Shown: one piece after another, positions 1-64,000 of the stretch
How the letters are laid out: every line of letters starts with the position of its first letter
Position numbering within the stretch: the first letter of the stretch is position 1
Notes under the pieces: model-generated
The model's database searches: none
The model's input: the letters and a program-made list of their open reading frames with translations, nothing else
What the model was told of the DNA's origin: nothing
Assembly: GCA_001801995.1 (NCBI GenBank)
Contig: MGZB01000056.1
Span: 1 to 64,000, forward strand
Length of the DNA stretch: 64,000 bases
Source of the DNA: Gammaproteobacteria bacterium RIFOXYD12_FULL_61_37
GTDB lineage: Bacteria > Pseudomonadota > Gammaproteobacteria > Chromatiales > Chromatiaceae
Reading direction: 5' to 3'
Made by a program: the position numbers and the translations under genes

Positions 1-23
1 CCCTCCCCCTGGAAGGGGGAGGG
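1..23. repeat. perfect GC-rich stem-loop
   Basis: A 10-bp arm CCCTCCCCCT (1-10) is followed by a 3-base loop and its exact complement (14-23). It lies 43 bases past the soxA stop, so it could end or stabilise the sox transcript or be a dispersed GC-rich repeat. No U-tract follows on either strand within the window. Confidence 0.5.
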
Positions 24-65
24 GGCAATTTCCGAATCGAGCTGAATAATCACTCTTCTACTGCT

Positions 66-911
66 TTACTTCCGGAACGAGGGTCCATTGAAGGGGATGC
101 CGTTGCTCATGTGGGTGATGAAGAACTCCAGGTTGCGGTACTCCTCGCCCTGGAGCTTGAAAGGCGCGGCCCGGACCTGTTCAAGGCAGCCTTCGAAGCG
201 GCGGTGCAGTGTCCCCATGTCACCCCAGGTGGCCCGGTAGACCGGCCAGTGGGTGGTCTGGCCCAGGGCGGGGCTCAGGATGTCGGAGCGGATGCGCTGG
301 CCGACGCTCTGGAAATGGCACTGGGCACAGGAGAAATTCAACTGACCCCGGCGGGCGAAATAGAATTGCTTGCCCTTGTTGTAGGCCTCCAGGGATTCCG
401 GGGTGATTTCCACATTGGTCTTCTGGCCGCGCGACTCGAAGGCCATGTAGGCCAGCAGCGAGGCGATCTTGCCTTTGCCGTATTTCAGCGGCTCCTCGCC
501 GTTGGCCTGGAGGCACTCGTTGATGGCCAACTCCTGAGTGATCACCGTCTTGCGGACCTTGTTGAAGTAAGGAAAGTTCTTGTTCTGGGCGGGTCCGCCG
601 GGGAAGCAGTCTTTGTAACCCTTGCCGTTCTTGAACGGCTTGTTCCAAAGGGCCTTGCCCTCCTCCACGAAGGGCTCGTAAGGGGGGAATTCCTCGATGG
701 CCTCCCAACCGTCACGGGAGGCCCTGTCGATGGCATAGACCCCGTTGGCATAACCGTCCAGGGGCAAACCGGGGAACTTCTTCATGAAGTAGCTCCGGTA
801 GAGCTTGAGGTCGTCGGCGGGTGTGACGGCCTTGGCCACCGGCGCCGCTGCCTGCACGGACGGCGCGGCGGCAAGGGCGCTCAGGAGCACGGCGAATATC
901 GCTTTCTTCAT
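66..911 (-). CDS. soxA: SoxA, c-type cytochrome subunit of the SoxAX complex
   Basis: This 281-residue protein is the diheme or monoheme catalytic subunit of SoxAX, which in the periplasm attaches thiosulfate to the SoxY carrier cysteine. A Sec signal peptide is visible (MKKAIFAVLLSALAAAPSVQA). One heme motif, CAQCH, is present in the C-terminal half, as in single-heme SoxA proteins; the N-terminal domain keeps only a lone cysteine (NECLQ). I chose the ATG at 911 because it begins the signal peptide and follows a GGAGGAG-like Shine-Dalgarno; the open frame upstream to 1220 is antisense to nothing real and overlaps soxZ. It is the last visible gene of soxXYZA, with soxB possibly beyond the window. 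Confidence 0.93.
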   Translation of the reverse strand: MKKAIFAVLLSALAAAPSVQAAAPVAKAVTPADDLKLYRSYFMKKFPGLPLDGYANGVYAIDRASRDGWEAIEEFPPYEPFVEEGKALWNKPFKNGKGYKDCFPGGPAQNKNFPYFNKVRKTVITQELAINECLQANGEEPLKYGKGKIASLLAYMAFESRGQKTNVEITPESLEAYNKGKQFYFARRGQLNFSCAQCHFQSVGQRIRSDILSPALGQTTHWPVYRATWGDMGTLHRRFEGCLEQVRAAPFKLQGEEYRNLEFFITHMSNGIPFNGPSFRK

Positions 912-964
912 GGAATCTCCTCCTCTGGAAGCGGAAGCCGGGGCCGCGCTTTCCATCTGAATGG

Positions 965-1276
965 TTATTTGACCTGGTCTTCGACGCTGTCCTTGTCGCC
1001 CTTGTTGTCCACCCAGGTGACCTTCAGGGTGTCGCCGGGATTGGCCTTGACCCGGCAGGCCAGGTAAGGGTTCTTGGAGATGGCGCCGCTGAAGGCACCT
1101 GAGACCACGACCTTGCCGTTGATCTCGATGGTGACATCCTGGATGAAATGGGGCTCGATGTCCTGGCCGGTGGTCTTGTCCTTGCGGTTGCCCTGCTCCA
1201 TGGGATGGGTGATCAGGCACTTGACTTCGGCGACGCCGCCGTCGGACTTGGCGCGGACCTTGATGGTGTTCGACAT
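965..1276 (-). CDS. soxZ: SoxZ, thiosulfate-carrier complex subunit
   Basis: A 103-residue immunoglobulin-fold protein of the SoxZ family, of usual length. SoxZ pairs with SoxY and orients its swinging-arm cysteine for the other periplasmic Sox enzymes. Family-typical stretches are PHFIQDVTIEINGK and the C-terminal VTWVDNKGD. No signal peptide is visible, as expected, because SoxZ is exported as a partner of the Tat-exported SoxY. The start at 1276 is preceded by GAGAGAGGT. It sits between soxY (33-base gap) and soxA (53-base gap) in one operon. Confidence 0.94.
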   Translation of the reverse strand: MSNTIKVRAKSDGGVAEVKCLITHPMEQGNRKDKTTGQDIEPHFIQDVTIEINGKVVVSGAFSGAISKNPYLACRVKANPGDTLKVTWVDNKGDKDSVEDQVK

Positions 1277-1309
1277 TGTTGTGACCTCTCTCTAAAAATC
1301 GTTGCCGGA

Positions 1310-1783
1310 TCAGTGGCCGCAGCCGCCGACGGTGACCTTGACGTTCCTGCGGGCGCTGTAGAGCTTGCCGCCTGCCTTGACCACGGCGATCACGTCGCTG
1401 GTCTTGCCCATCTTGATACGGGTGGCGACGAAGCCCTCGGCCCCCTCGCCCAGGACGAAGGTCGAGGTCAGCGGAATGGGGTTGTCGGCAGCCAGGATGG
1501 AGATGCTTTCGGCGGCCAGGGTGGTGGTCACGGTGACCGGCACCACGGCACCGTTCTCGGCGACTTCGGGGGCGTTGATCTGGATCGCGTCGCTGGCCTC
1601 GGTAACGGCGTTGCCCAGCAGGGCGCCGATGGCGTCCTCTGCCTTCTTGGCGGTGAAGGCATCCTTGTTCCAGGCGGCCAGGACGTTCTGCGGGACCAGA
1701 AGGCCCGCGCCGGCGGCGATACCCAGGGCACCGGTGGCCAGGGAGCCCTTGAGGAAGATGCGGCGTTTCATGTCAGTGTTCAT
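1310..1783 (-). CDS. soxY: SoxY, sulfur-carrier protein with variant GGCGH tail
   Basis: A 157-residue SoxY. It carries thiosulfate-derived sulfur on a cysteine in a flexible C-terminal arm while SoxAX, SoxB and SoxCD act on it. A twin-arginine signal is present (KRRIFLKGSLATGALG) with a cleavage region near VLAA. The C-terminus reads VTVGGCGH: the carrier cysteine is intact but the last residue is His where the family normally ends GGCGG. The start is the ATG at 1783, which has GGAGA eight bases upstream; the longer frame begins with TTG. A stem-loop separates it from soxX. Confidence 0.93.
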   Translation of the reverse strand: MNTDMKRRIFLKGSLATGALGIAAGAGLLVPQNVLAAWNKDAFTAKKAEDAIGALLGNAVTEASDAIQINAPEVAENGAVVPVTVTTTLAAESISILAADNPIPLTSTFVLGEGAEGFVATRIKMGKTSDVIAVVKAGGKLYSARRNVKVTVGGCGH

Positions 1784-1825
1784 GCTCGATGTCTCCAATA
1801 TCGTTAGGTGCGGGAAGGTTAACTT

Positions 1826-1858
1826 AGGGCCTGTCCGGGAATAACATGGACAGGCCCT
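1826..1858. other. stem-loop between soxX and soxY
   Basis: The arm AGGGCCTGTCC (1826-1836) pairs exactly with 1848-1858 across an 11-base loop and reaches into the soxX stop codon. It may protect or differentially process the soxX end of the mRNA. The left arm plus loop resembles the terminal repeat of the MITE-like element at 25.66-25.89 kb (shared GGGCC, GT and GGAATAAC), so it may be a small mobile remnant. Confidence 0.5.
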
Positions 1859-2244
1859 TAGAGCTTGTGGATGAAATCCACCACCAGGTCGATCTCCTGG
1901 TCCGACAGGATCTTATAGGCGCCGAAGGGCGGCATGCGGGTGTCGGCGTTGAACTTGCGGGGGTCGGCAATCTGGGCGCGCAGCTTGGCCCTGTCGGGGA
2001 AGCGCTGCTGCATGGCCGCCAGGGGTGGACCGAGGTCGCCGGGGCTGTCGCCGCCCTCAATGGCGTGACAGGCCAGGCAGTTGCCCAGCTTGCGGTCAAA
2101 GGCGATCTCCTTGCCGGGCGGTGGCGTGGTGGCCCCGGCTTCGGCGGCTTGGGCCGGCCCAGGCGCACCCAGGGGAAGGATCAGGGTAAAGAGTACGGCG
2201 CCTTTCAGTCCCCATCGCAGGGCGTTTGTTTTGATATTGGTCAT
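1858..2244 (-). CDS. soxX: SoxX, monoheme cytochrome c subunit of SoxAX
   Basis: A 128-residue periplasmic cytochrome c with a Sec signal peptide ending near GPAQA, one heme-binding CLACH and a distal Met candidate in TRMPPFG. SoxX accepts electrons from the SoxA-catalysed joining of thiosulfate to SoxY. The start is decided by the ribosome site: GGAGG at 2251-2255 directly abuts the ATG at 2250 but stands six bases from the ATG at 2244, so 2244 is preferred. It is the first gene of soxXYZA; I saw no sox regulator beside it. Confidence 0.92.
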   Translation of the reverse strand: MTNIKTNALRWGLKGAVLFTLILPLGAPGPAQAAEAGATTPPPGKEIAFDRKLGNCLACHAIEGGDSPGDLGPPLAAMQQRFPDRAKLRAQIADPRKFNADTRMPPFGAYKILSDQEIDLVVDFIHKL

Positions 2245-2441
2245 CGTCATCCTCCGTCGCAATCGTTTTGGTGGAAGGGCCATTTCAGGCTGTTTGAACC
2301 CCATTAGACGCTTTGGGCCACCCTGTCAATTCCCATTTTCCGGCGCCGCACCCTGGTGGTGTGCGCCACTCACCCGAAAGGGACGGCTCGGTTACAATCC
2401 GGGTCAATGATCAATTTTCCAACCACGACCAAGGCAGCACA

Positions 2442-3041
2442 ATGATCGAAAACCCGGAATACTTCCACAAGGCCATGGCGCTGTTCGATGCCGCCAATGC
2501 TGAAGATCCCCATCAGGACGAAGGTCAGCCGAAGGAATTGCTCTACTCCCGGCGCATGACCGAGATGCTCGGACGCTTCGCCCCTGACGCACCGGAAGCG
2601 GCACAACTGGCCATCCACGCCCAGCACATCCGGCGCTGGACCGTACCGCGCGACAGCTATCCCATGAACCGGGACGGCTATCTTGCCTGGCGCACCGGGC
2701 TGTACAAATTCCACGCCGAGACTACCGGCGAGTTGATGCGCGAGGCGGGCTACGACGATGCCATGATCGAGCGCGTCAAAAAGGCCGTCGGCAAGCGCGC
2801 CCTCAAGGTCAACGCCGATACCCAACTGCTGGAGGACGTCGCCAATCTGGTCTTCATCGAGCACTACATGCTTGCCTTCGCCAGCGGCAAACCCGGCTAC
2901 GACGAAGCCAAGTGGCTCGACATCATCCGCAAGACCTGGAAGAAGATGTCCAGCGCCGCCCAGGATTTCGCCCTTTCCGGCAGACTCAAACTGCCGGAAC
3001 CCCTGGTGCCCCTGATCACCAAGGCGATCAGCGGGGAGTGA
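2442..3041 (+). CDS. DUF4202 family protein
   Basis: A 199-residue soluble protein matching the DUF4202 family, whose members carry conserved histidines and acidic residues in an alpha-helical fold (here AIHAQHIRRW, FHAETTGELM, FIEHYMLAF), suggesting an HD-like metal site. No reaction is established. The start at 2442 gives the usual family length; the open frame extends upstream to 2313 but lacks family sequence. It is divergent from soxX and 196 bases from the carbamoyltransferase, so a sox link is only positional. Confidence 0.8.
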   Translation: MIENPEYFHKAMALFDAANAEDPHQDEGQPKELLYSRRMTEMLGRFAPDAPEAAQLAIHAQHIRRWTVPRDSYPMNRDGYLAWRTGLYKFHAETTGELMREAGYDDAMIERVKKAVGKRALKVNADTQLLEDVANLVFIEHYMLAFASGKPGYDEAKWLDIIRKTWKKMSSAAQDFALSGRLKLPEPLVPLITKAISGE

Positions 3042-3237
3042 CCGGGGGCCTTCAGTCCGTCCATTGGCGCCGCAGCCGGCCTGAAGACCGGCCTACCTCG
3101 CTATTTTCACACTAACGATGCCCGGAAAAGAGCCATGGGCAAAGTCATGCCGGTCAACTAGCATAATCAATGACCGGCCAGTAAATACCTTCAGGATGGC
3201 CGATAAAGCCAACAAGACTTTGGAAGCGAGGGGAACG

Positions 3238-5049
3238 ATGTCCAAGAAACCTGTCTATGTGCTCGGGATCAACGCCTACGATCACGATACCAGCGCCTGT
3301 CTGTTGCGCGACGGCGAGATTGCCTATGCCATTTCCAAGGAACGGATCACCCGCGAAAAGCACGACAGCGGTTTTTATCAGGAGATCATCGACTACTGTC
3401 TGGATGCCGAAGGCATCTCGATGGATGACCTGGATCTGGTGGTCCGCAACTGCTACATCCTGCCGGTCGAGGAGATGGAGCGTCGCCTGACCTTTCAGGG
3501 CGCGCTCTTTTTCATGGACGAGGAGGAGAGGGCGCAGGCGTCCAGGCATCCCCTCTACTTCTCCAAGTCAGACAGGGTGGTGACGATTTCCCATCACCTC
3601 GCCCATGCCTACAGTGCCTTTGCCGCCTGCCCCTTCGAGGAGGGGGCTGTGATGGTGGTGGACGGGGTGGGCAGTTACCGTTCGGACGTAACGGAAGAGG
3701 TTCCACCGGACGGGACGCCGCACCCGCTCGCGCGAGAGTCCGAGAGTTTCTATAAATTTGAAGGCACCCGTCTCGAAACCCTGAAGAAGGTCTGGCTTGC
3801 GCCGTGCCGGGGCTTCTTCAGCGAGGAGTTCTTCAATATGGCGGGGCTGGGCGCGCTCTACAGCCGGGTTTCCACCTATGTGTTCGGTAACTGGAACAAA
3901 TGCGGCGAGTTGATGGGGCTTGCCCCTTACGGGCGCCCGGACCGGATAAAGCCCTTGCTCTCCCTCAAGGATGGGGAGCTGGATGTCCCCGATTGGACCG
4001 AGGAGTTCAATCAGCCCTGGCTGCCGGACAGCAGCAAGAAGTGGGAGGCGAGCCCCTCGATGCCGCATTGGGAAGACATGGCATGGCGTGTCCAGGACGA
4101 TACGGAAAAGGCGCTCATCAGCCGCGCCCGCTGGCTGCGGGAAACGACCGGCGCCAAGAATCTCTGCATCGCCGGCGGCGTGGGGCTGAATTGCGTCGCC
4201 AACGGCAAGATCGTGCGAGAGGCAGGTTTCGATAATGTCTGGATTCAACCGGCGGCGGGGGATGATGGCATCGCCATCGGTTGCGCCCTCTATGGTCACC
4301 TGGCGATCCTGAAACAGCCGCGCTCCTTTGTGATGAAGCATTCCTATCTAGGCATCCCCTACAAGGACGAGGAGATAACCGAGGTCATGGGTAACCGGTT
4401 GATCCGCCTGCAAACCACAAGCAAAGTCAGCACGGATATCTGCGGCGAGACGGCGCGGCTGCTGGCGGACGGTAAGGTGTTCGGCTGGTTTCAGGGCCGT
4501 TCCGAGTTCGGCCCCCGCGCCCTCGGCAATCGCAGCATCCTGGCCGATCCCCGTCCCGGCTGGATGAAGGACCGCCTGAACGCGCGGGTCAAGCACCGCC
4601 AGCCCTTCCGGCCCTTCGCGCCGCTCGTCCTGGCGGAACGGGCGCAGGAGGTGTTCGAGGGCGAAGAGGAATCCCCCTTCATGCTGATTGCCAAGCGGGT
4701 GCGCCCCGAATGGAGGGACAGGATCCCGGCGATAGTCCACGTCGATGGCACGGCGCGGGTGCAAACGGTCAGCCGGGAGACCAACCCGCGTCTCCACCAG
4801 CTACTGGAGGCATTCGACGCCCTGACCGGCGTGCCGGTGTTGCTGAACACCTCGTTTAATGTCAGGGGAGAGCCCATCGTGGAAACCCCCGGCGATGCCG
4901 TCGAATGCTTCCTCGGGACGGGTATCGACTACCTTGCGCTTCACGACAGGCTGATCGCGAAGAACCGGCTCCACGGCATCCTGGCACCCTTGATGAAGTC
5001 CTATTCGGAGATGAGTGCAATGATCCGGAAGGGATTGAATGAGGAATAG
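3238..5049 (+). CDS. NodU/CmcH-type carbamoyltransferase
   Basis: A 603-residue two-domain O-carbamoyltransferase that moves a carbamoyl group from carbamoyl phosphate to a hydroxyl, usually on a sugar or antibiotic. The N-terminal Kae1/ASKHA-like domain shows LGINAYDHDTSACLL, a metal-site SHHLAHAYSA and GGVGLNCVANGK. The C-terminal domain has FGPRALGNRSILADPR, FRPFAPLV and LLNTSFNVRGEPIVETP. The ATG at 3238, eight bases after GAGGGGAA, is preferred over the in-frame start at 3118, whose added residues are not family-like. No glycan or natural-product cluster adjoins it, so the acceptor is unknown. Confidence 0.88.
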   Translation: MSKKPVYVLGINAYDHDTSACLLRDGEIAYAISKERITREKHDSGFYQEIIDYCLDAEGISMDDLDLVVRNCYILPVEEMERRLTFQGALFFMDEEERAQASRHPLYFSKSDRVVTISHHLAHAYSAFAACPFEEGAVMVVDGVGSYRSDVTEEVPPDGTPHPLARESESFYKFEGTRLETLKKVWLAPCRGFFSEEFFNMAGLGALYSRVSTYVFGNWNKCGELMGLAPYGRPDRIKPLLSLKDGELDVPDWTEEFNQPWLPDSSKKWEASPSMPHWEDMAWRVQDDTEKALISRARWLRETTGAKNLCIAGGVGLNCVANGKIVREAGFDNVWIQPAAGDDGIAIGCALYGHLAILKQPRSFVMKHSYLGIPYKDEEITEVMGNRLIRLQTTSKVSTDICGETARLLADGKVFGWFQGRSEFGPRALGNRSILADPRPGWMKDRLNARVKHRQPFRPFAPLVLAERAQEVFEGEEESPFMLIAKRVRPEWRDRIPAIVHVDGTARVQTVSRETNPRLHQLLEAFDALTGVPVLLNTSFNVRGEPIVETPGDAVECFLGTGIDYLALHDRLIAKNRLHGILAPLMKSYSEMSAMIRKGLNEE

Positions 5050-5087
5050 GCCAACGTTGCCGCGATGGCACCGTCGGGCCCAAAACA

Positions 5088-5125
5088 AAACCGCTGCCGG
5101 GAATCCGAATTCCCGGCAGCGGTTT
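5088..5125 (-). terminator. intrinsic terminator of the 5151-5432 gene
   Basis: A 17-bp perfect inverted repeat (5088-5104 / 5109-5125) with a 4-base loop. Read on the minus strand it is followed by TTTTGTTTT, as expected 26 bases past the stop of the minus-strand gene. It probably also stops the carbamoyltransferase transcript arriving from the plus strand. Confidence 0.8.
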
Positions 5126-5150
5126 CATATACCCTCGACAGCTTCAGACT

Positions 5151-5432
5151 CTAAAATCTGATCCAGACACCGCGGCCTCTGCCGCGACCCCTGCCACGGT
5201 CGCCCCGGCCACGATCTCTCCAGCCACGGCCCCCTCGATCTCCGCGTCCTCTCCAGCCCCTGCCACGGCATGCCCTGGGATGATTGTGTCCTCGATACCA
5301 ATCACAATGCCAGCCATGCGCCTGAACCGGGGCGGAAGTAACAGCCGCACCTACCAAGTACGTGCAAGCCAAAACCACCGCCACCAAGCCCTTAGAGAGA
5401 AATCTCAGAATTTTCGATAGAACGCTTCCCAT
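5151..5432 (-). CDS. small secreted Arg/Gly-rich protein
   Basis: A 93-residue protein not assigned to any family. Residues 1-38 look like a Sec signal peptide (hydrophobic GLVAVVLACTYLVGAAVTS, cleavage after PVQA). The mature part begins HGWHCDWYRGHNHPRAC, two cysteines and several His, and continues in about 45 residues of RG, DRG and WRG repeats. Such an arginine-rich exported peptide could bind nucleic acid, exopolymer or metal. The ATG at 5432 has GAGGAGG with a 5-base gap; the longer frame starts with GTG inside that site. A strong terminator downstream supports a real monocistronic gene. Confidence 0.6.
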   Translation of the reverse strand: MGSVLSKILRFLSKGLVAVVLACTYLVGAAVTSAPVQAHGWHCDWYRGHNHPRACRGRGWRGRGDRGGRGWRDRGRGDRGRGRGRGRGVWIRF

Positions 5433-5555
5433 AACCACCTCCTCGGCTCCACGCCATCTGTATGTCCGATCCGGATCTTAGAAACCCCACACCCCACTTC
5501 CCAAATCTAGTCACGATTTGGGTGGTTGTAAAGGCAAGTTCCCCTGCGGTGGGTG

Positions 5556-6857
5556 CTATGCGTGGCCAGTGACTGATAGGTGGCTGTGGTTGAAGAAGAC
5601 GCCGTGGATGGCGCGGGAGACAATGGGTTCATGGGTCCCGCGCCGGAACAGATGTATACCCATCCAGCTCCCGGAGACGGCGTAGTGGATGCCGTCGGGA
5701 TGGAGCACGACGCCGCGGGGGTAGCGCAGGCCGAGTTCGCCGGTGTGGATGATGTGCTTCAAACGGCCGTCGCTTGCCGAAAACACCATCAGGACGTGAG
5801 AGCTGGTAAAGGTTGCAATCACTTCGTCATGGACCGGGTCATGGATGATCGATTGGCCTTGGCGCATCAAGCGCCCATCGGCCGCCGCCGATAACTCGGG
5901 TGGCTGCTCCGGTTTCGCCCTATCGTAAAAACCGATGGGGCCGGGCAGGTAATGTTCGCCGGGAGATGCCCAGACATCGTATTCGGAAATGGTTTCCTCG
6001 GGTTCGAGGAAGCGCCGAAACTCTTCCGGGCTGGCCTGCTTGATCTGTATGGCCGCGATGCGGTCATGTCCGCAGGTGGCAAGGTGCCTGATCTCATGAC
6101 TGCCGGCCGGGCCGCTCCATTTCTGCGCCAGCTTGCCGGTGGCAAGTTCCAGAATGCAGAGGCTCGGTTCGGCAACGACGGCGCGCCCCCGCGCCGAGGG
6201 CAACGTGAGGGTGCCGTAATGGGCGACTGCCAAGTGTTTGCCGTCGGAAGTCAAGTCCATGTCATGGGGTGCTATTCCCTGCGAACTGAATCGGTCGAGA
6301 ACGCGCAGGGTGCGGGCGTCACGGACGGTGATCTGTCCATAATAGTGCTCCGGTTTGCCCCGGCGCGGACCGTACAGCTTGCGTTCCGCCACGAACAATA
6401 TCTTGCCGTCCGCGCTATAGAGCGCATGCCCCCCGCCGATCCGGTCCTCGCCCTGGGGTTTGGCGAAGACATCCAGTTCCAACGTCTCCGGATCGAAAGA
6501 GATCATGCTCGTCCCGTTCATGCTGTTCCAGAAGGCCTGCCGTCCGTCCGGGCTGAGGCTGATCTCGTGGCCGATGACCGGTAGCAACGCTTGGCGCACG
6601 GAACCGTCGCGCTCGTCGATCCGCGTCACCAGCGTGCCCGCCTGGGTGAAACTTTTCGGGAAGGAGCGCCGGAGGAAGGAGGATGTCTGCGCCGGTTCTC
6701 CCTTGTAGATCGCTATGTCGGATCTATAGCCGGGGACGAAGTAGATCGCCGCGCCAGTAGACGGCGGGGGTACCGGGGATGTGCCGCCGGCAAGGCGGGG
6801 CGCGGCGAATCCCGCGATCATCGCGGTGGAGGAGAGGAGAAACTGTCGCCTTTTCAT
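5556..6857 (-). CDS. Tat-exported DUF1513 beta-propeller protein
   Basis: A 433-residue periplasmic protein of the DUF1513 family, predicted to fold as a YncE-like beta-propeller; function unknown, with family members often near iron-uptake or imelysin genes, not seen here. The N-terminus MKRRQFLLSSTAMIAG is a twin-arginine signal. Propeller-like blades recur as SLSPDGRQAFW, LTSDGKHLAVAHYG and VLHPDGIHYAVSG, with a conserved GIAPHDMDLT. The ATG at 6857 begins the signal; the frame extends 11 residues further without support. It is divergent from the large secreted protein at 7007 and may share its promoter region. Confidence 0.82.
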   Translation of the reverse strand: MKRRQFLLSSTAMIAGFAAPRLAGGTSPVPPPSTGAAIYFVPGYRSDIAIYKGEPAQTSSFLRRSFPKSFTQAGTLVTRIDERDGSVRQALLPVIGHEISLSPDGRQAFWNSMNGTSMISFDPETLELDVFAKPQGEDRIGGGHALYSADGKILFVAERKLYGPRRGKPEHYYGQITVRDARTLRVLDRFSSQGIAPHDMDLTSDGKHLAVAHYGTLTLPSARGRAVVAEPSLCILELATGKLAQKWSGPAGSHEIRHLATCGHDRIAAIQIKQASPEEFRRFLEPEETISEYDVWASPGEHYLPGPIGFYDRAKPEQPPELSAAADGRLMRQGQSIIHDPVHDEVIATFTSSHVLMVFSASDGRLKHIIHTGELGLRYPRGVVLHPDGIHYAVSGSWMGIHLFRRGTHEPIVSRAIHGVFFNHSHLSVTGHA

Positions 6858-7006
6858 CGTATGGGCACCTGCGTATCCGCCGAGAGACAAAAACCGAAAA
6901 CGCGATTTTGTGTTTCTTCATCCCTGAACCGCGCGAGATATTTCATCCCTGGCCTCGATAGGCTGGACTATAGTTCAGACCAGATAGATTCGTCAGGGGG
7001 AGTGTC

Positions 7007-10000
7007 ATGTCCTTGCCCACGCTGTTTCCGCCGTTTCCTTGTTTCGGCCTCATCGTCCCGTTCCGGAAAGCCGGAGGCTGGATCGCCATCGCCGCCATGC
7101 TCTGCCTGGCGGTTGCGGGTGCCCCGGTCCAGGCCCAGGATGGCCCCATGCAGCCCGGCGAGGCTTACCATACGCGCTTTTCCGGCACGGCCGGGGGAGG
7201 TGGCGACCCCGTCATTGATACCAAGGGCGTGGCCGGCAGCATCCTGGATCTGCGCAACCCCTCCCTGGCCCCGCGTGGTGAGCATTGGATCAACGAACCT
7301 CAACGCAACCCCGTCACCGCCGGCGAGGTAGGCCAGGTCTTCGGCATCGCCCTCGACGATGCCGGTCCCAACGTTTACCTCACCGCGACCTCGGCCTTCG
7401 GCCTGCACCGCACGGCCGACAACGCCTCCTGGATGCCCGGCATGTGGGGCCCCGGCGGCGGTCCGGGCACGGTCTGGAAACTCGATGCCGCCACCGGCTA
7501 CAAGCCCGCCCTCTTCGCCCGGATTACCCTGGATGGGCGGGAGAATTCAGGCGCCGCGCTGGGCAATATTGCCTACGATAAGTGGAACAAGCAGTTCTAT
7601 GTCTCCGACCTGGAGACGGGCATGATTCACCGGTTGAAGCTGGCGGATGGCAGCGATCTCGGCCGCTACGACCACGGTGTCGAGGGGCGGTCCAACTTCA
7701 CCGACGCCCAGTCCGGCACCGTACAGTCCCTACCACCGATCCCCTTCGACCCCGCCAAGACGGCCAACATCGCGGGCTGCGCCACGCAGTTCTCCAAGAC
7801 ACCCGATTGCTGGAACTACGCCGACTTTCGCCGCCGGATCTGGGGGCTGGGGGTGCGTAAGGATTTCACCGGCAACCAGGTGCGCCTCTATTACGCCGTC
7901 TGGTCTTCCGAGGCCCTGGGTAGCGCCGATTTTGCCGCGACCGGGGCGGACGAGAAGAAAAATGCCATTTGGTCCGTCGGCATCGGCGCCGGCGGGGCCT
8001 TCGACCCGGCGAGTGTGCGCAGGGAGTTCGTCCAGCCCGATTTCTTCACCGATCCCGCCGATATCGCCGCCAAGGGCCATAGCCGCCCGGTGAGCGACAT
8101 CGCCTTCGCGGAGTGCAGCGCCAGCAATGTCATGCTCGTTAGCGAGCGCGGTGGTGTGCGCAATCTCGGCCTGGACCAGGAAAATCCCTTCGCCACGCCC
8201 AACGAATCGCGCGTGCTCCGCTACGAGCTTGACGACAAGGGCATCTGGCAACTCAAGGGACGCTACGATGTCGGCTTCTACGACCGTAAGAACGAGAAGG
8301 AGCCTTGGCTGCGGGCCAACAGCTCGGGTGGGATCGACTTCGGCTATGGCTATGACCTGAATTGGGCGCTGGACCCGAACAAGCCCGATGAGTTCGCCTG
8401 GATGAGCGGTGACATGCTTTGCTCGCCATCGGGTCCTTGTTTCACCTCCACCTCGGGGCTTCGTGACGATGGTTCCCAGGTCCATGGCCCCCAGGGATCT
8501 CCCCTGATGGCGTTCGACGAACTCTTGCCCCTCGGTGCGACCCAGCCCTATCCTCCCTCCGGCGAGCCCTATCCGCCGGTTGGCCCGACCCAATCCTTTA
8601 TGGTCGATTCAGCTCTCAACGTCGCCGCTGACGGACTTACCATCGACATGGATTCGCTCACGCGGAACGATGCCACCAAGATCGGCGATATCGAGATCCA
8701 TGAGCCCTGCGGGACGGAAGCCCCTCCGGTGGTCGAGGAGCCGCCGGTGGTCGAGGAGCCCCCCGGCATCGTCGATCCGCCCGTCGCGGGGCCGCCGGTC
8801 GAGACGGGACCCGATCTGGAGAAGATCAAGGACGGCCCGGCCGAGTGCCAGGACGGCGGCGTCTGCACCTTCACCATCACCGTCCGCAACAATGGCCCCG
8901 GCGTCTGGTCCGGCCCCTTGTGGGAGATCGACACCCTGCCGCCCGGCGCGACCTTGCTGGACTACCGGGCGCAACCGGAGTGGCTCTGCAACCAGAACGG
9001 ACAGAATGTCATCTGCACCCATGGCTGGGTGACGTTGAATCCCGGTGATTCGGTGAGTTTGCAGATCGACCTGCTCCTGCCCTTCGGGCTTGCCGGCCAG
9101 CGGGTGGAGAACTGCGTCGCCGATGTCTGGCTGCCCAGCCGCGATCCGAACGACCCCGCCGTGATCCTGGCGGTCGAGCAGTTGCTTGCAGGTTATGGCT
9201 ACCCGGTGGGCGCCGTTGACGGCTTCCTCGATATCAACACCATGAATTCCATCGCCATACTCCAGCGTGACAACGGTCTTCCGCCCACTGGGCTGATCGA
9301 CCGGACGCTCATTGATCTGCTCTTCCCCGGCATGGCGGGCATGGCCGGGGACTGGAACCCGGCCAACGATGCCGATTGCCACACCGTGAGGATTCCGCCT
9401 ACCCGGCAGCCGCCTCCAACCACACGGCCTGACCTGGAGGTCCGCAAGATGCAGCAGAGCGGTCCCTGCCAGCCCGGCGGGCTCTGTATCTTCCGTCTCA
9501 TGTTCGTCAACCGGGGCCCCGGCGAATGGACGGGCCAGCCCGAACTGGTCGATACCCTGCCCCCCGGCGCAACCCTGGTGAGGTCGTCGGTCGGATGCAC
9601 CCAGAATGGCCAGACCATCAATTGCCGCTACCCCAGGACTATCACTTTGCCGCCGAACGCGCCGGGCTTTGCCAATATCACGTTGCGTATGCCCGCCAAC
9701 CTCCGGCCCGGTATGCAGAACTGTGTGGATCTTGCCCCGGCCATCGCCGCTCAGGACCCCAATCCCGGCAACAACAGGCACTGCATCCCTGTCCAGGTAG
9801 CGCCTCCGCCAGCGCCGGACCTGGGCGTCACCAAGGTACAGACCTCCGCCCATTGCAAGGCGGGAGGGGAATGCGGTTTCGATCTCCACCTCGTCAATTA
9901 CGGCCCCGGCCGCTACAACGGCCAGATCCAGTTGAGCGACAGCCTGCCCCAGGGGGCAAGCCTCCTGGCGGCCTCCGCCCCCTGGACATGCCGGCAGCTC

Positions 10001-11095
10001 GGCGCCACCCTGGATTGCAGCCATCCCGGCAAGGGGCTCAATCCGGGCAAGGCGGTCAAGCTCAGCGTCAGCCTGCAACTCCCCAGCGGCATGCAGCCGG
10101 GGGCGCTGAACTGCGTGCGGGTGAAGCGTCCCGCCGGGCAACGGGATGACACGCCGGCCAACGATGAGCAGTGTGTGCCGGTCAATCTGGAATCGCAGCC
10201 TCAGCCCCCGACGGGAAATAGCGATACGGGAGTGGAGAAGTCACAGGTGGGGAGCTGTGCCCCTGGCGGGGAATGCATCTTCGAGCTGAAGTTCTCCAAC
10301 AGGGGCAGCACCGATTGGAGGGGGATGCCGAAGTTGACGGATCTACTGCCCGCGGCTGGGATAGGCCTCGGCTCGGCGGCGCCCTCGACCTGGAACTGCG
10401 CCTCGGCCGGCACTGCTGTTACCTGTGAACACAGCGAGACCCTCATCCCGCCGGGTGGCAGCATCAGCCTGATGCTCAGGCTGCATCTGCCCACCAGTAT
10501 CGGCCAGGGCATGGTCAATTGCGCCATCATCGAGACCTCCAGTCATGGGCCGGTCGATGTCAATCCCAACAATGACCGGCATTGCGTGCCCTTGAGCATC
10601 ACGCCCACCGGCTTCACGCCGAAACCCCCAACACCGGTCCAACCGGCCCATACGCCGACTGTGACCGGGCCGGCCTGTCCCCAAGGCACCACCCTGCGCG
10701 ACGGGGCCTGTGTGCGGCCGCAGAGTTGCCCGGAGGGGACCCATAAATACGGCGACCGTTGCATCAGATGTCCCAAGGGAACCACCTTCGACTCCGGTTC
10801 AGGCAACTGCAAGAAACCCCAGAGCGCCAGTTGTCCAAAGGGTACCTATTGGAGCAAGAGTCTTCGCAAATGCGTCGTCAAGGAGACGACCATCCGGTGT
10901 CCCAGGGGCACTCACTACGACAGGCGTTATGGGGATTGTGTCGAAAACTACTCGCGGCCTCCCGTTGCCCAATGTCCCTTTGGCACCATCCCTGTGGGTA
11001 ATCTGTGCATCAGGATCAATCTTGGCCCCGGACAAGGCCCCAGTGGTACGCCGCACAGTCATGGCGGCGGCTGCTCCGGCGGGGGGTGCCGCTGA
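7007..11095 (+). CDS. large secreted multidomain protein (DUF11 repeats, nested PG-binding domain, Cys-rich tail)
   Basis: A 1362-residue protein with an N-terminal signal or anchor (ending near PVQAQ). Residues about 45-570 form a globular domain with propeller-like segments (NIAYDKWNKQFYVSDLE). A Pro/Val-Glu linker (VVEEPPVVEEPP) follows. Then come four DUF11-like repeats, each starting PDLE/PDLG or similar, with GPG and DTLPPGA motifs and paired cysteines. In repeat 1 a peptidoglycan-binding-1-like helical domain (VEQLLAGYGYPVGAVDGFLD) is inserted before the last strand. The C-terminus holds six CPxGT-type cysteine modules and ends GGGCSGGGC. Start supported by GGGGGAG. It is probably a cell-surface or wall-attached protein; no enzyme motif recognised. 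Confidence 0.75.
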   Translation: MSLPTLFPPFPCFGLIVPFRKAGGWIAIAAMLCLAVAGAPVQAQDGPMQPGEAYHTRFSGTAGGGGDPVIDTKGVAGSILDLRNPSLAPRGEHWINEPQRNPVTAGEVGQVFGIALDDAGPNVYLTATSAFGLHRTADNASWMPGMWGPGGGPGTVWKLDAATGYKPALFARITLDGRENSGAALGNIAYDKWNKQFYVSDLETGMIHRLKLADGSDLGRYDHGVEGRSNFTDAQSGTVQSLPPIPFDPAKTANIAGCATQFSKTPDCWNYADFRRRIWGLGVRKDFTGNQVRLYYAVWSSEALGSADFAATGADEKKNAIWSVGIGAGGAFDPASVRREFVQPDFFTDPADIAAKGHSRPVSDIAFAECSASNVMLVSERGGVRNLGLDQENPFATPNESRVLRYELDDKGIWQLKGRYDVGFYDRKNEKEPWLRANSSGGIDFGYGYDLNWALDPNKPDEFAWMSGDMLCSPSGPCFTSTSGLRDDGSQVHGPQGSPLMAFDELLPLGATQPYPPSGEPYPPVGPTQSFMVDSALNVAADGLTIDMDSLTRNDATKIGDIEIHEPCGTEAPPVVEEPPVVEEPPGIVDPPVAGPPVETGPDLEKIKDGPAECQDGGVCTFTITVRNNGPGVWSGPLWEIDTLPPGATLLDYRAQPEWLCNQNGQNVICTHGWVTLNPGDSVSLQIDLLLPFGLAGQRVENCVADVWLPSRDPNDPAVILAVEQLLAGYGYPVGAVDGFLDINTMNSIAILQRDNGLPPTGLIDRTLIDLLFPGMAGMAGDWNPANDADCHTVRIPPTRQPPPTTRPDLEVRKMQQSGPCQPGGLCIFRLMFVNRGPGEWTGQPELVDTLPPGATLVRSSVGCTQNGQTINCRYPRTITLPPNAPGFANITLRMPANLRPGMQNCVDLAPAIAAQDPNPGNNRHCIPVQVAPPPAPDLGVTKVQTSAHCKAGGECGFDLHLVNYGPGRYNGQIQLSDSLPQGASLLAASAPWTCRQLGATLDCSHPGKGLNPGKAVKLSVSLQLPSGMQPGALNCVRVKRPAGQRDDTPANDEQCVPVNLESQPQPPTGNSDTGVEKSQVGSCAPGGECIFELKFSNRGSTDWRGMPKLTDLLPAAGIGLGSAAPSTWNCASAGTAVTCEHSETLIPPGGSISLMLRLHLPTSIGQGMVNCAIIETSSHGPVDVNPNNDRHCVPLSITPTGFTPKPPTPVQPAHTPTVTGPACPQGTTLRDGACVRPQSCPEGTHKYGDRCIRCPKGTTFDSGSGNCKKPQSASCPKGTYWSKSLRKCVVKETTIRCPRGTHYDRRYGDCVENYSRPPVAQCPFGTIPVGNLCIRINLGPGQGPSGTPHSHGGGCSGGGCR

Positions 11096-11114
11096 TCCGC
11101 GAGAGGGGGCGTGG

Positions 11115-11282
11115 ATTAACCTAGAAACCTCTTTATCAACCGCAAAGGACGCAAAGAACGCTAAGGAAAACAACCCGATGTCTTTATCTTTGTTCCTACC
11201 TTCCTGGTCAGGGGCGAGACCTAGACAAGCCAATGAATTCCTTCGCGGCCTTTGCGGTTAAATGAGGAGATTGGGATTAATA
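11115..11282. repeat. dispersed palindromic CGCAAAG repeat, copy 1
   Basis: The left arm carries AACCGCAAAGGACGCAAAG and the right arm the complementary CTTCGCGGCCTTTGCGGTTA around an unrelated centre. Copy 2 lies at 19168-19320 and a short remnant at 55618-55640. The arms of copies 1 and 2 are alike while their centres differ, which suggests a mobilisable hairpin repeat rather than a gene. It fills the gap before the gamma-glutamylcyclotransferase gene. Confidence 0.7.
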
Positions 11283-11314
11283 ATCCGCGCCCAATTGCGG
11301 AGGCCCTGTCGAGA

Positions 11315-11788
11315 ATGATGTCCGGCAATCTGTTTGCCTACGGCACCCTCATGGCCGGGGAGATCCTGGCCTCGGTCAGTGGGATGACGCTGACCGGGAC
11401 CCCGGCCCTGTTGCGGGGATATCGCAGCTACCTGGTCTATGCCGAGGTCTATCCGGGGATCGTCCCCAGTCCCCGCGATTCTGTCGACGGCCTGTTGTAC
11501 GAAGATTTGACCCTGCGGGCCTGGAAGCGCCTGGATCGCTTCGAGGGTGAAATGTATGAGAGGCAGGAGGTCGAAGTGGAATTGGAATCTGGGCGAATCC
11601 AGACGGCGCTGACGTATGTGGTCCGGCCCGGATTCAGACATCGGATCAGTGACAGTCCTTGGTCCCTGGACGAGTTTTTGAGCTGCGGCAAGGGGATCTT
11701 CGAGGACGAATATCAGGGGTTTGCGGCCTTGTCCGATAGCCCAGCAGGAGAGAAGGGCCTCAATCGTCCTCGGCGTGGGTGTCGCTGA
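11315..11788 (+). CDS. gamma-glutamylcyclotransferase (AIG2-like) family protein
   Basis: A 157-residue GGCT/AIG2-like protein. The N-terminal LFAYGTLM is the family substrate-loop motif, followed by LLRGYRSYLVY, GLLYEDL and the catalytic-Glu region RLDRFEGEMYERQEVEVE. Family members cyclise gamma-glutamyl amines or peptides to 5-oxoproline. The start is one of two adjacent ATGs at 11315 or 11318, after GGAGG at a long spacing of about 12 bases. Its 3' end overlaps the convergent DUF2188 gene by 29 bases. Confidence 0.82.
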   Translation: MMSGNLFAYGTLMAGEILASVSGMTLTGTPALLRGYRSYLVYAEVYPGIVPSPRDSVDGLLYEDLTLRAWKRLDRFEGEMYERQEVEVELESGRIQTALTYVVRPGFRHRISDSPWSLDEFLSCGKGIFEDEYQGFAALSDSPAGEKGLNRPRRGCR

Positions 11789-12023
11789 AGCGGACGATCC
11801 TGCCGTCCGAGCCGAACACGATCAGCTCGCCGCCGTGCTGGGTCTTCAGCATTCGCCGTGCCTCGGCGATCGCTTCGTCCTGGGAGCGGTGGACCGTGGC
11901 GTCACCGGGCGCGTTCTGTCTCTGATTGACCCAGAGCCCATCTGGGCGGAGGAAAACCATGCGGTCCAGATCCCACTCGAAGACCTCGACGGCTGGTCTG
12001 CGGGGTTCGTTGGAAAGGGACAT
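11760..12023 (-). CDS. DUF2188-type small protein
   Basis: An 87-residue protein resembling DUF2188: a short alpha/beta domain with SQDEAIAEARRML, GELIVFGSDGRIVRF and an acidic tail SDTHAEDD. The family has no known biochemical role. It is convergent with the cyclotransferase gene and overlaps it by 29 bases, and is 101 bases from the end of rsgA. No clear Shine-Dalgarno is visible upstream of the ATG at 12023. Confidence 0.65.
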   Translation of the reverse strand: MSLSNEPRRPAVEVFEWDLDRMVFLRPDGLWVNQRQNAPGDATVHRSQDEAIAEARRMLKTQHGGELIVFGSDGRIVRFSDTHAEDD

Positions 12024-12123
12024 CGGGTGTTTCCGGGAGGGCCTTGATACGGGGATTTTCTTCCTTTTTGACCCCTATTACAAATCATAACGATTCATTA
12101 CAAAGGAAGAGATAATCCCGCTG

Positions 12124-13134
12124 TTAGAGCCGTTTTCCCCGTTCGAACTGGGCCGCCATGTGGAGAAAGTTGTCGAGTCTGCGCGGATCGATCCTGCCCT
12201 GTTTCATGGCCCCGGTCAGGGCGCAACCCGGTTCTTCACGGTGGCGGCAGTTGCTGAACTTGCAGTGTCCCAGAAAGGGGGCGAATTCGCGGAAGCCCCT
12301 TTCCAGATCTTCCATATCCTCGATGATCGGGCGGAAGCTGCGTACGCCGGGGGAGTCGATGAGGTCGCCACCGCCCGGCAAATGGTAGAGGGTAGCGGTG
12401 CTTGTGGTGTGGCAGCCCTGTCCCGAGGCCTCGGAAAGCTTGCCGGTCTGGAGGTTGAAATCGGGCAGCAGGGTGGTGGCCAGGCTTGACTTGCCGACGC
12501 CGGACTGGCCGAGCAGTATGCTGGTCTGGCCAGTCATCAGTTCCACCAAAGGTTGCAGCCCTGTCTCGCGCGAGGCGCTGACCTTGATCAGGGAATAGCC
12601 GATGTCGGGGTAGTCGCCGAAGTCCCGGTCGAAGGCGGCCATGGCCTCGGCACTCAGGAGGTCGGTCTTGTTGAGGCAGATGATTGCTTCGATGCCCAGG
12701 CATTCCGCCGTAATCAGGTACTGATCCAGCAGATAGCGCAGGGGCGGGGGTTCCGGCGCCAGCAGGATGATCATGCGGCTGATGTTGGCGGCCAGGGGCT
12801 TTTCATGGCCGCTGTAGTCGGGGCGGACCAGGACGGAGCTTCGTTCCCGCAGGGCGGTGACGACGCCCCTTTCCTCGCCGGCCGGCTGCCAGACGACCTC
12901 GTCGCCGCAGACCAGATGACCGATATTCTGGCGGAAAAGGCAGTGGTGGAGACGGCCCTCCTCGTCCTCCACCACCAGGTTGCGTCCGTGACGGGTAATG
13001 ACCCGGCCCAGGCGGTGTTCCCTTTCCGCCTCGCCCAGGACTGCCTCGGCTTGTTCCGACGCCTTATCCAGCCGCCGCTGATGGATGTTGGCGATACGTT
13101 CGCGCTGCTGCCGGGTCAGCCGTCGCTGGGTCAT
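12124..13134 (-). CDS. rsgA: RsgA, small-subunit ribosome maturation GTPase
   Basis: A 336-residue circularly permuted GTPase that releases RbfA and checks the decoding site late in 30S assembly. In order: an OB-fold N-terminus, the permuted G4 motif NKTDL, the P-loop GQSGVGKSSL, the switch/G3 region with DSPGVRSF, and a zinc-binding C-terminus (CKFSNCRHREEPGC). Its start overlaps the stop of the small cytochrome gene by four bases (ATGA at 13131), so the two are translationally coupled. Confidence 0.95.
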   Translation of the reverse strand: MTQRRLTRQQRERIANIHQRRLDKASEQAEAVLGEAEREHRLGRVITRHGRNLVVEDEEGRLHHCLFRQNIGHLVCGDEVVWQPAGEERGVVTALRERSSVLVRPDYSGHEKPLAANISRMIILLAPEPPPLRYLLDQYLITAECLGIEAIICLNKTDLLSAEAMAAFDRDFGDYPDIGYSLIKVSASRETGLQPLVELMTGQTSILLGQSGVGKSSLATTLLPDFNLQTGKLSEASGQGCHTTSTATLYHLPGGGDLIDSPGVRSFRPIIEDMEDLERGFREFAPFLGHCKFSNCRHREEPGCALTGAMKQGRIDPRRLDNFLHMAAQFERGKRL

Positions 13135-13406
13135 GGGAAGTGGTAGAAGTCGCGGTTCAGGAATTCGGTGACATTGTCGATATCATCCTCGAACCAGCGC
13201 AGATTGAGGTTCTGCTCGCATCGGCTGACCTGATTGCGCAGTTGTCCCCGGTCCTGCACCCGCCGGTCGGGGCGGGTCATCACCTCACCGCCGTGGCATT
13301 GCAGGCAGTGTTGCTGGTTGAGCGCCTTACCCTTCTCCGGCTCGGCCGCCCCCAGGGACGGCGCCGCGATAAACAGGGTAAGCGCAAGGGCCGTGATTCG
13401 TTTCAT
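13131..13406 (-). CDS. small secreted monoheme cytochrome c
   Basis: A 91-residue protein with a Sec signal peptide (MKRITALALTLFIAAPSLGA) and one heme motif CLQCH, followed by a short helical domain with a second cysteine (VSRCEQ). Such a compact cytochrome could shuttle electrons in the periplasm; its partner is unknown. It forms a two-gene unit with rsgA and is divergent from orn, a context I recall for this family in other gammaproteobacteria. Confidence 0.8.
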   Translation of the reverse strand: MKRITALALTLFIAAPSLGAAEPEKGKALNQQHCLQCHGGEVMTRPDRRVQDRGQLRNQVSRCEQNLNLRWFEDDIDNVTEFLNRDFYHFP

Positions 13407-13500
13407 TTGCTAGTCCTCAAAACCATTGACCTGCCACAAGGATACAGTGGCCCCCGCCCCTCTGCTAGAATCGCCCGGTCAATTGTGGGGGAGGACTGCC

Positions 13501-14055
13501 ATGGCACTGGACAATAAAGAGAACCTGATCTGGATCGATCTGGAGATGACGGGGCTGGACCCTCAGAACGATCGCATCATCGAAATAGCTACCGTCGTAA
13601 CCGACAGCCGGCTGAACATCCTGGCCGAGGGGCCGGTGATCGCCATCCACCAGCCGGATGCGATCCTGAACGCCATGGACGAGTGGAACACCAAGCAACA
13701 CGGCCAATCGGGTCTGACCGGACGGGTCCGCGCCAGCGGCCATGACCCGGCCCAGGCGGAACGGGAGACGCTGGAGTTTCTGAAAATCCATGTCCCCCAG
13801 GGCGTCTCGCCCATGTGCGGCAACAGCATCTGCCAGGACCGCCGCTTCCTGGCGCGACTCATGCCCGAACTGGAAGCCTATTTCCACTACCGCAACCTGG
13901 ATGTCAGCACCCTCAAGGAGCTTGCCCAGCGCTGGTCACCCAAGGTCTACGAGGGCTTCAAGAAAGAGTCCAAGCATCTGGCCCTGGACGACATCAAAGA
14001 CTCCATCGCCGAACTGATCCACTACCGGGACAACTTCCTCCGCCTGCCGGGATAG
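13501..14055 (+). CDS. orn: oligoribonuclease
   Basis: A 184-residue DEDD-type 3'-5' exonuclease that degrades di- to short oligoribonucleotides, including pGpG from c-di-GMP turnover. Motif I is [10 protein letters not shown], motif II includes [11 protein letters not shown] and motif [14 protein letters not shown], with the C-terminal YYR-like HYRDNF. The ATG at 13501, preceded by GGGGGAGGA, gives the usual length; the longer open frame from 13426 is not family sequence. Confidence 0.96.
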
Positions 14056-14238
14056 GCAAGCGTTTAGTTTCGGGAGAGACCACAGCAGCGTCCCTTTTCG
14101 GGCGGCTTTCTGCTGTGGCCCTGGGCTGGATGCACGACGTATGGCGGATTTTTGACATCTTCGATGGTCAGTGTTTAACTTCTATACCTAAAGACTTCAT
14201 TCTCCAGTGGCATTTCACAAAGAATAAAGGAAACGCTG

Positions 14239-15654
14239 ATGAACACGGTTAGGCCAAAATCTGTTCTCGTGACCGACAATCGAGAGACGGCCGCTTACCT
14301 TACGACCGTTTTGCAATTCCTGGGGCACGAATTGAATGTTGTCTCCGACATCAACAGTTTCTTCACCGGTCAATGGGAATTCGGCAGCAACCATTGTCTG
14401 GCTGTGTTTCTCGATCCCGCCTGCGATGAAAGCGAGCGGCTCGCCCTTTCACGCCGGCTTTCGGAATTTCTTCCCCATCCCCCCGTGTTCCAGTTGATCG
14501 AAAGGGATTCCTCCTTTTCGAGTGACCTGTTCAACGGCGGCATTCTTGACGTATTGGAATTGCCGACCCGCTTCGAAAGATTGAATACCCTTCTGCACAA
14601 GGCCCAGCTTTTCTACGAAGGTCAGCACGACGGCACGGGCGCGCAACGGCGCGTCGAATTGTTCCGCAGCCTCTCCGGCAACAGCCGCGCCGCCAACAAG
14701 ATCGGCAAGATGATCGATCAGGTCGCCATGGCCGAGGCCCCGGTCCTGATCCTGGGGGAAACCGGAACCGGCAAAGAGGTGGTGGCGAGAAAAATCCACT
14801 ACCAGTCCCGGCGCCATTGCAAGCCCTTCATCTCGGTCAATTGCGGCGCCATCACGCCCGATCGCCTGCGAAAGGAACTGTTTCCCGATGAGGCCGATGA
14901 TTGCCATCCTTCCTATCTGGAGCGGGCCGAGGGAGGAAGCCTGTTCATCAATAGTATCGAGGAGATGAGTTCCGATTTGCAGGTCAAGCTCCTCCAGTTG
15001 ATGAGGGAGTGGGGGACCGCATTGGGAAAAAGAGAGACGGCCGCCAATGACGTGCGAATCCTGGCCGGTTCCAACCGCTGCCTGGAAACCGCAGTGAGCC
15101 AGGGCCGGTTTATCGAGGAACTCTATTTCCGCCTGAACATCTTCCCGGTGGAAGTACCGCCGTTGCGCGAGCGGGCCGAGGACATCCCGCTTCTGATCAA
15201 CGATCTGGTCACCCGCATCGAGAAAGAGAAGCGGGGAGCGGTTCGCCTGACCCCCGCCGCGATCACCGTATTGACCCAATACCAATGGCCGGGCAATGCC
15301 CGCGAACTGGCCAATCTGATTGAGCACCTCGCCTATCTCTACTCCTATGGCCTGGTGGATGTGGAGCAACTCCCGGAAAAATACCGTGCCGGCATCCCCA
15401 CCGGAATCGCGGGCGGCTCACCCCATCGCCAGATCCTGGTCTCCACGCTGACCTCGCCACGGCTGCCTCCCGAGGATTTCGACCTCAAGGATTATCTGGG
15501 CGGCATCGAACTCAACCTGATCAAAGAAGCGCTGCAAGAAGCCGAAGGTGTGGTCGCCCACGCCGCCAAGCGGCTCAACATGCGCCGTACCACCCTGGTG
15601 GAAAAGCTGAAAAAATACGGGCTCCAGCGGGGTCAGGACGCTTACGAATACTGA
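14239..15654 (+). CDS. FleQ-like regulator with degenerate AAA+ domain
   Basis: A 471-residue protein with the FleQ layout: a REC-like N-terminus without the phospho-acceptor aspartate (1-120), AAA+ domain (about 145-375) and Fis-type HTH (425-465, RLNMRRTTLVEKLKKYGL). Walker A is intact (GETGTGKE, 173-180). The GAFTGA loop that contacts sigma54 is absent: ELF is followed by PDEADDCHPSYLERAEGG. The Walker B acidic pair is replaced (SLFINSIEEM for LFLDEIGDM). It may therefore bind nucleotide and DNA but should not remodel sigma54 polymerase. It could act as a repressor or c-di-GMP-responsive factor. No flagellar genes are in the window. Confidence 0.82.
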   Translation: MNTVRPKSVLVTDNRETAAYLTTVLQFLGHELNVVSDINSFFTGQWEFGSNHCLAVFLDPACDESERLALSRRLSEFLPHPPVFQLIERDSSFSSDLFNGGILDVLELPTRFERLNTLLHKAQLFYEGQHDGTGAQRRVELFRSLSGNSRAANKIGKMIDQVAMAEAPVLILGETGTGKEVVARKIHYQSRRHCKPFISVNCGAITPDRLRKELFPDEADDCHPSYLERAEGGSLFINSIEEMSSDLQVKLLQLMREWGTALGKRETAANDVRILAGSNRCLETAVSQGRFIEELYFRLNIFPVEVPPLRERAEDIPLLINDLVTRIEKEKRGAVRLTPAAITVLTQYQWPGNARELANLIEHLAYLYSYGLVDVEQLPEKYRAGIPTGIAGGSPHRQILVSTLTSPRLPPEDFDLKDYLGGIELNLIKEALQEAEGVVAHAAKRLNMRRTTLVEKLKKYGLQRGQDAYEY

Positions 15655-15675
15655 TCGGCTGTGAAAATGTCCCCT

Positions 15676-15707
15676 GCCGCGAAGGGTGAATGCGCTTCCT
15701 TCGCGGC
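15676..15707. other. stem-loop between convergent genes
   Basis: GCCGCGAAGG (15676-15685) and its exact complement (15698-15707) flank a 12-base loop, between the convergent ends of the FleQ-like and DUF971-MoaD genes. No U-tract follows, so it is a possible weak bidirectional terminator. Confidence 0.4.
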
Positions 15708-15718
15708 GGAACGGGCCA

Positions 15719-16366
15719 TCAGTTGGGAGGAGGGGGTGGATTGGGAGAGTTGGGGGTAATACCGATCTCATCGCCATCTTCCAGCCGGGTAAAGGGCTCG
15801 GCGAACTGGCGGTTTACCGTGACCCGCACCCGGTCGTCGGCCAGCAGGTAGCCCCTTTCGAGCCATTTCCGGCGCAACCACTCCAGCAGTCCCTTGATGT
15901 CCGCCACCTTGGGCGGGACCCGGACCTGTTCCGATTCCTTCCGTAGCTTCTGCACTAGATAGGAAAAATAGAGGACCTTCAGCTCCAGAGGCTGGTCCCC
16001 CGCCACTAGGGCCGTTTCCCGCTCGTGGCCGATCGCCTTCAACTGCTCCAGGTAACGGTTCCAGTTGGTCTCGTAATTCAGCCCCAGCTCATGGAGGGTC
16101 TCCCAGGCGTAGATGCCGGTATCGTGGCCGTCGTCGAAGACCAGACGCACGGCGTAGTGCCCCTGGGGCTCGATACTTTCTATGTTGACTTCCTCCTTGC
16201 CGACGACCGGTTGCCCCATGGCCTTGACCTCGGCAGCAGGCGAATTGACGCGGAGGTATTCGCAAGGAAGCTCGAACCGGTTGCCATCGGCGAAGGCGAT
16301 GGTCAGCAAGCGGGACTTCCGGTGGAGGTTGATTTCGGTCGGGATGGGATGCTCTTTGTCGTTCAT
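15719..16366 (-). CDS. DUF971 protein fused to a MoaD/ThiS-like domain lacking diglycine
   Basis: A 215-residue fusion. Residues about 1-110 are a DUF971 (GBBH-like N-terminal) domain with HRKSRLLTIAFADG, LPCEYLRVNSPAAEV and DGHDTGIYAWETLHELG. Residues about 125-205 resemble a MoaD-type ubiquitin fold (KVLYFSYLVQKL to VTVNRQFAEPFTRLEDGDEIGI). The tail is a proline run (PNPPPPPN) rather than the Gly-Gly needed for thiocarboxylate formation, so it is probably not an active sulfur carrier for molybdopterin synthesis. DUF971 proteins are linked to Fe-S handling. The ATG at 16366 is chosen as the DUF971 start. Confidence 0.72.
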   Translation of the reverse strand: MNDKEHPIPTEINLHRKSRLLTIAFADGNRFELPCEYLRVNSPAAEVKAMGQPVVGKEEVNIESIEPQGHYAVRLVFDDGHDTGIYAWETLHELGLNYETNWNRYLEQLKAIGHERETALVAGDQPLELKVLYFSYLVQKLRKESEQVRVPPKVADIKGLLEWLRRKWLERGYLLADDRVRVTVNRQFAEPFTRLEDGDEIGITPNSPNPPPPPN

Positions 16367-16519
16367 AATGGGCGTTGATTCTGAATTCACGAATGGCCTT
16401 GTATTGTACGCCAGGGGCTGTCGATCGGTGGTAGTCGATGAGGGTATCCCTTCCCTGTTTTGTTCAAAGAACGCCGTCGACTACACTGGCGCCGTCGCAG
16501 GATGAGGACACCGGGTACC

Positions 16520-17026
16520 ATGAAAGTAGTAAGCCTCATTGCCGTTTTCCGCGCCCTCAATGTCATTGGGGCGGATTACGTTGTCGTTGGCGGTCTGGCT
16601 GTGATCGCGCACGGGTACCAGCGTTTGACCCATGACCTTGATCTTGTGATTCGGTTGAGTCCATCAAATATCGAAAGGGTCCTGTCCGCGTTATCGAAAC
16701 TCGGCTATCGCCCCTCGCTACCGGTCGAAATGATGGATTTTTGCGACGGGGAGAAACGCCGCGCCTGGATCGAGCAAAAAAACATGACCGTTTTCAATCT
16801 ATACAGCGACAACTACCCGGAAACCACTATCGACCTCTTCGCGGCTGAACCCTTTGATCCAGTGGCGGAAAGGGAACAGGGATTGATCGCCGAGCTGGAG
16901 CCTGGCCTTGCCGTCCCCTTTGCCTCCATTTCCACCCTGATCCAGATGAAGACAACCGCTGGCCGCCCCAAGGATCAAGACGACATCGAGCACCTCAGGC
17001 TGATCCGCGAGGAGGCTGGTTCGTGA
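16520..17026 (+). CDS. MNT/AbiEii-like nucleotidyltransferase
   Basis: A 168-residue minimal nucleotidyltransferase-fold protein. The catalytic signature is visible as VVGGLAVIAHG then THDLDLVIRL (G-G...DxD-like), with a third acidic residue in TTIDLFAAEP. Similar proteins occur as toxins or antitoxins that add nucleotides to tRNA or to partner proteins. The stop overlaps the GTG start of the next small gene by four bases, so the pair is translationally coupled. The start at 16520 matches the fold start; upstream sequence in this frame is low-complexity Arg. Confidence 0.68.
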   Translation: MKVVSLIAVFRALNVIGADYVVVGGLAVIAHGYQRLTHDLDLVIRLSPSNIERVLSALSKLGYRPSLPVEMMDFCDGEKRRAWIEQKNMTVFNLYSDNYPETTIDLFAAEPFDPVAEREQGLIAELEPGLAVPFASISTLIQMKTTAGRPKDQDDIEHLRLIREEAGS

Positions 17027-17217
17027 GTGCCGAAAAAGACAACGAATGGCTGACCGCCGATTGGCCGGGGGTCGAGAGGGCCGCGATTAGGCGCTCCCTC
17101 AATCTCAGCGTGCGCGAACGGCTGGAGGGGGCCGAGCAACTGGCGGAAGTCGGCCGCCGGTTTGCGCAATTGCGTATCGAGGGACGGATGACGCAACGGC
17201 GCCCGAACCGGGATTGA
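17023..17217 (+). CDS. small partner of the nucleotidyltransferase
   Basis: A 64-residue basic, probably helical protein starting at GTG 17023, overlapping the preceding stop by GTGA. Visible segments are LNLSVRERLEGAEQLAEVGRRFAQ. I do not recognise a family. Its size and coupling to the nucleotidyltransferase gene suggest a partner or cognate subunit of a two-gene module such as a toxin-antitoxin pair. Confidence 0.55.
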   Translation: MSAEKDNEWLTADWPGVERAAIRRSLNLSVRERLEGAEQLAEVGRRFAQLRIEGRMTQRRPNRD

Positions 17218-17251
17218 TAGGGACCCGCATCCTTTCAGGCGATTCTTTTGG

Positions 17252-17257
17252 TACAAT
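17252..17257 (+). promoter_or_regulatory. extended -10 element before yebC
   Basis: TACAAT preceded by TTTTGG gives an extended -10 (TGG-TACAAT) 37 bases upstream of the yebC start. No good -35 hexamer lies at 17 bases, in keeping with extended -10 promoters. It would drive yebC and possibly ruvCA. Confidence 0.5.
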
Positions 17258-17294
17258 GCCGTGATTTTCTTGACATTATTTTCCGAGGATTCCT

Positions 17295-18041
17295 ATGGCT
17301 GGGCATAGCAAATGGGCCAACATCAAGCACAAGAAGGCTGCCGTGGACAAACAGCGCGGCAAGACCTGGACTAAATTGATCCGCGAGGTCACCGTCGCTG
17401 CCCGTCAGGGCGGAGGCGACATTGCCTGCAATCCCCGTCTGCGGCTGGCGGTAGACAAGGCCTATGGGGCCAATATGCCCAAGGACACCATCGAACGTGC
17501 CATCAAGCGCGGCGCCGGTGACACGGACGTGGAAAATTACGAGGAGATCCGTTACGAGGGTTATGGCCCCGGTGGAGTGGCGGTAATGGTCGATTGCATG
17601 ACCGACAACCGCAACCGCACCGCCTCGGAGGTGCGCCATGCCTTCTCCAAATGCGGCGGCAATCTGGGCACCGACGGTTCCGTCTCCTATATGTTCAAGA
17701 AGAGCGGGGTCATCAGCTTCGAAGCCGGGACCGACGAGGACGCGGCGACGGCGGTGGCCCTGGACGCGGGGGCCGAGGACCTGGCCAGCTACGACGACGG
17801 CTCCTTCGACCTTCTGACCTCCCCCGAGGCCTTCGCCGACATCAAGGACGCCCTGGCCGCCGCCGGTTTCGAGCCCGTCATGGCCGAGGTGACCATGCGC
17901 CCGGACACCCTGAGCGCCCTGGACGCCGAGACTGCCGAAAAGGTCATGAAGATGATCAACATGCTGGAGGATCTGGATGATGTGCAGGAGGTCTACACCA
18001 ACGCCGATATTCCCGAAGCGGTGATGGAGGCCCTGGGCTAA
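17295..18041 (+). CDS. yebC: YebC/PmpR family protein
   Basis: A 248-residue YebC family protein of usual length, beginning [20 protein letters not shown]. Family members are described as DNA-binding regulators and, more recently, as translation factors that relieve stalling at proline stretches. Three-domain markers are [25 protein letters not shown] (written in parts), [11 protein letters not shown] and the C-terminal [18 protein letters not shown]. It precedes ruvC by 8 bases, the classic yebC-ruvCAB arrangement. Confidence 0.95.
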
Positions 18042-18049
18042 GCCCAGCC

Positions 18050-18565
18050 ATGGAAAGCCGCCGCATCTTGGGCATAGATCCGGGTTCGCGCATAACCGGT
18101 TACGCCGTCATCGACAGCGACGGGGCGCGCTCCTGTCAGGTCGAAAGCGGCTGCATCCGCCTCTCGCCGGAGGTGACGGTCGCGCATCGGCTGGGGGATA
18201 TCTTTCGCGCGGTGACTGGGATCATCGAGCGCTGCCGCCCGGATGAATTCGCCATCGAAGAGGTCTTTCTCTCCAAAAACGCCTCTTCCGCCCTGAAACT
18301 GGGGCAGGCGCGGGGGGCGGCCATCTGCGCCGCCGCGACCCAGGGCCTGCCGGTCCACGAATACGCCGCGCGCTCCGTCAAGCAGGCGGTGGTGGGCAAC
18401 GGTGCCGCCGCCAAGGAACAGGTCCAGCACATGGTCAAGTTGCTGTTGAATCTGCGCGAAGATCTCAGTCCCGACCAGGCGGACGCCCTGGCAGTTGCCC
18501 TGGCCCATGCCCATAGCCTTTCGCTGAACGACCGTCTCACCAGAATGGCCGGGGCAGTCCGATGA
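18050..18565 (+). CDS. ruvC: RuvC, Holliday junction endonuclease
   Basis: A 171-residue resolvase that cuts Holliday junctions symmetrically together with RuvAB. The RNase H-fold acidic residues are in [31 protein letters not shown] and the C-terminal [14 protein letters not shown]. The stop overlaps the ruvA start by four bases (ATGA), so ruvCA is translationally coupled. Confidence 0.96.
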
Positions 18566-19164
18566 TCGGCCGCCTCTCCGGTCTGATCCTGGAGAAACGC
18601 CCGCCGGCGTTGCTGGTGGATGTCCAAGGGGTGGGCTATGAGCTGGAGGCCCCCATGTCCACCTTCTACGACCTGCCGGGGCTGGGCGAACGGGTGACCC
18701 TCTTCACCCACCTGATGGTGCGCGAGGACGCCCATATCCTCTACGCCTTCTCCCGCGACGACCAGCGCCAGCTCTTCCGCGCCCTGCTCAAGGTCAGCGG
18801 GGTGGGGGCCAAGATGGCCCTGGCTATCTTGTCGGGCATGAGCGCCAGTGAATTTGCCGCCTGCGTGCAGGCGGATGATGCCCTGGCACTGACCCGTCTC
18901 CCCGGCATCGGCAAGAAGACCGCCGAGCGGCTGATCATCGAGATGCGCGACCGTTTGGACAAGATGTCCCTGGGGCAGGGGATTACGCTTCCCGCCACGA
19001 CGGCCAACCTGTCGGTCGAAAGCCCGGTGGCAGATGCCGTCAGCGCCCTGACTGCCCTGGGCTACAGGCCCCTGGATGCGAGTCGCATGGTTCGCGCCGT
19101 GGCGGGGGAGGGCATGGCCAGCGAGGAGATCATCCGCGCCGCGCTGAAGGGTGCCCTGGGTTGA
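18562..19164 (+). CDS. ruvA: RuvA, Holliday junction-binding subunit
   Basis: A 200-residue protein that holds the four-way junction flat for RuvB-driven branch migration. It begins [21 protein letters not shown]; the helix-hairpin-helix motifs are [15 protein letters not shown] and [16 protein letters not shown]; domain III is at the C-terminus ([14 protein letters not shown]). It is separated from ruvB by a 160-base repeat-bearing gap. Confidence 0.96.
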
Positions 19165-19167
19165 CAT

Positions 19168-19320
19168 GAACCTAAATTCCTCGTTTAACCGTAAAGAACG
19201 CAAAGAACGCAAAGGAGCGCAAAGAAAGGTGGTGAGTTGCCGGTGTTCCACGCCCGTCCCGACAGATGAATGCAACGCAACGTCTTCCTTCGCGTTCTTT
19301 GCGGTTGAATAGGGGTTTCT
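19168..19320. repeat. dispersed palindromic CGCAAAG repeat, copy 2
   Basis: The left arm has AACCGTAAAGAACGCAAAG with tandem CGCAAAG units; the right arm carries CTTCGCGTTCTTTGCGGTT. It inserts between ruvA and ruvB, which are normally nearly contiguous, and its arms match copy 1 at 11115-11282. Confidence 0.7.
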
Positions 19321-19324
19321 CAGA

Positions 19325-20377
19325 ATGAAGACAGAGGAACGCCTGATCACCGCCGAGCCCCTGACCGAGGACCGGCTCCTGGATCAGAGCATCCGTCCCA
19401 AGCGGTTGCGCGACTATGTCGGCCAGCCGGCGGTGCGCGAGCAGTTGGAGATTTTCGTCCAGGCCGCCCGCCATCGCGGCGAGGCCCTGGACCATGTCCT
19501 GATCTTCGGCCCGCCCGGACTCGGCAAGACGACCCTTTCGCACATCATCGCCAACGAGATGGGGGTCAACCTGCGCCAGACCTCCGGTCCCGTGCTGGAG
19601 AAACCGGGCGACCTGGCGGCCCTGCTCACCAACCTGGAGCCCCGCGATGTCCTCTTCGTGGACGAGATCCATCGCCTCAGCCCCGTGGTGGAGGAGATCC
19701 TCTACCCGGCCATGGAGGACTTCCAGCTCGACATCATGATCGGCGAAGGACCCTCCGCCCGTTCCATCAAACTCGACCTGCAACCCTTCACCCTGGTGGG
19801 GGCCACCACGCGGGCCGGACTGCTGACCTCGCCCCTGCGCGACCGCTTCGGCATCGTGCAGCGGCTGGAGTTCTATAATGAGCGCGATCTGGCCCACATC
19901 GTCGGGCGCTCGGCGAACATCCTCGGCATCGACATCGACGCCGGCGGCGCCATGGAGATCGCCCGCCGCGCCCGTGGCACGCCGCGCATTGCTAATCGTC
20001 TTTTGCGCCGCGTGCGCGATTTCGCCCAGGTCAAGGGGAGCGGCCATATCGACAGCGCTGTGGCCGACAAGGCGCTGGATCTGATCGACGTGGACCGTTG
20101 CGGTTTCGATTACATGGACCGGAAGCTGCTGGAGACGATGATCCATAAGTTCGACGGCGGCCCTGTTGGGGTGGATAATCTGGCCGCCGCCATCGGCGAG
20201 GAACGGGGGACCATCGAGGACGTGCTGGAACCCTACCTGATCCAGCAGGGCTTTCTGATGCGCACGCCCCGCGGACGCATCGCCACGCGGAACGCCTATC
20301 TCCATTTTGGGTTGATGCCGCCGTCGCGCAACGATCAGACGGCGGTCAGGGATTTGTTCGGGGGAGACGATGTCTGA
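19325..20377 (+). CDS. ruvB: RuvB, branch-migration AAA+ ATPase
   Basis: A 350-residue hexameric motor of RuvAB. Visible are Walker [14 protein letters not shown], Walker B FVDEIHRL, sensor 1 [10 protein letters not shown] and the C-terminal winged helix ([18 protein letters not shown]). The N-terminus [11 protein letters not shown] is typical. Its stop overlaps ybgC by eight bases. The repeat just upstream may carry or disturb a promoter. Confidence 0.97.
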
Positions 20378-20777
20378 ACAGGGCAGGGAATTTATTCTGC
20401 CGATCCGGGTCTATTACGAAGATACTGATGCTGGCGGTGTGGTTTATCATACTAACTACTTGAAATTCATGGAGCGCGCCCGCACCGAATGGCTTCGGTC
20501 GCTGGGTTTCGAGCAGGACCGGTTGCGCGAGGAGTCGGGCATTGTGTTCGCGGTGCGGGACATGACGGTGGAGTTCCTGAAGCCCGCCCGGTTCAACGAA
20601 CTCCTGTCGGTGACCGCCTCGGTGAAGCAATCCGGTAAAGCCAGTCTGGTATTCAGTCAGACCGTGGAGCGTGGGGAGGAGTGCCTCTGCCGCGCCCTGG
20701 TCAAGGTGGCCTGTATCGACATCGCCCGCTTCAAGCCGACGGCGATACCGGCTGATATGGCACGTAGGGTGCTGTGA
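20370..20777 (+). CDS. ybgC: YbgC, acyl-CoA thioesterase of the Tol-Pal cluster
   Basis: A 135-residue hot-dog-fold thioesterase hydrolysing acyl-CoA. The 4-hydroxybenzoyl-CoA-thioesterase signature is present as [20 protein letters not shown], with the catalytic Asp in EDTDA. It is of normal length and heads the tol cluster, though a hairpin lies between it and tolQ. Confidence 0.94.
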
Positions 20778-20830
20778 GCGTGCGAACCGCACCCTACGAT
20801 TCGTGTTTTCACAGTAAAAATGGACAGACA

Positions 20831-20855
20831 CGACCCTTTGGGGTCTCGTTTTTTA
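20831..20855 (+). terminator. weak hairpin with T-run before tolQ
   Basis: GACCC (20832-20836) and GGGTC (20841-20845) enclose TTTG and are followed by TCGTTTTTT. The 5-bp stem is short, so it may attenuate rather than stop transcription between ybgC and tolQ. Confidence 0.4.
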
Positions 20856-20869
20856 CGGTAACAAATTAG

Positions 20870-21544
20870 ATGCAAGCTGAACTCTCGTTCGTCAATCTCG
20901 TTCTGGGCGCCAGCCCCGTGGTCCAGTTGGTGATGGCCGCGCTAATTCTGGCCTCGCTGGTCTCCTGGACCATGATCTTCGACCGCTCGATCTCCCTGCG
21001 CCGTGCGCGCCGGGATGCCGACGAGTTCGAACGCCGTTTTTGGGGCGGCAACGAATTGACCGAACTCTACCGCCAAGTGGCCCGCGACGACGATGGCTCG
21101 CGCGGTCTGACGTCCATCTTCCGCGAGGGCTTCCGCGAATTCGCCAAGCAAAAGGAACACAAGGGCATCGCGCCGATGGATATGGTGGAAGGCGCGCGCC
21201 GCGCCATGCAGGTGGCCATGAATCGCGAGATCGATTACCTGGAGACCCATCTATCCTTCCTCGCCACGGTCGGTTCCATCAGCCCCTACGTGGGCCTGTT
21301 CGGCACTGTGTGGGGGATCATGAACTCCTTTCAGGCGCTGGGTAACGTCAAGCAGGCGACCCTGTCGCTGGTCGCGCCCGGTATCGCCGAGGCACTGATC
21401 GCCACCGCCATCGGCCTGTTTGCCGCCATTCCGGCGGTGGTTGCCTATAATCGCTACGCCAATGACGTGGAGCGGCTGGAAAACCGTTACGAGGGTTTTC
21501 TCGACGAGTTCACCACCATCCTGCAACGGCAGGCGCATAGCTGA
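20870..21544 (+). CDS. tolQ: TolQ, inner-membrane proton-channel subunit
   Basis: A 224-residue ExbB/TolQ family protein with three membrane spans: residues about 15-35 (VVQLVMAALILASLVSWTMI), 130-155 (SISPYVGLFGTVWGIMNSF) and 165-190 (LIATAIGLFAAIPAVVAYN). It couples proton flow with TolR to energise TolA for outer-membrane constriction at division. It is followed by tolR after 27 bases. Confidence 0.96.
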   Translation: MQAELSFVNLVLGASPVVQLVMAALILASLVSWTMIFDRSISLRRARRDADEFERRFWGGNELTELYRQVARDDDGSRGLTSIFREGFREFAKQKEHKGIAPMDMVEGARRAMQVAMNREIDYLETHLSFLATVGSISPYVGLFGTVWGIMNSFQALGNVKQATLSLVAPGIAEALIATAIGLFAAIPAVVAYNRYANDVERLENRYEGFLDEFTTILQRQAHS

Positions 21545-21571
21545 TAGAATTCACAGGAAATCATCCCGTCC

Positions 21572-21997
21572 ATGGCCCGTTCCAGACACAGTCGCAAACC
21601 CATGTCCCAAATCAATGTGGTCCCCTACATTGACGTCATGCTGGTGCTGTTGGTCATTTTCATGGTCACTGCCCCCATGGTCAGCCAGGGGATCAAGGTG
21701 GATCTGCCCCAACTGGATTCCGAACCTCTACCCCCCGACCAGGAAGAGCCGCTGATCGTGTCGGTGGACAAGGCCGGTCTCATGTACGTCAACATCGGCG
21801 ACGACAAGGACAAGCCGGTGGAGGCCGAGGCCCTTCAACTACGGGTGGCTGCGGTATTGCGCAACGCCCCCAAAACCCCTGTTCTGGTAAAAGGCGACAA
21901 GGACGTGGATTACGGCAAGGTGGTAGGGGCCATGCAATTGCTTCAGAAGGCAGGGGCGCCCAATGTGGGTCTCATGACCGAGACGCCGGAGGGATAA
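21572..21997 (+). CDS. tolR: TolR, inner-membrane proton-channel subunit
   Basis: A 141-residue ExbD/TolR protein: a short cytoplasmic N-terminus, one membrane span with the functional aspartate (VVPYIDVMLVLLVIFMVTAP) and a periplasmic domain ending VGLMTETPEG. It forms the motor with TolQ. Four bases separate it from tolA. Confidence 0.95.
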   Translation: MARSRHSRKPMSQINVVPYIDVMLVLLVIFMVTAPMVSQGIKVDLPQLDSEPLPPDQEEPLIVSVDKAGLMYVNIGDDKDKPVEAEALQLRVAAVLRNAPKTPVLVKGDKDVDYGKVVGAMQLLQKAGAPNVGLMTETPEG

Positions 21998-22001
21998 GGC
22001 G

Positions 22002-22823
22002 ATGGAAATCATCAAGCGCAATCCCAAGGCCTTCATGATGGCCGTGGCCATGCACCTGGTGCTGATCTTTTTCCTGGTGGTCGGGGTCGATTGGCTGGAG
22101 GACCCCAAGGTGGGCCGCCCTCCTGTGAACGTGATTCAGGCCAAGGTGATCAGCGAAGACAAAGTCGCCGCCGAGGCCCAGCAGATCAAGCAGGAACAGG
22201 AGAAGGAAAAAGCCAAGAAGCAGGCCGAGAAGACCAAGGCCGAGCAGGAATTGTCGGAATTGAAAAAGAAGCAGGAGGCGGAAAAGCTCCACTTGGCCGA
22301 TCTGGAAAAGAAACGCAAGGAAGAGGCCAAGAAGCAAGAGGAGGCCAAAACGAAGGCGGAAGCCGAGAAAAAAGAGCTGGCCGACCTGGAACAGAAGCGC
22401 AAGAAGGCCGAGGAAGATAAGAAAACCGAGAAGCGCCGCCAAGCCGAGCTTGATCGCAAGCTGCGCGAGGAAGAGATCCGCCGGCAGCATGAACAGGAGT
22501 TGCAAAATTCCCTTGCGGCAGAACAGAATGCGCGAAGCGCCGAGCAGAACGACCGCGCCTTTAACGCCTTTGGCGCGGCGGTCGAGGACTTGGTGACCCG
22601 TAACTGGCTGCGGCCCCCGGGGACCGGAACCGGCCTGAAATGCACGCTCCAGGTCCGTGTCTCCACGACCGGGACGGTATTGGGTGTGCAGGTGGTACAG
22701 GGCAGCGGTAATGAGGCCTTCGACCGGTCGGCGGAAGCGGCGGTAGTGAAGTCCGATCCTTTCCCGCCGCCGCCCCCAGGATTGAACGACATTGACTTTA
22801 TTTTTGACCCGGACAATCAGTGA
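22002..22823 (+). CDS. tolA: TolA, trans-periplasmic energy transducer
   Basis: A 273-residue protein: N-terminal anchor (residues about 10-30, [20 protein letters not shown]), a long Lys/Glu/Ala coiled coil (about 50-180) and a C-terminal TonB-like domain ([24 protein letters not shown]). It spans the periplasm to reach Pal and TolB. The coiled coil is shorter than in E. coli. The stop overlaps the upstream frame of tolB. Confidence 0.93.
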
Positions 22824-22828
22824 GAGCC

Positions 22829-24115
22829 ATGAAACGACCCTTCACGATCCTATTGTTGATGCTCCTCGCCGCACCGGCCTGGAGCCTGACCATTCAGATT
22901 ACCGGCGGGACCGAAGGCGCCCTGCCGATCGCCGTGGTCCCCTTCGGCACCGCTGGTTCCGGGGAAGCGCCCATGTTCAACCTGGGTGAGATTGTAGCGT
23001 CCGACCTCAAGCGTTGCGGCCGTTTCCGTACCCTGGACGAGAAAGACATGGTGGCCAAGCCCAACGTGGGCACCCAGGTGGACTTCAAGGACTGGCGGGC
23101 CCTGAAACAGGATTATCTGGTGGTGGGACAGGTTACCCCCAGCGGCGACAGCTACCAGGTCCGTTTCGAGCTGCTCGATGTCAACAAGGGGCAACAACTG
23201 CTGGGTTACAACATGACCAGCAACGCCCGCGATCTACGCTCCACCGCCCATCAGATCGCGGACATGATCTACGAAAAAATAATCGGTGAGCCCGGCTCCT
23301 TCAACACCCGTGTGGCCTACATCACGGCCAAGGGAGAGACTACCGTAAACTCGCAGATCGCCCTGCAAGTCTCCGACTCCGACGGCTTTAACCCACAGAC
23401 TATCGTCTCTTCCCATGACCCGCTGATGTCTCCCGCTTGGTCGCCTGACGGGCGCCGCATCGCTTACGTCTCCTTCGAGTTGGATCAGCCGTCTATCTAT
23501 GTGCAAGATGTCTTCACCGGCAAGCGCACCAAGGTTGCCAGCTACCGGGGAATCAACAGCGCCCCTGCCTGGTCGCCAGACGGCAAAAAGCTTGCCATGA
23601 CCCTCTCCAAGGACGGCAATCCCGATATCTATGTCTACGACCTGGACGGCGGCGGCCTTAACCGAATTACCAACCATTTCTCCATCGACACGGAGGCGAG
23701 CTGGTCGCCCGATGGCCACAAGCTGGCGTTTACCTCCGACCGTGGCGGCAAGCCGCAGATCTATGAAGTCTCCGCCGGTGGCGGCGAACCGAGGCGCGTG
23801 ACCTTCGAGGGAAGCTACAACGCCCGCGCCTCCTACTCCCCCAACGGCAAATCCCTCGCCCTGGTGACCCAGTCTAGCGGCGGTTACCGGATCGGTCTGG
23901 TGGATCTGGCCAACGGTTCCATGCAGGTACTGACCGATGGAAGGGTTGACGAGTCGCCCAGTTTTGCGCCCAACGGCAGCATGATAATTTACGCGACCAA
24001 AGAGGGTGGCAAGGGTGTACTGGCCGCCGTCTCCGTGGATGGCAGGGTCAAGCAACGCCTCTCGGTTCAGGCCGGGGATGTCCGTGAACCCGATTGGGCG
24101 CCTAATGTAAAATAA
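22829..24115 (+). CDS. tolB: TolB, periplasmic beta-propeller
   Basis: A 428-residue protein with Sec signal peptide ([19 protein letters not shown]), an alpha/beta N-terminal domain and a six-bladed propeller whose blades repeat the [11 protein letters not shown] / [15 protein letters not shown] motif. It cycles between Pal and TolA. The ATG at 22829 is preferred to the in-frame GTG at 22820, because it begins the signal peptide directly. Confidence 0.96.
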
Positions 24116-24265
24116 GGATTCAGAAGGTAGAATTTAGAAAACAGCAGTCAGACAGAGTGATGTAATTCTGGCGTATGACTCCTAAATAGTGAATTGCCGG
24201 GACTCCCCGGAGTATTTACCGGTTTGGAATTGATTCCGAACCCTGTTAGCAAGAGGTAGTTGAAC

Positions 24266-24769
24266 ATGAAGATCTCCGTTAAATTGGCGCCCCTGGCCCT
24301 CTCGGCTGTGCTGCTGGCCGGCTGTAGCGGTATGAGCAACCGTAAAGACGGACCCGCTCCCGTCGCGGGCGGGGCCGACACCAGCGGAGCGGCTGGCGAG
24401 AGTCGTTATGGCGCCAACAGACTAGGCACCCCCGGCGACCCTTTGTCCCAAAAGGTTGTCTTTTTCGAGTATGACAGCAACGAGGTTACCCCTGAGGGCC
24501 GTACGATTCTGCTGGCCCATGCCCGCAAGCTCGCCAGCAGCCGTGGCAGCGTGACCCTGGAAGGCCATACCGACGAGCGTGGCGCCCGCGAATACAACAT
24601 CGCCCTGGGTGAACGCCGGGCTACTGCCGCCAGGGATATCCTGACCGGCGCCGGCGTCTCCGCGGGCCAGATCCTGACCATCAGCTACGGTGAGGAACGT
24701 CCCGCCGAAGCCGGCGGCAGCGATGATGTCTTGGCCAAAAATCGGCGTGTCGAGATCGTCTACAGATGA
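24266..24769 (+). CDS. pal: Pal, peptidoglycan-associated lipoprotein
   Basis: A 167-residue outer-membrane lipoprotein. The lipobox is LLAGC near residue 21; the OmpA-like peptidoglycan-binding domain shows VFFEYDSNEV, LEGHTDERGAREYNIALGERR and KNRRVEIVY. The ATG at 24266 has AGAGG nine bases upstream; the upstream TTG is not needed. A 150-base gap with a small CCGG hairpin precedes it, so it may have its own promoter. It overlaps cpoB by four bases. Confidence 0.96.
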   Translation: MKISVKLAPLALSAVLLAGCSGMSNRKDGPAPVAGGADTSGAAGESRYGANRLGTPGDPLSQKVVFFEYDSNEVTPEGRTILLAHARKLASSRGSVTLEGHTDERGAREYNIALGERRATAARDILTGAGVSAGQILTISYGEERPAEAGGSDDVLAKNRRVEIVYR

Positions 24770-25659
24770 AAAGACTACAGTCTGCCATTCTCCTAGGTCT
24801 TTCATTGGGGCTCGTCAGCCCCAATAGCTGGGCGCTGTTCGGCGAAAACAGCGACCTGGAAAGGCGGGTAGCCCGGCTTGAACAGGCGCTGAACAACAGC
24901 AGTCAGGCCGATCTGGTGATGAAGGTAGAGCGTTTGCAGCAGGAGAACCAGCAGTTACGCGGCGAGCTGGAGATCCAGGGACACGCCTTGGATGCGATGA
25001 AACGCCGTCAGCAGGATCTGTATAACGATCTGGATCTCCGGCTCAAGGGCCAGGCAGGGGGCGGTGCCGTACCGCCGGCTTCCCAACCTACCTCGACGGG
25101 GAATGTGGGTCTCTCCTTGCCCGGTGGTGAGCCTGCCCCGCCGCCGTCCCAGGGGGCGGCGGGTTCCCCAGGGCCTAACCCCTCTCAACCTGCCCAGGAA
25201 CCCGCGCCGGAGAGGGGCGCTGCGGTCGATGCCGGGCAACCCCCGGTTCCACCCCGGCAACAGGCCCCCGATCCCCATCAGGAAGCGGCTTACCAGGCCT
25301 CCTTCGAGCAGTTGAAGAAGGGCGAGTATCAGAGGGCGGCCGAGTCCTTCAGCGCCTTTCTCTCTTCCTATCCGGTGGGACCCTATTCGGACAATGCCCA
25401 GTACTGGCTGGGCGAGGCCCGTTATGTGATGCAGGATTTCGACGGGGCTTTGGCCGAATTTCAGAAAGTGGTCAGCAACTATCCGTACAGCGCCAAGGTG
25501 CCGGACTCCCTATTGAAAATGGGGTTCATCCAGCATGAGAAAAAGAACTGGAGCCAGGCGCGTTCCTTGCTGAACCAGGTCATCTCCAAATATCCCTCCA
25601 CCACTCCCGCCGAGCTTGCCCGCAAGCGGCTGGCCCGGATCGGACAGGAAGGGCATTGA
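24766..25659 (+). CDS. cpoB: CpoB (YbgF), coordinator of Tol-Pal and PBP1b
   Basis: A 297-residue periplasmic protein: signal peptide (LLGLSLGLVSPNSWA), a trimerising coiled coil (about 30-85), a long Pro/Gly/Ala linker (about 90-165) and C-terminal TPR repeats (AYQASFEQLKKGEYQRAAESF; YWLGEARYVM). CpoB links outer-membrane constriction to septal peptidoglycan synthesis. The ATGA overlap with pal indicates coupling. Confidence 0.92.
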   Translation: MKRLQSAILLGLSLGLVSPNSWALFGENSDLERRVARLEQALNNSSQADLVMKVERLQQENQQLRGELEIQGHALDAMKRRQQDLYNDLDLRLKGQAGGGAVPPASQPTSTGNVGLSLPGGEPAPPPSQGAAGSPGPNPSQPAQEPAPERGAAVDAGQPPVPPRQQAPDPHQEAAYQASFEQLKKGEYQRAAESFSAFLSSYPVGPYSDNAQYWLGEARYVMQDFDGALAEFQKVVSNYPYSAKVPDSLLKMGFIQHEKKNWSQARSLLNQVISKYPSTTPAELARKRLARIGQEGH

Positions 25660-25660
25660 T

Positions 25661-25889
25661 CTAAGGGCCCGTAAAGGAATAACTTGAACATCTTGCATCT
25701 CGTCTTCGGGCCATCTTTGGACGCAGCTCAGGAGTGGCACAGGGACGTGCCGTTTACGGACCAAAGGACGGAATCACAAAATCCTCAGCGTAGCGCTGCT
25801 ACGCCTGCGGTTTTGCTTAGTCGCCGCGCCCAAACCTGACCCGAATCCGAGCGCAATCTTGTCCAAGTTATTTCTTTACGAGCCCTAAG
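25661..25889. mobile_element. MITE-like element with 24-bp inverted ends
   Basis: The ends 25666-25689 and 25861-25884 are inverted repeats agreeing at 21 of 24 positions (left end GGCCCGTAAAGGAATAACTT). Each is flanked by CTAAG (25661-25665, 25885-25889), a possible 5-base target duplication. The centre has a GCGTAGC/GCTACGC palindrome and no coding potential. It begins two bases after the cpoB stop, and its right flank supplies the AAGGA used as the queE ribosome site. Confidence 0.65.
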
Positions 25890-25893
25890 GACG

Positions 25894-26538
25894 ATGTCCG
25901 GCACACTCCGGCTGACGGAGATCTTTTATTCAATTCAGGGGGAATCCCGCACGGCCGGGATTCCCACTGTCTTTATCCGCCTTTCCGGCTGCCCCCTGCG
26001 CTGTACCTACTGTGATACCCCGTACGCCTTCAAGGGCGGCGACCTCCTTTCCATCGACGATATCCTCTGCCGCGCCGCCCGCTTCGGCTGCCGTTATGTC
26101 ACGGTCACCGGGGGTGAGCCGCTGGCCCAGAAGGGTTGTCTTGCGCTACTGAAGGAACTGGCAGGCGAGGGCTACGAGGTCTCCCTGGAGACCAGTGGCG
26201 TACTCGATATCGCCGAAGTGGACCCCAGGGTCAGCCGGGTAATGGACCTCAAGACGCCGGGGTCCGGTGAGGTTGGGAAGAACCGGTTCGAGAATATCCA
26301 ACACCTGAATCGCAACGACCAGCTCAAGTTCGTGATCTGTGACCGGCCCGATTACGACTGGGCCAGGGAGCAGATCGCCCATTGGCGGCTGGCGGATCGT
26401 TGCGAGATCCTCGTATCCCCTGCCGCCGGACAACAAGAGGCAAGGGAGCTGGCCGAGTGGGTCTTGGTCGACCGGCTGCCGGTGCGTTTTCAGATCCAGT
26501 TGCACAGGCTCCTCTGGGGCGAGGAAAAGGGGCGCTGA
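25894..26538 (+). CDS. queE: QueE, 7-carboxy-7-deazaguanine synthase
   Basis: A 214-residue radical SAM enzyme converting 6-carboxy-tetrahydropterin to 7-carboxy-7-deazaguanine in queuosine synthesis. The cluster motif is CPLRCTYCDT, preceded by FYSIQGESRTAGIP; the SAM-contact region is VTVTGGEPLAQ. It is followed four bases later by queC. Its ribosome site overlaps the end of the MITE-like element. Confidence 0.95.
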   Translation: MSGTLRLTEIFYSIQGESRTAGIPTVFIRLSGCPLRCTYCDTPYAFKGGDLLSIDDILCRAARFGCRYVTVTGGEPLAQKGCLALLKELAGEGYEVSLETSGVLDIAEVDPRVSRVMDLKTPGSGEVGKNRFENIQHLNRNDQLKFVICDRPDYDWAREQIAHWRLADRCEILVSPAAGQQEARELAEWVLVDRLPVRFQIQLHRLLWGEEKGR

Positions 26539-26541
26539 TCG

Positions 26542-27228
26542 ATGGATAAACAAGTCAGAAAGGCCGTCATATTGCTGTCCGGCGGCCTGGATTCCGCCAC
26601 CGTTCTGGCGATGGCCCGGAGCCGGGGATTCGAGTGTCATGCCCTCAGCATCCGTTATGGTCAGCGCCATGTGGTGGAACTCCATGCCGCCACAGCCATC
26701 GCCCGCGTCCTAGGCGCGGCCGATCACAGGGTCGTCGCGGTCGATCTGAACGCCATTGGCGGCTCGGCCTTGACCGACCCTGGAATTCCGGTCCCGGAAG
26801 CACCGGTGGACGGCATCCCCCCGACCTATGTTCCGGCCCGCAACAGCCTCTTTCTCAGCATCGCCCTCGGCTATGCCGAGACGTTGGGGGCACAAGACAT
26901 CTTCATCGGCGCCAATGCCGTGGACTATTCCGGCTATCCCGACTGCCGTCCCGCCTTCATCGCCGCTTTTGAGCAACTGGCCAATGTGGCCACCAAGGCA
27001 GGCATAGAGGGCAGGAAGTTCCATATCCACGCACCCCTCATCGATCTCAGCAAGGCCGATATCATCCGTGAAGGAATTCGCCTGGGCGTCGATTACAGCC
27101 TGACCCTTTCCTGCTACCAAGCGGATGCCGAAGGCAGGGCCTGCGGAAGATGTGACTCCTGCCGGCTCCGCCGCCAGGGTTTTATCGATGCCGGCGTATT
27201 GGACCCGACCTGCTACCTATTAAGCTGA
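26542..27228 (+). CDS. queC: QueC, 7-cyano-7-deazaguanine synthase
   Basis: A 228-residue ATP-dependent enzyme turning 7-carboxy-7-deazaguanine into preQ0. The PP-loop is [15 protein letters not shown]; the C-terminal zinc site has four cysteines in [19 protein letters not shown]. It forms a pair with queE. Confidence 0.96.
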
Positions 27229-27338
27229 ATTTCCCCATTCATCCTTTTCGATTCCCCGCACGGCAGCGCGGCAGGTTTGCCGATCCCCATGACTGTGCGA
27301 AGATTGCCCATCTTTTCCCCTTTGGATAGCTGCGCCCT

Positions 27339-28388
27339 ATGAGCCACGGCCCTGTAATGCTCGATCTTGCCGGTTTCGGCGTCACGGAGGAGGAGCGCCA
27401 CAGGCTCCAGCATCCGGCGGCCGGGGGGGTCATTCTGTTCAGCCGGAATTACCAATCGCCGGAACAGCTCAAGGCCCTGACCGAAGAGATCCATGCCCTG
27501 CGTCAGCCGAAGTTGCTGATCGCGGTGGATCAGGAAGGGGGACGGGTTCAGCGTTTTCGTGATGGATTTACGCGCCTTCCGCCAGCCGCCTGGTATGGCA
27601 GGCGTTTTGACGAAGCGCCGGAGCGGGGGAGGGCGGCGGCCCATGCCCTGGGCTGGTTGATGGCGTCGGAACTGCGCGCCTGCGGGGTCGATTTCAGTTT
27701 CGCCCCGGTCATGGACCTGGCCAATCCCATCAGCAGCGTCATCGGCGACCGGGGGTTCCATGCGCGTCCCGAGGTGGTGACGGATCTGGTCGGGCATTGG
27801 ATGGCCGGCGCGCGCGAGGCGGGCATGGTCAGCGTCGGCAAACATTTCCCCGGTCATGGCAACGTGGCGGCGGATTCCCATCTGGAATTGCCGGTGGACA
27901 GGCGCCGCTTCGAGGATCTGCTGATGGAGGACCTGATCCCCTTCGAACGGCTGATCGGCCATGGTCTGGAGGCGGTGATGCCGGCCCATGTGATCTACGA
28001 AAAGGTCGATCCCCTGCCGGCCGGCTTTTCGCCCTTCTGGTTGCAGAAGGTGTTGCGGCAGCGGCTCGAATTTCAGGGCGTGATCTTCAGCGACGATCTG
28101 AGCATGTCGGCAGCGGCCTTTGCGGGGGGCTACCGGGAACGCGCGCGGACTGCCCTGGAGGCGGGCTGCGACATGGCGCTGGTCTGCAACAATCCGGAGG
28201 CCGCGCGCCAAGTCCTGGACGAGTTGCGGGATTACCGCAATCCCGCTTCCCAGTCCCGCCTAGTGCGCATGCACGGCAGGAAATCGCTCGCCGCCGGTAA
28301 GCTCCACCTCGACCCGCGCTGGCGCAAGGCGACCCTGCTGGCCGCCGAGTTCGAGATGGAAAATGCCACCCTTGCCCTGGATCTCTAG
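27339..28388 (+). CDS. nagZ: NagZ, beta-N-acetylhexosaminidase
   Basis: A 349-residue GH3 enzyme that removes GlcNAc from muropeptides in cytoplasmic peptidoglycan recycling. The family motif is VGKHFPGHGNVAADSH (catalytic His/Asp loop) and the nucleophile region is FSDDLSMSAA. N-terminal MLDLAGFGVTEEER is typical. Two bases separate it from hpt. Confidence 0.94.
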   Translation: MSHGPVMLDLAGFGVTEEERHRLQHPAAGGVILFSRNYQSPEQLKALTEEIHALRQPKLLIAVDQEGGRVQRFRDGFTRLPPAAWYGRRFDEAPERGRAAAHALGWLMASELRACGVDFSFAPVMDLANPISSVIGDRGFHARPEVVTDLVGHWMAGAREAGMVSVGKHFPGHGNVAADSHLELPVDRRRFEDLLMEDLIPFERLIGHGLEAVMPAHVIYEKVDPLPAGFSPFWLQKVLRQRLEFQGVIFSDDLSMSAAAFAGGYRERARTALEAGCDMALVCNNPEAARQVLDELRDYRNPASQSRLVRMHGRKSLAAGKLHLDPRWRKATLLAAEFEMENATLALDL

Positions 28389-28390
28389 TC

Positions 28391-28942
28391 ATGGCCATTA
28401 CCCCCGCAGAAGCCAGCCTCGTCTTCCATAACGCCGATTGTCTCTACGACCTGGAGCAGGTGGAGGCGGCCATCGATGCCATGGCAGCGGCCATTACGGC
28501 CAAATTGGGGACGAGCGACCCGGTGGTCCTCAGTGTGATGAACGGTGGCCTGATCCCGGCCGGACGCCTGCTGACGCGGCTCGATTTCCCCCTGCGCCAG
28601 GGTTACATCCACGCCACCCGCTACCGTGAGACCACCCAGGGACATGATCTGAATTGGGTCCACCGGCCCGATTTCTCGTTGCGGGGGCAGACCGTGCTGA
28701 TCATCGACGACATCCTGGACGAGGGCTATACCCTGGAGGCCTTGATCGAGGCCTGCCGCGAAATGGGCGCAGCCGAGGTCTATTCGGCCCTGCTGTGCGA
28801 GAAGGAACACGACAGAGGCGTGGATATTCAAGGCGATTTCATCGGCCTGAAGGTCCCGGATCGCTATGTCTTCGGCTACGGCATGGACTACAAGGGCTAT
28901 CTGCGGAATGCGCCGGGGATCTATGCCGTCGCGGGAGAATGA
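28391..28942 (+). CDS. hpt: hypoxanthine-guanine phosphoribosyltransferase
   Basis: A 183-residue type I phosphoribosyltransferase salvaging hypoxanthine or guanine with PRPP. The PRPP loop is VLIIDDILDEGYTLEAL; also visible are SVMNGGLIPAGRLL and VPDRYVFGYGMDYKG. Grouped with nagZ and, downstream, MTI phosphorylase, as in Pseudomonas-like gammaproteobacteria; MTI phosphorylase releases hypoxanthine, this enzyme's substrate. Confidence 0.9.
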   Translation: MAITPAEASLVFHNADCLYDLEQVEAAIDAMAAAITAKLGTSDPVVLSVMNGGLIPAGRLLTRLDFPLRQGYIHATRYRETTQGHDLNWVHRPDFSLRGQTVLIIDDILDEGYTLEALIEACREMGAAEVYSALLCEKEHDRGVDIQGDFIGLKVPDRYVFGYGMDYKGYLRNAPGIYAVAGE

Positions 28943-29027
28943 CCCAGGGTTTTTCTCTTGAATTGCCAGGCGGCTCGACATAGGATGACGCCTCTTTATT
29001 CAGTCTAATTATCATTTGGAGGCCATC

Positions 29028-29633
29028 GTGGGCGTACTCGTTGGACGCGAAGCACCGGACTTTACCGCAAATGCCGTACTGGGCGACGGTTCCATTGTCG
29101 ACAACTTCAATCTGAAACAGACCATCAGCGGCAAGTATGCCGTCATCTTTTTCTATCCCCTGGACTTCACCTTTGTCTGCCCCTCCGAGCTGATCGCCTT
29201 CGATCATCGTATCGAAGAGTTCAAGAAGCGGAACGTGGAAGTGATCGGCGTCTCCATCGATTCCCACTTCACCCACAACGCCTGGCGCAATACCCCCGTC
29301 AATGCCGGCGGCATCGGTCCTGTCCGTTATCCCCTGATCGCCGATCTGACCCACGCCATCTGCAAGGCCTACGACGTGGAAACCCCCAACGGCGCGGTCG
29401 CCTTCCGTGGTTCCTTCCTGATCGATAAGGCCGGGATGGTGCGTCACCAGGTGGTCAATGACCTGCCCTTGGGCCGCAATGTCGATGAGATGCTGCGCAT
29501 GATCGATGCCCTGCAATTCACCGAGGAACATGGCGAAGTCTGTCCCGCCGGCTGGAAGAACGGCGATGCGGGTATGACCGCGAGTCCGGATGGCGTGGCC
29601 TCCTATCTTGCAAGCCACGCCGGGAAGCTATAA
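29028..29633 (+). CDS. typical 2-Cys peroxiredoxin (AhpC/Prx1 type)
   Basis: A 201-residue thiol peroxidase. The peroxidatic cysteine is in FYPLDFTFVCPSE and the resolving cysteine in HGEVCPAGW. It reduces hydrogen peroxide and organic peroxides using a thioredoxin or AhpF partner. The start is the GTG at 29028, since GGAGG at 29018-29022 sits five bases before it; the earlier TTG would overlap that site. A strong terminator follows. Confidence 0.92.
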   Translation: MGVLVGREAPDFTANAVLGDGSIVDNFNLKQTISGKYAVIFFYPLDFTFVCPSELIAFDHRIEEFKKRNVEVIGVSIDSHFTHNAWRNTPVNAGGIGPVRYPLIADLTHAICKAYDVETPNGAVAFRGSFLIDKAGMVRHQVVNDLPLGRNVDEMLRMIDALQFTEEHGEVCPAGWKNGDAGMTASPDGVASYLASHAGKL

Positions 29634-29648
29634 GATTCCAGACAGATG

Positions 29649-29680
29649 AAAAACCGGCCGATTCAAGGCCGGTTTTTTTT
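29649..29680 (+). terminator. intrinsic terminator after the peroxiredoxin gene
   Basis: AAACCGGCC (29651-29659) and GGCCGGTTT (29667-29675) form a stem with a 7-base loop, ending in eight T. Confidence 0.92.
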
Positions 29681-29701
29681 GGTATGTCAAAAGGAGGGGT
29701 T

Positions 29702-30433
29702 ATGCTCGGCGTGATAGGTGGTACGGGGCTCGACCGCATTCCCGGTCTGTCCATTCAACGGCAGGAACATATCGCGACTCCTTTCGGCGCACCCTCCGCC
29801 CCGCTGGCCTTCGGCGAGAGGGGAGGGGAGCTGTTCGTGTTTCTTCCCCGGCACGGCGGGGATCATCGCATCCCGCCCCATAGAATCAATTTTCGCGCCA
29901 ACATCTGGGCACTCAAGGAGAGTGGTGTCAAGCGTGTCATCGGAGTAGCCGCCGTGGGTGGCATCTCGCACAACATGCAACCGGGCAGCATCGTCATCCC
30001 GGATCAGATAATCGACTACACCTACGGCAGGGAGCACAGCTTTTTCGACGGCGACTTCCGTCCGGTCGATCACATCGAATTCGGCACGCCGTATTGCGAG
30101 CAACTGCGGGGCGAACTCATCGATGCCGCCACTCTGGCCGGCGTGGAAGTCGTCACCGAGGGATGCTACGGCGCCACCCAAGGCCCAAGGCTCGAAACCA
30201 TCGCCGAGATCAGAAAAATGCAGCGCGACGGCGCCGACCTGGTCGGCATGACCGGCATGCCCGAGGCCGCGCTGGCGAAGGAGGCCGGGATCTGCTACGC
30301 CTGCTGCGCCGTGGTCGCCAACTGGGCCGCCGGTATGGACGCGGAACCCATCTCGCTGGAGGCTATTGGACAACAGTTGGATATCAGCATGGAATCGGTG
30401 TGCCAAATCCTCATGCGCATGGATATGCGCTAA
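29702..30433 (+). CDS. S-methyl-5'-thioinosine phosphorylase (MTAP family)
   Basis: A 243-residue purine nucleoside phosphorylase of the MTAP family. Visible motifs are GVIGGTGLDRI, FLPRHGGDHRIPPHRINFRAN, VGGISHNMQPG, YGATQGPRLET and GMTGMPEAALA. The overall pattern resembles the Pseudomonas MTI phosphorylase PA3004 more than MTAP, so it probably acts on methylthioinosine in methionine salvage, feeding hypoxanthine to hpt; this substrate call is inference. The ATG at 29702 has AGGAGGGG just upstream. Confidence 0.85.
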   Translation: MLGVIGGTGLDRIPGLSIQRQEHIATPFGAPSAPLAFGERGGELFVFLPRHGGDHRIPPHRINFRANIWALKESGVKRVIGVAAVGGISHNMQPGSIVIPDQIIDYTYGREHSFFDGDFRPVDHIEFGTPYCEQLRGELIDAATLAGVEVVTEGCYGATQGPRLETIAEIRKMQRDGADLVGMTGMPEAALAKEAGICYACCAVVANWAAGMDAEPISLEAIGQQLDISMESVCQILMRMDMR

Positions 30434-30476
30434 CATTAACCCTGGTCCCACAGAAAAATACGCCGGGGAGGAACCA

Positions 30477-31265
30477 ATGACGGACGAGAACGAAACCTCA
30501 ACAACAGGCGGTCCTGAAGAGAAAAACGCAAGCACCAAGACCCCCGCCAAGAGAAGGGCCGCGACCAAGGCCCAAAAGAATATAACCGACCCAACACCAA
30601 CCCAAGCATCCGAAGACGATAAGGTCTTCCTCATGCCGGAGGAAAAAGAAGGTATGAGCGAAGAAACCAAGGGAAATATCCTCATGGACAAGCTGCGCCA
30701 GATAGGGGTGCTCGGGTCCAAAGACGGGGAGTCGATACCCCACGGCCTCTGGCAAAAGCTCCAGAGCATCGGCGTTGTCCCAGCCGAGGGAGACGGGGCT
30801 TCCAAGGCTCAGTCAGCCGGTGGCGCGGGAGGGGCTGGGTCGCGGGATACCACCCACGACAAAGGGTTCTGGTCCCAGATGGCCCTGGGATTTGTCATCG
30901 TCGCCGTCGTGTTCATGTTTTTCCGCGCCATCTCCCATAAGCCGGCCAATGACACGATGACTGGCGCGCCACAGTCGCAGATTATCGAGAACCTGGGCAG
31001 AAAGGCCGAAGATACGCCCGATTGGGCCAAGGAACGCATTCAGCGTATGGACCAGCTCAGGGACCAATTCAGCGCCGAAATGGACGCGCTTCGGCAAGAG
31101 CAACTTCAACGTGCCCAAGGAGCCAATCAGACGGAAATGCCCGACTGGTTGCGCCAGCATATGGACCGTATCGAGCGGCTGCGGGAAGAGATGCGTCTTG
31201 AAATGGAATCGCTACGCAATTCCGTCCTCGAACACCAGAAGCAGGTTCCCCCGAAGCAACCTTGA
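30477..31265 (+). CDS. single-span membrane protein with coiled coil
   Basis: A 262-residue protein of no recognised family. Residues 1-60 are polar and Lys/Thr-rich. A helical segment (MDKLRQIGVLGSKDGE and a repeat-like LWQKLQSIGVVP) follows. One membrane span lies near residues 137-156 (ALGFVIVAVVFMFF). The C-terminal 90 residues are an amphipathic coiled coil with a repeated DWAKERIQRMDQLRDQ / DWLRQHMDRIERLREE pattern. The start follows GGGGAGGAA. A terminator sits 16 bases past the stop. Confidence 0.7.
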   Translation: MTDENETSTTGGPEEKNASTKTPAKRRAATKAQKNITDPTPTQASEDDKVFLMPEEKEGMSEETKGNILMDKLRQIGVLGSKDGESIPHGLWQKLQSIGVVPAEGDGASKAQSAGGAGGAGSRDTTHDKGFWSQMALGFVIVAVVFMFFRAISHKPANDTMTGAPQSQIIENLGRKAEDTPDWAKERIQRMDQLRDQFSAEMDALRQEQLQRAQGANQTEMPDWLRQHMDRIERLREEMRLEMESLRNSVLEHQKQVPPKQP

Positions 31266-31280
31266 AGGGACTTCTCAAGC

Positions 31281-31307
31281 AGCCGGGCATGATGCCCGGC
31301 TTTTTTG
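31281..31307 (+). terminator. intrinsic terminator
   Basis: GCCGGGCAT (31282-31290) and ATGCCCGGC (31292-31300) form a tight stem followed by six T. It ends the membrane-protein gene and marks the left edge of the AT-richer islet. Confidence 0.92.
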
Positions 31308-31613
31308 TTGTGTAGATACGTTATTTAACATAATAGGCATTATGCGCAATTTAGTAAGAAAAGACGATTAAGGTCATGCGGCCTGAGTGGTTGGCATGAT
31401 AATTTCCAGCCTTTGCTGGCATAAAAGAGCAGTTTAGCGGGCGCGGGGCAGGCAAGCAGGCAGGCAACGGACGGCAGGATTCGCGTTACAGCTAACAAGA
31501 TAATCAGGGTCTTTAAAATCGTCTAGGCAATAAAAAGCCCCCATCCTTGGGGGCCTGCAATTCTGGGATAATAAGCAGCACCGGGGGGTAACGTTCCCGG
31601 CATCCTGCCTGCT
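31308..31613. other. non-coding left part of an AT-richer islet
   Basis: No gene seen. It holds an AT-rich stretch with GCGCAATTTAGTAAG at 31344-31358, which resembles ACGCAAATTAAGTAAG at 32355-32370 on the other side of the two islet genes. It also has a run of GGCAGGCAAGCAGG-like units near 31449-31468 and a GTTACAGCTAAC sequence near 31485. A minus-strand terminator lies at 31531-31554. Confidence 0.5.
31531..31554 (-). terminator. intrinsic terminator of the islet genes
   Basis: On the minus strand GCCCCCA pairs with TGGGGGC across AAGG and is followed by TTTTTA. It lies 60 bases past the stop of the 31614-31862 gene. Confidence 0.85.
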
Positions 31614-31862
31614 TTAAGTCATCGAGTCTTGCAGTTCAAGCCGTCGCTCAATGCGCTCGATACGTTCAGAGATGCGATCGACACGATTATGCAGCAAGGT
31701 CGAGTCTTCATAATGCCCCACCATTTCACGTCTAATACCGGCGACACCGGTTTCAAGGCCAGATAACCGCTGCTTGATTTCTCTTCCATCTTCACGAAGA
31801 GCGGAAATGTCAGCACGAATTGCGCGGAGATGTTCGAGGAGGAGATTTTCAACATTGCTCAT
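31614..31862 (-). CDS. small coiled-coil protein
   Basis: An 82-residue protein, heptad-patterned almost throughout: LLLEHLRAIRADISALRED, IKQRLSGLETGVAGI and VDRISERIERIERRLEL. Such proteins are common on plasmids and phages, function unknown. It follows the 31883-32314 gene with a 20-base gap and probably shares its transcript. Confidence 0.65.
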   Translation of the reverse strand: MSNVENLLLEHLRAIRADISALREDGREIKQRLSGLETGVAGIRREMVGHYEDSTLLHNRVDRISERIERIERRLELQDSMT

Positions 31863-31882
31863 TTACGTTTCTCTCTATTTTG

Positions 31883-32314
31883 TTATGGCGTAACCGTAAC
31901 AGTTTTTACCTTAGCCAACTGACCCCTTAATCCAACTACTCTCTTTCGTTCGGCTTTAAGTTCAACCAGCAAGTAATCGCTTCGCTTCTTCTCTTCCAAA
32001 AGCTGCTGCATTAAATGGGAATTGGCAAGGGCCGCCTCGTTCAATTCCCGGCTCAATTTATCAATCCGCCGTTTAGCATCATCCAGCATCAATAAATTCG
32101 CGTTATCAGTAACATTAAGTTCCGCATGAAACATATCGTTACTTGTAACGCGATCAACCCAAACCGTTCGGGGAGACAACCCGGCAGAACGACGCCTCTC
32201 CCTCCATTCGGCTTGACGTTGGGCATTGGTTTTTGCGTTACCGGTAACGGGACGGCCGCGCCTTGTCTCCGCCAAGATGGCATCTACAGTTAAATTATCA
32301 CCTTGCTGTTTCAC
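31883..32314 (-). CDS. putative plasmid-type DNA-binding coiled-coil protein
   Basis: A 143-residue protein not firmly assigned. Residues about 18-50 are strongly basic (RRGRPVTGNAKTNAQRQAEW, then RERRRSAGLS), a pattern seen in small plasmid or phage regulators. Residues 75-135 form a coiled coil (AKRRIDKLSRELNEAAL). It resembles KfrA-like proteins in layout only. VT-x-N recurs in the protein because the gene contains GTTAC/GTAAC palindromes. The flanks carry similar palindromes, so autoregulation is plausible. Confidence 0.6.
   Translation of the reverse strand: MKQQGDNLTVDAILAETRRGRPVTGNAKTNAQRQAEWRERRRSAGLSPRTVWVDRVTSNDMFHAELNVTDNANLLMLDDAKRRIDKLSRELNEAALANSHLMQQLLEEKKRSDYLLVELKAERKRVVGLRGQLAKVKTVTVTP
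32137..32150. promoter_or_regulatory. CGTTAC-N2-GTAACG palindrome, site A
   Basis: CGTTACTTGTAACG, perfect apart from the centre, inside the 31883-32314 gene. It is one of at least three such palindromes within 250 bases. Confidence 0.4.
32236..32249. promoter_or_regulatory. CGTTAC-N2-GTAACG palindrome, site B
   Basis: CGTTACCGGTAACG is a perfect 14-base palindrome inside the same coding region, encoding part of PVTGN. Confidence 0.4.
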
Positions 32315-32621
32315 GACTCCACCTCTTAATTGCCTGCATTAAGCATAACATATAACGCAAATTAAGTAAGTGTTACGGGTAACGAAACAATCAACGTTCC
32401 CAAGCCGGCTTCGCCTTCGGGCTCGGGGGTCGTCCTTCGGCTTCGCCGGAGTACTTATTAAGGTAAGGGCTGAAGCAGGCGAAGAGGAGCCATCACTAAC
32501 CAGCCGATCAGTTTTTACCGAGGCACATCCCCATCTGTCTGATGTATATCAATCCAGTACGCAAGGATGGCTATCAAGAAAACTATACTTACCTATTCAG
32601 TTTATCCAATCAAGGTGATGC
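32315..32621. other. non-coding gap upstream of the islet genes and of the PPK2 gene
   Basis: No gene seen. It contains the GTTAC palindrome at 32372-32383, a GC-rich stretch with CGGCTTCGCC twice (about 32406 and 32439) that can fold on itself, and AT-rich sequence before the PPK2 start. A promoter for the minus-strand islet genes should lie near 32320-32370 (AT-rich, CATAACATATAACG), but no consensus pair is clear. Confidence 0.5.
32372..32383. promoter_or_regulatory. GTTAC-N2-GTAAC palindrome, site C (probable operator)
   Basis: GTTACGGGTAAC, 58 bases upstream of the 32314 start on the minus strand, an operator-like position for the basic DNA-binding protein encoded there. Confidence 0.45.
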
Positions 32622-34139
32622 ATGTTCGAAGCGGCCAAGTTGAATCGCAAGGTGTCCAAGGCTGAGTTCAAGGAACAGGAAACCGAACTCCGTACCCAGT
32701 TGCTGGCGTTGCAGCGGGAGGTTGCTCTCTCCCGACGGATCTCGGTGATTGTGATCGTGGCCGGGATCGAGGGCGCCGGCAAGGGCGAGGTCGTCAATCG
32801 CCTTTCGGAATGGATGGATACGCGCGGCATTGCCACCTATGCCTTTTGGGATCAGACCGATGAGGAGATGACCCATCCCCGATACTGGAAATTCTGGCGC
32901 GCCATGCCGCCCAAGGGAAAAATGGCTGTCTTTTTCGGTGGTTGGTATCTCGAACTACTGGAAAAGCGCATGTTTGGCGATTGGGGCGATGAACGGCTCT
33001 GGCATGAATTCCGCCGCATCGAGGATTTCGAGCGCACGCTGGCCGAGGAAGGCGTTCTTATCGTCAAATTCTGGTATCACATGTCGGAGAAGGATCAGCG
33101 GAAGCGGCTCAAGGCCTTGTCCAGGGACGATCGCAGCCGCTGGAAGATGCTGCCGAAGAAGCACCGCTTCTCCGAGCACTATGCCGAGTTCGAACGGGTG
33201 GCGGAACGTCTGATCAGCCTCACGGACACCGGCGTCGCCCCCTGGCACATCATCGAGGCGACGGACCCTCAGTACCGCGATCTGACCACCGCGCGCACCC
33301 TGCTTACCCTGGTCGGAAAAAGGATGGCGACGGCGGACAGCCAGCCCCTGTCCAGAGAACCGCCCTACTCTGGGCTCAATCTGCCCCAATCCGATTCCGC
33401 TCAAATCACCCTGCTCGACAAGCTGGATCTGACCCCATCGATAACGCGGGAGGCGTACAAAAAGGAACTGCGCGAGCTGAGGGCCGAGCTTAACGAACTG
33501 GCCTGGGCTGCCTATAAAAAAGGCCAGTCCTGCGTATTGGTATTCGAAGGCTGGGACGCGGCCGGCAAGGGCGGCGCCATCCGCCGCTTCGCCAATGCCA
33601 TCGATGCCCGCCTCTACCGCACCATCTCCATCGCGGCCCCTACCGACGAAGAAAAGGCCCATCACTACCTCTGGCGCTTCTGGCGGCATATCCCCCGCCC
33701 CGGACGCATCACCATCTACGACCGCTCCTGGTACGGCCGGGTGCTGGTCGAACGTGTCGAGGGGTTTGCAGAGGAACCCCAGTGGCGCCGCGCCTACAAC
33801 GAGATCAACGAATTCGAGGACCAGTTGATCGAGAACGGCATCCTGGTGCTGAAATTCTGGATTCACATCGACAAGGAAGAGCAGTTGCGCCGCTTCCAGG
33901 AACGGGAGGAAGTCCCCTACAAACAGCACAAGATCACCGAAGAAGACTGGCGCAACCGCGAGCGGTGGGACGATTACAAAATAGCCGTGCATGAGATGGT
34001 GATAAGAACCGGCACGGAACACGCCCCCTGGGTCGTGGTTCCCGGCAACGACAAGAAGCTGGCTCGCCTGAGCATCCTCCGGGCGATCCGGCAGCAACTG
34101 AAGGAGCGGTTCAGTGGGGAGGATCACCGTCCAGAGTAA
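32622..34139 (+). CDS. pap: polyphosphate:AMP phosphotransferase (two-domain class II PPK2)
   Basis: A 505-residue protein with two tandem PPK2 domains. Domain 1 (about 1-235) has the P-loop VAGIEGAGKGEVVNRL and a DD/K-type lid. Domain 2 (about 270-495) has FEGWDAAGKGGAIRR, the Walker B-like IYDRSWYGRVLVERVEG and KFWIHIDKEEQLRRF. Class II PPK2 enzymes of this length phosphorylate AMP to ADP with polyphosphate. In domain 1 the region matching DRSWY reads FFGGWYLE, so domain 2 is probably the catalytic one. Confidence 0.9.
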   Translation: MFEAAKLNRKVSKAEFKEQETELRTQLLALQREVALSRRISVIVIVAGIEGAGKGEVVNRLSEWMDTRGIATYAFWDQTDEEMTHPRYWKFWRAMPPKGKMAVFFGGWYLELLEKRMFGDWGDERLWHEFRRIEDFERTLAEEGVLIVKFWYHMSEKDQRKRLKALSRDDRSRWKMLPKKHRFSEHYAEFERVAERLISLTDTGVAPWHIIEATDPQYRDLTTARTLLTLVGKRMATADSQPLSREPPYSGLNLPQSDSAQITLLDKLDLTPSITREAYKKELRELRAELNELAWAAYKKGQSCVLVFEGWDAAGKGGAIRRFANAIDARLYRTISIAAPTDEEKAHHYLWRFWRHIPRPGRITIYDRSWYGRVLVERVEGFAEEPQWRRAYNEINEFEDQLIENGILVLKFWIHIDKEEQLRRFQEREEVPYKQHKITEEDWRNRERWDDYKIAVHEMVIRTGTEHAPWVVVPGNDKKLARLSILRAIRQQLKERFSGEDHRPE

Positions 34140-34148
34140 TGGGGCGAC

Positions 34149-34179
34149 TTGACATCATATTCGCCATAACGGATATAAT
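34149..34179 (+). promoter_or_regulatory. consensus promoter with operator-like repeat for the ars operon; predicted leaderless start
   Basis: TTGACA (34149-34154) and TATAAT (34174-34179) are both perfect consensus, separated by 19 bases. Between them ATATTCG...CGGATAT (34157-34176) is an imperfect inverted repeat suited to ArsR binding. Transcription would begin near 34186, which is the A of the arsR-arsC ATG, so the mRNA would have no ribosome site. Confidence 0.7.
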
Positions 34180-34185
34180 GCCGCC

Positions 34186-34914
34186 ATGGACGCAACCCTG
34201 CTATTCGACATCCTGGCCGACGAGAGCCGTAGAAAGCTGATTCTACTGCTGTTCAACGGCGGCGAGCAGTGTGTCTGCCACTTATACACCGCGCTGAATA
34301 TTCCCCAGCCCAAGGCATCTCGCCACTTGGCGGTGATGCGCGAGGCGGGGCTGGTGACCGCCCGCCGCGAGGGGAAATGGATGCACTACCGCCTCAATCC
34401 CCAGATGCCGCTCTGGTGCTACCGAGTCCTGGAGGCGATGCGCGACGGCTATCCCGAAGTCGAGGCGCCGGGCGCGGCCTGTGAAACACCCCACACCTTG
34501 GAGCCGGCGATGAAAACCGTTCTGATCCTCTGTACCGGAAACTCCTGCCGCTCCCAGATGGGTGAGGCGCTGATCAATCACGACCTGACCGGGCGGGTCC
34601 GCGCCCTCTCCGCAGGCACCCGGCCCCAGCCCAAGGTGGCCGATGGCGCCATCGAGGCCCTGCGCCTGGCTGGCGTCTCCACGGAAGACCTCTACCCCAA
34701 GGACGTGGACCAGCTACTGGATCAGGAGATCGATCTGGTGGTCAGCGTCTGCGACAACGCCAAGGAGAGCTGCCCGATCTTTCCACGCCCGGTTCGCTCG
34801 ATTCATCTCCCTTTCCACGATCCCCACGGCGAGCCGCTGGAGTCATTTATCCGTGTGCGGGATGACATCCGCGCCCGGCTCATTCCGGCGGTGGTCGGGG
34901 CGCTGGAACTCTAA
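34186..34914 (+). CDS. ArsR repressor fused to ArsC arsenate reductase
   Basis: A 242-residue fusion. Residues 1-90 are an ArsR/SmtB winged helix (LFDILADESRRKLILLL); the arsenite-sensing cysteines are in GGEQCVCHLY, close to the classic ELCVCDL. Residues about 108-242 are a low-molecular-weight phosphatase-type arsenate reductase: P-loop LCTGNSCRSQMGEAL, then VVSVCDNAKESCPIFP and HLPFHDP. It couples arsenic sensing with reduction of As(V) to As(III) for Acr3. The start directly follows the promoter, so translation may be leaderless. Confidence 0.9.
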   Translation: MDATLLFDILADESRRKLILLLFNGGEQCVCHLYTALNIPQPKASRHLAVMREAGLVTARREGKWMHYRLNPQMPLWCYRVLEAMRDGYPEVEAPGAACETPHTLEPAMKTVLILCTGNSCRSQMGEALINHDLTGRVRALSAGTRPQPKVADGAIEALRLAGVSTEDLYPKDVDQLLDQEIDLVVSVCDNAKESCPIFPRPVRSIHLPFHDPHGEPLESFIRVRDDIRARLIPAVVGALEL

Positions 34915-34917
34915 CCC

Positions 34918-35139
34918 ATGAATACGCCCACCCTGCTGTCCACCCTCACCTGCCCCGAATGCGGCCACCGGCGCGAAGAGACCATGCCCACCGACGCCTG
35001 CCAGTGGTATTACCAATGCCAGGGCTGCGGCGCGTTGCTGCGTCCCAAGCCGAGGGACTGCTGCGTCTTCTGTTCCTACGGCACGGTCCCCTGCCCGCCG
35101 GTGCAAGAGCACGGCAAGACCGGCCACTGTTGCTGCTGA
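34918..35139 (+). CDS. GDCCVxC-type cysteine-rich protein
   Basis: A 73-residue protein with 11 or more cysteines: CPECGH, CQGCGALLRP, then RDCCVFCSYGTVPCPP and a tail ending HCCC. It matches a small family marked by the GDCCVxC motif (here RDCCVFC), found near arsenic genes in other bacteria and sometimes a selenoprotein. It probably binds metal or arsenite; its role is unproved. Three bases separate it from the arsR-arsC fusion and 16 from acr3. Confidence 0.8.
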   Translation: MNTPTLLSTLTCPECGHRREETMPTDACQWYYQCQGCGALLRPKPRDCCVFCSYGTVPCPPVQEHGKTGHCCC

Positions 35140-35155
35140 CTCCACGAGGTTCTTC

Positions 35156-36220
35156 ATGAGCGTCCCCTGTGAAATCACCGCCCAAGCCGCCGCCGGGGCG
35201 GAACTGGGCTTCTTCGAACGCTGGCTGACCCTCTGGGTCTTCTTCTGCATTGGCACCGGCATCGCTTTGGGGCAGCTCCTGCCCTCCCCTTTCCAGGCCC
35301 TGGGAAAAATGGAGCTGGCCCAGGTCAACATCCCGGTGGGGCTGCTGATCTGGGTGATGATCGTCCCCATGTTGATGAAGATCGACTTTTCGGCCCTGCA
35401 CGAGGTGCGCCGCCACGCCCGCGGCATCGGCGTGACCCTGTTCGTCAACTGGGCGGTGAAGCCCTTCTCCATGGCGCTCTTGGCCTGGCTCTTCATCCGC
35501 CAGCTCTTCGCCCCCTGGTTGCCCGCCGAACAGTTGGATAGCTACGTCGCCGGGCTGATCCTACTGGCCGCTGCCCCCTGCACGGCCATGGTCTTCGTCT
35601 GGAGCCACCTCACCAAGGGCGAACCGCTTTTTACCCTGACCCAGGTGGCCCTGAACGACAGCATCATGGTCTTCGCCTTCGCCCCCCTCGTCGGGCTGCT
35701 GCTGGGCATCTCCGCCATCGCCGTCCCCTGGGACACCCTCTTCCTCTCGGTGGTGCTCTATATCCTCATCCCGGTGGCCATCGCCCAGGCCGCCCGCGCC
35801 TGGCTGCTCAAGGGCGGACAGGCCCGATTCGACCGGGCCATGGCGGCGCTGCACCCCTGGTCCCTCTCGGCGCTGTTGCTGACGCTGGTGTTGCTGTTCG
35901 CCTTCCAGGGCCGGGCGATCCTGGAACAGCCACTCGTCATTGTCCTGCTGGCCGTGCCGACCCTGGTGCAGGTCCTCTTCAACTCGGGGCTGGCCTATTG
36001 GCTCAACCGGCGACTGGGCGTGGAGCACTGCGTGGCAGGTCCCTCCGCCCTCATCGGCGCCTCCAACTTCTTCGAACTGGCGGTGGCCGCAGCCATCTCC
36101 CTCTTCGGCTTCGAGTCCGGCGCGGCCCTCGCCACCGTGGTAGGGGTACTCATCGAGGTGCCGGTGATGCTGCTGGTAGTGCGGGTGGTGAATCGGAGTA
36201 AGGGGTGGTACGAGTCATGA
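35156..36220 (+). CDS. Acr3 family arsenite efflux permease
   Basis: A 354-residue membrane protein of about ten spans. The signature is LLAAAPCTAMVFVWSHLTKG with its conserved cysteine, plus VPMLMKIDFSALHEV and ALIGASNFFELAVAAAISLFG. It exports arsenite driven by the membrane potential, disposing of the product of the upstream arsenate reductase. It is the last gene of this block; the restriction-like operon begins 100 bases beyond on the opposite strand. Confidence 0.94.
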   Translation: MSVPCEITAQAAAGAELGFFERWLTLWVFFCIGTGIALGQLLPSPFQALGKMELAQVNIPVGLLIWVMIVPMLMKIDFSALHEVRRHARGIGVTLFVNWAVKPFSMALLAWLFIRQLFAPWLPAEQLDSYVAGLILLAAAPCTAMVFVWSHLTKGEPLFTLTQVALNDSIMVFAFAPLVGLLLGISAIAVPWDTLFLSVVLYILIPVAIAQAARAWLLKGGQARFDRAMAALHPWSLSALLLTLVLLFAFQGRAILEQPLVIVLLAVPTLVQVLFNSGLAYWLNRRLGVEHCVAGPSALIGASNFFELAVAAAISLFGFESGAALATVVGVLIEVPVMLLVVRVVNRSKGWYES

Positions 36221-36319
36221 GCAGGGTTTGGCGTTGTAGACCATGCACTGCCTGATGACCGCCTAGACTGCCCACGAGACCGATACTGAGATTGGTCGAG
36301 CCAGAAAATTTCGCCATGC

Positions 36320-37501
36320 TCAATCCACCAACCGAGCCGACTTCGGATCATAGACCACCTCGGTAATCGACCCATTCCGAATGCGTTCAACCGCTTCGTT
36401 AATGACATGGAGCGGCACTAGGAACCATTCTCTCGGCTTCACTGGATTTCCGAAACGGTCTTCGATGGTCAAGTCGAGCTGCGCTACGCCGAACAAACGG
36501 TGGAAAATGTTTTCCAGCCTGGTGCGGTTCAGATTGTGGAGTTTGTAGGTGGCGACCACCTCCACGTCGGCCAACAGATAGGTGGCGTCCTTTTCCGCAT
36601 TTGCGATGCGCGTCTCGACCTTGCCGCCGGTCACGCCGATCTTGTGGATCAGCTCGCGGTGTTCGGCGACGAATGGATGGCTGGACAGGCTGCGCAGCAC
36701 ATAGATGGTTCCGGTTTCAATGTCGTCTGGCTCGGGTGCATCACCAAACAGCGGCCCCATGTCCGGGTCGGTCAGGCGGCGGCCGGTGTCGTCCTTGTAG
36801 AGCGCCCGCTCTAGGGATCGCCGCAGCAAGTTGCTTTCTGTGCCATTGGCGTAGATCACGCGCAAGCGAGCATCGTTTTTCCCATACGCAGCCTTGATGG
36901 TTTCACCCACTTCGGCCACATACGCAAGCTGCCCGCCGACAATGAAGTAGTTCCCGCTGGCAATACTGGTATCGCGTCCGAAGCGTAGCGTTATGCGAAT
37001 GCCAGCCTTCAACTCCCGCTCCACCTGCTCAAACAGCGGTTGGAACTTGTCAAAATCCGCACACGGCGTGCGGTCGGCGATTTCTTCTGCTGCACGTTTT
37101 TCAACGCTAGAACGCACATGACGCAGCACAGTGATATCGCTTTGATCGGAGGGTTCAGCGCCAATCCCCAGTTGGGCCAGCAAGGCATCTTCGTCCAAGT
37201 CATCCACATCGGTCAGGCCCGCTGCCGCGCCGGACAGCAGGCCGGGGCCATCCAATCCGGCCAGCAGGGTTTGCGCTTCCGGCAACTTGCGTAGCTGATC
37301 CAGGCGCACGGCATACAGGCGCTCGAAGATGTCACGGCCCTCGCTATGCATCGGGGCGCGACCATGCGCTTGATGGAAGCGCAGGATATCCTCGAAGCCA
37401 GCGATGATGCGTTCCTCGCGCGGGGTTCGGCTGGAAGGCTTGAGCGGGGCGACTTCTACACCCAGCGCATCCAGCAGCTCGTCATCGTCCATCTCAGCCA
37501 T
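36320..37501 (-). CDS. GIY-YIG (T5orf172/MUG113-like) nuclease-family protein
   Basis: A 393-residue protein. The C-terminal part (about 255-345) looks like a GIY-YIG fold of the T5orf172 type: GTIYVLRSL, IHKIGVTGG, VETRIANAEKD, then HNLNRTRLENIFHRLFG with the catalytic Glu candidate. The N-terminal half has acidic helices (MAEMDDDELLDALG; DLDEDALLAQLG). It is the last gene of the four-gene operon, overlapping the helicase by eight bases, with AAGGAG upstream of the ATG at 37501. It is the likely DNA-cleaving or processing component. Confidence 0.78.
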   Translation of the reverse strand: MAEMDDDELLDALGVEVAPLKPSSRTPREERIIAGFEDILRFHQAHGRAPMHSEGRDIFERLYAVRLDQLRKLPEAQTLLAGLDGPGLLSGAAAGLTDVDDLDEDALLAQLGIGAEPSDQSDITVLRHVRSSVEKRAAEEIADRTPCADFDKFQPLFEQVERELKAGIRITLRFGRDTSIASGNYFIVGGQLAYVAEVGETIKAAYGKNDARLRVIYANGTESNLLRRSLERALYKDDTGRRLTDPDMGPLFGDAPEPDDIETGTIYVLRSLSSHPFVAEHRELIHKIGVTGGKVETRIANAEKDATYLLADVEVVATYKLHNLNRTRLENIFHRLFGVAQLDLTIEDRFGNPVKPREWFLVPLHVINEAVERIRNGSITEVVYDPKSARLVD

Positions 37502-39602
37502 TGCTGGGATCTCCTTGCGCCTGTGCCGCCTTCGCTTGTGCGCGGTAGCGAGTCAGCGCAGCCACGCCTTCGGCCATGCGCTTTTCCCACGCATCGGCGG
37601 AATTGATGTCCGGCAGGCGGCCACGCTCGTTCTTGAACTGCAAGGCACGCTTTGCCAGCTCGCGGGCCTCGTCCTCGGGGATGCCCACCTTCTTGGCGGC
37701 AATGCTGGCCTGCACCTGGCGCAACGATTTCTCATCCATCGCTTTCGCCAACACCGCATAGGCAGCATCGAAGGGGTTGATGCGGTCGATCAGGTCGATG
37801 TCCAGGTCGCGCACGTTGACGAACTTGCGCACCCCATCCAGCAAGGCCGTCGTGCCTTGCATGGCGCCGTCGCCATTCGCGTCGGCTTGGGCCAGCGCCA
37901 GCTTGGCCTGCTGCGTGATGTTCATGGCGGCGATGGCGTGTTGGCGAATCGCCTCCTGGTCGCCCTCGCTCAATTCCGGGTAACGCTCGCGCACGATCTT
38001 GCCCATGCGCAACTGGGTCAGCTCTTCGGGCAAAGTGTTTTCCTGGTCGAACAGGCCGCGCTCCAGCACGGTCTTGTCCTGCAAGAAACTGGTGACGACT
38101 TCGTTCAGGTCCTCCTTGCAGATGCGCGTGGCTTCCGGGCTTTGCGGCGTTGCCAGTCCGTTGATCTCCAGATGGATCTGACCAGTATCCTTGTTCACCC
38201 CGATGTTGTGGCCGCCATCCTTGTAGCCTTCCTCGCCGTAATCAAAGCCATCCTTCGGGCCGTTGTTTTTGGGCGTGAACTCATAGCGCGGCGCCAGCAC
38301 CTGCTCCATCAGCAAGCTGGCGGAAATGGCCTTGAGCATATCGTTCACCGCCTCGGCTACGGCGGCCTGTTCGGCTGCGGGTTCGGCGATCAAGTTGGTG
38401 AAGCGCGCCCGTTCCTTGCCCTCGGCATCGCGGGTGGCGCGGCCTATGATCTGGACAATTTCAGTGAGACTGCTGCGGTAGCCTATGGTCAACGCATGTT
38501 CGCACCAGATCCAGTCAAAGCCTTCCTTCGCCATGCCCAGCGCAATGATGATGTCCACGTGGTCGCGGTTTTCTTTCTGCGCCGGGTCTTTCAACGCAGC
38601 CAGCACGCGGGAACGCATGGCGAGGTCGCTGTCGTCCACCAAGTCGGCCACCTTCAGCACGCGACCGTCCTTGCTTTGTATTTGATGGAAGCCGGTGGCT
38701 GGGTCAACGCCTTTCCATTCACCCAGGCCGTGCATGATTTCATTCACCTCGCGCTCCTTGTCTTTCAGGCTTTCGCGGGCATTCACATTGGGAATATGGA
38801 TGATGGTTTTCAGCGCCGGGTCCAACACCTTGGTGACGGCATCAACGTAAGTGCCTGTGTAGAAGAAATAGCCGATGTCCAGCGACTTGAGCCATTGGTA
38901 GCCGTTGAGCTGCTCGTAGTAGGTGTAAGTGATCGTCTCGAACCGGGCCTCATCCGCCGGCCCCAACACGGCCTCGCTGTCGCCACGGAAGTAGGAGCCG
39001 GTCATGGCCACCAGATGCACCTTGTCGCGGGCGATGAACGCGCCCAACTGACTGCCCAGCACATTGCACGGGTTGCTGGAGACGTGGTGGAACTCGTCGA
39101 TGGCGATCAGGCGGTTGTCGAAAGCCTCGACGCCCAGCTCCTCCACCGCAAAGCGGAAGGTCGCATGGGTGCAAACCAGCAACTTGTCGGTGCTCTCCAG
39201 AAACTTGCGCACCGCGTCCACCTTGGATTTGGCCACGCGCGGCTCATCCACGCCAGGGGCGTTGCACAGGTTCCACTGCGGGGCGACCTGCCAATCCCAA
39301 TAAAAGCCGAACTGGCTCAAGGGTTCATCGGCAAAGCTGCCGCCGATGGAACGCTCCGGCACCACGATGATGGCCTGTTGCAAGCCCTGGTTGTTGAGCT
39401 TATCCAGCGCGATGAACATCAGCGCGCGAGATTTGCCCGATGCCGGTGGCGATTTGATCAGCAGATACTGCTCGCCGCGCTTGGCGTAGGCGCGCTCCTG
39501 CATGGCGCGCATCCCCAGCGCGTTGGCCTTGGCTGAAGCACCGGTGCGCGCCGTGATGATGGACACTGACGGCACGGTGTAAGTGTTGGTCGGGTTGGTC
39601 AT
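37494..39602 (-). CDS. superfamily 2 DEAD/DEAH helicase, restriction-like
   Basis: A 702-residue SF2 helicase resembling type III restriction (Res) motor subunits. Motif I is SPPASGKSRAL, motif II IAIDEFHHVS, motif III-like LVAMTGSYF, and motif VI EIVQIIGRATRD. The region after about 480 is helical and unassigned. It would translocate on DNA for the methyltransferase and nuclease partners. Overlaps of four bases with the DUF1016 gene and eight with the GIY-YIG gene show tight coupling. Ribosome site GGAGGA nine bases before the ATG. Confidence 0.85.
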   Translation of the reverse strand: MTNPTNTYTVPSVSIITARTGASAKANALGMRAMQERAYAKRGEQYLLIKSPPASGKSRALMFIALDKLNNQGLQQAIIVVPERSIGGSFADEPLSQFGFYWDWQVAPQWNLCNAPGVDEPRVAKSKVDAVRKFLESTDKLLVCTHATFRFAVEELGVEAFDNRLIAIDEFHHVSSNPCNVLGSQLGAFIARDKVHLVAMTGSYFRGDSEAVLGPADEARFETITYTYYEQLNGYQWLKSLDIGYFFYTGTYVDAVTKVLDPALKTIIHIPNVNARESLKDKEREVNEIMHGLGEWKGVDPATGFHQIQSKDGRVLKVADLVDDSDLAMRSRVLAALKDPAQKENRDHVDIIIALGMAKEGFDWIWCEHALTIGYRSSLTEIVQIIGRATRDAEGKERARFTNLIAEPAAEQAAVAEAVNDMLKAISASLLMEQVLAPRYEFTPKNNGPKDGFDYGEEGYKDGGHNIGVNKDTGQIHLEINGLATPQSPEATRICKEDLNEVVTSFLQDKTVLERGLFDQENTLPEELTQLRMGKIVRERYPELSEGDQEAIRQHAIAAMNITQQAKLALAQADANGDGAMQGTTALLDGVRKFVNVRDLDIDLIDRINPFDAAYAVLAKAMDEKSLRQVQASIAAKKVGIPEDEARELAKRALQFKNERGRLPDINSADAWEKRMAEGVAALTRYRAQAKAAQAQGDPSNG

Positions 39603-40672
39603 TGCGAATCGTCCTCCGTGGATATGTCGTCGCCTGCCAGTTCGCGCTCGATCTGCTCGATGCTGGGCAGGCTGGTTTGCAGCTCGGCAGGCAGGGATTC
39701 GAGCAATTTATATTCGGCAATACCCATGGGCTGGGACTTATCGCCCAAGGCATATTCGGCCACAACCTTGTTTTTGCTCTTGCAGAGCAAGAGGCCAATG
39801 GTTGGGTTGTCGTGCTCGCTTTTGACCTGGCGATCCACAGTGGTCAGATAAAACCCAAGCTGACCCAGATGCTCGGGTTTGAATTTACCGCCCTTGAGTT
39901 CGATCACCACATAGCAGCGCAGCTTCAGGTGGTAGAACAACAGGTCAATGAAAAACTCATCGCCGCCCACATCCAGCAACACCTGTCGCCCGACAAACGC
40001 AAAACCTGCCCCCAGCTCCAGCAGGAATTCGGTGACATGCTTCACCAAGGCATTTTCAATCTCGCGCTCACCCGCCTCGCGGCTGAGCCCTAGGAAGTCA
40101 AAGCGGTACGGGTCTTTCAATGACTCGCGGGCCAGGTCAGATTGCGGTTTGGGCAAGCTGACATCAAAGTTGGTGACGGCCTTGCCTGTGCGTTCCAGCA
40201 AGCGAGTTTCGATATGGATATTCAGCACATTGCGCGACCAGCCGTGCGTGATGGTGCTCTGGGCATAGGCCAGGCGCTGCTGCGAATCTTTCAGCCGGGT
40301 GAGCAGCACCAAGTTATGCCCCCAGGGCAATTGTCCAACAGCCTGTTGGACAATTGCGGCATCCGGCCACGCCTCGGCAAAGGCCCGCATGTACATCAGG
40401 TTGGCGCGGGAAAACCCCTTCATTTCAGGAAAGGCGGTGCGCAAATCATGCGCCAGCCGCTCGATCACCTTGGCACCCCAGCCCTGCTCGGCCTGCCGCG
40501 CCAGAATGTCGCGCCCGATTTGCCAGTACAGCAGCACCAGTTCGCGGTTGACCGCCAGAGTGGCGCGCTGCTGGGCGGTGTGGATACGGCCCTTGAGATC
40601 GGCCAGCCAGTCGGCATAACCTGCGGGTGGTGAAATCAGGCTGATAGGCACATCACTGGGTTTCTGGCTCAT
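39599..40672 (-). CDS. DUF1016 (YhcG-like) PD-(D/E)XK nuclease
   Basis: A 357-residue protein with the DUF1016 layout. The N-terminal helical domain (about 15-170) contains YWQIGRDIL, RANLMYMRAFAEAWP and the conserved QLPWGHN. The C-terminal nuclease domain (about 185-340) has the core DEFFIDLLFYHLKLRCYVVIELK, giving D-ExK residues. DUF1016 proteins often accompany restriction systems. Four-base overlaps on both sides place it inside the operon. A 29-base palindrome lies in the QLPWG coding region. The ribosome site is GGGAGGA. Confidence 0.88.
   Translation of the reverse strand: MSQKPSDVPISLISPPAGYADWLADLKGRIHTAQQRATLAVNRELVLLYWQIGRDILARQAEQGWGAKVIERLAHDLRTAFPEMKGFSRANLMYMRAFAEAWPDAAIVQQAVGQLPWGHNLVLLTRLKDSQQRLAYAQSTITHGWSRNVLNIHIETRLLERTGKAVTNFDVSLPKPQSDLARESLKDPYRFDFLGLSREAGEREIENALVKHVTEFLLELGAGFAFVGRQVLLDVGGDEFFIDLLFYHLKLRCYVVIELKGGKFKPEHLGQLGFYLTTVDRQVKSEHDNPTIGLLLCKSKNKVVAEYALGDKSQPMGIAEYKLLESLPAELQTSLPSIEQIERELAGDDISTEDDSQ
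40328..40356. repeat. 29-base perfect palindrome inside the DUF1016 gene
   Basis: CAATTGTCCAACAG (40328-40341) and its exact complement (40343-40356) flank one central base. It encodes the IVQQAVGQL part of a conserved DUF1016 motif, so it is coding sequence, not an insertion. Confidence 0.75.
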
Positions 40673-43509
40673 GCTTTCCTCCCTTTGCTTGTAACGGCTC
40701 CCTCGCCCCGCTGCCGGGGAGAGGGTTGGGGTGAGGGGCGTTTGGCCGCCGCCGTCATCTTGGTATAAAGCTCAAACAGTTTTTCCAGCCGCTCGGTGTC
40801 GTTCTTGAAGCGGCGACCAATGTAGATGCGCTCCAGCACTTCGTCGTTGCGCTCGTGGGCGTGACGCAGGTTCTCCGGCATGGTGTCCGGGTCATACAGG
40901 TCGGCGTTGGTGGCAGGAAAATGCACCTCGCGGGCGAGCAGGATGTATTCGGCGCACGCGGTTAGATCCGCCTTGTTTTGTTCAGTTAGCTTGGGGGCAG
41001 GGAAGTTGTTGTAAGAAAGCTTTACCGAGTACCTATACCCATCCCCTAACCTACCAGAGGTAGTTGCAAGCCAAACATTGTGCATTTTCGATGAAACAAT
41101 AGACAGCGTAACTAAATCAGAATCGTAGATTGCAAATGCGTCTACGTTTATAACGTTACCCGGAGGAATGAGCACTGCGGGGATATAAGTCCTTCCTGAG
41201 GAGCTTGTCTTTGGCAATGCAATCGCAAGAGCGTCTTGATACGTCCTGTAACAAAACCTGTGGGGCCTATCAGCTACTTTTTTTGCGTCTCTTCCAGCAT
41301 TTTTTCGATACTCTTTGCATTTGACAACTCGATCATATATTGGCCTGATACTTAATGCTGCGTCAGTGTCTTCATCTGAAATCCATAAACAATACCTATA
41401 TGTATCTTTAAGGATGTCATTACCCCCAATGTATCTTCGAATAAATTCTTTCGATTCTGGATAATCCAATATTATCTTTTTGGCTTCATCGCTCGTTAGA
41501 ACCAAATTTGTGCCATCCACAGGATTACTGCCCATGCACATAGTAGGCAATCCGTTGATTGGCTCAGATATCGACTCTATTAATATGTTTGGGGCATCTA
41601 CCAAATAAGGGTTTATGTTTTCGGCGTATTTTTTTGTTTCAGATGAAAATAAAATCTTTTTTTGATTTTTCTTTCGACCGATCCCAATTATTGTGCATAC
41701 AACCCCAGCATTGTTACTTGCGTTGTTACTCCATTTAAATGGTTCGTAAGCAAATGCAATCTCCAAATCACAATTAAATATATGCGGCCACAGCAGTGCG
41801 ACCTGTTCGCCTTGGCATATAGAGCTTGTACACACGAATGCGGCTTGAGCCTGACTATATTTTTCGTACTCGGTGAACTTAAATAACCAGGAGCAAACAT
41901 AATCTAGCTGCAATAGGTCTCCCAAACCGATTGCCACCATGTCTTCCTTTTGTTCCTTGTTTAGCTTTTTCCCTCCAATATATGGGGGGTTGCCACAGAT
42001 ATACGTTTCACCACCCTCGTTCTCAAAACCAATTTTCGCTTGGTCAATCGGTGAGTTAAATAAATCGTCGCCAAGTATTTTGGTTTCCGTACCAGTTGGG
42101 GGGCAGATCGAAAGCCAATCAAGCCGCAGTGCATTGCCGCAAACAATCCAGTTCTGCGCATCCAGCGGCAGAAACTCCGCCAGTGCATCCTTCTGTCCGC
42201 GATACAGTACGTCGCACTGGAACTCGGCAATGATGAGCGCCAAGCGCGCAATCTCTGCCGGAAAGTCACGCAGTTCGATGCCCCGGAAATTGGTCAGTGG
42301 TATCTCGCTGCCCAGATGAAGTTCGTCCCGGCGGTGGTTGATTTCTGCTTCGATCTCGCGCATCTGTTTATAGGCGATGACCAGGAAATTGCCGGAGCCA
42401 CAAGCCGGGTCAAACACGCGGATGCGCGCCATGCGCTTGCGCAAATTCAGCAGCTTGATTTTGTTATCGCCCGCCTCATTCAAAGCGGCGCGCAGATCGT
42501 CCAGGAACAGGGGGTTCAACACCTTGAGGATGTTGGGCACGCTGGTGTAGTGCATGCCCAAGGCGCCGCGCTCTTCGTCGTCGGCCACGGCCTGGATCAT
42601 GCTGCCGAAGATGTCGGGGTTGATCTGTTTCCAGTTCAGGTTGCCGGCGTGGATCAGGTAGGTGCGCGCCATGCGGGTGAAGCGCGGCACGTCGGTTGCG
42701 CCGGAGAACAGGCCGCCATTCACATAGGGGAATTGATCCGCCCACGGTCTGAGGGGTAGGTCGGGTTTTAACCCGACATCGCCTGTCGGAATAAATTCCG
42801 ACCTACACAGCGCACGACGCGCCTCAATCGACGTGTTCATGGCGCGAAAAATTTCGGACAGCACCGTATGGGTGTTGCTGCCGTCGCGCTCGCTCATCTG
42901 CTCGACGGCGTGGGTGAATAAGCCTTCGCCGTTGAAGATGTCGGTGTCTTCGGCAAAGAAGCAAAACACCAGCCGGGCCATGAAGTGGTTCATGTCGGCT
43001 CGGCGCTCGTCCCTGGCCCAGTCCGGGTTCTCGCGCAGCAGTTCGACGTACAGCTTGTTCAGCCGCCCGGTGGCGCGCACGTCAACGGGGTTGTCCTTGA
43101 TCTCCTTGATGGTGGAGATGCCGGCCAGCGGCAGGAAGAAGCCGAAATGGTTGGGAAAGTCCGGGTAAGCGCAAGCGATGGTTTCGCCACCGGCCAGATC
43201 TTCGGCCTCCAGGGTCTGCCCATCCGTGGCGAGGATGAACTTGGCCTTGGCTTTTATCGTGGCGGGACTGGCGCGCAACGCCTTGAGGGTTTCGCCCACG
43301 GTACTGGCTTCGCACACGGCAATATGGACATTGTTGCGCTGGAGTACGCCACCCGGCACATCCGATGCATTGTTGTTGCCAGACCGCAGGCGCTTGAGCG
43401 CCGTGTCCTTATTGCCGAAAGCGGCCAAAAACGCGAACGGGAACTCCGCCGCATCGAAGGGCTGAAGGGCCAGGTCCGATATGGCTTCTTCGATTTCTAC
43501 TGCATTCAT
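40669..43509 (-). CDS. class I SAM-dependent DNA methyltransferase (N6-adenine type)
   Basis: A 946-residue methyltransferase. An N-terminal domain (about 1-330) includes FCFFAEDTDIF. The SAM-binding motif I is RVFDPACGSGNFLVIAYKQM, and catalytic motif IV is ICGNPPYIGG, typical of N6-adenine methylation. The C-terminal 350 residues should carry target recognition. The ATG at 43509 (MNAVEIEEAI) matches the family start; another in-frame ATG is at 43533. Two oddities: a 51-base palindromic repeat adds 17 residues in frame (42756-42806), and the C-terminal half (about 40.96-42.1 kb) is clearly more AT-rich than the rest. First gene of the operon. Confidence 0.87.
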   Translation of the reverse strand: MNAVEIEEAISDLALQPFDAAEFPFAFLAAFGNKDTALKRLRSGNNNASDVPGGVLQRNNVHIAVCEASTVGETLKALRASPATIKAKAKFILATDGQTLEAEDLAGGETIACAYPDFPNHFGFFLPLAGISTIKEIKDNPVDVRATGRLNKLYVELLRENPDWARDERRADMNHFMARLVFCFFAEDTDIFNGEGLFTHAVEQMSERDGSNTHTVLSEIFRAMNTSIEARRALCRSEFIPTGDVGLKPDLPLRPWADQFPYVNGGLFSGATDVPRFTRMARTYLIHAGNLNWKQINPDIFGSMIQAVADDEERGALGMHYTSVPNILKVLNPLFLDDLRAALNEAGDNKIKLLNLRKRMARIRVFDPACGSGNFLVIAYKQMREIEAEINHRRDELHLGSEIPLTNFRGIELRDFPAEIARLALIIAEFQCDVLYRGQKDALAEFLPLDAQNWIVCGNALRLDWLSICPPTGTETKILGDDLFNSPIDQAKIGFENEGGETYICGNPPYIGGKKLNKEQKEDMVAIGLGDLLQLDYVCSWLFKFTEYEKYSQAQAAFVCTSSICQGEQVALLWPHIFNCDLEIAFAYEPFKWSNNASNNAGVVCTIIGIGRKKNQKKILFSSETKKYAENINPYLVDAPNILIESISEPINGLPTMCMGSNPVDGTNLVLTSDEAKKIILDYPESKEFIRRYIGGNDILKDTYRYCLWISDEDTDAALSIRPIYDRVVKCKEYRKNAGRDAKKVADRPHRFCYRTYQDALAIALPKTSSSGRTYIPAVLIPPGNVINVDAFAIYDSDLVTLSIVSSKMHNVWLATTSGRLGDGYRYSVKLSYNNFPAPKLTEQNKADLTACAEYILLAREVHFPATNADLYDPDTMPENLRHAHERNDEVLERIYIGRRFKNDTERLEKLFELYTKMTAAAKRPSPQPSPRQRGEGAVTSKGRKA
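42756..42806. repeat. 51-base REP-like palindromic repeat inserted in frame in the methyltransferase gene
   Basis: GTAGGTCGG (42756-42764) pairs with CCGACCTAC (42798-42806). Inside are two smaller hairpins: TCGGGTT/AACCCGA (42761-42776) and GTCGGAAT/ATTCCGAC (42785-42802). The sequence type is a common intergenic repeat in proteobacteria. Here its 51 bases encode 17 residues (RSEFIPTGDVGLKPDL region) without breaking the frame. Confidence 0.75.
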
Positions 43510-43909
43510 GTTTCTACGGAACTCATGGGGCAACTTGCCTGTGTGATGTTCCCCCGCCCGTACCCGGCGGAGGTCCAGTGACTGCTTGGCACTACGGGTG
43601 GGGCCATTGTAAATGCTTGTCCGTACGCCCTTGTAATGTTTCGGGAGCTATTATGCTGCGCGTGTTTCACATTAACCGGTCCTGGCGATCCGCCACCCCC
43701 TGCATCCTTTCGTGGGTTTGCGCGTCTCCCTTGATGTCAGGCGCCTGACGCCCCCCGATCTTGAGGGAAGAGTACCCATGCCTGACCGGACCCGCCCTGC
43801 AAGGAGTTTGGGCATTGGCGGGACAACGATTACAAGAATGCGCCCTGAGCTTTTCAGTGCCCTGCGAATTGAAGGTGATTCAATATTCTTTGTTGGAGAA
43901 AATGCAATC
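43510..43909. other. non-coding gap between restriction-like operon and ArsP-like permease
   Basis: No gene supported; the in-frame extension of the permease upstream to 43712 is not family-like. On the minus strand TACAAT (43611 to 43606) with TTACAA about 19 bases upstream is a weak promoter candidate for the methyltransferase operon. Near the permease start, GTTGGAGAA gives a ribosome site. Confidence 0.45.
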
Positions 43910-45277
43910 ATGACGACCTCGAACCCCACCCCTATCGCCGCCTGGCAGACGCGGCTGCGTCAGACTGTGCAGGAGAACCCTACCGAACTGCGTTGGCTGG
44001 TTTGGATGATTGGCCTCTTCCTGCTGGCCTTCTTCCTGCCGGTGGGTACGCCGCGCTTCGACAACGCAGTGCTGGAGGGCTTGGCCCTGCTGCATTGGTA
44101 TGCCCGCGAGCATGTGATCCTCTGCCTGATCCCGGCCTTCCTCATCGCCGGGGCCATCGCGGTCTTCGTCAGCCGGGACGCGGTGATGAAGTACCTGGGC
44201 CCCGGCGCCAACAAGTTCGCGGCCTATGGGGTCGCCTCGGTCTCCGGCTCGATCCTGGCGGTCTGCTCCTGCACCGTGCTGCCGCTCTTCGGCGGCATCT
44301 ACCGGCGCGGGGCCGGGCTGGGACCGGCGGTCGCCTTCTTGTACGCCGGACCGGCCATCAACGTGCTGGCGGTGGTGCTGACGGCCAAGGTGCTGGGGGC
44401 GGATCTGGGGATCGCCCGCGCCCTGGGGGCGGTGGCCTTCTCCCTGGTGATCGGCGGGATCATGCACGGGATCTACCGTCGAGAAGAGGCGGCGCGGGCG
44501 GGGGCCGCGAAGGGATTCGTCAGCGGCGATGGTCCGGAGCGGCCGCTCGCCGAGACAACGGCCTTTTTCGCCTTGCAGATCGCCGTGCTGGTCTTCGCCA
44601 ACTGGGCACCGGCCAGTGCCGAGGAGAGCGCGCTTTGGCATGGTTTGTATACCTGGAAATGGCCTTTGACCGCCCTGGCGGGGCTGGGTCTGGCGGGTCT
44701 GTTGATCCTCCGCTGGCGCTGGCATTGGCAGCCCCTCGCCGCTACCGCTCTACTGGTCGCCTTGCTGGCCGGCATCTTCCCGCAATACCCGGAGATCGCC
44801 TTCTCTGCCGGTCTGCTCGGTCTGACCCTGTCCGCTTCCTTCCAGCCTGGCGACGGGGAGGAGTGGCTGGGACAGAGCTGGGGCTTCGCCAAGCTGATCC
44901 TGCCCCTGCTGCTGGGCGGGGTGCTGCTGGCGGGGTTCCTGTTGGGGCGTCCCGGCCAAGAGGGGATCATCCCCTCCGAATGGGTTAACGCGGCGGTGGG
45001 GGGCAATGGGCTGGGGGCCAACTTCCTGGCCGCCCTGGCCGGGGTCTTCATGTACTTCGCCACCCTGACCGAGATCCCCATCGTCCAGGGCCTGATGGGT
45101 GCGGGCATGGGGAAGGGTCCGGCCCTGGCCCTGCTGCTGGCGGGTCCCGCCCTGTCGCTCCCCTCCATGCTGGTGATCCGCAGCATCCTGGGCACGGAGA
45201 AGACCCTGGTCTATTGCACACTGGTGGTGGTCATGGCGGCCCTCACCGGCCTGTTGTTCGGCACCTTTTACCCCTGA
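43910..45277 (+). CDS. ArsP-like permease (DUF318/COG0701 family)
   Basis: A 455-residue membrane protein with about ten spans. The family cysteine motif is ILAVCSCTVLPLFGGIYRRG, and a second copy of the fold appears in the C-terminal half (ATLTEIPIVQGLMGAGMGKGP). ArsP members export trivalent organoarsenicals; others of this broad family move different substrates. The arsM gene two places downstream supports export of methylated arsenite. Start at 43910 after GGAGAA; the open frame runs 66 codons further upstream without membrane sequence. Confidence 0.82.
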   Translation: MTTSNPTPIAAWQTRLRQTVQENPTELRWLVWMIGLFLLAFFLPVGTPRFDNAVLEGLALLHWYAREHVILCLIPAFLIAGAIAVFVSRDAVMKYLGPGANKFAAYGVASVSGSILAVCSCTVLPLFGGIYRRGAGLGPAVAFLYAGPAINVLAVVLTAKVLGADLGIARALGAVAFSLVIGGIMHGIYRREEAARAGAAKGFVSGDGPERPLAETTAFFALQIAVLVFANWAPASAEESALWHGLYTWKWPLTALAGLGLAGLLILRWRWHWQPLAATALLVALLAGIFPQYPEIAFSAGLLGLTLSASFQPGDGEEWLGQSWGFAKLILPLLLGGVLLAGFLLGRPGQEGIIPSEWVNAAVGGNGLGANFLAALAGVFMYFATLTEIPIVQGLMGAGMGKGPALALLLAGPALSLPSMLVIRSILGTEKTLVYCTLVVVMAALTGLLFGTFYP

Positions 45278-45287
45278 GGTTCAAATC

Positions 45288-45575
45288 ATGATCCAGATCC
45301 AGATCTACGGCACCGGCTGTGCCAAATGCACCCAGCTCTCCCAGCACGCCGAGGCCGCCGCCCAGGCCCTGGGGCTCGAATACCAGATCGAAAAGATCAG
45401 CGACATCAACGCCATCATCGACGCCGGGATCATGTCCACCCCCGGTCTCGGGCTAAACGGCGAGGTCAAGAGCACGGGCAAGGTCCTGACGGTCGAGTCC
45501 ATCAAGGCCCTGTTGCAGCAGCGGCCGGACCCCTTTGCCCAGATCGACATCCGAACCGGCGGTGGTTGCTGTTGA
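45288..45575 (+). CDS. small thioredoxin-fold redox protein
   Basis: A 95-residue protein of the redox-active-disulfide-2 type: the active site is [11 protein letters not shown] (CxxC), the cis-Pro region [11 protein letters not shown] and an extra vicinal cysteine pair at the C-terminus (GGGCC). It lies 10 bases after the permease gene and 37 before arsM. It may reduce the permease or arsenic intermediates; this is inference from position. Confidence 0.82.
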
Positions 45576-45612
45576 TCCCAGATCCACGTCACACCAGAAG
45601 AGAGGCCTGATT

Positions 45613-46398
45613 ATGACCAAAGCCGACGCCGATTCCCTCCGCCAGGCAGTCCGCACTTTCTACGCCGCCACCGCCCAGGCTGATGCCACCGGCTGTTGCG
45701 CCACGGGAAGCTGTTACGCCCCCACCCCTACCCTCTCCACAGCCTTGGGTTACAGCGCCGAGGAGCTGGCCGCCGTGCCCGAGGGGGCCAACCTGGGCCT
45801 CGGCTGCGGCAATCCCCAAGCCATCGCGGCCCTGCGGCCGGGCGAATGCGTGCTCGATCTGGGCAGCGGCGCGGGATTCGACTGCTTCCTCGCCGCCCGC
45901 GCCGTGGGTACGGAGGGGCGCGTCATCGGCGTGGACATGACCCCGGAGATGCTGGCCAAGGCCCGCGCCAATGCGGCCAAATCCGGTCTGAACAACGTCG
46001 AGTTCCGCCTGGGCGAGATCGAGCACCTGCCGGTGGCGGACGCCTCGGTGGACGTGATCCTCTCCAACTGCGTCATCAACCTCTCGCCGGACAAGCCCCA
46101 GGTCTTCGCCGAGGCCTTCCGGGTGTTGCGCCCCGGCGGCCGGCTGGCCATCTCCGATGTGGTCGCGCTGGTCGAGTTGCCCGAGGCGATGCGCCAGGAC
46201 CTCGCCCTCTACACCGGCTGTATGGGCGGGGCCTCGCGCATCGAGGAGGTGGAGGCGATGCTGAAAGCAGCGGGTTTCGTCGAGACGCGGGTGGTCCCGA
46301 AAGCGGAGAGCCGCGAATTCATCCGCGACTGGGCGCCGGACCGGCCGGTGACCGACTATCTGGTATCGGCCAGTATCGAGGGCATCAAGCCCGCCTGA
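45613..46398 (+). CDS. arsM: ArsM, arsenite S-adenosylmethionine methyltransferase
   Basis: A 261-residue enzyme methylating As(III) with SAM. Cysteines are visible in [30 protein letters not shown] and TGCMGGA; the family uses such conserved cysteines to bind arsenite. The SAM motif is [15 protein letters not shown]. The ATG at 45613 is preferred; the longer frame from 45535 overlaps the thioredoxin gene. Products could leave by the ArsP-like permease. Confidence 0.93.
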
Positions 46399-46536
46399 GC
46401 AATCACCGCGCCTTCGCCGGAACAGTCCCGCCATGGATAGGGTAGAGGAATAGATCTTGCGAATTGCCATCGACATCCTGGAAAGTTGGCGGGTGAAAAT
46501 GGCGATTGGCCCAAAATTGGCTGGACCTGAGGAGGT

Positions 46537-47487
46537 ATGGTGGACCCTTTGGCGTTTCTCCTGGGATTTTTCAGACCCGAGGGTCCAGACGTTCCAGAGC
46601 TGGACGAAGCCCTGGGCCGGGCCGTTTCCTTGGTGGATTCGCGTCTGCCGCAGGCCCGTGGCTGGCCGAAGCGCTACCGGCGGCCCATCGCGGCGGCGCT
46701 CGAACAGGCTGGTCATGTGGCCGGGGCCATTCCGGGACCGGTCAGGCTGGATGCTGAGAGCTTCCAGTTCGATCCCCTCGTCCATGCCCTGTTCGCCTCG
46801 ACCCAGCAGATGCAGGAGGTCATCCGCGACAGCCAGGCCATTCGGGATTACGTCGCCGCCGGCGGGAAGGGCGAGGCCTATCTCCTGTTGACCGCGCACC
46901 GCCAGGAGCGGCAGGTCTTCGGCGTCGATGACGAGGGGGGAGTCCTGCGACGGGATGTCCCCCAGCGGCTGGTCTGGTTCAGCGATCATCAGTTGGCGGG
47001 ACCGGCCCCTACCCTGGCCGAGGCCCGGAACAGGCTGACCTGGACCCTGTTCGACCGCTTCCTGGAGCGGGTCCGGGTGGGATTCGAGCGCATCAAGCAA
47101 GAAAAGGAGCGGCTTGGCTTCGAGAAGGAGCGGGCCTTCGACCGGCTGCGCCGCGCCAAGGGAGAGGAACGCCCCGCCCTGCAAAAGGCCCTGGACAGCG
47201 TTCTGGCGCAACTGGGCGAAACCATAGAGACGCTGGAGCTGAATCATCTCCACGAAGTGTTCGAGACGATACTGTCGCACCCCAAGGACTGCCTCTACGT
47301 GGAGGAGCAGGCGCTGATCCTGGACCGGATGAACCGGGTCCGCACCCAGGCAAGGGGAGAGGCGACAGTCAGCGTCGGCTTTCTGGACATCATCGAACGC
47401 TACCGGGAACCCCGCACCGCCGTGCTGGTGTACTGCCAGGACATCCAACAGATCGCCAACGGAGAGGGCCGCCTCCGGGTTACCTGA
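46537..47487 (+). CDS. hypothetical protein with central coiled coil
   Basis: A 316-residue soluble protein I do not recognise. Residues about 185-250 are highly charged and helical (RVRVGFERIKQEKERLGFEKER), preceded by an alpha/beta part (YLLLTAHRQERQVFGVDDEGG) and followed by helices with LDIIERYREPRTAVLVYC. GGAGGT touches the ATG at 46537, so the GTG at 46540 (VDPLAFLLGF) may be the real start. It ends at the edge of the decaying segment. Confidence 0.65.
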   Translation: MVDPLAFLLGFFRPEGPDVPELDEALGRAVSLVDSRLPQARGWPKRYRRPIAAALEQAGHVAGAIPGPVRLDAESFQFDPLVHALFASTQQMQEVIRDSQAIRDYVAAGGKGEAYLLLTAHRQERQVFGVDDEGGVLRRDVPQRLVWFSDHQLAGPAPTLAEARNRLTWTLFDRFLERVRVGFERIKQEKERLGFEKERAFDRLRRAKGEERPALQKALDSVLAQLGETIETLELNHLHEVFETILSHPKDCLYVEEQALILDRMNRVRTQARGEATVSVGFLDIIERYREPRTAVLVYCQDIQQIANGEGRLRVT

Positions 47488-47559
47488 GGCTGACCGTTCA
47501 AGATGTCCGGCGGGCTTGTCCAGCTGCGGCGCCCTCGAAGCGCGGAGGGCGAGACCGGC

Positions 47560-47728
47560 GGGCGCAGCAGACGGTAGCCCTTGCCGGAAAGCCGCTCCAG
47601 CATCCCTTCCATCTCCATTTTGCTCAGTGCCCGCGACAGGGTCTCCGGGGTAACCCCCAACTGCCCTGCCCAGATGGCCTTCGGCACCACGCCGATGAGA
47701 TGCTGGGCTGCTCTGGTCTGGTGCTCTT
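47560..47728 (-). pseudogene. Crp/Fnr regulator, C-terminal fragment
   Basis: Only the helix-turn-helix end of a Crp/Fnr protein remains: [22 protein letters not shown], then EGMLERLSGKGYRLL. The upstream part shows [10 protein letters not shown], as if an internal segment were lost, and the effector domain is absent. It abuts the truncated ABC ATPase at about 47720. Coordinates are approximate. Confidence 0.7.
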
Positions 47729-47860
47729 GCCGGCGCCGTTGGGGCCGAGAAAGCCGAAAAACTCGCCGCGCTGTACGCTGAAGGAGATCCCGGCAACGGC
47801 GTCGACCCTATCGAAACGCTTGGCGAGATGTCCAACGACTATGGCGTCGGGTGTGGACAT
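47721..47860 (-). pseudogene. ABC transporter ATPase, N-terminal fragment
   Basis: The frame opens normally ([20 protein letters not shown], then [14 protein letters not shown]) but breaks directly after Walker A, running into the Crp/Fnr fragment. Signature and Walker B parts are missing. It starts 4 bases after the stop of the following ATPase gene, so it was once the last gene of that exporter operon. Confidence 0.8.
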
Positions 47861-47863
47861 GCG

Positions 47864-48505
47864 CTACGTCTGCCTTTTCACCAGCCGGCCGTCCTCGATG
47901 CGCCAGATGGTATCGAACCCCTCGATCATGCGCAGATCGTGGGTGACGGCGATCACCGCCGCCTGGCGCTCGCGGGCGATGCGCTTCAGGAGCTCCATGA
48001 CCTTGGCGCCGCGGGCGGTGTCGAGGGAGGCGGTCGGTTCGTCGGCGAGGATGAGCGGCGGGGAATTGGCAAGCGCCCGACCGATGGCTACCCGCTGCTG
48101 CTCGCCGCCGGAGAGATTGGCGGGGAGCGAGGCGGCGCGGTGGCCCAGCTCAAGGTAGTCGAGCAGTTCGTTGGCATGGCTGCGCGCCACATGGCCCGGT
48201 GCGCCGTTGATCTCCATGGCCAGGGCGATGTTGTCGCGGGCGTTGAGAAAGGGGATCAGGTTATGGCCCTGGAAGATGAAGCCGATGTGCTCGCGCCGGT
48301 AGCGGCGCACGTCGATGCCGGTCCAGGCGTTGTCGTAGATGGTCCGGCCGTTCATGGCGATACGCCCGGCGCTGGGTTCCAGGATCAGGCTGATACACAG
48401 CAGGAGCGTGCTCTTGCCCGAACCCGAGGGGTCGCGCAACGCCGTCACCGCCGTTTCGCCGTGACCGAAGGTCTTGCTCAGTCCCTCTACATGCAGGATG
48501 CTCAC
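47864..48505 (-). CDS. MacB/LolD-type ABC ATPase with internal deletion
   Basis: A 213-residue ATPase. Walker A PSGSGKSTLLL, signature NLSGGEQQRVAIGRALA, Walker B LILADEPTASLD and the H-loop VTHDLRM are all present. However TALRD is joined straight to PSGSGKST, so about 15 residues forming the strands before the P-loop are missing compared with family members. The deletion is in frame, but function is doubtful. GTG start at 48505, one base after the permease stop. Confidence 0.75.
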   Translation of the reverse strand: MSILHVEGLSKTFGHGETAVTALRDPSGSGKSTLLLCISLILEPSAGRIAMNGRTIYDNAWTGIDVRRYRREHIGFIFQGHNLIPFLNARDNIALAMEINGAPGHVARSHANELLDYLELGHRAASLPANLSGGEQQRVAIGRALANSPPLILADEPTASLDTARGAKVMELLKRIARERQAAVIAVTHDLRMIEGFDTIWRIEDGRLVKRQT

Positions 48506-48506
48506 C

Positions 48507-49693
48507 TCAGCCCCCCAGCGCCAGCGAGGGTGGCGTGCGCAGGGCATGAACGATCCCGACTAGGCTCGCCAGAATCCCGCCGACGAAGAACACCCCGAAG
48601 GTGATGAGGGTCTCTTCGGGCAGGAGCACCAAGGTGCGGGGGAAGTGATCCTTGGTGAGGTTCACCATCGTCCATCCCAGGGCGAAGCTGGCCAGGGTGA
48701 GCACCACCGATTGTTCGAGGATCAGGCGCACGATCACCCAGTTGGAGGCGCCCATGAGCTTGAGGGTCGCGATCGCCTTGATCTTCTCCACCGTGATCAC
48801 GTAGATCAGCAGGGCGATGATCACCAGCGACACGATCACCAGCAGGGTGCGGAACAACCCCAGGATAGCGCTCATCTTCTTGAGCCGACCTTCGAGCATC
48901 AAGCTGCGCTCCTCGCCGGTGGTATACACGCTGAAATAGAGCCACTCCTCGATGTGGCGGGCGGTCACACGCACGTCCGCCGCGGGGTCGAGGCGGACGA
49001 GGACCGCGCTGATGGTGTCGCTGTTGCCGGCCAGCAGGGGCAGCAGTTTGTCTGCCTGTGCCGGGGTGTAGCCGACCCGTTCCAGCCGCTGGCGGCCAGC
49101 GCTGCCTCTCGTGCCCGGTTGTCTTGCTGATAGAGCACCTCCTGGGCGTCCGGCAGGGAGAGATAGAGGAGCGGATTGCCGCCAAAGTCCACGGCCCCCT
49201 TGGTAAGCCCCACCACGCTGTAGTCGTGCGGCCCGAGCCGGACAGAATCGCCGAGCTTGAGGCCGAGTTTCATATCTGCCACCGTCTCGTAATGGGCGCG
49301 GCCGATAGGGCGCCCGGCGACTAGGCGGCCGGGGCCGCCCAGGCCGCCGAAGACGTCGTGGCCGATGATGGTGAAGTGCTGCTCGCGCCCCGCCACCTCG
49401 CGCTGCACCGCATAGGTGATGAACGGACTTGCCAGGGCCACGCCGGGTGTGGCGGCCACGCTCCGCCAGGCATCCTCGGGGATGCGTGACTGCTCGTTGA
49501 ACGGCCCGCCGCGGCGGTACTCCACCACCCACAGATCGGCGTCGGTATTGTCGATGAGCCACACGCCGTCGGCGGTGTTGCCCTGGAAGATACCGTTCAT
49601 GATCAGCACGATGGCGATGAGCAGGCCTACCCCGACGATGGAGGCGGCGAACTTGCCCAGGTGGCGCTGGGCGTCCTTGATGGCGAGGTCCAC
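48507..49693 (-). pseudogene. MacB/FtsX-like ABC permease, frameshifted
   Basis: One gene read in two frames. The first part (from GTG 49693, after GGAGGAG) has an N-terminal span (FAASIVGVGLLIAIVLIMNG) and a periplasmic domain up to about 49090. The second frame continues from RLERVGYTPAQADKLL to three membrane spans (LLVIVSLVIIALLIYVITV). The frames switch near 49080-49105, where one base is gained or lost. Either a true frameshift or a sequencing error. Confidence 0.8.
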
Positions 49694-49694
49694 C

Positions 49695-50040
49695 TCACTC
49701 CTCCACCGGGCGTACCCTCGCGCCCGGTTTGATGGCTTGCGCCCTATGGACGATAGACTCTCCCACGGTGAGGCCTTTACGCACCAATACCTTGTCCTTC
49801 CCAGAGCTACCGGCCTCAATAGGCTGGAAATGCACCCGTCCGCCGCGCGCCACCAGCACGCCGGGTTGCTCTTTCTGGCGGATCACGGCGGATAGGGGGA
49901 CGATCAGTCCGTGCGCATTGCCCACGCGGATCGCGACCTCGGCTTCCTGATCGATGGCGAAGCGTGCGGGCGGCTCGTCGAAGGTGACCTCCACGGCGAA
50001 CTCGCGCGCCGCGGCGGCGGCCACCCTAATAGATAGCGTA
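49695..50040 (-). pseudogene. membrane-fusion (HlyD/RND adaptor) protein, C-terminal fragment
   Basis: The recognisable part runs from about AREFAVEVTFDE to the stop and includes IVPLSAVIRQKEQPGVLV and a KGLTVGESIVHRAQAIKPG tail, all typical of adaptor C-terminal domains. The N-terminal signal, hairpin and lipoyl domains are missing; upstream is the cytochrome gene. It would have formed an exporter with the permease and ATPase. Confidence 0.7.
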
Positions 50041-50149
50041 GTGCCAACCCGGTTAGGAGCAAGCCCTGAAAGCCCCTGGGCAACCGCTACGGGACCCGCC
50101 GCCGGAATTGGCCACCGAGGTAGGCGCCGGGGTGCCATTCAACCGCCCA

Positions 50150-50669
50150 TCACTGTACTCGGAAGCCGTTGTGACAGGCCACGCACTGGCGGGTGACATC
50201 CGAAAGCGCAGCCAGTGCCGGCCTCACCTCGTCGACCACCGCCGCGTTACTGGCGGCTACGGCGAAACGGCTGGCCGCACGGTGCATCTCGCTGCCGATG
50301 GCGGCCATCGCCTCCGGCATATATTGGCTGCGCTCTTTGGCCCCATGCAGTTTCATCGCCGTCATGCCCAGCCGCTGTTCGGCGATCTCACCAGCCTTCT
50401 CGAACTTCCCGAGCGCCAGCGCCTCCTGGATCTCGCTCAGGGCCAACAGGTGATCGCGCATATGGGCCAGGGTGTGAATGCGCATCTGATCGGGGAAATG
50501 GACGATGGCGCGAGTGTCGGATGCCGCCGTTTCGGCCCCCATCGTTTGCATGCCCTGCATATGTTGCATGTGCATGCTGGGGTCGTGCGTCTGCTCGGCT
50601 TGGACAGGGGCCATCAGGGCAAAGGCGGCAACCGCGCTTAATAGCGTTGGTATCGTTTTTTTTTTTCAT
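50150..50669 (-). CDS. secreted cytochrome c'-like protein, frame interrupted at an 11-A run
   Basis: The main frame (from MAPVQAEQ at 50614) encodes a helical protein ending with one heme motif, QCVACHNGFR, as in cytochrome c'-like proteins; a Met/His-rich stretch (MHMQHMQGMQ) follows the signal. The ATG at 50669, after GGAAG, is followed by eleven A. With eleven A the frame reads MKKKND and misses the main frame; with ten it reads MKKKTIPTLLSAVAAFALM, a good signal peptide. So the gene is off by one base at the homopolymer: slippage, phase variation, or sequencing error. Confidence 0.72.
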
Positions 50670-50730
50670 ATCGGCTCTCTTCCTGTAGTTAACGTTTTCC
50701 ATGGTAGTCATGGGGCTTGGGGGTGGCATA

Positions 50731-50742
50731 TGATTCAAATCA
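50731..50742. promoter_or_regulatory. Crp/Fnr-type operator
   Basis: TGATTCAAATCA matches the FNR/Anr core TGAT-N4-ATCA exactly. It sits between the divergent cytochrome and Crp/Fnr-regulator genes, 48 bases before the regulator start, so it could control both. Confidence 0.55.
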
Positions 50743-50789
50743 CACGCTGGGGCGAGATGGTTTCGTAATGCTGTCGGAGGATTAACGAT

Positions 50790-51566
50790 ATGCCCATCGA
50801 CTGGGAGCAGCTCAGGATAGAACAACCCGCTCTTGGGCCGATCCCTGTGATATTGCGGGATGCGGCGCGAATACGGGTATTCAAGAAGGGACAACTGCTG
50901 TATCGGCGCGGCCAGCTCCCCGAGGCCATGCTGTGCGTGCTGAGCGGAGAGATCCGTCTGGTACGCCATGCCCCCGGTGGAGCTGAAATCGTCCTGCAAC
51001 GTTCACGGAGTGGCTTTGTCGCTGAGGCAAGCCTAGATGCGCAGACCTATCATTGCGATGTGGTCGCCGCCACGGATGGCCGTCTGCTGCTGTTTCCGCG
51101 TTTCGCTTTTCAAGCTGCTCTGGAGAATGAACCGGTCTTTAACCGCGCCTGGATCAACCTGCTGGCCAGGGAGGTGCGCCGGCTACGCGCCAAGGGTGAG
51201 CTGCTCAGCCTGAACAGCGCCGCCGCGAGAATCCTGCATTACGTCGAGGCCGAGGGCAGCGACGGCGCAATCATACTGAACCAGACCCGCAAGAGCTGGG
51301 CGGCGGAGCTTGGCTTGACGCATGAGGTGTTGTACCGGACGCTGCGGCAATTACGCGAACGCGGCGGTATCACGATTGAGGGTGAGAGAATCACACTCTG
51401 TGCGCCCAGGGTCCCTTATGACCCGGATCACCCTGGTGAAAAAGATCAATCCGGGTGGGACCCCCTGCCGCAAATGCCTGGAGGTGGTGGCGCATCTCCG
51501 GCGGGAGGAATTGATGGACCGGATCAACCGCGTCGTCCTGGCCGACGAGAGCAATCCGGCGGGTGA
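50790..51566 (+). CDS. Crp/Fnr family transcriptional regulator with run-on tail
   Basis: A 258-residue regulator. Residues about 15-115 form the cyclic-nucleotide-type sensor (LLYRRGQLPEAMLCVLSGEIRL) and 145-205 the winged helix (KSWAAELGLTHEVLYRTLRQL). No FNR iron-sulfur cysteine set is visible, only single cysteines. Family members usually end near residue 210; here the frame continues about 50 residues across the next gene (PYDPDHPGEKDQ...), suggesting loss of the normal stop. It is divergent from the cytochrome gene with an Fnr-like site between. Confidence 0.85.
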   Translation: MPIDWEQLRIEQPALGPIPVILRDAARIRVFKKGQLLYRRGQLPEAMLCVLSGEIRLVRHAPGGAEIVLQRSRSGFVAEASLDAQTYHCDVVAATDGRLLLFPRFAFQAALENEPVFNRAWINLLAREVRRLRAKGELLSLNSAAARILHYVEAEGSDGAIILNQTRKSWAAELGLTHEVLYRTLRQLRERGGITIEGERITLCAPRVPYDPDHPGEKDQSGWDPLPQMPGGGGASPAGGIDGPDQPRRPGRREQSGG

Positions 51567-51612
51567 GGGGATGCGTCTGGCTGTCTGCCACGGTGTCAAC
51601 CGCGCGAAGTGA
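51418..51612 (+). CDS. thioredoxin-like protein, truncated
   Basis: A 64-residue frame beginning MTRITLVKKINPGG with a CxxC site (TPCRKCLEVV) and MDRINRVVLADESNPAGEGMR. Related small thioredoxin-like proteins continue after the HGV-x-RAPFF region; here the stop comes right at HGVNRAK, removing the cis-proline half. It overlaps the Crp/Fnr frame by 149 bases. Probably a remnant of a normal downstream gene. Confidence 0.6.
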   Translation: MTRITLVKKINPGGTPCRKCLEVVAHLRREELMDRINRVVLADESNPAGEGMRLAVCHGVNRAK

Positions 51613-51704
51613 ACTTTGGGGCGCATGGAGACCCCGGCTCGAACCGCGCCGGGATATGCCCATGAATATCCAGCGCTAAACTCCTCTCACCATCCTCCAG
51701 CCTT

Positions 51705-51731
51705 ACCTGGGTCTCCGCCCAGGTTTTTTTG
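51705..51731 (+). terminator. intrinsic terminator
   Basis: ACCTGGG (51705-51711) pairs with CCCAGGT (51718-51724) around a 6-base loop, followed by seven T. It insulates the arx locus from the decaying segment. Confidence 0.88.
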
Positions 51732-51807
51732 TAGCATTACCTGATGGTTACGGCAGGAAAAGCCGGTGTTACCATTGCCAGCCACTCATGTCCCTGAGTA
51801 GAGGAAG

Positions 51808-52668
51808 ATGGTAACACCCCCCCTGACGAGAAGGCACTTCTGCGCAACGCTGGCTCTGAGCGCGCTGGCGCCCCGCGCCTTCGCCGAGGCGCCGCCGCTG
51901 CGGCTCGGATTGACGCCGGTCTTCCTCGACGACCAGGCCAGTTTCCTGGAGGCTTGGCGCATCTATCTGACCGAGCGTTTGCAGCGTCCGGTGGTCTTCG
52001 TGCAGCGCGGCAGTTACCGCGAGATTGTGGAGCTGTTGACCCAGGACCGGATCGAGGCGGCCTGGCTGTGCGGCTTTCCCTTCGTGAAAAACGAGCGGCG
52101 GCTGCGGCTGCTGGCGGTGCCGCTGTTTCAGGGTAAGCCGCTCTACCGCTCCTATCTGATCGTCCCCGCCGGCGACACCCGCACCGAGTCCCTGCTCGAT
52201 CTGCGCGGCAAGGTCTTCGCCTATTCCGATCCCGATTCCAACTCCGGCTTTCTCTATACCCAGCATGCCCTGTCCCAAGTGGGGGAGCGGTCGGAACGCT
52301 TTTTCGCCCGGACCTTCTTTACTTGGGCGCATCGCAAGGTGGTGGAGGCCGTCGCGGTCGAGCTGGCCCAGGGCGGGGCGGTGGACGGCTATGTCTGGGA
52401 GACTCTGAAGCGCTTCTATCCCCTGGTGACGGCCCGGACGCGGGTGCTGGAACAGTCGCCGGAGTTTGGTTTTCCGCCCTTCGTCACCCGTGTCTCCCTG
52501 CCGGAGGCCGAATTCGCCGCGCTACGCCAAGTCCTCGTCGCCATGGGCGGCGATTCGGAGGGAAGGGAGCTGCTGTCCCAGCTCAATCTGGATGGCTTCG
52601 TGCCGGGGGAGCGCGCCCTCTTCGACGGCATCGCCCAGATGGCCGGCCGGGTGGAGAAGCGTCCGTGA
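51808..52668 (+). CDS. arxX: ArxX-like periplasmic oxyanion-binding protein, copy 1
   Basis: A 286-residue PhnD-type substrate-binding protein with a signal sequence (TRRHFCATLALSALAPRAFA, Tat-like RR). Family stretches are LRLGLTPVFLDDQ, YRSYLIVPAG, LRGKVFAYSDPDSNSG and RTFFTWAHRK. In arx loci ArxX is the periplasmic sensor partner of ArxS. It shares these segments with the second copy at 62870. Start at 51808, where the codons overlap a GGTAACACC sequence similar to the arx inverted repeat. It overlaps arxS by four bases (GTGA). Confidence 0.82.
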   Translation: MVTPPLTRRHFCATLALSALAPRAFAEAPPLRLGLTPVFLDDQASFLEAWRIYLTERLQRPVVFVQRGSYREIVELLTQDRIEAAWLCGFPFVKNERRLRLLAVPLFQGKPLYRSYLIVPAGDTRTESLLDLRGKVFAYSDPDSNSGFLYTQHALSQVGERSERFFARTFFTWAHRKVVEAVAVELAQGGAVDGYVWETLKRFYPLVTARTRVLEQSPEFGFPPFVTRVSLPEAEFAALRQVLVAMGGDSEGRELLSQLNLDGFVPGERALFDGIAQMAGRVEKRP

Positions 52669-54112
52669 GATATTTCGTGCGCGACCTCAGCCTGCGCTAC
52701 AAGATCCCGCTACGGGTGCTCTCCCTCGCCAGCATCACCGCCATCCTGGTGACGGCCTCCATCCTGTTCCGGGTCTACGACGAGACCCGCAACGACCTGT
52801 TGCGTCACGCCCAGAGTATGGGCCGGGTGCTGGCCAATACCCTGGTCGGTCCCCTGACCCATGACGACGCCTGGCGCGCCTTCGAGATCATCAACTCCCC
52901 CTTCCAGAGCGAAGAGGCCGACCGCTCTGAACTCGCCGAGACCATCCTGGTGCTGGACGGCAAGGGCCAGGTCTATGTCTCCACCCGCCCGGCCCAGTTC
53001 CCCATGTTGTCCGATCCCGTCCGGCTCGATCCGGAGTTCGCGGCGATCCGCGAGGCCACGGCGGGGCGCGATGGCCACAACCCGGTCGCCACGGCCCAGC
53101 CCGGTTCCAGCCGGTTGTTCGTGGGTATACCTATCGTCTCCGACGGGGCGCGCCTGGGCACCCTGGTCATGACCTACACCAAAGGCCCCTTCATCCCCCG
53201 CTTCATCGGCATCGCCCAGCGCGCCGCCCTGATGACGCTGCTGGCGCTGGCGGTGCTGTTGCCCATCGCCTGGTACTGGGGCAACCGCATGGCCGGTCCC
53301 TTGGTGCGGCTGGCGGGCTGCATGGACCAGATCGGCCCGCGGGTGCCCGAGGGGCTGCATTGCGACCTGTTCGAATCCAACGACGAGATCGGCCGCGCCG
53401 GGGCCTCCTTCAAGCGCATGCTGAAGGAACTGGTGGAGAAGGCGCGGCTGGAGCAGGAGATCCTGGTGACCGAGCGCCTGGCGGCGGTGGGCCGGCTCTC
53501 CGCCGGGATTGCCCACGAGATCAACAACCCCCTGGGCGGCATGCTGAACGCCATCAACACCTTCAAGCGCCACGGCAGCAACGATCCCCGCACCCTCAAG
53601 ACCCTGTCGCTGCTGGAGCGCGGTCTCAGCCAGATCAAGGACACGGTGGCCGCGTTGCTGGTGGAGGCGCGGCTGGAGAGCCGCCACCCCCTGTCGCGGC
53701 ATGACATCGAGGACACCCGCACCCTGGTGGCCGCCGAGGCGGCCGGCAAAGGGATCGGGCTCGTCTGGGACAACCACATCGCAACCGGGCTGCCGCTGCC
53801 TTCCACCCTGGTGCGGCAGATCCTGCTGAATCTCTTGCTCAACGCCATCCGCGCCGCCGAAAAGCAGGTCGAGTGCCAGGTCTACCGCGACAGCCGCAGC
53901 CTCACCCTGGCGGTAAAGAACGACGGCGCCCACATCCCGGACGAGGATATGCCCTATCTGTTCGAGCCCTTTTCCCGCCTCTCCCGCAACGGGCACGGCC
54001 TGGGGCTCTGGATCACCTACCAGATCACCCGCCAGTTGAACGGCGGCATCCTGGTGGAGAGCGATCCCGGCCAGACCCGTTTCGCGGTGACCCTGCCCCT
54101 GCCGGAGGAACC

Positions 54113-54125
<13 letters not shown>
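52665..54125 (+). CDS. arxS: ArxS-like sensor histidine kinase, copy 1
   Basis: A 486-residue kinase. A membrane span near residues 15-38 (VLSLASITAILVTASILF), a periplasmic domain (about 40-180), a second span (ALMTLLALAVLLPIAWYW) and a HAMP-like region follow. The H-box is GIAHEINNPLGGML; N-box LLNLLLNAIRAAE; G-box NGHGLGLWITYQ. GTG start at 52665 overlaps the arxX stop. It presumably reads ArxX and phosphorylates ArxR, whose start it overlaps by 13 bases. Confidence 0.86.
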
Positions 54126-55456
<1,331 letters not shown>

Positions 55457-55617
55457 TGATTCGTTTGCCCCTCGCCCTCCGGGAGGGTGCCGCGAAACTC
55501 GATTTTGGATGCGCTCCGCCAAACGCAACAGGGGTTTCCGTCCCGGCAGTGCGCCTGTCGGGTGCGCTCAAGGATTCCCGTCCGGGGAGCACTTACCCTC
55601 GTAGACAGCCATGATCG

Positions 55618-55640
55618 TGCTTTGCGTTTCTTTGCGCTAA
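55618..55640. repeat. remnant of the CGCAAAG repeat
   Basis: CTTTGCGTTTCTTTGCGC, matching one arm of the repeat at 11115 and 19168, lies just past the arxD stop between convergent genes. Confidence 0.45.
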
Positions 55641-55643
55641 TAA

Positions 55644-56519
55644 TCATCGAAATCCGGGCAGGTCGAAGTCGGCCCGGCCGGGCCTCCAGCCATACTGTGC
55701 GTTGCGGCAGTCCGGGCATAGCCCCAGGTGATCGGCCGGCAGCCCGCTCTGGCGTAACCGGTCGGCGATGACCTTCAGTTCGCGCGCAGTGGCCACTGGC
55801 CTGCCGCACTCCGTGCAGGCAACGAGATCGGGGGCAGTGTCGCGTTTGCTGAAATAACCGGGGGACGTCGCGGTCTCATCATTGATGGCGGCGGGGAAGA
55901 AGAGCGCCTGCTCATCGTGCAGCAGGGTCAGGACCAGACGCAGCAGCGCCGAGTAGACCGCCGGCAGCGCCCGTTCCCGCTCTGTCTGAGCCGCCCGGCG
56001 TTCGATCTCGGGCACCGTGCGCAGGAGCAGGCCGCGAACGGACTCCAAGTCATCCCGCAGGGTCTCAGGCTTTCCCGCGCCGACGCAATCCCGCTTGTAA
56101 AAAAGGAGCGCCAGAAATTCCAACACCGTGGCGAGATGATCCGGAGTGTCGTGCATCTCCGGCGACTGTTCGATCCCGTGGCGCAAATAGGTCTTCTCCA
56201 GCATCTTGCACTGGGGGCCGAGCAGAGTCCCGTCCAGGTAGACGGCGACATTCAGCTTGGCGGGGATGGGTGGCACCAGAAAAAGGGAACTGTAAGTTTG
56301 CAGCAGGGAGTCCGCATCCGTTTGCAAGAAGACCTCTCGTATCTCGCCGATGACGCCGGAAAGGTCCCGGCCAAGCAGGGAGGCCAGCTCCACCAAATCT
56401 TCTGGCAGGTCTTCGCGCAACGAGCGGGAAAAATGCTCCCCGCGCGGCGCATAGAATGCCTGAGCCAGACACTGCCAGAACTCGGCGCGGGGAGGGACGG
56501 TGCTGTCTATCGTATCCAT
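55644..56519 (-). CDS. arxD: ArxD, TorD-family maturation chaperone with a zinc-ribbon-like tail
   Basis: A 291-residue all-helical TorD/DmsD-family chaperone, which should bind the ArxA Tat signal and guide cofactor insertion before export. Family stretches are FWQCLAQAFYAPR, YSSLFLVPPIPAKLNVAVYLDG and PDHLATVLEFLALLFYKRD. The last 60 residues carry two CxxC pairs (VACTECGRPVA, LCPDCRNAQY), a zinc-ribbon-like end not usual for TorD. The ATG at 56519, after AGGGCAAG, is preferred over 56549. Last gene of the arx operon. Confidence 0.84.
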   Translation of the reverse strand: MDTIDSTVPPRAEFWQCLAQAFYAPRGEHFSRSLREDLPEDLVELASLLGRDLSGVIGEIREVFLQTDADSLLQTYSSLFLVPPIPAKLNVAVYLDGTLLGPQCKMLEKTYLRHGIEQSPEMHDTPDHLATVLEFLALLFYKRDCVGAGKPETLRDDLESVRGLLLRTVPEIERRAAQTERERALPAVYSALLRLVLTLLHDEQALFFPAAINDETATSPGYFSKRDTAPDLVACTECGRPVATARELKVIADRLRQSGLPADHLGLCPDCRNAQYGWRPGRADFDLPGFR

Positions 56520-56606
56520 CGGTTCTTGCCCTGTGTTTGAGAGGATCATGCGGTGAGGGGGGAGGCGCAGGGTAAACCGTTGCGGTTCGCCCCGCGCCTT
56601 GGCCGG

Positions 56607-57815
56607 TCAATATCCGGCCTGCTCCTTCGGCGCGTCGGAGAGGTTGAACAGGCGGTCGCCAAGGGCATACAGGGCCAATGCGCTACTGATGCCCACCGCC
56701 ACCAGCGCCCATTCCGTCAATGATGGTGTGTAGGGTGTCACGGCGTTCATCCAGGTTCCCTTGAACATCGGCACGTTCTGTCCGGCGACGATGAACTGGA
56801 GGCGCTCGATGAACATGCCGAGCAACACCAGAACGGACGCCAGGACCTGCCAGCGGGGTTTTACCTGCATGCTGGGCGACAGCATCATCAGGAACGGCAG
56901 CGCCAGGCAGACCCAAACCTCCAGGTGGAACCAGGGGGCACGGAGCAGCGCGACGAAGCCTTCCATGCCGTCCTGATTGCTCCACAGCCCCACCCAGATA
57001 CGGGTGAGCAGGAACAAGAGGACGATGCCGATCAGCGTGGCGAAGACCTTGGGCAACTGATCGCTCAGCTTCAGGGCGCGTAGCGGTGCAGGCATATTCC
57101 TGGTATCGAAGCCGTAGGCCAGATAGACGCTGACCACGATCGCCGCCGCGCCGGAGAGCGCCCCCGAGATAATGAAGAACAGCGAGGTGGCGGAACCGAA
57201 CCACATCGGACGCATCGCCAGCGAGCCGAACACCAGCCCCAGCATCCCGGAGGCGAGCACCACGGCGACGAAGGAGGAGGCGCCGACGAAGCGGCTGAGG
57301 GAGCTGTCCCAGTCCTCCCGCCACAGCAGGTAGAACTTGATGAACAGCAGCACCAGGTCGATGGAGTAGAACACCCCCATCCAGAACATCGCCGACCGGA
57401 TCTGCATGCCGAGCGGCATCGCCCACAGCATGCGGAAGGGATGGCCGAGTTCCAGCGCCAGCACCGCGAAGCCGGCGATCAGGGTGACGATTGCCAACCA
57501 GATGCAGCGCTTGGCGACCGGGTAGAACTGCTTGAAGCCAAACACCGTAGACAGCGAGGCGATGAAGGTCAGCCCGGAAGAGGTCAGCGCGAAGAAGACA
57601 TAGGTGGCAATCGCGCTGCCCCAGTTCACGCCGTCGCTCGATGTATTGAACGCGGCGTGGCCTTCGCTGGACAACATGTAGAACACATAGGCCAGGCTGG
57701 CCGCCAGCACCGCCACCGACAGTTTCCAGAGATTGGCGGTGACATGGTTCTCGCCGAACATTCTGAACGTACCGGCGATGGCCTCGCCGGGGGTTTTGGG
57801 ATAGATGAAGTTCAT
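56607..57815 (-). CDS. arxC: ArxC, NrfD/PsrC-type quinone-reducing membrane subunit
   Basis: A 402-residue membrane protein with about ten spans, e.g. WGSAIATYVFFALTSSGLTF and MFWMGVFYSIDLVLLFIKFY. NrfD-type subunits exchange electrons between an Fe-S subunit and membrane quinones. Here it should pass arsenite electrons from ArxB to the quinone pool. It begins MNFIYPKTPGEAIAG and is 12 bases after arxB. Confidence 0.88.
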   Translation of the reverse strand: MNFIYPKTPGEAIAGTFRMFGENHVTANLWKLSVAVLAASLAYVFYMLSSEGHAAFNTSSDGVNWGSAIATYVFFALTSSGLTFIASLSTVFGFKQFYPVAKRCIWLAIVTLIAGFAVLALELGHPFRMLWAMPLGMQIRSAMFWMGVFYSIDLVLLFIKFYLLWREDWDSSLSRFVGASSFVAVVLASGMLGLVFGSLAMRPMWFGSATSLFFIISGALSGAAAIVVSVYLAYGFDTRNMPAPLRALKLSDQLPKVFATLIGIVLLFLLTRIWVGLWSNQDGMEGFVALLRAPWFHLEVWVCLALPFLMMLSPSMQVKPRWQVLASVLVLLGMFIERLQFIVAGQNVPMFKGTWMNAVTPYTPSLTEWALVAVGISSALALYALGDRLFNLSDAPKEQAGY

Positions 57816-57827
57816 GATGATCCTCCG

Positions 57828-58586
57828 TCAGGCTTTCTTGTCGATGGCCCGGTTGCTCGGCACTGCGCCGCCATCGCCGGTGAGGTAATAGACCTGCGGC
57901 TTGTTGCCCAATTGGTCGAGCAGCCGCACGCCCCGTTTGTCGCCGATCATGCGCGAGACCCTGCTCTCCGGATTGGAGAGATCGCCGAAGAGACGGGCAC
58001 CTGGTGGACAGGTAACCACGCAGGCCGGCGTGAATTCACGCAGCTTCGGGTCTTGCGGATCGAGGTCCGGCGTACCGGGCGGCGCCATGGAGACACGGTG
58101 GTAACAGAAGGTGCATTTCGACACCACATCGTGCGGCTGGATGCCGACGCCGTGCTTCCAGTCCTCCCTCGCATCCGGCATTTTCCACGGCGGGTTCCAG
58201 GAGTGCTCGTCCTTGCTGGCATGCACCTTGCGCATGTCCGGGGACACCAGCGGCTTCTCCTCGGTGTAGAAACGGACGCCATAAGGGCAGGCGACCATGC
58301 AGTATTTGCAGCCGATGCACTTGTCCCAGTCCACCAGCACCACACCATCCGCGGTCTTGAAGGTGGCGCCGGTGGGGCACACCGCCATGCAGGACGGGTT
58401 CTCGCAATGTTGGCAGGGACGCGGGAACCATTTGAGCTGGGCGCTCGGGTAGCTGCCTTCGGTAAAAAAGATCACATCCTGCCAGTTTTCACCCGGCAGC
58501 CGGTTGTTCTCCATGCCGCACGCCAGGGTGCAGGCTTGGCAGCCGGTACATTTTTCCAGGTCGATGACCATTCCCCATGTAGCCAT
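57828..58586 (-). CDS. arxB: ArxB, four-cluster iron-sulfur subunit
   Basis: A 252-residue ferredoxin-like subunit with cysteine groups for four [4Fe-4S] clusters: CTGCQACTLAC, CQHCENPSCMAVCP, CIGCKYCMVACPYG, and CTFC with ACVVTCPPG. It lacks a signal and is expected to be carried out with ArxA. It wires ArxA to ArxC. The ATG at 58586 has GGAGG nearby; the gap to arxA is 33 bases. Confidence 0.9.
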   Translation of the reverse strand: MATWGMVIDLEKCTGCQACTLACGMENNRLPGENWQDVIFFTEGSYPSAQLKWFPRPCQHCENPSCMAVCPTGATFKTADGVVLVDWDKCIGCKYCMVACPYGVRFYTEEKPLVSPDMRKVHASKDEHSWNPPWKMPDAREDWKHGVGIQPHDVVSKCTFCYHRVSMAPPGTPDLDPQDPKLREFTPACVVTCPPGARLFGDLSNPESRVSRMIGDKRGVRLLDQLGNKPQVYYLTGDGGAVPSNRAIDKKA

Positions 58587-58619
58587 GATTAGGCCTCCTC
58601 AAGGTTTCAAGCTAACGAT

Positions 58620-61448
58620 TCAAACTTTCTCCACGAAGACCTTACCGCTGTGGTAGCAGGCCAGGCCGGAGATCGGTTCGGAGACATTGGGCGTCACCTC
58701 ATTGGTGCTGCCGGAGACGGAGGTCTTGCCATCCTTCATCCAGCGCCCCATGCCCCAGTGGCCGTGGATCATGGGCAGCGCGACCGTATCCGGGCGGATG
58801 CCGCCATAGATGCGTGCCGTGACCTCAATGGCGCCGACCGTGGAACGGATGCGTACCCGGTCGCCATCCTTGATGCCGCGCTTTTGTGCGGTTTCGGGGT
58901 GGATTTCGAGATACACGGTCTTCTTGCCGCCCTGGGTTGGCTGCATGCTCGCAGTGGCGTGGGGCAGGTTGGCGCTACGTCCCTCCGCCTGCAACGCCAG
59001 CTTGGGGCTGACCATGTGCAGATCGCCGCCGCCCTCGTGGCGTGCCGGAAAGTATTGAGGGAATCCGACCTTCTCCGCCGGGATGCCGGTCTTCTCCACG
59101 ATGTAATGGACGTAGTGCTCGTCCTCCAGGTAGGCGGACTTGAACTCGAACTTGCCGCTGGGTGTCTTGAGCAACTTCTGCTTCACCGCTTCCTGCGTCA
59201 TCCGTTTGGAATAGGACTTGGTCGCCTTGTTCCACTCATAGAACTCGCCGCGAATCTGGCGATATTGGTAAGGTTTCTTGTACCAGACGCCCTTCTCACG
59301 GAAGCTCTCGTAGCCGTTGACGCCATTGTCGCCAGGCTTCTCCTCGAAACCCTTGGCCATCTGTTTGATGATGTTTTCGGTGTTGCCGAGCTTCTTGTAG
59401 TACTCGCCCATCGGTCCCTTGATGCGCTTGCCCAGGTCGATCAGCATGTCGCCGAACACCCGCGTGTCGTACAGCGGCTTGACCGCCGGGGTGCGGATCA
59501 TCGAAATCGGGTAGCCCTGGAAGGGGTAGGAGTCGGCGATCTGCAACCGTTCCAGATAGGTGTGGTCGGGCAGGACGAGATCGGCGAACACCGCCGTTTC
59601 ACCCGGATAGGGCGAGGTATCGACGACGAAGGTATCGGCCATCATTTCTTCCCAGGCGAAACAGTCCGGCCCCGAAAAGACCGGCCCGGTGAGATAGAAC
59701 ATCACTGTGTCCAGTTTGTAGGGCTTGCCTTCGTTATGATTCTTGGCGATTTCCTGCATCATGTTCGACGCCATCGGCCATTCGTCAGTCTTCACCTTAT
59801 CGACCCTGGGCTTCTTGCGGTCGGGCGACTTGGCGTAGTCGTCCATGAAGTCATCCGCCTTGACATCCAGCTTGGCCCAGGGCGTCTTCATCGTATTGGC
59901 CAGCCCGCCCTCGGCGAACATCGCGCCAATCAGGGCGTTCAGCGAATGAATCGCCATGCCGTTGTAGACACCGTTGGTATGCGCCGCCGCACCGCGTTCG
60001 AACAGGGCCATCGCCGGCTTGGTGGTGGCCAGCTCCCGCGCCACGTCGGTGATGTCCTTGGCGCGGATGCTGGTGATCTTCTCCGCCCACTCCGGGGTGC
60101 ATTCCTTGAGCACGGCATTCCACCACTCCGGCAAGCCATGTACCCATTTTTCTTCGAACAGCGCGTCCCCGGCCTTGATTTCGGGCTCTGGTTTTTTGTC
60201 CCTTTCGAGGGCCTCCCGTTGCTTGAGGTCGGTCTCTTCGGAGAGCGCCTTTTTGGCCTCTTCCTTTTCGAACTTGGCGATCTTCTCGGCAATGGCCTTT
60301 TCGGCGGCGGCGTCCCCCTTGGCCTGGGCCTGTTCCTTTTCCTTGAGGAGCTTGGCCAGCGTGGCCTGGGCCTTCTCCTTCTCGGCGGCGGCCTTTTCGG
60401 CCGTAACCTTGTCGGCGGCCGCCTTTTCGGCGGCGGCCTTCTCCTTGGCCTGCGCCCGGTTCTGGATGTCGTCGTCGCTGAAGACCGCCGCCACGGCCTC
60501 GCCCGACTTGAAGCGATTCACGCCATCGGCGAAATTGCCGACAAAGGGCTTGTCCCAGAGGCCTTCGGTGAGGATGACGTGCGCGATGGCCAGCGCCATG
60601 GCGCCGTCCGTTCCGGGCTTGATGAGCAGGGAACGATCCGCCGATGCTCCGGTGGTGTTGGTGTGGACATCGACCACCGTCACCTTGGTGCGCGGCGATT
60701 TGGAGCGCATCTGGCCCCACGCCTGCATGTTGGCGTTAAGGGGCCGGAAGGCGTCTAGGAAGCCCGCGCCGAAATTGAGCATGTAGTTGGTATGGACGTA
60801 ATCGTAGGAGTTGTACTCATAGTTGCCGTCCACGCACAGTTTTGCCTTCTTGCTGGCATCGGAGCACATGGACGAGTGATTCAGCCCGACATTGGGCGAA
60901 CCATAGAGCTTGCTCCAGTCGCCAAACAGGCCTGCGTCCGTGGCGCCCCAGCCGCGACCGAACAACAGGCCGAAACGGTGGGATTCGCCTTTGTCGCGTA
61001 GATCGTTCAGGCGCTTGGCCAGGGTATCGAGCGCCTCGTCCCAACTGACCGGCACGAAGCCGGGGTCTTCGTCGCGCCCCTTCTTGGGGTTGGTGCGCTT
61101 CATCGGCCCTTTGAACCGGTCGGCGTCATAGAGGATGTACTGGCCGTAATGGCCCTTTGGGCAGAGGTGGCCGTTGGCGAGCGGGTTATCGAGCGTGCCG
61201 TACACCGCATGCACACGGCCATCGGTGGTATAGACGTCGATACCGCAGCGCGCCGGGCACTGGTGGCAAAAGCTCTTGGTGATCACTGTTTCGGGGGGCG
61301 TTCCGGGCTCTGTTCCGGCCTGGGCCGGGGCGATGGATGAGAAACCGGGCAACTGCCCGAGACCGGCCGCGCCGGCCGCGCCAGCTACTCCGGCCGCTTG
61401 AAGGAAACGGCGCCGGCTGATGTTGGGGTTGGGCATGTTCTCTTTCAT
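58620..61448 (-). CDS. arxA: ArxA, molybdopterin respiratory arsenite oxidase, with charged internal insert
   Basis: A 942-residue DMSO-reductase-family enzyme. Tat signal SRRRFLQAAGVAGAAG; [4Fe-4S] ligands C61, C64, C68, C96 (FCHQCPARCG, HLCPKG). The LLFGRGWGATD at 161-171 holds the FGRGWG form I associate with ArxA rather than ArrA. A Mo-ligand cysteine candidate is C195 (SSMCSDASKKAK). Residues about 331-423 are an Ala/Lys/Glu-rich insert (AAAEKAAADK repeats), an unusual interruption. It should oxidise arsenite to arsenate in the periplasm, linked to ArxB and ArxC. Ribosome site GGAGG before the ATG at 61448. PsrA/PhsA-like enzymes are the main alternative. Confidence 0.85.
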   Translation of the reverse strand: MKENMPNPNISRRRFLQAAGVAGAAGAAGLGQLPGFSSIAPAQAGTEPGTPPETVITKSFCHQCPARCGIDVYTTDGRVHAVYGTLDNPLANGHLCPKGHYGQYILYDADRFKGPMKRTNPKKGRDEDPGFVPVSWDEALDTLAKRLNDLRDKGESHRFGLLFGRGWGATDAGLFGDWSKLYGSPNVGLNHSSMCSDASKKAKLCVDGNYEYNSYDYVHTNYMLNFGAGFLDAFRPLNANMQAWGQMRSKSPRTKVTVVDVHTNTTGASADRSLLIKPGTDGAMALAIAHVILTEGLWDKPFVGNFADGVNRFKSGEAVAAVFSDDDIQNRAQAKEKAAAEKAAADKVTAEKAAAEKEKAQATLAKLLKEKEQAQAKGDAAAEKAIAEKIAKFEKEEAKKALSEETDLKQREALERDKKPEPEIKAGDALFEEKWVHGLPEWWNAVLKECTPEWAEKITSIRAKDITDVARELATTKPAMALFERGAAAHTNGVYNGMAIHSLNALIGAMFAEGGLANTMKTPWAKLDVKADDFMDDYAKSPDRKKPRVDKVKTDEWPMASNMMQEIAKNHNEGKPYKLDTVMFYLTGPVFSGPDCFAWEEMMADTFVVDTSPYPGETAVFADLVLPDHTYLERLQIADSYPFQGYPISMIRTPAVKPLYDTRVFGDMLIDLGKRIKGPMGEYYKKLGNTENIIKQMAKGFEEKPGDNGVNGYESFREKGVWYKKPYQYRQIRGEFYEWNKATKSYSKRMTQEAVKQKLLKTPSGKFEFKSAYLEDEHYVHYIVEKTGIPAEKVGFPQYFPARHEGGGDLHMVSPKLALQAEGRSANLPHATASMQPTQGGKKTVYLEIHPETAQKRGIKDGDRVRIRSTVGAIEVTARIYGGIRPDTVALPMIHGHWGMGRWMKDGKTSVSGSTNEVTPNVSEPISGLACYHSGKVFVEKV

Positions 61449-61553
61449 GGATACCTCCGCGGTTGATCCTGGGGGTTATTACAGCTCAACTCATCTCACC
61501 TTATCTGCCTGCATACAACGCGCCACAAAGTAGCGACCTCGAAGAGGTGAAAA

Positions 61554-62693
61554 TCAGGGGTGATTTTTACCGCCAAAAAGGTCGTCGAACAGGCTACGGC
61601 TCCTTTTGCAGCCTGGGCAGATGCCTTCGTCACGGGAGGGGAAGCGGGTTTGGCAGGAGGGGCACTCGCGCCAGGGAAACCGGGTCAGCCTGATCCGAGC
61701 ACTTGGGCCAAGCCCATCCACCGGGGAGAGGTCGAGCGCACCCTCCGGACAACTCCTGGCGCAGAGCCCGCAACCTACGCACAGCCAGGGTTCGAACCGG
61801 ACCCCAGCCCCCTCTGTCTCCTTGTAACCTGTCAGCGCCCCGGTCGGGCAGACACCGGCACAGACCCCGTGGTTCTGGCAGTTTCCCGAGACTGAAACCG
61901 CCGGAAAAAGCCCATCCGGCAAGGGGATAGAGCGCAGTGCCGCCAGTTTTTCCAAGGCTGCCAGCAGGCGTATCCGCTCGGGAAAGGGCTGCTCTCCGTG
62001 CCTGGCCCCATGCCTGACCGAGCCGCATGGCGGGGGCTCCAGTGTGGCTGCCTCGGCGGCCTTGCCTGCCAGAAATCGAAAGAAGGCGCGCCGTCCCATT
62101 GCCTCGCGCTCGGCAGGCGTGGGGATCTCAACGGGCAAGATCGGGGAAGGCAGCGGGACGCACCGCAGGGCGGGCAGGCCCTGTTGCGGCCAGCCGAGCT
62201 GCGTCAGGGCATGCCGCACGAATTCGAGTTGTGTCGCCACAGGGGGCTGGGCCTGTCCACCGGCCCGGCAGGAAGCGCAGCCGCCTCGATCCATCAGCAC
62301 CAGGGAGCGCCCTTCGCCCGCAGCCAGTACAAGCTCCAGCAGGTCGGCCGCCGTGAGGCCACCCAGGCAGGGGACCGCGTGAGCACCTTCGGCCAGCAGA
62401 GGGGGCGGCACCTTCCAGCACTCGACGGTAAGCGCGTGGTTACCTTCCAGTAACCTGTCGGGAATCCGATACCCCTGGGCCGACAACGCGCCACTGGGGC
62501 AGGCGGCAACACAGCAGCCGCACCCAAGACAACCATGGGCAAGATCGACGCCGCGCTCGCTTACCGACAGAGCCCTGGCCGGGCAGGCCTCGGCGCAGCG
62601 GGAACAGGCCCTGGGCGATGAGCGGGCGGCAAGGCAGGATTCCCGCCGAAAGCTGAGCCCGTAACGGGATGCCAATTTTTTCGAATCTGTCAT
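61554..62693 (-). CDS. arxB': ArxB'-like multi-cluster iron-sulfur protein
   Basis: A 379-residue Fe-S protein, first gene of the arx operon. Cysteine groups are CSRCAEACP, CLGCGCCVAACP, CQNHGVCAGVCP and CVGCGLCARSCP, enough for four [4Fe-4S] clusters, plus a C-terminal CPSC...CPGC pair. The middle third has a loose CASC motif. No signal peptide is seen. ATG 62693 is preferred to the TTG at 62711. A gap of 105 bases separates it from arxA. It has the position of arxB' in known arx loci. Confidence 0.8.
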   Translation of the reverse strand: MTDSKKLASRYGLSFRRESCLAARSSPRACSRCAEACPARALSVSERGVDLAHGCLGCGCCVAACPSGALSAQGYRIPDRLLEGNHALTVECWKVPPPLLAEGAHAVPCLGGLTAADLLELVLAAGEGRSLVLMDRGGCASCRAGGQAQPPVATQLEFVRHALTQLGWPQQGLPALRCVPLPSPILPVEIPTPAEREAMGRRAFFRFLAGKAAEAATLEPPPCGSVRHGARHGEQPFPERIRLLAALEKLAALRSIPLPDGLFPAVSVSGNCQNHGVCAGVCPTGALTGYKETEGAGVRFEPWLCVGCGLCARSCPEGALDLSPVDGLGPSARIRLTRFPWRECPSCQTRFPSRDEGICPGCKRSRSLFDDLFGGKNHP

Positions 62694-62728
62694 GTCCACC
62701 AACGGTTTCAAAGAGTTCCGGGTTACAC

Positions 62729-62744
62729 AGCAAGAATCGGCCCA
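62729..62744 (-). promoter_or_regulatory. sigma54 (-24/-12) promoter of arxB'ABCD
   Basis: On the minus strand the sequence is TGGGCCGATTCTTGCT. The invariant GG and GC are spaced exactly as in TGGCACG-N4-TTGCT, with two mismatches in the -24 block. Predicted start near 62718, 25 bases before the arxB' ATG. An NtrC-type regulator (arxR) is in the same locus. Confidence 0.75.
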
Positions 62745-62784
62745 ACCCCGCCGGAGAGGGTTGTGTGGGCGTTTGACAAGGCCC

Positions 62785-62844
62785 GGTCACCATCTGGTAA
62801 CCTGATGCACCAGTCAGAATCACATGGGTTACCCAGTGGTGACC
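62785..62844. promoter_or_regulatory. long inverted repeat, likely ArxR upstream activating site
   Basis: The arms GGTCACCATCTGGTAACC (62785-62802) and GGTTACCCAGTGGTGACC (62827-62844) are complementary at 15 of 18 positions, 24 bases apart. They lie about 67-126 bases upstream of the arxB' transcription start, a normal enhancer distance, and also just before arxX copy 2, so they may serve both directions. Confidence 0.65.
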
Positions 62845-62869
62845 CTCCGACTGGAGAGAGGGGGACCGC

Positions 62870-63724
62870 ATGTCGTGCCATCCGTTCAGGTTAACTGTAC
62901 TCGCCCTATTCGCCGTACTGATCACAGCAGTGCCAGCTTTGGCCGAAACCCCCGCGTGGCGGGTGGGTATGACGCCGGCCTTCCTCCACGATCAACACGT
63001 CGTGCTCGACGACTGGCGCGCCTACCTTGAGCGGCGGCTGGGACGGAAGATCGAGTTCGTGCAGCGCGACAGTTATCTGGAGACCATGGATCTGATCCGG
63101 CTGGGCAAGCTGGATTTCGCCTGGATCTGCGACTATCCCTATGTACACCTCGGCAACCATGTACGGCTGCTGGCTGTGCCCGTCAACCAGGGCAAGCCCC
63201 TCTATCGTTCCTATCTCATCGTCTCAGCGCGCGACCCGCATACCCAATCGCTCGTCCAGCTCCGGGGCAAGGTATTCGCCTACTCCGACCCCTACTCCAA
63301 CACCGGCTACCTGGTGCCGCGCTACCAGCTCCACCAGGTGGGCGAGGAGCCTGAGCGGTTCTTCAGCCGCACCTTCTTCACCTGGTCGCACCGCAAGGCC
63401 ATCGAGGCGGTGGCCAGCGGTGTGGCTCAGGGCGCGGCGGTGGACAGCTTCGTCTGGGATACCCTGGCCAAGATCAAACCCGAGTTGACCGCACGTACCC
63501 GTATTGTCAGCCGCTCGCCGGAATACGGCTTTCCGCCCTTCGTCGCCCACCATTCGGTGCCGGAAGGCGATTTCAAGGCGATGCAGGGTGCTTTGCTGCG
63601 GATGGAGCAAGACCCCGAAGGTATTCTGCTGTTACAGCGCCTCAACCTGGATGGCTTTACGCCGGGCGATCCCGCCGTCTACAACGTCATCACCGAGATG
63701 ATGAACGCCCTGGGCGAGCGATGA
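62870..63724 (+). CDS. ArxX-like periplasmic oxyanion-binding protein, copy 2
   Basis: A 284-residue PhnD-type protein with a Sec signal peptide (LTVLALFAVLITAVPALA). Shared with copy 1 are WRVGMTPAFLHDQ, YRSYLIVSARD, LRGKVFAYSDPYSNTG and RTFFTWSHRKAIEA. Differences such as ICDYPYVHLGNH in place of LCGFPFVKNERR near the putative binding site could mean different ligands. It is divergent from arxB' across a 176-base regulatory region and overlaps the next kinase gene by ATGA. Confidence 0.82.
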   Translation: MSCHPFRLTVLALFAVLITAVPALAETPAWRVGMTPAFLHDQHVVLDDWRAYLERRLGRKIEFVQRDSYLETMDLIRLGKLDFAWICDYPYVHLGNHVRLLAVPVNQGKPLYRSYLIVSARDPHTQSLVQLRGKVFAYSDPYSNTGYLVPRYQLHQVGEEPERFFSRTFFTWSHRKAIEAVASGVAQGAAVDSFVWDTLAKIKPELTARTRIVSRSPEYGFPPFVAHHSVPEGDFKAMQGALLRMEQDPEGILLLQRLNLDGFTPGDPAVYNVITEMMNALGER

Positions 63725-64000
63725 GATCGCTATTCGACCTCAGTTTCAGCGTCAAGATCCCCCTCTGGGGAAGTCTGCTGATCCTGGTCACGGCCGGACT
63801 GGTGGGTCTCTCCCTGATGTTCCGGGCCTACGACGACCTGCGCCAGGATGTGCTCATCAGCGCCGACAGCCTGGGACGCACCCTCTCCAACACGCTGTTT
63901 CCAGCCATGTTGCACGACGATGTCTGGCGCGCCTTCGAGATTATCAATGCCCCCTTCCACGGCGCCACGCCGGAGAACCCCGTTCAGGCGAGCGCCCTGA
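63721..64000 (+). CDS. ArxS-like sensor histidine kinase, copy 2 (cut by window edge)
   Basis: Only the first 93 residues are present: an N-terminal span (IPLWGSLLILVTAGLVGLSL) and the start of a periplasmic domain (SLGRTLSNTLFPAMLHDDVW, then RAFEIINAPFHG). These match copy 1 (LANTLVGPLTHDDAWRAFEI). The ATG at 63721 overlaps the arxX stop. Kinase motifs would lie beyond the window. Confidence 0.8.
   Translation, partial: MRSLFDLSFSVKIPLWGSLLILVTAGLVGLSLMFRAYDDLRQDVLISADSLGRTLSNTLFPAMLHDDVWRAFEIINAPFHGATPENPVQASAL

What the first reader, a model, noticed from the sequence alone, without database searches (positions are those of the whole stretch)
36320..43509. Four-gene restriction-like operon: methyltransferase, DUF1016 nuclease, SF2 helicase, GIY-YIG protein
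All four genes are on one strand with 4-, 4- and 8-base overlaps, implying fixed stoichiometry. The operon holds a modification enzyme, a DNA motor and two different nuclease folds. It does not match the gene content of type I, DISARM or BREX systems as I know them. It is a candidate composite defence system in which DUF1016 is an integral part rather than a neighbour.
Basis: partly seen in the sequence, partly recalled or inferred. Interest (0 to 1): 0.75.

Follow-up and report, generated by a model that had tools for sequence, protein, structure and literature searches.

The report
Split restriction operon with cargo nuclease
The operon is a known three-gene bacterial DNA-defence core that has picked up an optional fourth nuclease gene, and that extra gene carries an unexpected DNA palindrome whose two halves change together across many bacteria.

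Summary
In detail: four co-directional genes overlapping by 4, 4 and 8 bases. Three form a described core: an MmeI-like methyltransferase lacking its nuclease motif, an SF2 motor and a GIY-YIG nuclease, as in OspHL35III (PMC4752239) and dnmA-yeeB-yeeC (PMC9973331). DUF1016 is optional: of the 80 best helicase loci, 78 have the methyltransferase, 77 the GIY-YIG gene, 10 DUF1016. The same slot takes RhuM, Schlafen-AlbA_2, GmrSD_N, PDDEXK_4 or Fic genes, or DUF1016 remnants. I read it as translocating restriction-modification plus an optional guard nuclease.

The surprise is inside DUF1016: a 31-bp palindrome (40327-40357). At 129 distinct homologous sites the arms co-vary: 89.7% paired, 16-30% when one arm is slid by 1-3 bases. 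A set anchored blind to it replicated this, with examples in seven phyla. G-T and A-C mismatches are equally rare (15 and 18 of 903), pointing to DNA rather than RNA. RhuM genes carry their own. My searches found no description. Function is unproven.

The parts
40669..43509 (-). MmeI-family m6A-type DNA methyltransferase with single target-recognition domain; N-terminal nuclease motif not conserved
   Evidence: Pfam MmeI_N, _hel, _Mtase, _TRD, _C; DPACGSGNF 76 of 76, NPP 76 of 76, no conserved ExK
40987..41598 (-). target-recognition domain (residues 646-849 counted from TTG 43533), most variable part; overlaps a low-GC block
   Evidence: Pfam; TRD identity 30-63% against 73-86% elsewhere among 10 methyltransferases; GC 0.407 at 41000-41999
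39599..40672 (-). DUF1016/YhcG PD-(D/E)XK nuclease, optional passenger of the methyltransferase-helicase slot
   Evidence: Pfam; D..ELK..Q in 15 of 15; slot survey
40327..40357 (.). palindrome inside DUF1016 (15 + 1 + 15 bp, perfect arms) encoding residues around 106-116; co-varying in homologues
37494..39602 (-). SF2 helicase/translocase
   Evidence: motifs I, II, V, VI almost invariant in 95 homologues; Pfam DEAD/ResIII just under cut-off
36320..37501 (-). GIY-YIG (T5orf172/MUG113) nuclease, C-terminal catalytic domain at about 36377-36712
   Evidence: Pfam; Y, KIG, R, E, H in 87 of 87

Best explanation
A split MmeI-type restriction-modification system with one optional passenger. The methyltransferase marks a short site and its single recognition domain also tells the rest where to act. 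Its own nuclease has decayed, so cutting is handed to the SF2 motor, which translocates from unmodified sites, and to the GIY-YIG subunit, which cuts. The DUF1016 nuclease occupies a slot between methyltransferase and helicase that in relatives also takes other defence-type genes; in the window 4-base overlaps keep it coupled to both neighbours. I think it is a backup or guard that acts when restriction is blocked, by analogy with PrrC in a type IC locus. Shown here: gene content, order, conserved motifs, loss of the ExK motif, optional DUF1016, cargo slot, variable TRD. Inferred: methylation, translocation, cleavage, the guard role.
For: Core order in 78 and 77 of 80 loci; motifs conserved; described prototypes (PMC4752239, PMC9973331 passages); slot with DUF1016, RhuM, AlbA_2, GmrSD_N, PDDEXK_4, Fic; DUF1016 remnants; DUF1016 label changes at least 10 times on the helicase tree; DUF1016 82% but helicase 70% identical in G001; DUF1016 beside type I M or S genes on three of eight plasmids opened; TRD variable and low-GC; genes embedded in RM loci as guards, PrrC (PMC12707154 passages).
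Against: The B. subtilis relatives did not restrict the phages or the plasmid tested (PMC9973331, PMC7261158, passages). No activity was measured. DUF1016 is clustered on the tree (0 of 500 shuffles as low), so it is not a wholly random passenger. The guard role has no direct evidence.
Confidence: 0.72

Rival explanations
1. One reading: a four-component defence complex in which DUF1016 is a required subunit.
For: Four-gene order recurs in distant hosts, on a plasmid and on a predicted viral contig, with intact DUF1016 motifs; DUF1016 is clustered on the helicase tree.
Against: 70 of 80 loci lack it; the same slot takes unrelated genes; remnants; 64 of 67 class genomes with DUF1016 have none next to this helicase.
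Confidence: 0.1
2. A relic: the methyltransferase works as an orphan and the rest is decaying.
For: Conclusion drawn for B. subtilis dnmA-yeeB-yeeC (PMC9973331, passages).
Against: Helicase and GIY-YIG catalytic residues are conserved across 95 and 87 homologues, the window's included; variable TRD suggests continuing selection on specificity; PMC9973331 reports, from a study I did not read, that deletions in Vibrio crassostreae raised sensitivity to some phages.
Confidence: 0.13
3. For the palindrome: an mRNA hairpin that controls expression of DUF1016.
For: Stems nearly perfect with a relaxed central pair: 47 of 71 paired at offset 1 against 67-70 of 71 at offsets 3-8.
Against: No excess of G-T over A-C mismatches: 15 and 18 of 903 pooled, though 12 and 7 in the replication set alone; no Rfam family there.
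Confidence: 0.15
4. For the palindrome: no function; an old palindrome whose arms are kept alike by template-switch or conversion-type mutation.
For: Two-arm changes far outnumber one-arm changes in disjoint nearest pairs (97 both-paired, 23 one-arm, 9 both-unpaired; pairs preselected as palindromic); E. coli alleles differ in unit number.
Against: Same codon position and phase across phyla and in a second unrelated family; absent from the same pipeline in the three core genes; peptide changes are paid to keep symmetry.
Confidence: 0.3

Closest known systems
OspHL35III-type split Type IIG-like systems (PMC4752239, S4 Fig legend, read as a passage)
   Same: MmeI-like methyltransferase/TRD without endonuclease motif, separate translocase, separate GIY-YIG protein
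   Different: The description has three proteins; here DUF1016 is inserted between methyltransferase and helicase
dnmA-yeeB-yeeC of Bacillus subtilis (PMC9973331, PMC7261158, passages)
   Same: Same three families in the same order
   Different: No DUF1016 reported; found inactive as RM in the conditions tested
PrrC embedded in the type IC locus ecoprrI (PMC12707154, passage)
   Same: An accessory effector gene inside an RM operon
   Different: PrrC is a tRNA anticodon nuclease; DUF1016 has a PD-(D/E)XK nuclease domain and no tested trigger
PADLOC PDC-S02
   Same: DUF1016/YhcG models, E down to 4e-168
   Different: Listed as a phage-defence candidate; nothing about this operon or a palindrome in the model table
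Rickettsia palindromic elements (mentioned in PMC4316617, passage)
   Same: Palindromic DNA read through inside genes
   Different: Described there as selfish elements of about 100-150 nt at many sites; here about 23-31 bp at one codon position of a family, with co-varying arms

Membership tests
[quoted passage not shown]
   (no conserved ExK in 76 homologues; not aligned directly to active MmeI residues, one search found no match)
Split MmeI-type RM (OspHL35III / dnmA-yeeB-yeeC) | Separate translocase and GIY-YIG proteins downstream, same strand | tested here: met
Split MmeI-type RM (OspHL35III / dnmA-yeeB-yeeC) | Sequence-specific methylation and restriction of unmodified DNA | not testable with these tools
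   needs experiment
DISARM | DUF1998 protein (DrmB) with helicase (DrmA); definition recalled | tested here: not met
   none of the four proteins matches such a model; only a weak DrmMI match of the methyltransferase
BREX | PglZ and BrxC/PglY proteins; definition recalled | tested here: not met
   none among the four proteins; PglX matches only far below cut-off (26 bits against 500)
Type I RM | Separate HsdS with two TRDs and HsdR; definition recalled | tested here: not met
   no S or R protein among the four; single MmeI TRD in the methyltransferase
DUF1016/YhcG nuclease family | DUF1016_N plus YhcG_C with PD-(D/E)XK residues | tested here: met
Known structured RNA | Match to an Rfam family at the palindrome | tested here: not met
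   only one sub-threshold match in 36000-44000, elsewhere

The most novel reading that the evidence does not exclude
Two unrelated gene families that ride in restriction-modification operons, the DUF1016/YhcG nucleases and RhuM, each carry inside the reading frame a DNA palindrome of about 23-31 bp at a fixed codon position whose two arms co-evolve while the sequence and the encoded peptide vary. It acts as DNA (cruciform, hairpin or symmetric binding site), not as RNA or peptide, and is probably the site through which the gene is recognised by its own product or by a host recombination or cleavage activity, and so is controlled or moved between operons.
Probability: 0.5. Interest if true: 0.85.

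Novelty: new variant of a known kind. Interest (0 to 1): 0.62.

Why it matters
The operon shows that split MmeI-type restriction systems have a cargo slot, a ready place to look for guard and backup effectors. The palindrome, if functional, would be a DNA-level signal hidden in the coding sequence of a widespread nuclease family of unknown role. It gives a concrete handle (one short element, many natural variants, E. coli alleles with one to three copies) for finding out what YhcG and RhuM do and how such genes move between restriction systems.

Tried and rejected
Rejected: the palindrome as the target of the operon's methyltransferase. The window and L031 share the identical palindrome core but their TRDs are 35% identical. 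I had noticed that the window's arms contain a sequence fitting the MmeI site TCCRAC (site recalled, from no call); I dropped it for that reason and because E. coli yhcG has no methyltransferase gene among its annotated neighbours.

Rejected: a repeat dispersed in the genome. One copy only in the own genome at up to 3 mismatches.

Rejected: a general feature of the operon or of slot cargo. In 83 methyltransferase, 97 helicase and 89 GIY-YIG genes no alignment column holds more than 4, 9 and 7 of the best palindromes, against 12 of 15 for DUF1016. In single genes set against 20 codon shuffles, three AlbA_2, the GmrSD_N, L051, Fic, PDDEXK_4, L073 and L076 cargo genes did not exceed their shuffles; L053 (7 against 6.5) and L071 (9 against 7.5) did slightly; two RhuM genes did (12 against 10.0 and 9.5).

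Against the palindrome claim: of 84 discovery ORFs the gene's strongest palindrome lies at the expected column or within two of it in 59; others sit at columns that may be shifted by insertions, and some genes have none. For the discovery statistics I dropped 11 ORFs (no suitably phased palindrome among their best three, or too near an end) and 2 duplicates, so those 71 are selected. The replication set (65 new distinct ORFs, 3 dropped for a gap at the centre column, 62 used) was anchored by protein alignment alone; 9 of its 62 rows have 5 or fewer of 11 pairs, three of them E. coli alleles whose units lie elsewhere (L208, L209, L210), one of them Parabacteroides (L238). The palindromic genes paired were preselected as palindromic.

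Led nowhere: PDB sequence searches with helicase, GIY-YIG and methyltransferase N-terminus; phage records gave only DUF1016 under 60% identity. Fold search: the best matches are EndoMS/NucS, but TM-scores by query are 0.22-0.25, so it says little beyond the nuclease fold.
Full report
1. What is there. The four genes, their strand and their overlaps (4, 4, 8 bases) are as stated. Pfam gives a complete MmeI domain set for the methyltransferase, DUF1016_N plus YhcG_C for the second gene, DEAD/ResIII just under the curated cut-offs for the third and T5orf172/MUG113 (GIY-YIG) for the fourth. PADLOC's best models are a type IIG enzyme for the methyltransferase and PDC-S02, a phage-defence candidate, for DUF1016; the helicase has only weak matches and the GIY-YIG protein none. 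Conserved motifs: methyltransferase DPACGSGNF and NPP in 76 of 76; helicase Walker A, DEFHH and GRATRD almost invariant in 95; GIY-YIG Y, KIG, R, E and H in 87 of 87; DUF1016 D..ELK in 15 of 15. The MmeI N-terminal domain shows no conserved ExK: E75 is in 49% and position 77 is G in 89% (rows shorter than 800, 600, 330 and 300 residues were left out). I could not align this stretch directly to MmeI's active residues.

2. Is the core known? Yes. [quoted passage not shown] PMC9973331 and PMC7261158 (passages) describe dnmA-yeeB-yeeC of B. subtilis, conserved in that order, and found no restriction in their tests. PMC9973331 reports, from a study I did not read, that deletions in Vibrio crassostreae raised sensitivity to some phages.

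3. Is DUF1016 part of it? The helicase scan found at least 582 relatives and kept the best 80, which are biased to near kin. Of those 80, 78 have the methyltransferase upstream (not L006, L065) and 77 the GIY-YIG gene downstream (not L006, L025, L037; the last two end at the contig edge). Between methyltransferase and helicase 41 have at most 100 bases and 37 more; 10 of the 37 hold DUF1016. Slot proteins of at least 120 residues fall into 17 clusters besides DUF1016; I scanned one member of 10 of them: Schlafen-AlbA_2, GmrSD_N, RhuM, PDDEXK_4 and Fic were recognised, five had no Pfam hit. L016 holds DUF1016 and an AlbA_2 gene together. DUF1016 remnants were found in L017, L045, L050, L010, L011 and L013, and a palindrome alone before the helicase in L006. 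On a quick helicase tree of 95 rows the DUF1016 label changes at least 10 times, 4 forced by starred branches, though it is clustered (0 of 500 shuffles as low). In genome G001, of the same genus, DUF1016 is 82% but helicase 70% identical to the window's. In an even draw of the class the helicase is in 13 of 369 genomes, DUF1016 in 67 of 369, the two adjacent in G000, G264 and G336. Of 480 plasmid records with a DUF1016 match I opened eight: one has the four-gene operon, three have DUF1016 beside type I M or S genes, one lies near methyltransferase genes, three show none nearby or have no annotation. DUF1016 is therefore an optional passenger of restriction loci, not random debris: its motif is intact and the four-gene form recurs.

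4. How it most likely works. A single-TRD methyltransferase that lost its nuclease, with an SF2 motor and a nuclease subunit, works in outline like type I, ISP or III enzymes (mechanisms recalled): recognition through the methyltransferase, ATP-driven translocation from unmodified sites, cleavage by GIY-YIG. PMC7261158 notes that a type I-like scheme had been suggested. The TRD is the most variable part (30-63% identity against 73-86% for the rest among 10 methyltransferases, one of them, L022, without DUF1016 in its slot), and in the window it overlaps a low-GC block (0.407 at 41000-41999, which also takes in the end of the methyltransferase domain), as expected if specificity is swapped by recombination. 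DUF1016 as guard or backup is inference by analogy with PrrC (PMC12707154, passages).

5. The unexpected element. The DUF1016 gene contains a perfect 15+1+15 palindrome at 40327-40357, scoring 15 against at most 7.5 in 20 codon shuffles of the same gene. In homologues the site is again a palindrome but with other letters. Discovery set: 84 ORFs; in 59 the gene's best palindrome is at the site within two columns. For 71 selected unique sites 10.0 of 11 positions (offsets 2-12) pair; arm swaps between genes give 5.73 (maximum 6.39 in 1000); codon resampling gives 5.31; 68 of 71 genes have p at most 0.01. Replication set: 65 new distinct ORFs, 62 usable, anchored by protein alignment only: 8.77 against 5.45 (maximum 6.23 in 2000); 53 rows have 8 or more pairs, 9 have 5 or fewer. 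Besides Pseudomonadota, plasmid genes of Deinococcota (L233, 10 of 11), Actinomycetota (L234, 9), Cyanobacteriota (L237, 11), Fusobacteriota (L236, 11), Bacteroidota (L235, 8; but L238, 5) and Spirochaetota (L239, 8) were read. Pooled, 129 unique sites: 89.7% paired at offsets 3-10, 16-30% when one arm is slid by 1-3 bases; 52 different 7-nt half-sites among 99 sites perfect at offsets 3-8; 15 G-T and 18 A-C mismatches in 903 cells. In 57 disjoint nearest pairs of palindromic genes 97 positions changed on both arms and stayed paired, 23 changed on one arm, 9 on both without pairing. The lack of a G-T excess argues against an RNA stem; in the replication set alone G-T is 12 and A-C 7, so the argument rests on the pooled figure.

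6. Copy number and a second family. E. coli K-12 yhcG has three such units 39 bases apart; the seven alleles inspected carry one, two or three, with arms that differ symmetrically between units and alleles and a few one-arm mutations. RhuM, another slot cargo, shows the same behaviour: in 31 of 35 genes the best palindrome is at one column and phase; 32 unique sites pair at 10.03 of 11 against 6.25 for swapped arms (maximum 7.53 in 2000). The three core genes show nothing of the kind. Scanning 1.40 Mb of the 80 loci and the window found 68 palindromes of score 11 or more, 43 of them in ORFs of at least 150 residues; the largest cluster, 10, is DUF1016 and RhuM, no other cluster exceeds 2, and an eleventh hit also matches DUF1016.

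7. What it is not. Not the methyltransferase's target, not dispersed in the genome, not an Rfam family. The AlphaFold model (mean pLDDT 84, pTM 0.59) puts residues 105-117 at a short helix and the turn before helix 117-126 of the all-helical N-terminal half. I cannot decide between a symmetric binding site, a cruciform or hairpin recognised by structure, and maintenance by template switching.

8. Literature. DUF1016 is in 10 held papers, listing seen, one of them opened by passages (PMC4316617); YhcG with palindrom- in 4, listing seen, two opened by passages (PMC4316617, PMC7967276); RhuM with palindrom- in 34, 15 listed, most of those on unrelated subjects, none opened; DUF1016 with methyltransferase, GIY-YIG and helicase in none. 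Nothing I saw describes the element. bioRxiv and most subscription journals are not held, so absence from print is not established.

9. Verdict. The palindrome raises the interest of the locus well above that of the operon.

Noticed in passing
L173 12828-13955 (E. coli K-12 yhcG) and alleles L204-L209: One to three tandem palindromic units with 39-base period at the DUF1016 palindrome site, arms differing symmetrically between units and alleles; K-12 unit 1 has a one-arm mutation.
   Followed up: partly
L013 7830-8858, L023 5067-6077, L240-L269: RhuM genes, another slot cargo, carry a co-varying palindrome at a fixed codon position of their own.
   Followed up: partly
L011 4684-4770: Two DUF1016-type palindromes stand between methyltransferase and an AlbA_2 gene although no DUF1016 gene was found there.
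   Followed up: partly
L170, L171: Predicted viral contigs (57 kb) carry the whole four-gene operon; the two stretches are identical and their DUF1016 DNA equals that of Stutzerimonas L031.
   Followed up: partly
window 34186-36220 and 43712-46398: The operon sits, in opposite orientation, between arsenic-type genes: ArsR-phosphatase fusion and SBF/ACR3-like transporter on one side, ArsP-type permease, thioredoxin and a methyltransferase on the other.
   Followed up: no
window 42756-42806: An inverted repeat (23-base arms, 83% complementary, 5-base spacer) read through inside the methyltransferase at its helical spacer; looks like an inserted repeat.
   Followed up: no
window 40700-40745: The methyltransferase's last residues are encoded by a GC-rich repeat-like tail (RPSPQPSPRQRGEG) seen in none of the eleven close relatives with abutting genes printed.
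   Followed up: no
window 41000-41999: GC falls to 0.407 from about 0.59 around the target-recognition domain, as if it were a recent import.
   Followed up: partly
own genome, contig C44 (39890-40138 and 50972-51946): A second DUF1016 gene (39% identical) and a RhuM match lie about 11 kb apart on another contig.
   Followed up: no
E. coli yhcG positions 385-406 (rows H108-H119): Several E. coli alleles break off at or begin inside palindromic unit 3, one with a transposase annotated just behind (L211).
   Followed up: no
L071 8201-8995: A slot protein without Pfam hit has 11-base perfect arms around a 7-base loop near its start, slightly above its codon shuffles.
   Followed up: no
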